This document shows, in pieces, positions 1-35,495 of a stretch of DNA of 35,495 bases. The stretch comes from Coriobacteriia bacterium (GTDB taxonomy: Bacteria > Actinomycetota > Coriobacteriia > Coriobacteriales > Atopobiaceae). Location of the stretch: NCBI GenBank assembly GCA_030530145.1, contig JAUMVN010000024.1, forward strand, positions 1-35,495. Direction: 5' to 3'. Within the stretch, counting starts at the first letter, position 1, and each line of letters starts with the position of its first letter. The notes beneath the pieces are model-generated. The model was not told the origin of the DNA, did no database searches, and worked only from the letters and a program-made list of their open reading frames with translations. Made by a program: the position numbers and the translations under genes.

Positions 1-969
1 ATCAGCGGATTTGCCGGACCTCAAGCTCCTTAGAACGGACTCCAAGCTTTTATCAACGATGGCGCCATCGGCGGCAGCGCTCTGAGTCCTACCGCCAAGC
101 AACAGCGAGAATAAATCTGTATTTCTCCTATCGGCGTGCTCTGCCCAGAACACAACCGTTGTGTCCCCCATCCTCATATGGTGTGACCTGTCGGACAAGA
201 GATAGTTGAGGGCCAGGCCATAGGCCTGAGCGGTTTTCTCGGCAACCGGGGCATTGCGACCTTGCTCGCCATCATGACCGTATGACTCAAAGGCGGGCGC
301 GTTAAAACTCACAAGCGAAGCCCCTGCGGACTGAGCGCCGTACACACCTTTGATTGACGGATGCAACAAGGCCGGTGTTCCCTTCTCGCCTGTCGCCAAA
401 CAAACCATTGTGCCGGCATCAGCAGAAACGTCGATAGTACGCTCGTCCCATGCGCTCGCTATTGCCTCGTCTTCTTCCGCAAGCAGCAGGGAACCACCGT
501 CCGACAGCACGGCAAACGTCACGTTACCGCCAGCACACGCATTCTCAAACTCGGGCTCAAGACATTTCAGTGTGGAAGAGTCCCCCGGATTCCAGGAAGA
601 GTAATACGCAAGAATTGCACGCGCCACTACAGAGCCAACGTTGTTCAGTATCTGAGCGTGGATCACCCTTGATGCCTCAAAACATCGAAAAGCACGGTCT
701 GGCTTTCCCTTAGCATCTACGCCGAAGATGTAGGATGCCGTATCACACAGAAAATTGGCCTTAACACCCGCCGTCCTTTTTACCTGAGTGGGCACGACTC
801 GAGTAACGCCGTTTTTCTCCGCAGCGGGAATTATCTTGACTGGTTTGCCATCCTCCGAAATAACCAGCTGGTACTTGACCTTACAGGTTGTCCAGCCGAG
901 ACGCGCAACCTGGTCCGGATGCTCCCTCAGCAGTTGCTCGTAGCAGGAGGCCAATGCAGAAATAATCAT
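1..969 (-). CDS. cas8c: Cas8c/Csd1, type I-C Cascade large subunit (partial, N-terminal 323 residues)
   Basis: Reading the minus strand from the ATG at 969, an open frame runs without a stop to the window edge. It begins MIISALASCYEQLL. Around residues 205-255 it carries the Csd1-type stretch GAQSAGASLVSFN, then AFESYGHDGEQGRNAPV and AYGLALNYLL. Cas8c is the large subunit of the type I-C Cascade complex, involved in PAM recognition and recruitment of Cas3. The start overlaps the cas5 stop in an ATGA arrangement, so the two genes are translationally coupled. The C-terminal part, and probably cas7, cas4, cas1, cas2 and the repeat array, lie left of the window. Assignment rests on motif recognition and gene order; I am confident of the family. 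Confidence 0.93.
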   Translation of the reverse strand, partial: MIISALASCYEQLLREHPDQVARLGWTTCKVKYQLVISEDGKPVKIIPAAEKNGVTRVVPTQVKRTAGVKANFLCDTASYIFGVDAKGKPDRAFRCFEASRVIHAQILNNVGSVVARAILAYYSSWNPGDSSTLKCLEPEFENACAGGNVTFAVLSDGGSLLLAEEDEAIASAWDERTIDVSADAGTMVCLATGEKGTPALLHPSIKGVYGAQSAGASLVSFNAPAFESYGHDGEQGRNAPVAEKTAQAYGLALNYLLSDRSHHMRMGDTTVVFWAEHADRRNTDLFSLLLGGRTQSAAADGAIVDKSLESVLRSLRSGKSAD

Positions 970-1631
970 CGGTGCACCTCGCTGCCGGCCACATCAATCA
1001 CTCCGTTGTGCATGACGGCCTTAAAGAACATCGGCTCAATGTCATTGGGGTCGGAGAAATCCATGTCGTAGAGCATGAACCCAAGGTCGCGCTCGTCAAC
1101 ATCCGAGTAAGCGCCCTGCGGAGGCCATTGCCCCTCATAGGGAGCCAGGTTCGCGGCAAACTCGCGACACCCAAAATAAGGCTGGGAGTAGCATTGCCCT
1201 TTCGCCAACCTGCGACGAAAAATGTCGCAGAACTTACCGGGATTGTCCGCCTTGCTCGCATCGTCGGTCATCTCGAAGTGCGCCTCAATCACGTAGCACA
1301 CGTTGGTGAGCACGACCGACGCACGCTGCTGGATATCCTCAGCCGCGTAGATATGCGGCAAGCCCTTCTTACCTTCAGCCGCAGAACGAAGAAGCGACGC
1401 CAATGCCTTTGACTTGACCTCGTTTCTCCGCACGCTCGTGAACTCGATGGGGTTCAGCACATGGATGCGATCTATGACGTAGCGCATGCCGGGGTGCCAG
1501 TACACCGACTCAAGCATGCCACGTGCGGCGCTCGGCGTTATAACGTCGTAAGAGTAACGTTCGACCTTGAGCTCCGGACGCGTGAATAGCGCCATATCGC
1601 CCCAGGCCTTTACTCTAAATCCGTATGCCAT
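966..1631 (-). CDS. cas5c: Cas5 (Cas5d/Cas5c), type I-C crRNA-processing Cascade subunit
   Basis: About 221 residues, usual for type I-C Cas5. The protein starts MAYGFRVKAWGDMALFT, continues with an ERYSYDVITPSAARGMLE segment, and has the C-terminal NPGKFCDIFRRR and SQPYFGCREF blocks characteristic of this family. In type I-C systems Cas6 is absent and Cas5 cleaves pre-crRNA; Tyr44 (in SVYWHP) is in the place of the catalytic tyrosine of characterised Cas5d proteins, an alignment by eye. A start at 1631 is preferred over an upstream in-frame codon at 1658 because AAAGGAG lies just before the 1631 ATG. It is 48 nt downstream of cas3 and overlaps cas8c by 4 nt, so it lies in the cas operon. Confidence 0.94.
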   Translation of the reverse strand: MAYGFRVKAWGDMALFTRPELKVERYSYDVITPSAARGMLESVYWHPGMRYVIDRIHVLNPIEFTSVRRNEVKSKALASLLRSAAEGKKGLPHIYAAEDIQQRASVVLTNVCYVIEAHFEMTDDASKADNPGKFCDIFRRRLAKGQCYSQPYFGCREFAANLAPYEGQWPPQGAYSDVDERDLGFMLYDMDFSDPNDIEPMFFKAVMHNGVIDVAGSEVHR

Positions 1632-1679
1632 ACCAACTCCTTTCCCTCTTGAACCCAATAACGCCTAGTTGAAAAAAGC

Positions 1680-3908
1680 TCACCAGAAAAATGCCTCCCC
1701 ACTCTTAGCGCCGAGGTCGAGGCCGGTCGCCTCGCTATAGCGCGATACATCGTCCAAGATATACAGCCCTTCGACCAATTCGCTTATCGCGCCCTCGTCG
1801 CGGAGGGCTTCGATGTCGTGCATGTACAGATTCACAGCATGCCGAGAAACCTTGCGTATCGCGGTGCGCGTGACTATGCCCAGCTCAAGGAGGTGTATCT
1901 CTTCGCCGATATCCTCCGTTGGTATAACAATCGGGAGCGAGCCGTCCTCGATAAGCTGAAAATCGTGTGCGATTTGAGCGAAATCGAATCGGAGGCCTTC
2001 CCCACAATCGGAGAGTCTCTCGACGATTCCACGTCCATCAAGATTCTTATTGCCCTTAACCTCGTACAGCATGATGAAGAAGCGTTCAATCGTTGTAAGG
2101 GAATCAGCCTTTGAGACGTCTCCACCCTTAACATCAATCCCCGGCAACGCCACGCCAGACACCGCTGCACGCTGCTTCGTCTCGCGCGGGAGGGCGTAAT
2201 TGTCGGCATTGCTAAACAGGTAGACAAAGCTCTCCTCTCGAGGGCGTTTCCCCTCACGGTTACAGCGACCGGCAGCCTGCACCATAGAATCGATGCCCGC
2301 GACGCTTCGGTAAACAACCGGGAAGTCAAGGTCAACGCCGGCCTCCACAAGACTCGTCGCGACAACGATACAGGGGTCGCCACCAGCAACTCGCCTGCGA
2401 ATAGTAGCAAGGGTAGACACACGATGCTCCGGATACATCAACGTGGTCAAATGAAAGACGGTGGTTGGGTCACGGACCCGGTCGCGCACGGCGTCGAATA
2501 GAGCGCGTGCCTGCTTACGGCTATTCACGATACACAGCGCCTGGTGATGTTCCGACAAAAGACCGGCAAGATCATCATCAGAAACCGGTCCCAGCGAGCG
2601 ATACGTCACGCGCTCCAGCTCGGCGAACAACGAGCCGGCGTCGGCAACGATTTCTGTACAGTCCAGGCCCTCGCCCTCGAAAAAACCCTCCAACGCAGGC
2701 TGAGTGGCACTTGAGAGCAGCACGGTGCAGCCATAGTGCTTCACAAGCTCGGCAAGGGCCTTAACGCATGGGATAAGATACTTCGTTGGAATCATCTGGG
2801 CTTCGTCGAGCACGATGACGCTGTTCGCAATGTTGTGCAGCTTTCGGCAACGGGACGTCTTGTTTGAATAAAGGGATTCGAAGAGCTGGACGTTTGTGGT
2901 CACGATAATCGGCGCATCCCAGTTCTCCGCAGCGAGGCGCAGACGCTCGCCTAAGCCGCCATCCGTAAGCTCGCTTGAATCGAAGTCGAAGCCGGAGTGA
3001 TGTTCCAGGACGTTCTCGTCCCCCAGAACATCCCTATACACCTGAGCGTTCTGCTCGATAATCGAGGTGTACGGTTCCGCGCAGATCACGCGAGACATGC
3101 CCTGAAGGCAAGCGTGTTGCAAAGCAAAACGAAGCAGCGCGTAGGTCTTCCCGCTGCCGGTCGGAGCAGTAAGAGAATAGAGACCTCTAGCCCCTTGTGC
3201 CGACCTAAGGCAGCCGTCGGAAACCTCACAACGCAGGACATCCAGCCTCGTTGTCGGGGGGCGAAATCCCTTGAGAAAAGCTTCCAGACGATCGCGCAGT
3301 GTTTGCAGACTGTCGTAGGCGAGAGCCTCTCGCGCGCCGTCGCTCATAAAACGCTCGGTACAAAGAAAGTCCGCATCCACGAGACAGCTGAACACCATAC
3401 GTGTCAAAAACTGCAAGGCATAGGATTGCTCTCTGCGATTTCCGCCAAGCGACAGGTCAGTAAACAACGAAGGGGGTTCAGGCGCAACAAACTTCAACTC
3501 ATTCTTATACGCCCCATAATCTGGAATAGCGCCCGACCGCGCTTTCCTCAAGCGGCCCAAGAATGTAACACCGTCATCCACTGGGGAACCAGCATCTGGT
3601 AAGCCACCATGATGACCAGCCACACAATATGCAAGCGGCCTAAGGCACAGCACCTCATCAAGAAGCAAGGCACCCGCAGCTGAATGGTCGACCTTCGGAC
3701 CGTCATGAAGAATGCGGTTCTGGAACTCATAGGAATACTTCCCAATATCATGCGCAAGGCCAGCAGTACGTGCCCACCCTGACGCACCAAACGAAGTAGC
3801 GAACAACGCCGCCATCTGAGCAACCTCAGTCAAGTGGTCGAGCACAAACTCGCGGCGTTGACCGTCATCACTGATGTGCGCATAAAAAGGCAAGGTCTCC
3901 TGCGCCAT
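1680..3908 (-). CDS. cas3: Cas3 HD nuclease-helicase, type I-C
   Basis: 742 residues from the ATG at 3908, preceded by GGGAGA. An upstream in-frame TTG at 4007 would add 33 residues but has no ribosome binding site and would lie on the candidate promoter. The N-terminus is an HD nuclease: GLAHDIGKYS (His53-Asp54), KVDHSAAG and the VAGHHGG histidines. The SF2 helicase follows, with Walker A TAPTGSGKT, a DEAQ box (VIVLDEAQMIP), LLSSATQP and the motif VI arginines in QAAGRCNREG. Cas3 is recruited by target-bound Cascade and nicks, unwinds and degrades invader DNA in the cytoplasm. All catalytic motifs look intact. It is the first gene of the cas operon and its base composition is less GC-rich than that of the housekeeping genes to the right. 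Confidence 0.96.
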   Translation of the reverse strand: MAQETLPFYAHISDDGQRREFVLDHLTEVAQMAALFATSFGASGWARTAGLAHDIGKYSYEFQNRILHDGPKVDHSAAGALLLDEVLCLRPLAYCVAGHHGGLPDAGSPVDDGVTFLGRLRKARSGAIPDYGAYKNELKFVAPEPPSLFTDLSLGGNRREQSYALQFLTRMVFSCLVDADFLCTERFMSDGAREALAYDSLQTLRDRLEAFLKGFRPPTTRLDVLRCEVSDGCLRSAQGARGLYSLTAPTGSGKTYALLRFALQHACLQGMSRVICAEPYTSIIEQNAQVYRDVLGDENVLEHHSGFDFDSSELTDGGLGERLRLAAENWDAPIIVTTNVQLFESLYSNKTSRCRKLHNIANSVIVLDEAQMIPTKYLIPCVKALAELVKHYGCTVLLSSATQPALEGFFEGEGLDCTEIVADAGSLFAELERVTYRSLGPVSDDDLAGLLSEHHQALCIVNSRKQARALFDAVRDRVRDPTTVFHLTTLMYPEHRVSTLATIRRRVAGGDPCIVVATSLVEAGVDLDFPVVYRSVAGIDSMVQAAGRCNREGKRPREESFVYLFSNADNYALPRETKQRAAVSGVALPGIDVKGGDVSKADSLTTIERFFIMLYEVKGNKNLDGRGIVERLSDCGEGLRFDFAQIAHDFQLIEDGSLPIVIPTEDIGEEIHLLELGIVTRTAIRKVSRHAVNLYMHDIEALRDEGAISELVEGLYILDDVSRYSEATGLDLGAKSGEAFFW

Positions 3909-4006
3909 AGCTTTCTCCCGAATACTGTGGTTCCAACGGTGTAGAACAATGTCGCGCTGAATAATCTCCGCGAGTAAATCAATTCTATTCCGCAGATGTG
4001 ACAACA

Positions 4007-4036
4007 ATTAAAGTCTGACCGCTCTAGCAAGGGCAA
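4007..4036 (-). promoter_or_regulatory. candidate promoter of the cas operon
   Basis: On the minus strand TTGCCC (4036-4031) and TTTAAT (4012-4007) are separated by 18 nt, a fair match to a vegetative promoter (4/6 and 5/6). It would give a leader of roughly 90 nt before the cas3 ATG. It is the best candidate in the cas3-fumC gap, by eye only. Confidence 0.4.
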
Positions 4037-4050
4037 CCATTGCACGTTAA

Positions 4051-4068
4051 GGCCCTTGTCTAAGGGCC
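4051..4068. other. small perfect hairpin upstream of the cas promoter
   Basis: GGCCCTT (4051-4057) and AAGGGCC (4062-4068) form a perfect 7-bp stem with a 4-nt loop, just upstream of the candidate cas promoter. No T-tract follows on either strand, so it is not a typical terminator; it may be an operator. The rest of the 3909-4266 gap holds the terminator at 4143 and nothing else I can identify. Confidence 0.35.
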
Positions 4069-4142
4069 GAAAGGGGTTAAAAGCGGGCTTCTTGATCAGT
4101 TTTTCTAGATTGTGCTTGGCGTTTTGGCTGATGCAAGAACGA

Positions 4143-4180
4143 AAACGGCTCGTCCACGTAAATCCGTGGCCGAGCCGTTT
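4143..4180 (-). terminator. terminator hairpin downstream of fumC
   Basis: AAACGGCTCG (4143-4152) pairs perfectly with CGAGCCGTTT (4171-4180), and a nested CCACG/CGTGG stem extends it. Read on the minus strand the hairpin is followed by TTTTCGTTCTT. It lies 87 nt after the fumC stop and upstream of the cas promoter, so it probably separates the fumarase transcript from the cas operon. Confidence 0.6.
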
Positions 4181-4266
4181 GCGTTTGTCCAGTTGAGATT
4201 AGATAAGGACTTTAATAAAGCAAACAGAACCTCAATTTTCTGATCGCCGGGTCGGACTTAGGCACC

Positions 4267-5667
4267 CTAAACCATCTGCTCGGGGTGGAACACGGCGTCG
4301 AACTCGGCGGCGGTGAGAAAACCGAGGGCCACGCAGGCGTCGCGGAGGCTCGTCTCCTCCGCATAGGCCTTCTTGGCCACCTTCGCGGCGTTCTCGTAGC
4401 CGATGTGGGGGTTCAGCGCCGTGACCAGCATGAGAGAGTTGTGCAGGTTCGCATCCATTTTTGAACGGTTGGCCTTTATGCCAGAGGCGCAGCGCTCATC
4501 GAACGAGAGGATCGCGTCGGAGAGCAGCCCCACGGACTGCAGGAAGTTGTACGCGATCACGGGCATGAAAACGTTAAGCTCGAAGTTGCCCTGGCTCGCG
4601 GCGAAGCCGATGGTCGCGTCGTTTCCCATGACCTGCACGGCGACCATCGTGACGGCCTCGCACTGCGTCGGGTTGACCTTGCCAGGCATGATAGAGCTGC
4701 CCGGTTCGTTTGCGGGAATCGTGATCTCGCCCAGACCCAGGCGCGGGCCGCTCGCGAGCCAACGCACATCGTTGGCGATCTTCATCATGTTCGCCGCCAG
4801 CGCCTTCACGGCGCCGTGCGCGAAGACAACGGCATCCTTTCCGGACAGGGCGCGGTACTTGTTCGGATCGGTCACAAAAGGCAGGCCCGTCTGCTCGGCG
4901 ATCTTCTCGGCGACCGCCACGTCAAAGCCCTCGGGCGCGTTGAGACCCGTGCCGACCGCCGTGCCGCCGAGCGCCAAGCGATACAGGCCCGGAAGCGACG
5001 CCTCGAGCTCCTCGGCCGCGCCCTCGAGCAATGCGCGCCACCCCGAGATCTCCTGGCTGAAGGCGATGGGCACGGCATCCTGGAGATGCGTGCGCCCGCA
5101 CTTGACCACGCCAGCGTTCTCCTCCTCAAGGCGCGTGAACGTGGCCGCGAGCCGCTCAACTGCGGGCAGCAGCCGCTCTCGCACCGAGACCGCCGCCGCG
5201 ATGTGCATCGCCGTGGGGAAGGTGTCGTTCGAGCTCTGGCTCATGTTCGCCGAGTCGTTGGGGTGCAGCGCCTTCGGCAGCGCGACGCCGCGCTCGGCCG
5301 CGATCTGGTTGCCGCGGTTGGCGAGCACCTCGTTCATGTTCATGTTCGACTGCGTGCCCGATCCGGTCTGCCACACGACCAGCGGGAAATTGCCATCGAG
5401 CTTGCCTGCCAGGACCTCATCGGCTGCCGCGCAGATCATGGCCGCGGAGGCTTCGTCCATACGGCCCAGTTGAGCATTCGCACGCGCCGCGGCCTTCTTG
5501 AGCTGCGCGAACGCGGCGATGATCTCGGGCGGCATGGTCTGCCCGCCGATGGGGAAGTTCTCGTGGCTGCGCTGGGTCTGCGCACCCCAAAGGGCATCGG
5601 CGGGCACGCGCATCTCGCCCATCGAATCGTGCTCGATGCGGTAGCCCACAAGGTCGGCGTCGCTCAT
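4267..5667 (-). CDS. fumC: class II fumarate hydratase
   Basis: 466 residues, the normal length of class II fumarase. It catalyses reversible hydration of fumarate to L-malate as a soluble tetramer. The superfamily signature GSSIMPGKVNP is intact, together with QTGSGTQSNMNMNEV (substrate-binding region), CGRTHLQDAVPI and the HPNDSANMSQSSND segment. An AAAGGAG ribosome binding site precedes the ATG at 5667. It starts 57 nt after the stop of the SixA-CHAD gene on the same strand, so co-transcription is possible. In an anaerobic actinobacterium it probably works in the reductive branch towards fumarate/succinate or in aspartate metabolism; that role is inference. Confidence 0.96.
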   Translation of the reverse strand: MSDADLVGYRIEHDSMGEMRVPADALWGAQTQRSHENFPIGGQTMPPEIIAAFAQLKKAAARANAQLGRMDEASAAMICAAADEVLAGKLDGNFPLVVWQTGSGTQSNMNMNEVLANRGNQIAAERGVALPKALHPNDSANMSQSSNDTFPTAMHIAAAVSVRERLLPAVERLAATFTRLEEENAGVVKCGRTHLQDAVPIAFSQEISGWRALLEGAAEELEASLPGLYRLALGGTAVGTGLNAPEGFDVAVAEKIAEQTGLPFVTDPNKYRALSGKDAVVFAHGAVKALAANMMKIANDVRWLASGPRLGLGEITIPANEPGSSIMPGKVNPTQCEAVTMVAVQVMGNDATIGFAASQGNFELNVFMPVIAYNFLQSVGLLSDAILSFDERCASGIKANRSKMDANLHNSLMLVTALNPHIGYENAAKVAKKAYAEETSLRDACVALGFLTAAEFDAVFHPEQMV

Positions 5668-5724
5668 GGCGTCTCCTTTACATCAACCTGAAATCCGTCG
5701 GCAACGGCCGCGCGCCGCCCCCTC

Positions 5725-7044
5725 TTACTCCGAGGCGCGCATGCGGCCCGAGAAGCTCGAGCCGGCGAGAATGGCGCTCGCCACCTCGGCCTGGTCGCGC
5801 GCCACGACGCCCAGATCGGCCCGCACGCCGCGGAAGCGCGGGCTCGTCGAATAGTAATTGGCCAGGCGCTCGTTGCGGTACGCGTCGTTCAAGGCACCGA
5901 GCTCGCCCTGGATGCTCTCCATGTACCCGCTCGCCGACGCGCGCTCCTCGCCGAGCACCGCGCCCAGGCAGCTCGCGACGAAGTGCATCTCCTTCGCATC
6001 GCGCCGGGCTCTATGGACAGCCTCGCCGTCGCGCAGGTTCAGCCCGAACAGAACATCGTCGAGGTCGGCGAGTTCTTCGTCGAAGTGCTTCTGGAAATCC
6101 TCGGCGCGCAGGCCCTCGCTGAGCACGCGGCTCTTCCACTTGATGCTCGGCAGCTCATCGGCAAGGTTGTGCATACGTCGCTTGACGTGGCGCTTCTTCA
6201 TGAGGCTGAGCACGCTCTCGAGCTCGAGCTGACGCTCCTTTGCGCAGGCGACGGGCAGTAGGCAGTTCTCGCCGAGCTCGCCCGACTCGACCAGAGCGTC
6301 GACGGAATCCGAGAGGATATCGATCTCGCGCAGCGGCGAGGTGGCGTCGATCAGGGCGCGCAGGTCGTCCGCCGTGCGGTGGCTCTGCTTCTTCGACTGC
6401 CAGGGCGCGAGGAAAAGGATGAGGGAGCGCAGCCGGCGCAGACGGACACGGAAGTCGCGCAGTGCCTCGACGCTCTCGGGCTCGTCAAGAAACGCGTCGA
6501 GGGCGTCGGCCATCTCGACGGTCATGAGCTCGACCTGGTTGTCGACCTCCGCCATGGCGTCCCAGGCGACGGCGTCGGGCCCGGCCACGTACCAGCGCAG
6601 CGTCCCCTTCTCGCCGGGGCCCGCGGGCAGCGAGATCGCGGCGGCGGCGCCCTTGTTGAAGCGAATCTCTGCGCCGGTAAAGTGCGCCGCGAGCTCGTCC
6701 ATGAAGGGGACGTGCCCCACGACGACGAGCGTCTCGGCATCGACGTCGGCCGACGCCAGCTCGGCGAGGAACTGGTCGACGTCCTGGTCGTAGATCGAGC
6801 GGTGCACGTCGATGCCGCAGGCGTCCACCGCCTCGGCGACGACGCCCGCCGTCTGCAGCGCACGCACGGCGGGGCTGCACCAGATGCTCACCTCGGGGTC
6901 CTCGCCGAGCAGCGAGAAGGTCCGCGGATACGCTATCTCGAGGGCGCGTACGCCTGCGGGCGTCAACTTGCGGTCGATGTCGCCGCCGGACGCGCTCTCG
7001 GTCTCCGTCTTTCCGTGACGCACGAGCACCAGTGTCTTGACCAT
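5725..7044 (-). CDS. SixA-type histidine phosphatase fused to a CHAD domain
   Basis: 439 residues from the ATG at 7044 (GGGGGA upstream); longer in-frame extensions lack a ribosome binding site. Residues 1-165 are a histidine-phosphatase domain: LVRHGKTE (catalytic His10) and VVVGHVPFMDEL (second His, about residue 111), as in SixA phosphohistidine phosphatases. From about residue 180 to the end is an alpha-helical CHAD domain, a polyphosphate-binding fold: FRVRLRRLRSLILFL and the second-half motif VHRARRDAKEMH. The usual histidine before the first R-x-x-x-R-R-L-R motif is replaced here (ALRDFRV). The fusion suggests a cytoplasmic phosphatase acting on, or localised by, polyphosphate; that is inference. 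It lies between a LysR gene and fumC on the same strand. Confidence 0.85.
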   Translation of the reverse strand: MVKTLVLVRHGKTETESASGGDIDRKLTPAGVRALEIAYPRTFSLLGEDPEVSIWCSPAVRALQTAGVVAEAVDACGIDVHRSIYDQDVDQFLAELASADVDAETLVVVGHVPFMDELAAHFTGAEIRFNKGAAAAISLPAGPGEKGTLRWYVAGPDAVAWDAMAEVDNQVELMTVEMADALDAFLDEPESVEALRDFRVRLRRLRSLILFLAPWQSKKQSHRTADDLRALIDATSPLREIDILSDSVDALVESGELGENCLLPVACAKERQLELESVLSLMKKRHVKRRMHNLADELPSIKWKSRVLSEGLRAEDFQKHFDEELADLDDVLFGLNLRDGEAVHRARRDAKEMHFVASCLGAVLGEERASASGYMESIQGELGALNDAYRNERLANYYSTSPRFRGVRADLGVVARDQAEVASAILAGSSFSGRMRASE

Positions 7045-7163
7045 GCCATCCCCCAAGCTGTCAGTGGCCTTGCGACTCTTTAGGATACCAATGCCGCCGC
7101 GGGCGCACCCCCTCATCGTCGAGCGACCGGGTGGACGGTTGCTGTGCATCGCTCCAAATACGC

Positions 7164-8045
7164 TCAGAGAACCGCATCGACCAAGGTCATGAAGAGGCGC
7201 ATCTGCGGGGTCACCGCCTTGTTCTTGTGATGGACCATCTGATACCAGATATCGACCGGCTCCAGCCGCACGTCCACAGGCGCAAGATTCCCGGCGGCCA
7301 CGGCGGCCGAGGTCGCCATGGCGGGCAAGAAGGTCAGGCCCTCCGTGCTCTGCGCGAGCTGGATGAGCAGGCTCGTGTTGCCGCACTCCACACGCGGCTC
7401 GAGCGCGAGCCCGCGGGCGCAGACGGCCTGCTCGAGGGCCTTCCGATACGCGACGCTGCGCTCAGTCAGGTACAGCGGGGCCGCCAGGGCGCGCTCAAGC
7501 GGCACGTCCTTCTCGGCGGCCATCGGGTTTCCCGCCGCCGCGTAGAACCCAGCAGCGCCGGGCTTCTCCATGACCTTGACCCACTCCGGATAATTCACGC
7601 GCTCGTCGAGGAACAGCAGGATATCGATGTCGTTGCGACGCAGCATGGCGAACTCCTCGTCGAGAAGCCCCTGGTGGGTGCTCACGCAGACCTTCGGGTA
7701 GGTCCGCGAGAGGTCGGAGAGGACCCCCGGCAGCACGCTCATGAGCAGGGAGTCGAGGGCCCCGATGCGCAAGGAGCCCACGACCTCGCCCGGCTCGCGG
7801 GCGATGCGCGCCGCCTCGTCCGCCGCCTGCAGCATCGTATGCGCCACGGGCACGAGCCGCTCACCCTCCGGCGTCAGGCGGATATTGCGCCCCACGCGCT
7901 CGAACAGGTCGCAGCCGAGCTCCCGCTCCAGCTGCTTGACCTGCATGGTCACGGCCGATTGGGTGTAGCCGAGCTCGGACGCCACCCTCGTGAAGCTCCC
8001 GACCTCGGCGATGCGCGAGAACGTGCGAATGCAGCGAAGCTCCAA
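7164..8045 (-). CDS. LysR-family transcriptional regulator
   Basis: 293 residues, normal for LysR. The N-terminal winged helix-turn-helix is clear: FSRIAEVGSFTRVASEL, then YTQSAVTMQVKQLERELG and LFERVGRNIRLTPEGE. The remainder is the two-lobed effector-binding domain. The frame begins at a TTG (8045) with AGAGAGGG just upstream; no better ATG is in frame, so the TTG start is accepted with caution. It is divergent from the EamA transporter at 8177, and the shared 131-nt gap holds a perfect T-N11-A palindrome, the usual arrangement for a LysR regulator controlling its neighbour and itself. The ligand cannot be told from the sequence. Confidence 0.93.
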   Translation of the reverse strand: MELRCIRTFSRIAEVGSFTRVASELGYTQSAVTMQVKQLERELGCDLFERVGRNIRLTPEGERLVPVAHTMLQAADEAARIAREPGEVVGSLRIGALDSLLMSVLPGVLSDLSRTYPKVCVSTHQGLLDEEFAMLRRNDIDILLFLDERVNYPEWVKVMEKPGAAGFYAAAGNPMAAEKDVPLERALAAPLYLTERSVAYRKALEQAVCARGLALEPRVECGNTSLLIQLAQSTEGLTFLPAMATSAAVAAGNLAPVDVRLEPVDIWYQMVHHKNKAVTPQMRLFMTLVDAVL

Positions 8046-8066
8046 TGCGCGCCCTCTCTCTAGTTT

Positions 8067-8085
8067 GCATCAATCAATTTGATGC
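8067..8085. promoter_or_regulatory. LysR operator (T-N11-A palindrome)
   Basis: GCATCAA (8067-8073) and TTGATGC (8079-8085) form a perfect 7-5-7 dyad that contains the T-N11-A core bound by LysR-type regulators. It lies 22 nt before the lysR start codon and 92 nt before the transporter start, fitting joint control of both genes. Confidence 0.65.
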
Positions 8086-8176
8086 TTATCTTCGTATCTA
8101 TGAATTGTACTTTAGTCGACCAGGGTGGTTGAATCCCTTCTAGACAAAGGCGAAGGATGGCTGGGAGGTCTACCAC

Positions 8177-9106
8177 ATGAGCAAGAGGGCACGGGGAGTC
8201 GTTGCGGGCGTTTCGGGCGCGTGCTTCTGGGGCATCTCGAATGTATTCATCAATTTCTTGACTAATAACTACAGCGTCGCAGCCTCTTGGATCGGTTGCT
8301 TCCGCGTGCTCGTCGCCGGGCTCGTCTTCATCGCGATCTGCCTCGCGACCTGCAGAGAGAGGCTCCTCGCGATGCTGCGCGACCGCCGCGCCATGGTCGG
8401 CGTCGTGCTCTTCGCCGTGCTCGGCATCGCCGTCTACCAGATCAGCTACATCATGGCCATCGGCAGCACGAACGCCTCGACCGAGGCCCTGCTCACCCAG
8501 CTGAGCCTCATCTACATCATGGTCTATACCTGCGCCCGCGACCGGCGCGCCCCGATGGCCGCGGAGCTTTTCGGCCTCGCGCTGGCGCTCATCGGCGTCT
8601 TCTGCATCGCCACCAAGGGAGACCCCGCCGCGCTCGTCGTCGGCCTCGCCGGCCTCGGCTGGTGCCTGCTCGACGGCATGCTCGGGTTCCTCCACAACAC
8701 GCTGCCGCTCTACGCGCTCGACCGCTACGGATCGCTCTCGGTCAATGCTGTGGGCATGTCGCTCGGCGGCCTGCTCCTGATCCCGATCGCGCAGCCCTGG
8801 GCCGGCGCGCCGGCCTTCGACGGCATCGGGTGGGCCGCGTTCGGCGCCACGACCCTCTTCGGCGCGATCCTCGGCTACCTGCTCGCCATGCAGGGCCTCA
8901 AGGACTCCGGCCCCATGCTGGGCAGCCTCCTGCTCGTGTTCACCCCCATTGTGGCCACCCTCGCCAGCGCGGCGCTTCTCGGCACGGCCATCACGGCCTT
9001 CGACCTCATCGGCCTCGTCTGCATCGTCGCGATGATGGTCGTCATGTCCCTCGCGAAGAAGGAACCGCAAGAGACCGGAGAGGGCTACGTACACGAGACC
9101 GCGTAA
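8177..9106 (+). CDS. EamA/DMT-family transporter
   Basis: 309 residues with about ten hydrophobic segments in two homologous halves, as in EamA (drug/metabolite transporter) permeases. The first half begins GVVAGVSGACFWGISNVFINFL; the second half has GLAGLGWCLLDGMLG and GAILGYLLAMQGLKDSGPMLG, followed by the terminal helix LIGLVCIVAMMVV. Family members export or import amino acids and other small metabolites across the cytoplasmic membrane; the substrate here is unknown. GGGAGG at 8163-8168 precedes the ATG. It is divergently paired with the LysR regulator. Confidence 0.9.
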   Translation: MSKRARGVVAGVSGACFWGISNVFINFLTNNYSVAASWIGCFRVLVAGLVFIAICLATCRERLLAMLRDRRAMVGVVLFAVLGIAVYQISYIMAIGSTNASTEALLTQLSLIYIMVYTCARDRRAPMAAELFGLALALIGVFCIATKGDPAALVVGLAGLGWCLLDGMLGFLHNTLPLYALDRYGSLSVNAVGMSLGGLLLIPIAQPWAGAPAFDGIGWAAFGATTLFGAILGYLLAMQGLKDSGPMLGSLLLVFTPIVATLASAALLGTAITAFDLIGLVCIVAMMVVMSLAKKEPQETGEGYVHETA

Positions 9107-9121
9107 CACACCTCGCCTGTG

Positions 9122-9225
9122 CCCTGGCAAGAGGCCCTCCCGGCCCATCTCATTGCTCAGCGCTCGCTGCGCTCGCTCGCTTACGCGATTCGCATGAGAT
9201 GGGACGGGCGCGCTTCCCGGCAGGG
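9122..9225. repeat. long imperfect hairpin with conserved core (element pair, copy 1)
   Basis: Arms 9122-9153 and 9194-9225 pair over 32 positions with about seven mismatches; the inner ten (CCCATCTCAT/ATGAGATGGG) are perfect. The 40-nt loop (9154-9193) begins TGCTCAGCGCTCGCT and ends CGCGATTCGC. It is the reverse complement, apart from 3 substitutions and one short indel region, of the loop of the neighbouring hairpin at 9248-9368, whereas the arms of the two are unrelated. It lies in the convergent gap between the EamA gene and htpG and could also terminate both. Confidence 0.75.
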
Positions 9226-9247
9226 GCGCTTCTCTTTATTGGATTTC

Positions 9248-9368
9248 GCCCCTCAGTGCGCCGGAAAAGGCCGCGCCCCGAATCTCACGCGAATCGCGCA
9301 GCGAGCGAGCAAAGCGAGCGCTGAGCAGTGAGGTTCGGGGCGCGGCCTTTTCCGGCGCGCTGAGGGGC
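9248..9368. repeat. long near-perfect hairpin with conserved core (element pair, copy 2)
   Basis: Arms 9248-9288 and 9328-9368 are 41 nt each and complementary at every position except two that would form G-U pairs. The 39-nt loop (9289-9327) is the inverted counterpart of the loop at 9154-9193. The hairpin ends 8 nt before the htpG stop codon. It may serve as a terminator for htpG, but it is far longer than a terminator needs to be. Confidence 0.8.
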
Positions 9369-9375
9369 AGAGCCG

Positions 9376-11403
9376 TTACATCAGCTTGCAGACGTTCTGG
9401 GCGAAGGCGACCGGGTCGGCCACGGGCAGGCCCTCGGTGAGAAGCGCCTGGTCGTAGAGCAGCGAGGTGTAGAGCGCGAGCTTATCGGTGTCGCCGGCCT
9501 CCTGAGCGGCCTGCAGCTTGGCGAACACGGGGTGGGCGGCGTTGACCTCGAGCACGCGCGTGGCCTTAGGCGCGCCGGTGGCGTCGGGGCCGGCGGCGAG
9601 CACCTGCTCCATCTCGAGCGAGACGGGGCCCTCGGCCGAGACGCTCGACGGCGCGTCGTCGGCAGAGGTCAGGTGCGCAGAGACGGTGACCTTGGCCACG
9701 GCGTCGCCGAGCGCCTCCTTCATGGCGCCGAACAAGCCCTCGTTGGCCTTGGTCGTCTCCTCAGCGGCCTCCTTCTCCTCGTCGGAGGCAAGGTCGAGGT
9801 CGCCGGAGCTCACGTTCTTGAGCTCGAGCGCGCGGTCCTCGGTCTCGGGGTCGGCGCCGTCGGCCACGGCCTTCTCGGCAGCTTCGCGGGCGGCGTCGTC
9901 GGCATAGACTTTGGCCAGGCCCGTAGCCGTGAAGTCGCGCATGGACTGGAAGCAGAACTCGTCGACGTCGGCGGTGCAAAGAAGCACGTCGTAGCCGCGA
10001 GCGAGCACGGACTTGACCACGGGCATCTTGGCCAGGCGATCGCGGTCGTCGCCGGCGGCGTAGTAGATGGCCTTCTGGCCCTCGGGCATGGCCTCGGCGT
10101 ACTCCTGCAGGGTGACGTACTTCTCGTCGCGAGCGCTCCAGAAGAGCAGGAGGCCTGCGAGCTCGTCCTTCTTCATGCCGTAGCTGGAGTAAATCCCGTA
10201 CTTGAGGCCGCGGCCGAAGTTCTCGAAGAACTTGATGTAGTCGTCGCGGTCGTTGTCTCGCATGGACTCGAGCTCGGAGGTAATCTTCTTCTCGATGCGA
10301 CGGCCCATGACCTGGAGCTGACGGTTCTGCTGCAGGGTCTCGCGCGAGATGTTCAGCGTGATGTCGGACGAGTCGACGACGCCGCGCACGAAGTTGTAGT
10401 AATCGGGCACGAGGTCGGCGCACTTCTCCATGATGAGGACGTTGGAGCTGTAGAGCTCGAGGCCCTTCTCGTAGTCGCGGCTATACAGGTCGAACGGGGC
10501 CTTGCCGGGGATGAAGAGGAGCGCGTCGTACTCGAGGCTGCCCTCGGCGTGCAGGCTGAAGGTGCGGGCCGGCGCCTCCCAGTCGTGGAAGGTGGACTTG
10601 TAGAACTCGTCGTACTCGGACTGCTCGACGTCCGCGGCGCGCTTCTTCCAGATGGGGGTCATGGAGTTCAGGGTCTCGAGCTCCTCGTAGGACTCCCACT
10701 CGGGCTTGTAGTCGTCGCCCGCGTCCTCCGGCTTCTCCTTCTGGCGAGACTTGGTGACCATCATCTGAACGGGGTAGCGCACGTAGTTGCTGTAGCGCTT
10801 GACCAGGTCCTTCAAGGTGTACTCGGAGGTGTACTCGTCGTAGCTGGCGTCGTCGGTGTTGTCCTTGAGGGTCATGACCACGTCGGTACCGCAGGTCTCG
10901 CGGTAGGCAGGGTCGTCGGCGGGGACGGCCTCAATGGTGTAGCCCTCAATGCCGTCGGAGGTCCAACGGTTGCACTCGTCGGAGCCGAAGGCGCGCGTGA
11001 CGACGCTGACCTCCTTGGCCACCATGAAAGCGGAGTAGAAGCCAACGCCGAAGCGGCCGATGATGTCCACAGCGTCGCCTTGGGCCTCGGCGTTCTCGGC
11101 CTTGAACTCCTCGGAGCCGGAGTGGGCGATGGTGCCGAGGTTCTTCTCGAGCTCGTCGGCGGTCATGCCGATGCCGTTGTCCGAGACGGTAAGGGTGCGG
11201 GCGTCCTTGTCGTACGAGAGGGTGATGGCAAGGTTCTCCTGGTCCACCTGCGCAGACGCGTCCGTCAGGCTCTTGAGGTAGAGCTTGTCGATGGCATCGG
11301 AGGCGTTGGAGATGAGCTCGCGCAGGAAGATTTCGCGGTTGGTGTAGATCGAGTTGATCATGAGGTCGAGGAGCTTCTTGCTTTCGGTCTTGAATTTACG
11401 CAT
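9376..11403 (-). CDS. htpG: HtpG, Hsp90-family molecular chaperone
   Basis: 675 residues from the ATG at 11403 (MRKFKTESKKLLDLM), slightly longer than the E. coli protein. The GHKL ATPase motifs are intact: LISNASDAIDKLY, VSDNGIGMT and GRFGVGFYSAFMVA. The middle domain contains the IPGKAPFDLYSRDY block and the SSDITLNISRETLQQNR segment, followed by the dimerisation domain. It is a cytoplasmic ATP-dependent chaperone. A GAAGGGAA precedes the start; the upstream TTG in the same frame lacks a site. The gene is monocistronic, bounded by the 9248-9368 hairpin and the repeat-rich 11404-11795 gap. A TGAGCG-N11-CGCTCA dyad about 60 nt upstream may be an operator. Confidence 0.97.
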   Translation of the reverse strand: MRKFKTESKKLLDLMINSIYTNREIFLRELISNASDAIDKLYLKSLTDASAQVDQENLAITLSYDKDARTLTVSDNGIGMTADELEKNLGTIAHSGSEEFKAENAEAQGDAVDIIGRFGVGFYSAFMVAKEVSVVTRAFGSDECNRWTSDGIEGYTIEAVPADDPAYRETCGTDVVMTLKDNTDDASYDEYTSEYTLKDLVKRYSNYVRYPVQMMVTKSRQKEKPEDAGDDYKPEWESYEELETLNSMTPIWKKRAADVEQSEYDEFYKSTFHDWEAPARTFSLHAEGSLEYDALLFIPGKAPFDLYSRDYEKGLELYSSNVLIMEKCADLVPDYYNFVRGVVDSSDITLNISRETLQQNRQLQVMGRRIEKKITSELESMRDNDRDDYIKFFENFGRGLKYGIYSSYGMKKDELAGLLLFWSARDEKYVTLQEYAEAMPEGQKAIYYAAGDDRDRLAKMPVVKSVLARGYDVLLCTADVDEFCFQSMRDFTATGLAKVYADDAAREAAEKAVADGADPETEDRALELKNVSSGDLDLASDEEKEAAEETTKANEGLFGAMKEALGDAVAKVTVSAHLTSADDAPSSVSAEGPVSLEMEQVLAAGPDATGAPKATRVLEVNAAHPVFAKLQAAQEAGDTDKLALYTSLLYDQALLTEGLPVADPVAFAQNVCKLM

Positions 11404-11461
11404 AGGTTCGCGTTCCCTTCTTCGAGCGATATTCAACAAAGGTGTTCCTACCCGAGACTTT

Positions 11462-11484
11462 TGAGCGATATACGTTGACGCTCA
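11462..11484. promoter_or_regulatory. inverted repeat upstream of htpG, possible operator
   Basis: TGAGCG (11462-11467) and CGCTCA (11479-11484) are separated by 11 nt, 59-81 nt upstream of the htpG start. It matches neither the CIRCE nor the HspR HAIR consensus well, so the regulator is unknown. Confidence 0.3.
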
Positions 11485-11565
11485 GAAAACTTTAGCCAGT
11501 GGCGCTTAGATTTGCGATTACATAATGGCAAGGGGCGCACATCGAATCGACCGCAACGAACATGC

Positions 11566-11790
11566 TGCGAGGTTTTGCCCTTCGTGCGACGTATGGCGGA
11601 CCTTGTTGCAAGGTTTTGCCCTTCGTGCGACGTAGATATCGAACGTTGCGAAACCGGGACATCGGCTTACCTGGGCTTTCTCGCCCGCACCGCCCCCAAT
11701 TCGGCCTCTAAAGACAACTTCAACGTCGCACGAAGGGCAAAACCTTGCAAGCCCCTGGCGGTTACGCCGCACGAGGGGCAAAACCTTGCA
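11566..11790. repeat. mirrored cluster of four 27-nt repeats
   Basis: Four copies of one 27-nt sequence (core GGTTTTGCCC-TTCGTGCG). Two are direct at 11566-11592 and 11607-11633; two are inverted at 11723-11749 and 11764-11790. The spacing inside each pair is 14 nt, so the layout is symmetrical around an 89-nt centre. The copies at 11607 and 11723 are exact reverse complements; the outer two differ by one and two bases. The cluster resembles a REP/BIME-type or MITE-type element. It fills most of the 392-nt gap between htpG and the gene ending at 11796, where I see no coding sequence. Confidence 0.8.
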
Positions 11791-11795
11791 AGGCG

Positions 11796-12482
11796 CTAAC
11801 GGCGGGCGACGAGCAAGTAGTTGTCGTCGGCGGCCCAGGCGTCGTCCGGGCAGCAGACAAGGCCGACGCGGCCGAATTCGGCCTCAAGCGTCGACTGGAA
11901 ATCCCGCAGGAAAGTCGCGTCGCCGCCTACCGTGACCACGTTCGCGGCCAGGGCTCCGCCCGGGGCAAGGAGTGCCGCATAGGCACTTGCCGCCTCAGGC
12001 CCGGAAAGGCTCGCCACAGGCTCCGCGCCTGCAAAGGCGTCGAGCGCGATGAAGTCATACTTCTCTCCGCGAAGGGCCGCCCCGCGGACGAAGTCGAAGC
12101 CGTCGCCGCAGGTCACGTGGGCACCCGCGTCGTCGGCGAAGAACCAGCGGCGAGCGGCGTCGATCACGCGACCGTCGATCTCCACGACGTCGATGCGCGC
12201 GTCCGGCCGCAGTTCGCGCACATGCTTCGGCACGGCGAACCCGCCGCCGCCCACGACCAGCACGCGCGGGGCCTCCGCGGCAACGCCCCCGAGCACCCGC
12301 CCGAATGCGCGGTAATACTCGAAGACCGGCTCCATCCGCCGCTCGTCGAGGTAGGTCGCCGACTGATAGACGCCGCCGCTCGACAACACGCGCACGGGCC
12401 CGCCGTCCGGGCCTTCCACGGTATAGACCAGCGTCGGACGCAGGCCAAAACGGACAATATGCAGGTCAAAGTTACCGAACAC
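11796..12482 (-). CDS. spermidine synthase-like SAM-dependent methyltransferase fold protein
   Basis: 228 residues starting at GTG (12482) with GGGAGG seven nt upstream. The Rossmann-type SAM motif is PRVLVVGGGGFAVPKHVREL, followed by the acidic residue in IDVVEIDGRVID, and YDFIALDAFAGAEP resembles the spermidine synthase active-site loop. The N-terminal segment LSSGGVYQSATYLDERR matches the family's substrate-side motif. It is probably a member of the spermidine synthase-like group without the extra membrane domain. Whether it makes polyamines or methylates another substrate cannot be decided. It is divergent from the DUF554 gene, 68 nt away. Confidence 0.75.
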   Translation of the reverse strand: MFGNFDLHIVRFGLRPTLVYTVEGPDGGPVRVLSSGGVYQSATYLDERRMEPVFEYYRAFGRVLGGVAAEAPRVLVVGGGGFAVPKHVRELRPDARIDVVEIDGRVIDAARRWFFADDAGAHVTCGDGFDFVRGAALRGEKYDFIALDAFAGAEPVASLSGPEAASAYAALLAPGGALAANVVTVGGDATFLRDFQSTLEAEFGRVGLVCCPDDAWAADDNYLLVARR

Positions 12483-12550
12483 GCACGACCTCCCAAGCGC
12501 TCACAAAACCTCTGCTACCATAGCCGCGGAAAACGAAGGGGGCAAATCTC

Positions 12551-13282
12551 ATGCACGGCCTGGGAACTATCATCAACGTGTGCTGCATCGTAGGCGGCGG
12601 CGTCATCGGACTGCTCGGTCGACGCCTTATCACGCAAAAGCTGCAGGACGCGCTTATCCAGGCGTGCGGCCTGGCCGTCCTCTTCCTCGGCATCGGCGGC
12701 GCTATGGAGAAGATGCTCGCCGTGGTCGCCGCCTCCGACGGCGGCGCGGTCCTCTCGTCCGGCGGCACCATGATGATCCTCATCAGCCTCGCGCTCGGCG
12801 CGGCCATCGGCGAGGCCATCGACCTCGATGCTCGCTTCGAGCAGCTCGGGGTGTGGCTGCGCGCCAAAACCGGCAGCGAGGGCGACGCGGGGTTCGTCAA
12901 CGGCTTCGTGACGGCGACCCTCACCGTATGCATCGGCGCGATGGCCATCGTCGGCGCCATCCAGGACGGCATCACCGGCGACTACACCACCCTCATGCTC
13001 AAGGGCGCCATCGACGCCGTGATCATCTGCGCGATGGCAGCCTCGATGGGCAAGGGCGCCATCTTCGCTGCGCTCCCCGTGGGCGTCTGGCAGGGCCTCG
13101 TCACCGTCGCGTGCATCCCGCTCCAGCCGCTCATGACCACTGCTGCCCTGAACAACCTGGGCCTCGTCGGCTCGATCCTCATCTTCTGCGTCGGCGCGAA
13201 CCTCATCTGGCCCAAGACCTTCAAGCCGGCGAACATGCTGCCGGCCGTCTTCATCGCCGCCGCGCTCGCCTTCGTGATGTAG
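12551..13282 (+). CDS. DUF554 family membrane protein
   Basis: 243 residues with about seven hydrophobic segments. The start GLGTIINVCCIVGGGVIGLL and the later GDAGFVNGFVTATLTVCIGAMAIVGAIQDG are hallmarks of DUF554 (YdfK/YqgA-like), an integral membrane family of unproven, probably transport, function. GAAGGGGG precedes the ATG. It ends 15 nt before the TerB-domain gene and probably shares its transcript. The function is unknown. Confidence 0.9.
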   Translation: MHGLGTIINVCCIVGGGVIGLLGRRLITQKLQDALIQACGLAVLFLGIGGAMEKMLAVVAASDGGAVLSSGGTMMILISLALGAAIGEAIDLDARFEQLGVWLRAKTGSEGDAGFVNGFVTATLTVCIGAMAIVGAIQDGITGDYTTLMLKGAIDAVIICAMAASMGKGAIFAALPVGVWQGLVTVACIPLQPLMTTAALNNLGLVGSILIFCVGANLIWPKTFKPANMLPAVFIAAALAFVM

Positions 13283-13297
13283 CCGGCAAGAAGCCCG

Positions 13298-14968
13298 ATG
13301 GCGGACCTCCACGACATAGACAAGATCCTCGAGCAGCTGCTCTCCGACCCGCGCCTCACGCGAGGCCGCGCCTTCCAGACGTCGAAAGCCTACTCGGACG
13401 AGCCCATCATCCGACGCGGATCGCAGATGCACGGCTTCGTCCCCGAACCGATCAAGCAGCTGCGCGCCCTGCAGCTGACCCCGACGGGCCGCACGTGGTC
13501 GGAATCGCGGCTCTTCTTCGAACAGGCCAGGCTCCTCGAGGATTTCGAGGACCATGCCCCCTTCGTGGGGCAGTTCCTCTCCTACTACCCGACCTACCGC
13601 TCCATGAACGACCGCCAGCTCCGCGGCTACTTTACCTGGCGCACGAACGTGCGGCGCGGGCAGGTGGAGGATGTCTCGACGTCGTTTGCCTACGTGTACC
13701 TCTACGAGCTGCTCATGGGCGTGGGCGTCGAGCCCGGAGAGAAGGGCTTTGCCGCCATCGAGGCGTTCTACAAGGCCTACCGTGCCTTCGACCAGGCGAG
13801 CATGGACCGCAATGTCCGCCCCTGGCTCGTCGACTACGTGGTCGACCACGGTCTCGACCCCAAGCTCGCGGCGCCCTATGTGAACGCGGCGCACGATGAT
13901 GCCATAGCGCTGCTCGCGGGCATCGAGCGCGCGGCGATTCTTTCCGCCCCGCCCAAGGGCTCGCGAAAGACAGCGCTCGACTTCGGAACGCTCGGGGAAG
14001 CGGCCCAGAAGCTCATGGGAGCCGCGGCCGAGCTCTCGTCTTACCGTGTGCTCGAATCGCGCCTTTATAAGGAAGCACCCGAGGACTTCGGGGTCGCCCT
14101 GTGCGCGGTGTTCATCCGGCTCTCGCGCCACTATGCCCGCACGCACAACCAAGGCCTGGTCGAGACGCTCTTCGGAACGAGATTCCGCGTGCGCCACCTT
14201 ATGTACGCATCGGCCATCCACTACGAGCCCGCGCCCCACCCCGATTGCGTGTACGAGCTCTCGCCGACGCGCACCTACATTTGCAAGAGCGGGCTGTGGT
14301 CCTGCGAGGGTTTCCACGACGGCGGCGGGAAGAGCGCCAAGCTCGGCGATATCTGCCGCGCGGTCGACCGGCAGCTGCGGGCGGCGACCGGCTTCCCGGC
14401 GCAGCTCAAGGACCATGCCGAGCCAAAATACCTCGCCAAGATGATCGACGCGGAGATCGAGGACCTTCTTGCCTGGAAAGAGGCGCATAAGCCGGTCGTC
14501 GTCGACATCGACCTGTCCAAGCTCGCGGGGATCCGGTCGGCGGCGGCGGTGACGCAGGAGGCGCTGCTGGTGGATGAGGAGCGGGAGCAGGGTCAGGGCT
14601 CGCCGGCGGAGCTGTCTTCATGCTCAAACAGTCCTGATTCGCACGAACGTGACATTAAGTCACGTTCGGCTCATGCGGAACTGCGCGTGAAGATAGCTCC
14701 GCCGGCGAGCCCTGACCCTGCTCCAAGCGCAAAGCCTGACAAAGAATCATTCCCCTACGGGCTCTCGCAAGAGGAGGTTGAGCTGCTTGGGGCGCTGCTC
14801 GCCGGCGAGGTGCCGTCCACGGGCGGATCGGTTGACCTGATGGTTGACTCGATCAATGAGAAGCTCTTCGAGCTGCTGGGGGATACGGCGGTAGAGTTCG
14901 GCGGCGATGGGGCGCCACGGGTTGTGGAGGACTACGTCGACGATGTTCGCGGGGCGCTCAGAAGATAG
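13298..14968 (+). CDS. TerB-N/TerB-C domain protein with in-frame palindromic insert
   Basis: 556 residues. The N-terminal half matches the TerB-N domain: APFVGQFLSYYPTYRSMNDRQ, then GYFTWRTNVRRG and AYVYLYELLMGVG. The centre contains the PTRTYICKSGLWSCEG and AKLGDICRAVDRQL segments, and the C-terminus (from about residue 490) looks like TerB-C (LSQEEVELLGALLAGE, EKLFELLGDTAVEF). Such proteins occur with DUF2791/BrxD ATPases and Lhr-like helicases in putative defence or stress modules, and exactly those genes follow here. Residues about 430-475 are a linker encoded by a 141-nt palindromic element (14584-14724) that also occurs in the helicase gene. It starts 15 nt after DUF554. Biochemical function is unknown. 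Confidence 0.82.
   Translation: MADLHDIDKILEQLLSDPRLTRGRAFQTSKAYSDEPIIRRGSQMHGFVPEPIKQLRALQLTPTGRTWSESRLFFEQARLLEDFEDHAPFVGQFLSYYPTYRSMNDRQLRGYFTWRTNVRRGQVEDVSTSFAYVYLYELLMGVGVEPGEKGFAAIEAFYKAYRAFDQASMDRNVRPWLVDYVVDHGLDPKLAAPYVNAAHDDAIALLAGIERAAILSAPPKGSRKTALDFGTLGEAAQKLMGAAAELSSYRVLESRLYKEAPEDFGVALCAVFIRLSRHYARTHNQGLVETLFGTRFRVRHLMYASAIHYEPAPHPDCVYELSPTRTYICKSGLWSCEGFHDGGGKSAKLGDICRAVDRQLRAATGFPAQLKDHAEPKYLAKMIDAEIEDLLAWKEAHKPVVVDIDLSKLAGIRSAAAVTQEALLVDEEREQGQGSPAELSSCSNSPDSHERDIKSRSAHAELRVKIAPPASPDPAPSAKPDKESFPYGLSQEEVELLGALLAGEVPSTGGSVDLMVDSINEKLFELLGDTAVEFGGDGAPRVVEDYVDDVRGALRR
14584..14724 (+). mobile_element. protein-coding palindromic element, copy 1
   Basis: Arms 14584-14620 and 14688-14724 (37 nt each) are complementary at all positions except one G-T pair. 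They enclose a 67-nt core, 14621-14687, which starts TGCTCAAACA and ends CGGAACTGCGCG. The core has an inner hairpin: CGAACGTGAC (14644-14653), loop ATTAA, GTCACGTTCG (14659-14668). The 141-nt total is 47 codons, and the TerB frame passes through it, encoding CSNSPDS, then DIKSRSAHAELRV. The core is 60/67 identical to the one at 18709-18775, while the arms are unrelated. I infer an inserted element of the Rickettsia-palindromic-element style. Confidence 0.85.
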
Positions 14969-15022
14969 GCGCACATTAAGGCTCTTTGAACTAGAACAAG
15001 TGTTTTATTTGTCACATTTTCG

Positions 15023-15031
15023 TGCTAGCAT
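15023..15031 (+). promoter_or_regulatory. extended -10 promoter candidate for the BrxD-like gene
   Basis: TGCTAGCAT is an extended -10 (TG-n-TAGCAT), 33 nt before the ATG at 15064. The -35 region (TTTTAT, 15003-15008) is poor. The 95-nt AT-richer gap after the TerB gene supports a separate promoter. Confidence 0.35.
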
Positions 15032-15063
15032 GGGCCCATACAGATCAGCTGAGAGGAACGCCC

Positions 15064-16389
15064 ATGCCCGAACCTACGCCGGCACAGAAGACGCGCGTGC
15101 CCAAGCGCATCGCCGCGGTGATCATCAATTCGCTCAAGGGCGGCGTCGTGCCGCGCATTGGGCTGCCGTACATCACCGTCGGCCGCGAGCGCGAGATCGA
15201 GGCGCTGCTGCACGACCTGGCGCTCGTGGCAGATGGTGGCGCGAGTTTCCGCTTTCTCGTGGGCCGCTACGGCGCGGGTAAATCGTTCCTCCTCCAGACC
15301 ATCCGCACGCACGCCATGGGGCGCGACTTCGTTGTCGCCGATGCCGACCTCTCGCCCGAGCGCCGCCTGCAGGGCAACCAAGGCCAGGGCCTCGCCACGT
15401 ACAAGGAGCTTATCCGCAACCTGAGCACGAAGACCCGCCCCGAGGGCGGCGCGCTGCCGCTCGTGCTCGAGCGCTGGGCGCGCAACCTCTCCGAGGGCGC
15501 CACAGACCCCATGGTCCCGCTCAAGGCCGCGCTCTCCCCCATCCGCGAGCTCGTCCACGGCTTCGATTTCTGTCGCGTGCTCGAGGCTTACTACGCCGCC
15601 TACCTGGAGGGCGACGAGGAACGCCAGGCCTGCTGCGCCAAGTGGCTGCGCGGCGAGTACCGGACCAAGACCGAGTCAAAGGCCGAGCTCGGCATCAACG
15701 CCTGCATCGGCGACGACGACTGGTACGAGTACCTCAAGCTCTTCGCGGAGTTCCTCGTCGGCGCCGGCTACCAGGGGCTCATTGTGCTCGTGGACGAGCT
15801 CGTCAACCTCTACAAGATCCCGAACTCCATCACGCGCCAGTACAACTACGAGAAGATCCTCACCATGTACAACGACACGCTCCAGGGCAAGGCGCACCAC
15901 CTGGGCATCATCATGGGCGGAACGCCGCAGTCCATCGAGGACCGCCGCCGCGGCGTGTTCAGCTACGAGGCCCTGCGCAGCCGCCTCACGCAGGGGCGCT
16001 TTGCCTCCGAGGGCATGACGGACATGCTCGCGCCCGTTATCAACCTGAACCCGCTCACCTACGAGGAGCTGCTTGTCCTCACCGAGAAGCTCGCCGACAT
16101 CCACGCCGGCTATTTCGGCTACGAACGCCGCCTGGAGACCGGCGACCTCGTGAGCTTCCTCCAAGTCGAGTTCGGCCGCGTGGGCGCGGACTCCCACCTC
16201 ACGCCGCGCGAGGTCATCCGCGACTTCATCGAGCTGCTCGACATCCTCTACCAGAACCCGGACGCGGACGTTGCGAAGCTGCTACAGTCCGGGGACTTCT
16301 CCCTCAGCGCGGCTAACGTGAACAACACAGGCGCGAACGGGAGCGCGAATCCCGACGTGGCCCCGCAGTTCGCCGAGTTTACGATCTAG
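15064..16389 (+). CDS. BrxD-like P-loop ATPase (DUF2791 family)
   Basis: 441 residues from the ATG at 15064, preceded by GAGAGGA. The first block, RIAAVIINSLKGGVVPRIGLP, then YITVGREREIEALL, is characteristic of BREX-type ATP-binding proteins (BrxD, DUF2791). Walker A is VGRYGAGKSFLLQ (about residues 66-78) and Walker B is GLIVLVDELVNLY; a sensor-like segment GIIMGGTPQSIEDRRRG follows. In type 2 BREX loci BrxD is encoded beside the Lhr-like helicase BrxHI; here the helicase follows after one permease gene and a TerB protein precedes. No PglX, PglZ or BrxC/PglY is visible, so this is not a canonical BREX locus. It is probably a DNA- or helicase-partner ATPase; the exact role is inference. Confidence 0.82.
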   Translation: MPEPTPAQKTRVPKRIAAVIINSLKGGVVPRIGLPYITVGREREIEALLHDLALVADGGASFRFLVGRYGAGKSFLLQTIRTHAMGRDFVVADADLSPERRLQGNQGQGLATYKELIRNLSTKTRPEGGALPLVLERWARNLSEGATDPMVPLKAALSPIRELVHGFDFCRVLEAYYAAYLEGDEERQACCAKWLRGEYRTKTESKAELGINACIGDDDWYEYLKLFAEFLVGAGYQGLIVLVDELVNLYKIPNSITRQYNYEKILTMYNDTLQGKAHHLGIIMGGTPQSIEDRRRGVFSYEALRSRLTQGRFASEGMTDMLAPVINLNPLTYEELLVLTEKLADIHAGYFGYERRLETGDLVSFLQVEFGRVGADSHLTPREVIRDFIELLDILYQNPDADVAKLLQSGDFSLSAANVNNTGANGSANPDVAPQFAEFTI

Positions 16390-16400
16390 GGGAGAAGCGC

Positions 16401-17906
16401 ATGGCGCAAGCGGCAACCGGGCATAGCGCAATCGGTAAGGGCGAGAAGATAAAACGCGACGAGGCGGCCACCGGCAACGAGGCGAACACCCTCGGCTTCA
16501 CCGGTCTCACCACGCTCGTCGTGACCACCTGCGTGGGCGCGGGCATCTTCTCGCTGGCGGGCGACCTCGCCGCGGGCGGCGCGAACACCGCGGCGGTGCT
16601 CGCCGGCTGGGCAATCTGCTTCGTGGGCGCCTTCGCCCTGGCCAAGACGTTCAGCGGCTTGGCGGCCGTGCGGCCCGAGCTCTCCGGCGGCATCTACGCA
16701 TACGCGCACGCCGGCTTCGGGGAGTACGTGGGGTTCTCCGCCGCCTGGGGCTACTGGATGAGCGCGTGCCTGAACAACGCCGGCTACGCCATCATGCTCT
16801 TCAACGCGCTCTCGTACTTCTTCCCGCAGCTCGGAGGAGGCAGCACGCCCGTGTCCATCGCGCTGGCGTCGTGCTTCCTCTGGCTCATCGCTTGGCTCCT
16901 CACCCGCGGCGTTCGTCTGGCCACGGGCGTCAACCTGGTGATTACGCTCGCCAAGCTGGTCCCGCTCGCGCTCTTCATCCTCTGCGTCGTGCTGCTCACG
17001 CGCTTCGACCCGGCCGTCTTCGCCCAGAACTTCTGGGGAGAGGCCGGCGGCCCCTCCTTCATGGAGCAGCTGCGCTCGACGATGATCTCGCTCGTGTGGC
17101 TCTTCGTGGGGCTCGAGGGCGCCGTCGTGGTGTCCGGCCGCGCCCGCGACCCGCGCGACGTGAGCCGCGCCACCACGTTCGGCTTCGTGCTCGTCGTGGT
17201 CTTCTACGTGCTTATCTCGGTCCTCTCGCTCGGCATCCTCCCGCGCGAGCAGCTCGCCGCCCTCTCCACGCCGTCGCTCGCGGGCGTGTTCGAGCAGGTC
17301 ATCGGGCCTGCAGGCGCCGTCCTCGTCAACGGGGGCGTGGTCGTCTCGCTCATGGGGACAATGCTCGGCTACCTTACCTTCGCCGCCGAGACCTCCTACC
17401 AGGCGGCCTCGCGTGGGCTTCTTCCCAGCGCCCTGGCGGCAACCGACGCGAGCGGCACCGCCGTGAGGACGACTCTCGTCTCGGCCGGCATCACCCAGGC
17501 GTTCCTCGTGCTCTCGCTTTTCTCGCAGGGCACCTACCAGTTCTTCTACACCTGCTCGGTCTACGCCATCCTCATCCCCTACACCTGCGCCGCCGCCTAC
17601 TACGCGCGCGCCGCCTGGAAGGCCGATCGCATCGAGGGCCCGCTCGCCCCGGGCCTCGCCTCGGCGCGCATCGCCGGCACCGTCGCCCTCCTATACACGC
17701 TGTTCCTCATCTGGTCGAGCGGTCTCAAGGGCCTCACGGTCGTTGCCATCGCCATCGCGCCGGGGACCATCCTCTACGCGATCATGCGCGCCAGCCACAA
17801 GGATGCGCTTCTCCCCTCCGCCGCGGACAAGGCCTTCGCCGCCATCGTCGCCTGCGCCGTCGCGGCGACCGTCGTCGTCAACGCGCTGCCCGCGTTCGGA
17901 ATCTAG
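16401..17906 (+). CDS. APC-superfamily amino acid permease (basic amino acid/antiporter type)
   Basis: 501 residues with about 12-13 membrane segments. The first helix region, GFTGLTTLVVTTCVGAGIFS, contains the GAGIF substrate motif of APC transporters, and GLAAVRPELSGGIYAYAHAG follows. Later blocks, MISLVWLFVGLEGAVVVSGR and YQAASRGLLPSALA, resemble the ArcD-like arginine/ornithine antiporter subgroup; the substrate is not proven. GGGGAGAAG precedes the ATG, 11 nt after the BrxD-like stop, and the helicase starts 7 nt after its own stop, so it is embedded in that operon. A transporter is unexpected there. The gene looks intact and has the same base composition as its neighbours. Confidence 0.9.
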   Translation: MAQAATGHSAIGKGEKIKRDEAATGNEANTLGFTGLTTLVVTTCVGAGIFSLAGDLAAGGANTAAVLAGWAICFVGAFALAKTFSGLAAVRPELSGGIYAYAHAGFGEYVGFSAAWGYWMSACLNNAGYAIMLFNALSYFFPQLGGGSTPVSIALASCFLWLIAWLLTRGVRLATGVNLVITLAKLVPLALFILCVVLLTRFDPAVFAQNFWGEAGGPSFMEQLRSTMISLVWLFVGLEGAVVVSGRARDPRDVSRATTFGFVLVVVFYVLISVLSLGILPREQLAALSTPSLAGVFEQVIGPAGAVLVNGGVVVSLMGTMLGYLTFAAETSYQAASRGLLPSALAATDASGTAVRTTLVSAGITQAFLVLSLFSQGTYQFFYTCSVYAILIPYTCAAAYYARAAWKADRIEGPLAPGLASARIAGTVALLYTLFLIWSSGLKGLTVVAIAIAPGTILYAIMRASHKDALLPSAADKAFAAIVACAVAATVVVNALPAFGI

Positions 17907-17913
17907 GCCAGCC

Positions 17914-20286
17914 ATGAGCGTCTTCGGCCGATACGCCCCCTTTATCCAGGACTTCATTTACGACCACGAGTGGGAGAGCCTGCGCGGCGTACAGGTGGCC
18001 GCCGGCGAGGCGATCTTCAACACAGACGACCACGTGCTTCTCACCGCCCAGACCGCGTCGGGCAAGACCGAGGCCGCCTTCTTCCCCATCCTCACCGAGT
18101 TCTGGGAAGACCCGCCCGCCAGCGTCGGCGCCATCTACATCGGCCCCACGAAGGCCCTGATCAACGACCAGTTCTACCGCCTCACGGACCTCTGCGACGA
18201 GGCCCACATCCCCGTGTGGCACTGGCACGGCGATGTCTCAGCCTCGCACAAGGCCAAGCTCATGAAGAAGCCCTCGGGCGTGCTGCAGCTCACGCCCGAG
18301 TCGCTCGAGGCCATCCTCATGCGCCGGCACTCGGCCGTGGCCAAGCTGTTCTGCGATCTGCGCTACGTCGTCATCGACGAGGTCCACTCCCTGCTGCGCG
18401 GCGACCGCGGAGGGCAGTGCCTCTGCCTTATCGAGCGCCTTTCCCGCATGGCGGGCGTCGAGCCGCGCCGCATCGGCCTTTCCGCGACCATCGGCGACCC
18501 AGAGCGCGTCGGCGCGTTTCTTGCCGCCGGCACCAGCCGCAAGACGATCGTCCCGCGCATCGAGGAGCCCCCGCGCACGTGGCGCTTGAGCATGGAGCAC
18601 TTCTACACCACCGGCCCGCAGGCGCCGGAATCACTGCTCAGGTCGCGAGAAGGGGTGGAAGCGCAGGTCATTTCCGTGCAGCAGGAGGGGCCCAAGGGCT
18701 TATTTCCATGCTCAAACAATCCTGACTCGCGCGAAGGCGACATTAAGTCGCCTTCGGCTCATGCGGAACTGCGCGTGGAGATAAGCCCTTGGGCCCCTTC
18801 CGAGCCCGAAACCGATACGGCGCCAGTTAATGCCGACCCCGGCATCGGCTACATCTTCGAGCACACCCGCGGCAAGAAATGCCTCGTGTTCACGAACTCG
18901 CGCGAGGAGGCCGAGGACGTCTGCACCGTGCTGCGCGCCTACTGCGAGAAGAACGGCGAGCCCGACCGGTTCCTGATCCACCACGGCAACCTCTCGGCTT
19001 CGATCCGCGAGTCCGCCGAGGAGCTCATGCGCGACGAGGCCAACGACCTCTCCATCGTCGCCACGGCTACGCTCGAGCTCGGAATCGACGTCGGGCGCCT
19101 TAACCGCGCGTTCCAGATCGACGCGCCCTTTACCGTGTCGGGCTTCCTGCAGCGCATGGGCCGCACGGGCCGGCGCGACGAGCCGCCCGAGATGTGGTTC
19201 GTCATGCGCGAGGACCAGCCCGAGGCCCGCGCCCTCACGCCGGAGACCATCCCCTGGAAGCTGCTGCAGGGCATCGCCCTCGTGCAGCTTTACCGAGAAG
19301 AGCACTGGGTCGAGCCGCCGCGGCTGGACCGCCTGCCGTACAGCCTGCTCTGCCACCAGACGCTGGCGATTCTTGCCAGCGAGGGAGAGCTTTCGGCGGC
19401 GCAGCTCGCCACGCGCGTGCTCACGCTCACGTATTTCCACCGGGTGAGCATCGACGACTTCCGCGAGCTGCTGCGCTTCATGCTCGCGCAGGACTACATC
19501 GAGCAGACCGAGACGGGCGGCCTTATCGTCGGGCTCGCCGGCGAGCGCGTGACGAACAATTACAAGTTCTATGCCGTCTTCCAGGAGAACGTCGAGTACA
19601 CCGTGCGCTGCGACTCGCAGGAGATAGGCACGCTCGTGGCGCCACCGCCCCCGGGCGAGAAGGTCGCCATCGCCGGGCACGTCTGGATCGTGGAGGAGGT
19701 GGACCACAAGCGCCACCTGCTCTATGTCACGCAGGTCAAAGGGCGCGTGCCGGCCTACTTCGGCGAGTGCCCGGGAGACATCAACACCCGCGTCCTCGAG
19801 CGCATGCGTCAGGCTCTGGACGAGCATGTCCCCTATCCCTACCTGCAGGAAAACGCACGCGCACGGCTCGCACAGGCACGGCACGTGGCGGCCAACGGCG
19901 GGCTCACGAAGTCCCCTCTCGTGAGCCTCGGCGGCAACATGTGGTGCCTCTTGCCATGGCTCGGCAGCTACGCGTTCCTCGCGCTCGAGCGCCTGCTCAA
20001 GATCAAGTGCGCCAAGGAGCTGGGCCTCAAGGGTCTCGACTCCTCGCGGCCGTACTACATGACCTTCATCATGGCGCCGGAGGTCGACGAGAAGGCTTTC
20101 TACACCGTAGTGGCAAACGAGGCCGAGGCGCTCACCGACCCGATGGAGCTCATCTACCCCGGCGAGGTCCCCACCTTCGAGAAGTACGACGAGCTCGTGC
20201 CGGAGCTTCTCGTCCGCAAGGGCTTCGCCGAGGGCACCCTCGACATCGCCGGTATGCAGGCCCGCGTAGCCCAGTGGGCGCGATGA
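17914..20286 (+). CDS. Lhr-like DEAD/DEAH helicase (BrxHI-like) with in-frame palindromic insert
   Basis: 790 residues from the ATG at 17914, with no clear ribosome binding site, so it is probably coupled to the permease stop 7 nt upstream. SF2 motifs: Walker A TAQTASGKTEA (residues 44-54), YIGPTKALINDQ, the DEVH box (155-158), GLSATIGDPE (188-196), then in the second RecA domain LVFTNSREEAEDVC, TATLELGIDVG and QRMGRTGRR. The C-terminal half is of the Lhr/YprA-like type. It belongs with COG1201-type helicases; BrxHI is the BREX member. Residues about 258-295, between the two RecA domains, are encoded by a palindromic element (18686-18798) also found in the TerB gene. It is predicted to act on DNA, possibly in phage defence. 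Confidence 0.85.
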   Translation: MSVFGRYAPFIQDFIYDHEWESLRGVQVAAGEAIFNTDDHVLLTAQTASGKTEAAFFPILTEFWEDPPASVGAIYIGPTKALINDQFYRLTDLCDEAHIPVWHWHGDVSASHKAKLMKKPSGVLQLTPESLEAILMRRHSAVAKLFCDLRYVVIDEVHSLLRGDRGGQCLCLIERLSRMAGVEPRRIGLSATIGDPERVGAFLAAGTSRKTIVPRIEEPPRTWRLSMEHFYTTGPQAPESLLRSREGVEAQVISVQQEGPKGLFPCSNNPDSREGDIKSPSAHAELRVEISPWAPSEPETDTAPVNADPGIGYIFEHTRGKKCLVFTNSREEAEDVCTVLRAYCEKNGEPDRFLIHHGNLSASIRESAEELMRDEANDLSIVATATLELGIDVGRLNRAFQIDAPFTVSGFLQRMGRTGRRDEPPEMWFVMREDQPEARALTPETIPWKLLQGIALVQLYREEHWVEPPRLDRLPYSLLCHQTLAILASEGELSAAQLATRVLTLTYFHRVSIDDFRELLRFMLAQDYIEQTETGGLIVGLAGERVTNNYKFYAVFQENVEYTVRCDSQEIGTLVAPPPPGEKVAIAGHVWIVEEVDHKRHLLYVTQVKGRVPAYFGECPGDINTRVLERMRQALDEHVPYPYLQENARARLAQARHVAANGGLTKSPLVSLGGNMWCLLPWLGSYAFLALERLLKIKCAKELGLKGLDSSRPYYMTFIMAPEVDEKAFYTVVANEAEALTDPMELIYPGEVPTFEKYDELVPELLVRKGFAEGTLDIAGMQARVAQWAR
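18686..18798 (+). mobile_element. protein-coding palindromic element, copy 2
   Basis: Arms 18686-18708 and 18776-18798 (23 nt each; one G/T-type mismatch) enclose a 67-nt core, 18709-18775. The core shares both ends and 60 of 67 positions with the core at 14621-14687. The inner hairpin is CGAAGGCGAC, loop ATTAA, GTCGCCTTCG. The core is read in the same frame as copy 1 and encodes CSNNPDS, then DIKSPSAHAELRV. The arms (GGGCCCAAGGGCTTAT and its complement) have nothing in common with those of copy 1. The exact outer boundary is uncertain, because the pairing fades at the GGA/TCC ends. Confidence 0.85.
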
Positions 20287-20410
20287 TGCGGGGGAGCGCG
20301 CAGCTGCCAAGCCAAGGCAGAGGTGTATGCCCACGATTGGCGGCAGGCCGAATAACGCGGGTTGTTATCCCATAGATGGCGCACAATGGAGGCCTGCAGA
20401 AAGGGGCCCC

Positions 20411-22306
20411 ATGACCGCAGCGACGCCGCAACCGCTCGACATACTCCGCCGGACCTTCGGCTACGAGAGCTTCCGCCCGCACCAGGCGGAGATTGTCGGC
20501 GCCGCTCTCGCGGGGCGAGACGTGCTCGGCGTCATGCCGACCTCAGCTGGCAAGTCGATCTGCTACCAGGTCCCCGCCATCGCGCTTGCGCAGGCGTCGG
20601 TCGGGCTCACGGTGGTCGTCTCTCCCCTGATCTCCCTCATGGCCGACCAGGTGGGCGCGCTTCGCCAGTGCGGCGTGGCCGCGAGTTGCCTGAACTCGAC
20701 GCTTTCCGCCGGCGAGCAGGCCGACGTGCTCCACGGCATCGCTTCCGGCGCGCTCACCCTGGTCTACGTGGCACCGGAGCGCCTCGACGACCCCCGTTTC
20801 CTCGACGTGGCGACCGCGCGCGGCGTAGCGCTTCTCGCCGTCGACGAGGCGCACTGCATCAGCCAGTGGGGCAACGACTTCAGGCCTTCTTACCAGCGAA
20901 TCATTGAGTTCATCCGAGCGCTTCCGGCGCGCCCGCCCGTCATGGCGCTCACCGCCACGGCCACGCTCAGGGTCCGCGAGGACATCGCCGGCTCGCTCGG
21001 ACTCGTCGACCCCTTCTGCGTGGTCGCGAGCTTCGACCGCCCGAACCTCGCCTTCAGCGTCGAGCGGCCGCAGAACGGCGCCGATAAGGATCGCCACCTG
21101 CTGCGCTTCTGCCAGGCACGCGAGGACCGCAGCGGCATCGTCTACTGCTCGAGCCGCCGCGCCGTCGAGGAGGTCTGCGATTACCTGTGCAGCCATGGGC
21201 TTCTTGCCACGCGCTACCACGCCGGCCTTTCCGCCGAGGAGCGAGACCGCAACCAGGACGACTTTCTCTACGACCGCTCACGCATCATGGTCGCCACGAA
21301 CGCTTTCGGCATGGGCATCGACAAGTCGAACGTGAGCTACGTGGCCCACTACAACCTGCCGAGCTGCTTGGAGAACTACTACCAGGAGGCGGGGCGCGCC
21401 GGGCGCGACGGCACCAAGGCCGAGTGCGTGCTCTTCTACTCCCCCGGCGACGTCCACACACAGGAGTTCCTGATCTCGCGCACGACGCGCGAGGACCTGA
21501 GCGCCGAGGAGCTCGACGAGCTGCGCGAGCAGGACGAGAAGCGCCTGCGCCAGATGGTCTTCTACGCCACCACCACCGACTGCCTGCGCTCCTTCATACT
21601 GCGCTACTTCGGCGAGGAGGCGCCGGCCTACTGCGGCAACTGCGGGAACTGCCTCGCCGAGTTCGAGGAGATCGACGCGACCACTGACGCGCTCAAGATC
21701 GTGAGCTGCGTGGCGCGCCTCGCCCAGCGTCGACGCAGCGTCGGCGCGGCGACCATCGTGGACATCCTGCGCGGCTCACGCGCCGAGAAGATCCTCTCGT
21801 CCGGGTTCGACCAGCTCAGCACCTACGGCATCATGGCCGAGGTTCCCGTGCCGCGCATCCGTTCGCTCATCGACGAGCTCGTCTACCGCGGGCTCCTGGC
21901 GCGCGCGGCCGGCAAGTTCCCCACGATCTCGCTCACGGACGACGGCGTTGCGTTCATGCGCTCGCGCACGGTGAACGGAGAGCCGCTGGTCGTCAAAGTC
22001 GCCAAAGGCAAGCCGCGGCCGAAAAAGGCCGAACGGTCAACCGGCTCCGGCGCCACGACGAGGAGCGCCGCGATCGCGGACGTGTCCGAGGTCGACCAGA
22101 ACCTCTACCAGCGCCTTGCCAACCTGCGCGCCGAGCTTGCGCGGGAGCAGCAGGTGCCGGCGTACTTCATCTTCAGCAACGCGACGCTGGCAGACATGTG
22201 CGCTAAGCACCCCACGACCAAGGAAGAGTTCCTCGAGGTCTCCGGCGTCGGCGCGAAGAAGGCCGAGGCCTACGCCGACGTCTTCCTCGCCGCGCTCGCT
22301 GGGTGA
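20411..22306 (+). CDS. recQ: RecQ-family ATP-dependent DNA helicase
   Basis: 631 residues from the ATG at 20411 (AAAGGGG upstream); an in-frame upstream start at 20327 has no site. Motifs: LRRTFGYESFRPHQAEI (RecQ motif 0), Walker A MPTSAGKSICYQ, DEAHCISQWGNDFRPSY (DEAH plus the RecQ aromatic-rich loop), ALTATAT, and motif VI QEAGRAGRDG. A zinc-binding CGNCGNC segment and winged helix follow, and the C-terminus (about 570-631) is an HRDC domain (LRAELAREQQVPAYFIFSNATL). RecQ unwinds 3'-5' for recombinational repair and fork restart. It follows the BrxHI-like gene by 124 nt on the same strand and may have its own promoter. Confidence 0.95.
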   Translation: MTAATPQPLDILRRTFGYESFRPHQAEIVGAALAGRDVLGVMPTSAGKSICYQVPAIALAQASVGLTVVVSPLISLMADQVGALRQCGVAASCLNSTLSAGEQADVLHGIASGALTLVYVAPERLDDPRFLDVATARGVALLAVDEAHCISQWGNDFRPSYQRIIEFIRALPARPPVMALTATATLRVREDIAGSLGLVDPFCVVASFDRPNLAFSVERPQNGADKDRHLLRFCQAREDRSGIVYCSSRRAVEEVCDYLCSHGLLATRYHAGLSAEERDRNQDDFLYDRSRIMVATNAFGMGIDKSNVSYVAHYNLPSCLENYYQEAGRAGRDGTKAECVLFYSPGDVHTQEFLISRTTREDLSAEELDELREQDEKRLRQMVFYATTTDCLRSFILRYFGEEAPAYCGNCGNCLAEFEEIDATTDALKIVSCVARLAQRRRSVGAATIVDILRGSRAEKILSSGFDQLSTYGIMAEVPVPRIRSLIDELVYRGLLARAAGKFPTISLTDDGVAFMRSRTVNGEPLVVKVAKGKPRPKKAERSTGSGATTRSAAIADVSEVDQNLYQRLANLRAELAREQQVPAYFIFSNATLADMCAKHPTTKEEFLEVSGVGAKKAEAYADVFLAALAG

Positions 22307-22474
22307 CGACGACTGGAGATGGCCCGGGCATCCGTTCATGACGCCCCATCAAACGGCGATCATGCAGGCACAGACGGGATTTTCGCAGCCGATATGTTCT
22401 GGAACGCACTTTTGCGGCGACGCCATTGAGCACCCGGCACAGCCCCGGACGGCAGCGGCGAACCCTGCAAAGCG

Positions 22475-23056
22475 CTACCTTTGCGGCCCCTTCTTCTTGC
22501 GGACGCTGTAGCCGAAGGTGCCGAGACGCCGGCCCAGCTCAAAGTACTCGCCGTGGCTGTAGGCGGTAAGGCCAGCACGGCCGAGGTCGAGCCTGCCGCG
22601 GTCGTCAAGCAGGCTCTCCTCAGCCTGAACCGCCTCAACGCTCGCCAGGAACATGTGGTGGCTACCGAGCTCCTTGACCTCGGTGACCTTGCACTCGATG
22701 TTCACCGGGCTCTCGGCGATGATTGGCGCGTGCTCGAGCGTCGCCGCGGGCGCAGGCGTAAGGCGGCATTCCTTCCACTTGTCCCAGTCGCGGCCGGAAC
22801 GGGCACCGCACCAGTCGCAGGCCCTCTGGAGCTTTGCCGTCGTGAGGTTGACCACGAACTCCCCCGACTCGCGGATGATCGGGTAACTCGCGCGCTCGGG
22901 CCGGACGCTGATGTAGAGCATCGGTGGGTTCGTGCACACGGTCCCCGTCCACGCGATGGTGACGATGTCTGTCTGGCCGGCCTCGTTGCCGCAGCTCACC
23001 ATGACCGCCGGCAGCGGATAGAGCATGTTTCCGCCGGCCCAAACCTGCTTAGCCAT
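22475..23056 (-). CDS. flavin reductase family protein (FMN-binding split barrel)
   Basis: 193 residues. The sequence LYPLPAVMVSCGNEAGQTDI, then VTIAWTGTVCTNPPMLYISV and RESGEFVVNLTTAKL, is the typical flavin-reductase-like (DIM6/NTAB) FMN-binding domain, with a conserved NPPML turn. It probably binds FMN and reduces flavin or acts as an electron-transfer partner; the physiological partner is unknown. The ATG at 23056 abuts the TAA of thpR at 23057-23059, with GGAG inside the thpR end, so the two genes are coupled. The 168 nt after its stop, convergent with recQ, hold nothing I can identify. Confidence 0.9.
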   Translation of the reverse strand: MAKQVWAGGNMLYPLPAVMVSCGNEAGQTDIVTIAWTGTVCTNPPMLYISVRPERASYPIIRESGEFVVNLTTAKLQRACDWCGARSGRDWDKWKECRLTPAPAATLEHAPIIAESPVNIECKVTEVKELGSHHMFLASVEAVQAEESLLDDRGRLDLGRAGLTAYSHGEYFELGRRLGTFGYSVRKKKGPQR

Positions 23057-23596
23057 TTATTCTCCAAGATCAATCGTGTAAAGAGGCTTGTAACGTGCCC
23101 CGTCCTTCTCCAGATAGCTGCGGAACAACGTAACCGAACGGGCCTCGCAAGGCAACGGGAACGGCAGCTCGGGAAGCGCCGTTCCTGCCGGCAGCTTTGC
23201 GCGCCGCGCCAATGTCACATGGGGCAAGAAGGACCTCGAGCCGTCGTACGCCACGCCGCGCTCGTCGAGCTCCGCGCGAATCCGCTCGGCGAGCGCCGTG
23301 AGCTCAGCATCCTTAGCGACGTCGAGCCAGAGCCCTGCCCCGCCCGCGCGCTTGCCGAAGGCGCCCAGGCCCTCGACCTCTATGGGCATCGGCCCCGCCG
23401 CGCGACACGCCTCGTCCATCGCATCCATGGCCGCACGGGCCCCAACCTCGCCGACCTCGCCGAGAAACGCCAGCGTCAGGTGGTAGTTCTCCGCCGGCAC
23501 GAACCTCCCGTCGACCGAACGCGCGAGGCGGCGCGCCAAGGCCGCCACGTCGTCGACGAACTCCTCGGGCATCTCAAAAGCAATGAATGCGCGCAT
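23057..23596 (-). CDS. thpR: RNA 2',3'-cyclic phosphodiesterase (2'-5' RNA ligase family)
   Basis: 179 residues from the ATG at 23596, preceded by GGGGAGG; upstream in-frame extensions are antisense shadow of the divergent polymerase gene. Both H-x-T-x active-site motifs of the 2H phosphoesterase fold are present: YHLTLAFLGEVG and FLPHVTLARR. The protein starts MRAFIAFEMPEEF, as is usual for ThpR. The family hydrolyses 2',3'-cyclic phosphate RNA ends and can reversibly join tRNA halves by 2'-5' linkage in vitro; the cellular role is unclear. It is divergent from the Y-family polymerase and directly followed by the flavin reductase gene. Confidence 0.93.
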   Translation of the reverse strand: MRAFIAFEMPEEFVDDVAALARRLARSVDGRFVPAENYHLTLAFLGEVGEVGARAAMDAMDEACRAAGPMPIEVEGLGAFGKRAGGAGLWLDVAKDAELTALAERIRAELDERGVAYDGSRSFLPHVTLARRAKLPAGTALPELPFPLPCEARSVTLFRSYLEKDGARYKPLYTIDLGE

Positions 23597-23705
23597 GGCA
23601 ACCTCCCCGTCCCGCACACGGCCACTTCCGCCTACCATTGTAATGCGAACAAACGTTGCTGACTTTGTGAGGGGAAAACGCCCGGCGCGATCTGTCCCAG
23701 GCTTC

Positions 23706-23721
23706 TCGCACAATAGTTCGA
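23706..23721. promoter_or_regulatory. candidate LexA (SOS) box upstream of the Y-family polymerase
   Basis: TCGCACAATAGTTCGA matches the actinobacterial/Gram-positive LexA pattern TCGAAC-N4-GTTCGA with one mismatch. It lies 26 nt before the polymerase ATG. A weaker site, CGAAC-N4-GTTGC, is at 23646-23659. Confidence 0.6.
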
Positions 23722-23746
23722 CACACCGCGCGTAAGAGGAGGCGAG

Positions 23747-25048
23747 ATGGGCCCTGACCCGATCATCAGGCGCGACCCGGTGGACACCGGACGCATCTAT
23801 ATGTGCATCGACCTCAAGAGCTTCTATGCCTCCGTCGAGTGCGCCGACCGCGGCCTCGACCCCTTTACCACGAACCTCGTGGTGGCCGACCCCACCCGCG
23901 GCGACGGCACGATTTGCTTGGCCGCGAGCCCCGCGATCAAGGCGCTCGGCGTCTCGAGCCGTGCGCGGGTCTTTGAGATCCCCAAGGACATCGAGTACGT
24001 CAAGGCCCCTCCGCGCATGAAGCGCTACATGGAGGTCTCGGCCCAGATCTACGGCATCTATCTGCAGCGCATTAGTGCGCAGGACATCCACGTCTACTCC
24101 ATCGACGAGTGCTTCATCGACGCGACGCCCTACCTCAAGCTCTACAACACCGACGCCCGCAGCTTGGCCAAGCTCCTTATGAAGGACGTCGAGGACCAGA
24201 CCCATATCTGCGCCACGGCGGGCATCGGCACGAACCTCTTCCTGGCAAAAGTGGCGCTCGACGTGACCGCCAAGCACGTGGACGACCACATCGGCTTCCT
24301 TAACGAGCGCCAGTTCCGGCGAAAGATCTGGCACCACCAGCCCATCACCGACATCTGGGGGATCGGCCCCGGCATCGCGCGGCGCCTGCGGCAGTACAAC
24401 GTGCGCGACTTGGCCGGAATCACGCAGATCGACGAACGGTTCCTGCACAAGGAGTTCGGCGTCAACGCGGAGTACCTGATCGACCACGCCTGGGGATACG
24501 AGCCCTGCACCATGGCCGATATCCACGCGTACCGCCCGCACGGCCACTCAACGGCCAACGGGCAGGTGCTCATGCGCGACTACAGCGTCGCCGAGGCGCG
24601 CAACGTGCTGCGCGAGATGGCCACGGCCTCGGCACTCGACCTCGTCGAGAAGCGCCTGGTCTGCGACTCGGTCGCGCTCTATGTGGGTTATTCCTGGGAC
24701 GACCTCGGCGCCCCGAGCGCCGGCGCGGCGCGCAAGCTCGGCAAGCTCACGAACTCACGCTCCGAGCTCCTTGCCCGCGTGCTGGAGATCTACGACGAGA
24801 TCGTGAACCGTGACCGTTCCGTAAGGCGCCTTTCCGTGAGCCTCGGCGGCCTGGCCGACGAGAAGTGCGCGACGCACACGCTCTTCGACGACGTGGCGGC
24901 CGAGGAGGAAGAGCACAGCCTCAGCGCCGCGACCCTCGCCGTACAGAAGAAGTTCGGCAAGAACGCCCTGCTCCGCGGCGTGAGCCTACGCGAGGAGGCC
25001 ACGCAGCGCGAGAGGAACAACCAGGTAGGAGGTCACCGTGCGGAATAG
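23747..25048 (+). CDS. Y-family translesion DNA polymerase (UmuC/DinB-like)
   Basis: 433 residues, ATG at 23747 with AAGAGGAGG upstream. Catalytic motifs of the palm are intact: MCIDLKSFYASVEC (metal-binding Asp) and HVYSIDECFIDATPYL (Asp-Glu). ATAGIGTNLFLAKVALD and the helix-hairpin-helix-like ITDIWGIGPGIARRL match the DinB/UmuC family; the C-terminal little-finger domain follows. Such enzymes copy damaged templates and are commonly LexA-controlled, consistent with the candidate SOS box just upstream. It overlaps the YolD-like gene by 11 nt, the common polymerase-YolD pairing of Gram-positive bacteria. It is not the E. coli UmuC type strictly, so no symbol is given. Confidence 0.94.
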   Translation: MGPDPIIRRDPVDTGRIYMCIDLKSFYASVECADRGLDPFTTNLVVADPTRGDGTICLAASPAIKALGVSSRARVFEIPKDIEYVKAPPRMKRYMEVSAQIYGIYLQRISAQDIHVYSIDECFIDATPYLKLYNTDARSLAKLLMKDVEDQTHICATAGIGTNLFLAKVALDVTAKHVDDHIGFLNERQFRRKIWHHQPITDIWGIGPGIARRLRQYNVRDLAGITQIDERFLHKEFGVNAEYLIDHAWGYEPCTMADIHAYRPHGHSTANGQVLMRDYSVAEARNVLREMATASALDLVEKRLVCDSVALYVGYSWDDLGAPSAGAARKLGKLTNSRSELLARVLEIYDEIVNRDRSVRRLSVSLGGLADEKCATHTLFDDVAAEEEEHSLSAATLAVQKKFGKNALLRGVSLREEATQRERNNQVGGHRAE

Positions 25049-25304
25049 CGGCGAACAGCCCCGGCACCCGGACGCAGCAAGTCGAGCCGGCCAAGACGCG
25101 CGCCGGCGCCCCGAAGACGAGCCGCTGGGCCGGCCCCGCACCTCTCGCCTGCCGAAACCGCGGGCCGAGCGCGCGAGCCAGTTCATGCCCTTCGCCGCCC
25201 TCACCGGCTTCGCGGACTACCTGCACGCCACCGACGAGGAGCGCGAGCGGATGTACGCCGACGACGAGTTCGCCCATCCCGAGGACTTCAGCGAGTGGGA
25301 CTAA
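25038..25304 (+). CDS. YolD-like small protein paired with the Y-family polymerase
   Basis: 88 residues starting at GTG (25038) with AGGAGG 5 nt upstream, overlapping the end of the polymerase gene by 11 nt. The first half is basic and low in complexity. The second half carries RASQFMPFAALTGFADYL, the signature of the small proteins that follow Y-family polymerases in clostridia and relatives (YolD-like), and the end is very acidic (DDEFAHPEDFSEWD). The partner role in translesion synthesis is inferred from gene order; the biochemical function of this family is not established. Confidence 0.75.
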   Translation: MRNSGEQPRHPDAASRAGQDARRRPEDEPLGRPRTSRLPKPRAERASQFMPFAALTGFADYLHATDEERERMYADDEFAHPEDFSEWD

Positions 25305-25310
25305 GGGCCC

Positions 25311-25757
25311 TCACCGCTCCCGCAGCTCGGGAAGGAAGCGCTGGACGGCAAGAAGGGCGAGCACGACCGTGACGCCGAGCTCCACGAGCAGGCTCGGCTG
25401 GCCGGCGCTTCTTGCCAGGTTGACCAGGCAGAGCGGAAGGCCGCCCGTGAACCAGAGCGCCGCTGCGAGGATCACCTTGTCGGAGACGGTCGGCTCGCGG
25501 CGGCTTGCGGCGACCACGGCCTTCCAGGCGCGTGCCTCGAAGACGACCATGACCACCACGAGCACGACGACGAGCGCCAGGGCGGCCACGGCGGCGGCGT
25601 TCGCCGCGTCGCCGGAGAGGCCGGCCACCACCGCCTCGGACACCAGCTCGACCGCCGTCACCCCGGCCATCGCCGCGCCCGCCGCCGCGAGCGACCGGCG
25701 CGCCTTGCCGCGCAGCTGCGCGTACGCCGCCTCGAGCTTCTTCGCCTTGTTGCCCAT
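25311..25757 (-). CDS. small integral membrane protein of unknown function
   Basis: 148 residues from the ATG at 25757 (AAAGGGG upstream). The first 30 residues are basic (MGNKAKKLEAAY). Several hydrophobic segments follow: AAAGAAMAGVTAVEL, AAVAALALVVVLVVVMVVF, VILAAALWFTGGLPLCLV and LLVELGVTVVLALLAV, a probable four-helix protein. I recognise no family. It is read from the same strand as the PTS operon, 104 nt after the GH1 stop, and is convergent with the polymerase operon. Confidence 0.7.
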   Translation of the reverse strand: MGNKAKKLEAAYAQLRGKARRSLAAAGAAMAGVTAVELVSEAVVAGLSGDAANAAAVAALALVVVLVVVMVVFEARAWKAVVAASRREPTVSDKVILAAALWFTGGLPLCLVNLARSAGQPSLLVELGVTVVLALLAVQRFLPELRER

Positions 25758-25778
25758 CGATACGCCCCTTTCCGTAAA

Positions 25779-25809
25779 GGCGGCGCCCCGCCGATCGCAG
25801 GACGCCGCC
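25779..25809 (-). terminator. possible terminator after the PTS/GH1 operon
   Basis: GGCGGCG (25779-25785) and CGCCGCC (25803-25809) form a 7-bp GC stem with a 17-nt loop. On the minus strand it is followed by TTTAC. It lies 53-83 nt after the GH1 stop and just before the ribosome binding site of the next gene, so it may only reduce read-through. Confidence 0.4.
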
Positions 25810-25861
25810 CCTTCATAGTCGGTCAAGCTTCACGAGCCCGAGCCTAAGCCCACCCGCGCCT

Positions 25862-27412
<1,551 letters not shown>

Positions 27413-27520
27413 CTACTTTTATGTATAAGCTTTGCTAGAGGGGGTCATGCGCCCATCCCTTGGGGAGAAAAGCGCCGGTAGAGCCTTTGCATTGGGGGTT
27501 CGCGCCGACGGCGGCGCCGC

Positions 27521-27850
27521 TTACTTGCGGGCGGCGAGCGCCTTTACCACAGGCAGCATCTTCTTTGCCATGTGGAGCTCGGCGGCGATGGTCATCAAGG
27601 TGTCCTGCGCGTGGACGAAGAGCACCGAGAACTCCATCGTCTCGCCGGAGGCCTCGCGCTGGATCATGTCGGTCTGGGACCGGTGCGCGGCGAGGATCTT
27701 CTTGTCGGCCTCGTCGAGGAAGCTCTCGGCGGCCTCGAGGTCGAGCTCAGCCAGGGCATCCATGGCCTTGTCGATAAAGACGCGCGCGTCTCCGGCGTTA
27801 AGGATGACCCCCATTGCGATGGTCGGGATATCAAACGTCTCCTCAGCCAT
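27521..27850 (-). CDS. PTS lactose/cellobiose-family EIIA component
   Basis: 109 residues, normal for a free lactose/cellobiose EIIA. The phosphorylated histidine lies in KKILAAHRSQTDMIQRE, and the C-terminal VHAQDTLMTIAAELHMAKKM matches the trimeric helical-bundle family. It takes phosphate from HPr and passes it to the EIIB encoded upstream. AGAGGAA precedes the ATG at 27850. It lies between EIIC and GH1 in the sugar operon. Confidence 0.93.
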   Translation of the reverse strand: MAEETFDIPTIAMGVILNAGDARVFIDKAMDALAELDLEAAESFLDEADKKILAAHRSQTDMIQREASGETMEFSVLFVHAQDTLMTIAAELHMAKKMLPVVKALAARK

Positions 27851-27869
27851 GTCGTGTTCCTCTCTGTGG

Positions 27870-27896
27870 GCCCCGGCCCGGCGGGCGGGCCGGGGC
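27870..27896 (-). terminator. GC-rich intercistronic hairpin between EIIC and EIIA
   Basis: GCCCCGGCCCG (27870-27880) and CGGGCCGGGGC (27886-27896) form a perfect 11-bp stem with a 5-nt loop. No U-tract follows on the minus strand; it sits 19 nt before the EIIA start codon. It is more likely an mRNA-processing or stability element, or a partial terminator, that sets the EIIC:EIIA ratio. Confidence 0.45.
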
Positions 27897-27994
27897 GTTT
27901 CTTGCTCAGTCGAACGGGTACGTGCCGTGTTGCCTTACTCGGCGGCCTCGGCGGCCTCGGCCTTGGCAGCGGCCTTGGCGGCCTTCTTCGCGGC

Positions 27995-29242
27995 CTACTC
28001 GGCGGCCTTCTCCTGCTCAAGCTTGAGCTGGTAGTTGTCGGCGGCCTTGAAGAACGGGAACCAGAGCACCGCGGCGATCAGCAGGTTGACGCAGACCAGG
28101 GCGATGTTGCGGACGTCGCCGCCGGACATGAAGAAGGCAGAGACCGCGTTGGGTAGGAAGTTCATGTCGAAGTTCTCGACGTGGAGGCTCGCCCAGCCCA
28201 TGCTCATCCAAAGGTACGCGTTCGCGGAAAGGAGGATGGACTGCAGGACCATCGGGATGAACATGAAGGGGTTCGCGACGATGGTGGAGAAGACGAGCGG
28301 CTCGTTGATGTTGAACAGCGACGGGATGATGGTGGCGCGGCCGAGGGTCTTGTTCTTCTTGGACTTGGAGAAGAGCATGTAGATGGCCAGCGGAAGCGTC
28401 GCGCCCTCGCCGCCGATCATGATGTAGCGGGTGATGCCGTAGGCGTTGATGTTCGTCGGGGCGAGGCCGGCGGCGTAGGCGGCCATGTTCTCGGCGAGCG
28501 CGGACTTCTGGATGGACTGCTGGATGGGCGAGAAGACCCAGCCGGAGATGCCGAAGAAGTAGAAGGTGTCCATGACGAACGGGATGGCGATGGTGCCGGG
28601 CAGTGTCTGGGCGAAGTTGGTCACCGGCGAGAGGATGATGGAGACGGCGCCGAAGACGTCGACCTGGCCGATGAAGGTGACGAGCCACGCGATGAAGAGG
28701 GACAGCAGGACGGCCAGGATGTTGTCGAACCAGTTCTTGACGAAGTCGGGAATCACCGAGTCCTCGCCGAAGAAGCTCATGCGGGCCATGCGCTTGTAGA
28801 TGAAGCCGACCACGAAGCCGACGACCATGGCGGTGAACATGCCGCCCGCGCCGAACTTGTTGATGGTGAAGACGTAGCCTGCGTCGGTGACGTCGGGGTT
28901 CATGCAGAGCATGAAGGCGCCGATGCCGGTGAAGCCGGCGATCATCGAGCGGTCCTTGCGGCCTTCCTTGACGGCGACGTTGTGAGGGATGATGAACGCC
29001 ATGAACATGCCGACGAGGCCGAAGGAGTAGGTGGTCAGGGGCGAGAGGTCGGGCAGGAAGTCGAAGAAGCGGCGCAGGATGTTCCACAGGCTCGGGATGG
29101 CGGAGACCATCGAGAACGGGACGATGTAGAGGACCGCGTCCGAGATGACGCCGAACCAGTAGGTCGAGGTCAGCTTGTTCATGAGCGGGACGATGTGCGT
29201 GGTAATCCAGTCCTGCACCGAGGTCATGAGTTTCTGAAGCAT
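27995..29242 (-). CDS. PTS EIIC permease, lactose/cellobiose family, with early amber stop
   Basis: 415 residues from the ATG at 29242 (MLQKLMTSVQDWITTH), with AGGGGG just upstream. About ten membrane segments; YWFGVISDAVLYIVPFSMVS, GITRYIMIGGEGATLPLA and PSLFNINEPLVFSTIVANPF are hallmark blocks of the cellobiose/lactose EIIC family. It transports and phosphorylates a beta-glucoside with EIIB and EIIA. It starts 10 nt after the EIIB stop. The frame ends at a TAG inside an Ala/Lys/Glu-rich tail; in the same frame 19 further A/K/E codons run to a TAA at 27935-27937. The tail looks truncated by a recent nonsense change, outside the transport domain, so the permease is probably active. Confidence 0.92.
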   Translation of the reverse strand: MLQKLMTSVQDWITTHIVPLMNKLTSTYWFGVISDAVLYIVPFSMVSAIPSLWNILRRFFDFLPDLSPLTTYSFGLVGMFMAFIIPHNVAVKEGRKDRSMIAGFTGIGAFMLCMNPDVTDAGYVFTINKFGAGGMFTAMVVGFVVGFIYKRMARMSFFGEDSVIPDFVKNWFDNILAVLLSLFIAWLVTFIGQVDVFGAVSIILSPVTNFAQTLPGTIAIPFVMDTFYFFGISGWVFSPIQQSIQKSALAENMAAYAAGLAPTNINAYGITRYIMIGGEGATLPLAIYMLFSKSKKNKTLGRATIIPSLFNINEPLVFSTIVANPFMFIPMVLQSILLSANAYLWMSMGWASLHVENFDMNFLPNAVSAFFMSGGDVRNIALVCVNLLIAAVLWFPFFKAADNYQLKLEQEKAAE

Positions 29243-29252
29243 CTGGAGCCCC

Positions 29253-29579
29253 CTACTCGTCGAGAAGGTCGTAGGCGTCCTCGAGGATGCCCTCGCCGTC
29301 GAGCGCCGCGTAGTAATCCGGGTCGATCGCCATGACCTTGACGCCGTAGGGCGCGACCTGGGCCGAGATCTCGGGCACCTCGCTCGCGAAGTGCGGGCCG
29401 AGGAGAAGGACATCGATCTTGTCGGCGTAGTCCATGATCTCGGACTTGCTCACGGCCTTGATGGTGCAGTCGCGGCCCTGGGCCTTGGCGACCTTGCGCA
29501 TGCCGGCAGCCATGAAGCCGGTCGAGGCGCCGATTCCGCAGGCCAGGAGGATGCGGGTGGTTCCGTTCGCATCTGCCAT
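29253..29579 (-). CDS. PTS EIIB component, lactose/cellobiose family
   Basis: 108 residues. The phosphocysteine loop is ILLACGIGASTGFMAAGM (Cys14), typical of cellobiose/lactose-type EIIB, and IDVLLLGPHFASEVPEI is the second family motif. It passes phosphate from EIIA to the incoming sugar in EIIC. AAAGGA precedes the ATG at 29579. It is the first gene of the operon EIIB-EIIC-EIIA-GH1, divergent from the PRD regulator, with the operator-like dyads between them. Confidence 0.93.
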   Translation of the reverse strand: MADANGTTRILLACGIGASTGFMAAGMRKVAKAQGRDCTIKAVSKSEIMDYADKIDVLLLGPHFASEVPEISAQVAPYGVKVMAIDPDYYAALDGEGILEDAYDLLDE

Positions 29580-29647
29580 CGTGGTTCCTTTCCTTGTGTC
29601 GTTCGTGTGCGGCGACGTGTCGACCCGGCGCCCTTCTTGCTGCCTGC

Positions 29648-29653
29648 ACTATA
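29648..29653 (-). promoter_or_regulatory. candidate -10 of the PTS operon
   Basis: TATAGT on the minus strand is a good -10 hexamer about 70 nt before the EIIB ATG. No recognisable -35 lies 16-18 nt upstream, which would fit a promoter needing an activator. Confidence 0.35.
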
Positions 29654-29705
29654 CGTGTAGGGGCGCCGGCGCCGCGAACCGAGATTTTTCCGCGCAGGCG
29701 GCAAT

Positions 29706-29749
29706 GCGGAAAGTTTTCCGCTCGCCGGAAAAGCCGGCGGTTTTCCGGC
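29706..29749. promoter_or_regulatory. operator-like double palindrome between PTS operon and regulator
   Basis: Two adjacent dyads share GGAAA/TTTCC: GCGGAAAGTTTTCCGC (29706-29721), and GCCGGAAAA with TTTTCCGGC (arms 29724-29732 and 29741-29749). A further half-site, CGGAAAG, follows at 29754. They lie upstream of the PTS -10 candidate and of the regulator gene, as expected for binding sites of the divergent PRD activator. The binding protein is inferred. Confidence 0.55.
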
Positions 29750-29842
29750 CTCCCGGAAAGCGAACGAAGACGGCCGCCATCGCCGCTGTGTAGAATCGCA
29801 AACGAATCTATTTTCAAACAACGCGCAGATGGGGCGGGGTAC

Positions 29843-31834
29843 ATGGCGAACAAGAAGAGAGAACGCTTGATACGCCTGGTCAACGTCCTCGAGGGCGCGT
29901 CGGCGCCCGTTCCCGCGGCCGCGCTCGCGAGGATGCTCGACACGAGCGAGCGCACCATCCGCAACTATGTGGCCCAGATCAACGACGAAGGCGCCCGCCG
30001 CATCGAGTCCCCCAACGAGGGATACCGGCTCGCGGACGCGGGCGCGAAGAAGCCCGGCGCGACCGATGCCGCGCCAGCCGGAGGCGCTTCTCGCCCTGCG
30101 CCCCTCTCGTTCGCCGGGACGCCCGGCTCCGCGATCGCGCGGCGCGACTACGTGATCTCGCGCCTGATCGTGCGGCCGAGCGGCGTGGAGGTCTTTGAGG
30201 CCGCCAAGCGCCTGCACATCAGCGAGAGCACCTTTGCCAGCAGCGTCATGCCCCAGGTACGCCAGCTCCTCTCGCAGTTCGGCCTCGGCATCGAGACGCA
30301 CAGCTTCGTGATGACCCTCACCGGCAGCGAGCAGGACAAGCGCCGGCTCATGGGGTTTCTTGCCACGCACGATTCCGACGGCTACTTCAGCTCCACGCAG
30401 ACGCTCGAGGGGCTCTTCCCCGAGTTCGACGTCGAGTCGATCCTGGCTGCCATCGTCAGGATCTGCCAGGATTCCGAGCTGCTCATCAATGATTTCGCGC
30501 TGAACAACCTGCTCATCCACCTGCTCGTCATCGTCATACGCCTGAAGTCCGCGAACGCCCTGCCCGAGGGCGACGAGGTCATCGACGTGAACAAGATGCT
30601 CGAGGAGTTCAACCAGCGCGAGGCCATCCTGCGCTGCGCGAACAGCGTCTCTTCTTACTTCGAGCGCGAGTTCGGCTGCGTGATCCCCGAGGCCGACTAC
30701 CGGCAGATCGTCGTGCTCATCGCGCTCTCCGTCGAGCGCTGCAGCTACGAGAACCTCAACCTCGAGGGCCTGGCCGACCTCATCGACCAGGACTTCCTCG
30801 ACCTTGTGAAGAGGATCTGCGACCAGACGGTCGTCCGCTACGACATCCCCGCCTTCGACGAGCCGCTCCTGCTGCAGCTCACGCTCCATGTGTTCAACGC
30901 GGTGCAGCGGGCGAAGTACCGCGTGAGCTACCCGAACCCGCTGGCCCACCAGATCAAGCACGAATACGCGCCGGTCTACGACATGGCCGTCTACTTCGCC
31001 CATCAGTTCACCCGCGAGCGGGGCGTGCAGATGGACGAGAACGAGATCGCCTTCATCGCGTTCCACATCGGCGCCTATCTGGAGCGCTGCCCCGCGCAGA
31101 ACAAGGCCGTGACCTGCGTCGTAGTGGTGAACAACTACCACGGCATGGCCTCGCAGCTCGCGAGCGACGTGCAGCGAGCGCTCGGCGAGGAAGCCGTTGT
31201 CGCGGGGGTGATGACGCAGCAGGAGTACCTGGCGCAGGGGCCCGAGTGCGACTTCGTCGTCTGCTCGGCGAGGATCGAGGGCGCGGCCGCGGAGCAGGTG
31301 GTGGTCGGCCCCATCCTGACCCGCAAGGGAGAGCGCGCCGTCCGCGAGAAGGTCGAGGACATCCTGAGGGCGCGCGAGACGGGGGCGTCCCGCCGCTTCC
31401 TGAAGAGCCTCTTCAGCCCCGACCTCTATGCGCGCAACGTCGAGCTCGAGGGCGGGCGCGACGAGGTGATCGACTACCTGGCGTCCCTCGCCGAGTGGCT
31501 GGGCTATGCCGAGAAGGACTTCGTGCGCGACGTCCACGCGCGCGAGGCCGCGTCGTCGACCGCCTTCACGGACTGCCTGGCCGTGCCGCACTCCATCGGC
31601 GCCTACGCCAAGCGCTCCTTCATCGCCGTGCTCCACAACGACGCGCCCATAGCCTGGGGCAACCACAAGGTCAAGTTCGTCCTGCTCATCGGCATCGCCG
31701 AGCAGGACATGACGATGTTCCGCGGCGCGTTCGACATCATCGTCGAGACCTTCATGTCCGTGGACAAGACGGCGGCGCTGCTGCGCACGGGCCGCTACGA
31801 CGAGTTCGTGGAGGCGTTCCTGCGGGCGATCTAG
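29843..31834 (+). CDS. PRD-containing transcriptional regulator with EIIA domain (LicR/MtlR type)
   Basis: 663 residues from the ATG at 29843 with GGGGCGGGG upstream. Domains in order: an N-terminal winged HTH (RERLIRLVNVLEGASAP, LDTSERTIRNYVAQI), a second Mga-like HTH (about 100-170), PRD1 (about 190-300) and PRD2 (about 300-420, EPLLLQLTLHVFNAVQRA, ENEIAFIAFHIGAYLER). A degenerate EIIB-like domain (VTCVVVVNNYHGMASQL) lacks the active cysteine. A fructose/mannitol-type EIIA domain follows, with the phosphohistidine in LAVPHSIGAYA. Such regulators activate PTS operons according to phosphorylation by HPr and EII proteins. It is divergent from the beta-glucoside PTS operon, its likely target. 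Confidence 0.92.
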   Translation: MANKKRERLIRLVNVLEGASAPVPAAALARMLDTSERTIRNYVAQINDEGARRIESPNEGYRLADAGAKKPGATDAAPAGGASRPAPLSFAGTPGSAIARRDYVISRLIVRPSGVEVFEAAKRLHISESTFASSVMPQVRQLLSQFGLGIETHSFVMTLTGSEQDKRRLMGFLATHDSDGYFSSTQTLEGLFPEFDVESILAAIVRICQDSELLINDFALNNLLIHLLVIVIRLKSANALPEGDEVIDVNKMLEEFNQREAILRCANSVSSYFEREFGCVIPEADYRQIVVLIALSVERCSYENLNLEGLADLIDQDFLDLVKRICDQTVVRYDIPAFDEPLLLQLTLHVFNAVQRAKYRVSYPNPLAHQIKHEYAPVYDMAVYFAHQFTRERGVQMDENEIAFIAFHIGAYLERCPAQNKAVTCVVVVNNYHGMASQLASDVQRALGEEAVVAGVMTQQEYLAQGPECDFVVCSARIEGAAAEQVVVGPILTRKGERAVREKVEDILRARETGASRRFLKSLFSPDLYARNVELEGGRDEVIDYLASLAEWLGYAEKDFVRDVHAREAASSTAFTDCLAVPHSIGAYAKRSFIAVLHNDAPIAWGNHKVKFVLLIGIAEQDMTMFRGAFDIIVETFMSVDKTAALLRTGRYDEFVEAFLRAI

Positions 31835-31877
31835 TTGAGGTGGCGAGGGCGCCGGGCGCCGCGAGGGAATGAAGCGC

Positions 31878-31910
31878 CTCATCCAAGGTTATCGCATAAC
31901 CTTGGATGAG
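31878..31910. terminator. perfect 15-bp hairpin between convergent genes
   Basis: CTCATCCAAGGTTAT (31878-31892) and ATAACCTTGGATGAG (31896-31910) pair perfectly around a CGC loop. It lies between the stops of the PRD regulator and pdxR. No T-tract follows. CCAAGGTTAT recurs at 31923-31932, so it may be a repeat or a bidirectional stop structure. Confidence 0.5.
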
Positions 31911-31933
31911 AACGACGCTGAGCCAAGGTTATT

Positions 31934-31954
31934 GCGGGACGCGGGACGCGGGAC
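31934..31954. repeat. three tandem copies of a 7-bp unit
   Basis: GCGGGAC is repeated three times head to tail just before the pdxR stop. A short slippage-prone tract; no function is suggested. Confidence 0.7.
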
Positions 31955-31965
31955 GCGAACCGACT

Positions 31966-33378
31966 TTAGCCGATAGCGTCCGCGAACAGAGTCGCTGCCT
32001 CCTCCGCGGCCGTCGCGTCGAGGCTTGCGTACTGGATGACGAACCTCCGCAAGCCATCTACCTGCGGCGCATTGTCCGGCACCGTCACAAAATCCGAGAG
32101 CGGCGCCACACGAAGGCCTTGGGCAAGAAGCGCCGCCGCGATGTCCTTCTCGCTGCGGCTACATTCGACGGCAAGGACGAAGTGCAGGCCCGAGTCGGCT
32201 TCCTCCACCCGCATGCAGGGCGCCGCCGGCGTGGAAAGAAGCGCGTCCACGAGCGCGTCTCGCCGTTCGCGCGCACGCTTGCGCATGCGGCTCACGTAGC
32301 GCTCGTAGTCGCCCGTCTCGAGCAGGCGCGCCAAGGCCACCTGCTGCACGGAGCTCAGCGTCGAGGAATAAAAACCAAGCTCATCCGTGAACCGTCCCAC
32401 GAGCTCGGCGGGCAGCACCATATACGCCAGGCGCAGCGCGGAGCCGAGGCTCTTTGAGAACGTGTTCGTGTAGATCACGCGACCCGCAGCGTCCATCCCC
32501 GCGAAGGGCGGTACCGGGCGGCCGGCGAGTCGGAACTCGCAGTCATAGTCGTCCTCGACGATCCAGCGGTTCTGCGCCGCGGATGCCCAGCTCAGAAGCT
32601 CGTAGCGGCGAGAAATGCTGGTCACGCGGCCCGTGGGGAACTGATGTGAGGGCATGATGTGCACGACGTCGGCAGCCGTAGCCTCAAGCGCCGCCATCTG
32701 CACGCCGTCGGCGTCCAGCGGCACGTGGGCCACGCGCTGTACCCCGCAGGCGTTATACAGCCTGGTCAGGCGCGGATACCCCGGGTCCTCGAGCGCGTAG
32801 GTGAGGTCGCGCCCCAAGAGCTGCACGATCATGGTGTCGAGCACCTGTGCGCCCGCGCCCACGACGATGCAGCCGGGGTCCACGTCCATGCCGCGCGTCT
32901 GCCGCAGGTAGGCGGCTATGGCCGACCGCAGCCGCTCCGTCCCCTGCGCCGGCGCAGGCGAGAAGCACTCGGCCTCCGGCTCGGACACGAGCGCCTGGCG
33001 CAGCGCCTGCGACCAGAGCCGCGCGGCCTCCGGTCCGGGCTCGCCGGATGCAAGGTCAATCCGCGGCTCGGGCGACACCGCGAGCGCCGGCTCGGGCGCT
33101 CGCCCATCCTGCGGCAACCCCCGCTTCACCTGCCGTGGCAGCCTCGCCGAGAAGTACCCGCTGCGCGGCCGAGACTTCACGTACCCCTCGGCCACGAGCT
33201 GGGCGTAGGCGCCCTCGACGGTGACGACGCTCACGCCCAGGTGCTCAGCAAGCCCGCGCTTGGACGGCAGATGCTCCTCCGCGCCGATGGCACCGCTCAC
33301 GATGTCGTCGCGAATCCGCTGGTAAAGATACTCGTACAGGGACTTCTCGCCACGTGCCCCGAGGTCGTAGTCAAGCAT
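31966..33378 (-). CDS. pdxR: MocR/GntR-family PLP-dependent regulator, PdxR
   Basis: 470 residues. The N-terminus is a GntR winged helix: SLYEYLYQRIRDDIVSGAIG, then HLPSKRGLAEHLGVSVVTVE and YVKSRPRSGYF. The rest is a fold-type I aminotransferase-like domain: IVEDDYDCEFRLAGR and the PLP-lysine region IYTNTFSKSLGSALRLAYMV. MocR proteins divergent from pdxST sense pyridoxal phosphate and control vitamin B6 synthesis, and that arrangement is present here. AAGG lies just before the ATG at 33378. Annotation as PdxR depends on context as much as on sequence. Confidence 0.9.
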   Translation of the reverse strand: MLDYDLGARGEKSLYEYLYQRIRDDIVSGAIGAEEHLPSKRGLAEHLGVSVVTVEGAYAQLVAEGYVKSRPRSGYFSARLPRQVKRGLPQDGRAPEPALAVSPEPRIDLASGEPGPEAARLWSQALRQALVSEPEAECFSPAPAQGTERLRSAIAAYLRQTRGMDVDPGCIVVGAGAQVLDTMIVQLLGRDLTYALEDPGYPRLTRLYNACGVQRVAHVPLDADGVQMAALEATAADVVHIMPSHQFPTGRVTSISRRYELLSWASAAQNRWIVEDDYDCEFRLAGRPVPPFAGMDAAGRVIYTNTFSKSLGSALRLAYMVLPAELVGRFTDELGFYSSTLSSVQQVALARLLETGDYERYVSRMRKRARERRDALVDALLSTPAAPCMRVEEADSGLHFVLAVECSRSEKDIAAALLAQGLRVAPLSDFVTVPDNAPQVDGLRRFVIQYASLDATAAEEAATLFADAIG

Positions 33379-33411
33379 CTGGCCTTATCCGTTCTATGCA
33401 GCTGGCCTTAT
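33379..33411. promoter_or_regulatory. direct repeats, possible PdxR operator
   Basis: CTGGCCTTAT occurs at 33379-33388 and again at 33402-33411, 23 bp apart, about two helical turns. MocR/PdxR regulators commonly bind direct repeats between pdxR and pdxS. The first copy also overlaps the pdxR ribosome binding site, so binding there would directly limit pdxR expression. The site is a by-eye inference. Confidence 0.45.
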
Positions 33412-33443
33412 TCTGACCTGGTCATTTTCTCATAGTCTGGGCA

Positions 33444-33472
33444 TTTAGCCACAGCCAGATTGCGCCTATTCT
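33444..33472 (+). promoter_or_regulatory. candidate pdxS promoter
   Basis: TTTAGC (33444-33449) and TATTCT (33467-33472) are spaced by 17 nt, with a start predicted about 35 nt before the pdxS ATG. The -35 is weak, fitting a promoter activated by PdxR. Confidence 0.35.
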
Positions 33473-33514
33473 CTGGACCCATCGAACTGAAGCCGACCGA
33501 AGGAGCCCCGTCTT

Positions 33515-34408
33515 ATGGCAACCACCACCCAGACCCGCGAGGAGCGCGCCGCGCTCAACCGACAGCTCGCCCAGATGCTCAAGGGCGGCGTCATCATGGA
33601 CGTCACCACCCCTAAGCAGGCCCGCATTGCCGAGGAGGCCGGCGCCTGCGCCGTCATGGCCCTCGAGCGCATCCCTGCCGACATCCGCGCGGCCGGCGGC
33701 GTCTCCCGCATGAGCGACCCGGCCATGATCCGCGGTATCCAGGAGGCCGTCTCCATCCCCGTCATGGCCAAGTGCCGCATCGGTCACATCGCCGAGGCGC
33801 AGATCCTGCAGGCCATCCAGATCGACTACATCGACGAGTCCGAGGTCCTCTCCCCCGCCGACGACGTCTATCACATCGACAAGACCGCCTTTGACGTGCC
33901 GTTCGTTTGCGGTGCGCGCGACCTCGGCGAGGCGCTGCGCCGTGTGGCCGAGGGAGCCACGATGATCCGCACCAAGGGCGAGCCGGGCACCGGCGACGTC
34001 GTGCAGGCCGTTCGCCACATGCGCAAGATCCAGAAGCAGATTCGCGACGTCGAGGCCCTGCGCGAAGACGAGCTCTTCGAGGCCGCCAAGCAGCTCGCCG
34101 TGCCGGTCGAGCTCGTGCGCGAGGTCCACGCCACGGGCAAGCTCCCGGTCGTCAACTTCGCGGCGGGCGGCGTGGCGACCCCAGCGGACGCTGCGCTCAT
34201 GATGCAGCTCGGCGCCGAGGGCGTCTTCGTCGGGTCCGGCATCTTCAAGTCTGGCGACCCGGCCCGCCGCGCGGCGGCCATCGTCAAGGCTGTGGCCAAC
34301 TTCGAGGACGCGGCGCTAATCGCCAAGCTCTCCGAGAACCTCGGCGAGGCCATGGTCGGCATCAACGCGGACGAGATCCAGACCATCATGGAAGAGCGGG
34401 GCATCTAG
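33515..34408 (+). CDS. pdxS: pyridoxal 5'-phosphate synthase subunit PdxS
   Basis: 297 residues, normal for Pdx1/PdxS. Family blocks: [39 protein letters not shown], the active-site lysine in [29 protein letters not shown], and the phosphate-binding [17 protein letters not shown] and [15 protein letters not shown]. It condenses ribose 5-phosphate, glyceraldehyde 3-phosphate and ammonia from PdxT to give PLP. GAAGGAG precedes the ATG at 33515. Its stop overlaps the GTG of pdxT by one base (TAGTG). Confidence 0.98.
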
Positions 34409-34980
34409 TGGGCACGACCGCGGTCCTCGCCGTCCAAGGGGCGTTCATCGAGCACGAGCAGGCACTCGCACGACTCGGCGAGAAGTGCGTCGAGCTGCGC
34501 CAGGCGGCCGACCTCGAGCAGGGCTTCGACCGGTTGGTGCTCCCCGGCGGCGAGTCGACCGTGCAGGGTAAGCTGTTGGACGAACTCGGGATGCTGGAGA
34601 CGCTGCGAGAGCGGATTCTTGAGGGGATGCCGGTGCTCGCGACCTGCGCGGGATTGATTCTTCTTGCCAAGCGCCTGGACGCGCACGACGACAAGAGGAC
34701 GCCGCGCCTGACCACGCTCGACGTGACGGTGCAGAGAAACGCCTACGGCCGGCAGCTCGGGAGCTTCCATGCGCGCGGAGCCGTGGCCGGCGTGGGCGAC
34801 GACGTCCCAATGACGTTCATCCGCGCGCCATACGTGGTCGAGGCGGGCGAAGGCGCCGAGGTGCTCGCCGAGGTCGACGGCCGCATCGTCGCCGTGCGAC
34901 AGGGAGCGCAGCTCGCGCTCGCCTTCCACCCCGAGCTCGACCCCGACCCCCGCATCCACGAGGCCTTTCTCGCCCTCTAA
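34408..34980 (+). CDS. pdxT: pyridoxal 5'-phosphate synthase glutaminase subunit PdxT
   Basis: 190 residues starting at GTG (34408), which overlaps the pdxS stop. The class I glutamine amidotransferase features are intact: LVLPGGEST oxyanion strand, the nucleophile cysteine in LATCAGLILLAK and the His-Glu pair in LAFHPELDPD. GSFHARG and FIRAPYV are PdxT-specific. It hydrolyses glutamine and channels ammonia to PdxS. Coupled translation with pdxS fits the 12:12 complex. Confidence 0.97.
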   Translation: MGTTAVLAVQGAFIEHEQALARLGEKCVELRQAADLEQGFDRLVLPGGESTVQGKLLDELGMLETLRERILEGMPVLATCAGLILLAKRLDAHDDKRTPRLTTLDVTVQRNAYGRQLGSFHARGAVAGVGDDVPMTFIRAPYVVEAGEGAEVLAEVDGRIVAVRQGAQLALAFHPELDPDPRIHEAFLAL

Positions 34981-35090
34981 GCCACAAGAAGCCGGCAGGC
35001 ATCGCGTGAGCAGCGCCTAAACCGCTTCAATCAAAAAATCAGACGTAATCCCCGCGCCAAAACGGGCCCAACGATTAGGTACAGCACACG

Positions 35091-35228
35091 AACTCTGACT
35101 TTTCGCACTTTAAAATCAGCATTGGCACTGTATGACGGGAACAACAAGCCCTGCCAACTGGGCAAACGCTATCGAAAATCATCGGGCTAATCATCAGAGC
35201 CAATTTCAAAGTGCGAAAAGTCAGAGTT
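35091..35228. repeat. 138-bp element with perfect 21-bp inverted ends
   Basis: The 21-nt sequence at 35091-35111 (AACTCTGACTTTTCGC, then ACTTT) is repeated exactly, inverted, at 35208-35228. The 96-nt interior has no credible ORF but contains a further nested pair, ATTGGC and GCCAAT, near its two ends. It looks like a MITE, an IS remnant or a structured RNA locus; I cannot tell which. It occupies the 337-nt gap after pdxT, together with the terminator at 35261. No direct target duplication is obvious. Confidence 0.75.
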
Positions 35229-35260
35229 TGCGTCTTCCAGCCCCGCATAGAGCCAAAATG

Positions 35261-35295
35261 AAAGGCCCCCGCAGTTCACAGCTGCGAGGGCCTTT
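35261..35295 (-). terminator. terminator of the right-edge minus-strand gene
   Basis: AAAGGCCCCCGCAG (35261-35274) pairs with CTGCGAGGGCCTTT (35282-35295) over 14 positions with one mismatch. On the minus strand it is followed by the T-rich CATTTTGG, 23 nt after the stop of the RGG-tailed protein. Confidence 0.75.
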
Positions 35296-35317
35296 CGCGT
35301 CCGGTTAACGCGCCGGA

Positions 35318-35495
35318 TTAGTAGCGCTTGCCGTAGCCGCCGCGGTTGCCGCCGCGGTCGTCACGGCCGCCGCGGTCGAAGCCGCCGCGGTTGCCGCCGA
35401 AGCCGCCGCGCCCGCCGCGGTCACCGCCGCGACGGTCGTCACGGCCGCCGCGGTCAAAACCGCCGCGCCCGCCGCGGTCATCACGGCCGCCGAAA
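35318..35495 (-). CDS. RGG-rich C-terminus, probably of a DEAD-box RNA helicase (partial)
   Basis: The minus-strand frame ending at TAA (35318-35320) is open to the window edge and codes for 58 residues made almost only of Gly, Arg, Asp, Phe and Asn, in repeats such as FGGRDDRGGRGGFDRGG, ending GGYGKRY. RGG-type tails of this kind are found on DEAD-box RNA helicases (DeaD/CsdA) of actinobacteria, where they bind RNA. Because the catalytic part lies outside the window, the assignment is an inference; another RGG-tailed RNA-binding protein is possible. Confidence 0.7.
   Translation of the reverse strand, partial: FGGRDDRGGRGGFDRGGRDDRRGGDRGGRGGFGGNRGGFDRGGRDDRGGNRGGYGKRY

Follow-up and report, generated by a model that had tools for sequence, protein, structure and literature searches.

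The closest described systems are the REP/REPIN sequences with their RAYT transposases (PMC3116915) and their GTAG and CGTC families (PMC3733652): short, mostly intergenic palindromic repeats that are amplified unevenly between relatives, sometimes lie inside genes and often form inverted pairs. REPs keep a stem of 5–13 bp and an end tag, while their loops are mostly short; RPE-4 and RPE-6 have been equated with CGTC repeats (PMC3733652). A second body of work concerns template switching at quasipalindromes, which homogenises the arms and inverts the spacer (PMC8604942) and gives rise to multi-base compensatory changes (PMC8794818). Intrinsic (Rho-independent) terminators are GC-rich hairpins found soon after stop codons; where two genes converge, each has its own. 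Rickettsia palindromic elements are palindromes that stand in frame in genes.

The hairpins reported here resemble each of these systems in part. We call them a new repeat family in which the usual REP pattern is inverted: the tip is conserved, whereas the stem, mostly 20–43 bp, is mostly not, and neither a tag nor a flanking transposase was found. Arm homogenisation, paired multi-base changes and spacer inversion recall the quasipalindrome studies, but those dealt with single sites, and the spacers of the yeast study were short, whereas here a dispersed repeat family carries a conserved spacer of ~38 nt. Compared with intrinsic terminators, the stems are far longer, the tip is long and conserved, the U-tract is usually missing, and hairpins also occur within coding sequence and 5' leaders. 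The tips fall into classes A, AB and B; class B lies in frame in a TerB and a helicase gene, as Rickettsia elements do in protein genes, but its stems vary between copies, and sequence and host are unrelated. A narrow search of the open-access literature found no such repeats reported for Olsenella, Atopobium or Coriobacteria. We consider it reasonably probable that this is an Atopobiaceae repeat family with a conserved tip on an inverted repeat, whose arms would be kept complementary by template switching at the DNA level.

Two hairpins between a transporter gene and htpG

The window, which is the whole stretch of 35,495 nucleotides that was analysed, contains two hairpins in a 269-bp intergenic region where an EamA-type transporter gene and htpG converge:

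8177–9106, + strand: EamA-family transporter gene (Pfam PF00892, E 3.6e-23), upstream neighbour of hairpin 1
9122–9153, + strand: hairpin 1, 5' arm, beginning 15 nt past the stop codon of the transporter gene
9155–9193, + strand: hairpin 1, class A tip of 39 nt, matched by pattern and covariance model
9194–9225, + strand: hairpin 1, 3' arm
9248–9288, − strand: hairpin 2, 3' arm
9289–9326, − strand: hairpin 2, class A tip of 38 nt, matched by pattern and covariance model
9328–9368, − strand: hairpin 2, 5' arm as read on the htpG strand, shortly downstream of the htpG stop codon
9376–11439, − strand: htpG (HSP90), convergent, upstream of hairpin 2 on the strand of that hairpin (Pfam PF00183, E 1.4e-108)

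The tip common to both hairpins measures 38–39 nt (GCTCRGCGCTCRCTNYGYTCGCTCRCTNCGYGAYTCGC). Both tips have the same sense when each is read with its own upstream gene, and the pair therefore represents one element in two copies facing inward. Our measurements agree with an earlier note on this DNA, which had described loops that are reverse complements of each other (33 nt matched, at 91%), about seven mismatches in the first stem (7 over arms of 32 nt, complementarity 78%) and a near-perfect second stem. The 41-nt arms of the latter are 95% complementary, with only two departures, read as G.T on the + strand and as C.A on the opposite strand. Hairpin 2 has an inverted-repeat score of 35; when the window was dinucleotide-shuffled 60 times, no inverted repeat within 130 nt scored above 15.

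The loop recurs in this and sister genomes, as the same note had anticipated, with complementary flanks that are individual to each copy; it is not confined to this site, and the same stems were not found elsewhere. The class A tip pattern has 15 copies in this genome (reversed-pattern control, 0), each strict-pattern copy with its own arms, which are 25–43 bp long in most copies and in many are perfect. It was matched in 20 of 140 Atopobiaceae genomes, with the highest count, 49, in G074. When one genome per species was scanned across 84,980 species, only seven stretches matched the pattern, all of them labelled Atopobiaceae, Coriobacteriaceae, Olsenella or Thermophilibacter provencensis. A covariance model found 25 copies in this genome (G000), 80 in its relative G074, 5 in G001, the only genome of the same genus in the comparison, and 5–11 in each of six genomes of a Thermophilibacter-type related genus; two genomes of the order outside Atopobiaceae gave 0 and 1 (marginal) matches. 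Amplification of the hairpin elements is lineage-specific. Identity with a known RNA family was rejected: Rfam gave no match in the window at gathering score, and a permissive search returned mostly generic long-hairpin (miRNA) matches under the cut-off, plus a tRNA in one locus.

Other repeats were seen as well. Shortly upstream of htpG, at 11566–11795, lie several GGTTTTGCCCTTCGTGCGACG-like repeat copies in inverted pairs with arms of 27–31 nt, and at 35086–35233 there is a 31-nt inverted repeat of another kind, around TCTGACTTTTCGCACTTT, interrupted by a spacer of 86 nt. Among the 9-mers in 53 kb of G001 (L169–L185), GGCGAGAAG/CTTCTCGCC exceeds expectation the most (29 seen, 4.3 expected); it is also raised in the window (11 against 2.6) and in a sister genus. 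It occurs within and between genes, its inverted pairs make the inner stems of hairpins, and its density and placement resemble those of a DNA uptake sequence.

A covarying tip on individual arms

Nearly all the variability of 19 ungapped class A tips lies in three covarying base pairs, which are A-T or G-C, in the middles of two triloops and in one Y that adjoins a triloop. The tip is a three-way junction composed of GC/GC, a TC/TC mismatch pair and R-Y, followed by two small hairpins. For the tip pairs alone, a larger set gave AT 46, GC 7 and AA 2 at 5-34, GC 25, AT 27 and GT 3 at 12-18, and GC 23, AT 31 and GT 1 at 25-31. When arms and tip are taken together, 95% of cells are paired, double-changed cells number 69 as against 20 in shuffles, and covariation is 0.473 as against 0.157.

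On the complementary strand, the mismatches of the tip read as tandem G.A and the triloops as GNA. A DNA hairpin with a GAA loop, d(GCGAAGC), has been described as extraordinarily stable (PMC6582339). We infer that the active form may be the complementary strand in its DNA form. For the class A tip, computed single-strand folding energies did not beat those of shuffles, for either strand and as RNA or DNA; they neither support nor exclude this active form and carry no weight here. Folded as RNA, the complementary strand resembles the covariation structure, whereas the sense strand does not; the few wobbles within the tip (G.T 4, A.C 0) hint slightly at RNA of the sense strand.

The stems, which the earlier note held to be unrelated, are so in their outer parts: from position 13 to 24 outward, the likeness between copies was reached in 46 of 200 shuffles, and the outer arms are no closer than shuffled sequence. 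The innermost ~10 bp are weakly shared, with a degenerate CTTCTCTTCAY motif common to 16 copies in this genome, a likeness reached in 0 of 200 shuffles.

Selection on the arms to pair as RNA would be expected to tolerate G.U more readily than A.C. In tip orientation, the arm mismatches were G.T 34 and A.C 37 for class A (1757 pairs) and G.T 44 and A.C 61 for class AB (2157 pairs), thus 78 against 98 over the 3914 arm pairs of both classes, with no preference for G.U. Moreover, orthologous hairpins of related species showed 146 double Watson-Crick changes against 80 single ones over all pairs, which are not independent, and 30 against 16 when the first pair of each orthologue group alone was counted; for example, the ratio was 7 to 0 in L212/L213 and 9 to 0 in L113/L116. 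At one intergenic site, G112 and G097 (L139 and L140) carry 34-nt loops that are exact reverse complements, on arms that differ by one base; this is the single case of loop inversion. The missing G.U preference, the excess of paired changes and this exact inversion are signatures of template switching at inverted repeats, and because of them the arms appear to be maintained at the DNA level, apparently by copying between arms during DNA replication. Since arms that are corrected against each other carry no date in their perfection, mismatch number would not measure age, and we do not retain the suggestion that the two hairpins of the window differ in age.

Exchange of tips and the sister classes

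Past the 3' end of one conserved gene, which we name leuC-like from its location (in some species the reading frame immediately downstream is leuD-like), the hairpin differs among sister species: it bears a class A tip, a shortened A, AB, a B-like tip or just a short plain loop, on stems that are mostly recognisably related despite the different tips. Given that tips are swapped on related stems at orthologous sites, the tip behaves as an exchangeable, amplifying module. In G104 and G100, which over the query share 98% identity with G099, the hairpin ends in a short loop, whereas A is present there in G099, G083 and G094; the class A tip was probably lost in G104 and G100, because G083 and G094, which are less similar to G099 over the query, keep it. 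Between G000 and G001, 10 of 11 orthologous 3' ends have A in G000 only, and the eleventh site, which precedes a hisF-like gene, has homologous tips on unrelated stems in the two genomes. The comparison with empty sites proposed in the earlier note yielded no clean insertion: at orthologous sites in relatives a different tip or a short loop caps a related stem, a pattern that resembles replacement or loss of the tip and not precise insertion. Across species, with one genome for each, the comparison revealed no enzyme and no transposition event, nor any clean pair of an empty and a filled site.

A 46-nt form of the tip occurs in 25 of the 25 parsed long-class copies of G074 and was not seen elsewhere; in the same genome some hairpins sit inside others and arm-plus-tip units are duplicated in tandem, and together these observations indicate that tips are copied within a genome. 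The tandem units of L083, L085, L087, L091 and L096 consist of a 5' arm and a tip, with a single 3' arm at the end, while other loci of G074 have hairpins nested in an older degenerate tip, with a near-constant arm length of ~29 bp.

Class AB (GCTCARACAG-stem-AACTSGC) is present in 64 of 140 family genomes, with up to 19 copies per genome and reversed-pattern controls near zero. Its arms are individual in the 91 copies examined, and in the Thermophilibacter-type genus many copies have the same inner stem, GGTCCGGC/GGCGGACC, in which a G.G mismatch is constant. Exact copies of class B number three across the family and are confined to this genome; one follows a gene and two stand in frame in genes:

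14584–14724, + strand: class B hairpin with 43-nt arms in the TerB-domain gene, tip starting GCTCAAACAGTCCTGATTCGC at 14622
18686–18798, + strand: class B hairpin with 29-nt arms in the DEAD/DEAH helicase gene, tip starting at 18710

The inner stems of these two hairpins covary (CGAACGTGAC/GTCACGTTCG vs CGAAGGCGAC/GTCGCCTTCG), and their outer arms are unrelated. In the TerB gene, class B lies in a linker of variable length and is missing from the closest relatives among aligned homologues; in the helicase gene it falls in a gapped, poorly alignable stretch relative to a Paenibacillus homologue. B-like tips are also present at the leuC-like site in two other genomes, and a search of this genome for an autonomous version, using the left end alone with ≤3 mismatches, returned the same three copies only. 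The two in-frame hairpins encode like peptides, SNSPDSHERDIKS and SNNPDSREGDIKS. Their host genes belong to a row at 13298–22303 that comprises TerB-domain, BrxC/BrxD ATPase, amino acid permease-like, DEAD helicase and RecQ reading frames. On two Paenibacillus plasmids, TerB and helicase homologues lie near each other, with an ATP-binding protein gene beside the helicase; because of this neighbourhood, the row is probably a defence-type cassette.

Competing readings and a proposed route of spread

With gene calls around the loci taken from a simple codon score, a same-strand gene precedes 12 of 14 resolved copies in this genome (P = 0.006, one-sided), and in 11 of them the tip lies 44–58 nt past the stop codon in gene sense, a placement that is not universal in the copies of other genomes. 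The position after same-strand genes suggests a transcript-level role or transcription-linked entry, and 3'-end placement fits a 3'-end role or simple tolerance. The hairpins could accordingly be read as 3'-end RNA elements, i.e., terminators or stability hairpins with a protein-bound tip and stems that drift by ordinary compensatory mutation, a reading also favoured by the convergent pairs, by the covariation of the tip and by a mild enrichment of T after the 3' arm in this genome (fraction 0.28, against 0.15 before the 5' arm). It competes poorly with the balance of mismatches in the arms, where G.U is not in excess over A.C, and the conserved TC/TC mismatches suit the complementary strand better, as tandem G.A. 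We place it second, as an unlikely explanation, because TTT directly follows the hairpin in just 12 of 144 copies (0 of 16 in this genome) and because some copies lie within coding sequence or, in the opposite sense, in 5' leaders; at one site, moreover, the element is inverted.

Less likely still is membership of the REP/REPIN family, in which case the hairpins would be non-autonomous single-strand DNA elements moved by a Y1 (RAYT/TnpA-REP) transposase with specificity for the folded tip. Lineage-specific amplification would suit such elements, as would the G.A pairs and GNA triloops of the complementary strand, a kind of loop very stable in DNA (PMC6582339), and Y1 transposase genes of RAYT size are present in 5 of 5 genomes checked. 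However, the 1.5 kb on each side of the eight Y1 genes examined (8 of 12 Y1 matches) contain no long-armed hairpin of class A or AB, and RAYT mobilisation was rejected on this ground. The stems, moreover, are not conserved, and a constant tag is missing: within 8 nt 5' of the arm, GTAG was found in 6 and CGTC in 10 of 144 copies, and each in 2 in a control stretch. Other palindromes lie near 5 of the 8 Y1 genes, 3 of them of GGGACAGTCCC type; at L101, L102 and L108, perfect palindromes of this type occur within 1.5 kb of Y1/RAYT-sized genes and are possibly the REP partners of these Atopobiaceae genes. Finally, inverted repeats can arise through amplification or assembly errors, but an assembly artefact or chance palindromes have a negligible chance of explaining hairpins that are conserved across species, with a score far beyond shuffles, matching gene positions in many separately assembled species and a covarying tip.

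The comparisons demonstrate that the tip is structured and conserved, that the outer arms are unrelated, that changes in the arms are paired, that a loop was inverted in one case, that tips are swapped at orthologous sites and that amplification is lineage-specific. For the repeat family with arms kept complementary by template switching, we propose that the tip with ~10 bp of inner stem would be copied into another hairpin, either by ectopic template switching via inner-stem homology or by an enzyme recognising the folded tip. The arms would then drift freely, because the partner arm would receive each mutation by copying; the tip, not being such an inverted repeat, would be kept by selection or by its own copying. 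Elements would accumulate at gene 3' ends because hairpins pre-exist there and a longer hairpin is tolerated. More tentatively, the tip itself may be mobile, as a ~40-nt folded motif of single-stranded DNA, a three-way junction that shows GNA triloops and tandem G.A mismatches when read on the complementary strand; this motif would spread between hairpins through an undescribed enzyme or replication process and replace the resident loop, leaving the arms to the host.

In repeated palindromes the stem is usually conserved and the loop free, a rule that this family reverses, and it offers many natural sites in close relatives at which the concerted evolution of arms, the inversion of loops and their replacement can be followed. 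When a perfect stem shows paired changes, this is normally taken as proof of selection on RNA. The missing G.U bias suggests that such covariation can stem from DNA replication, which calls for caution in bacterial RNA discovery.
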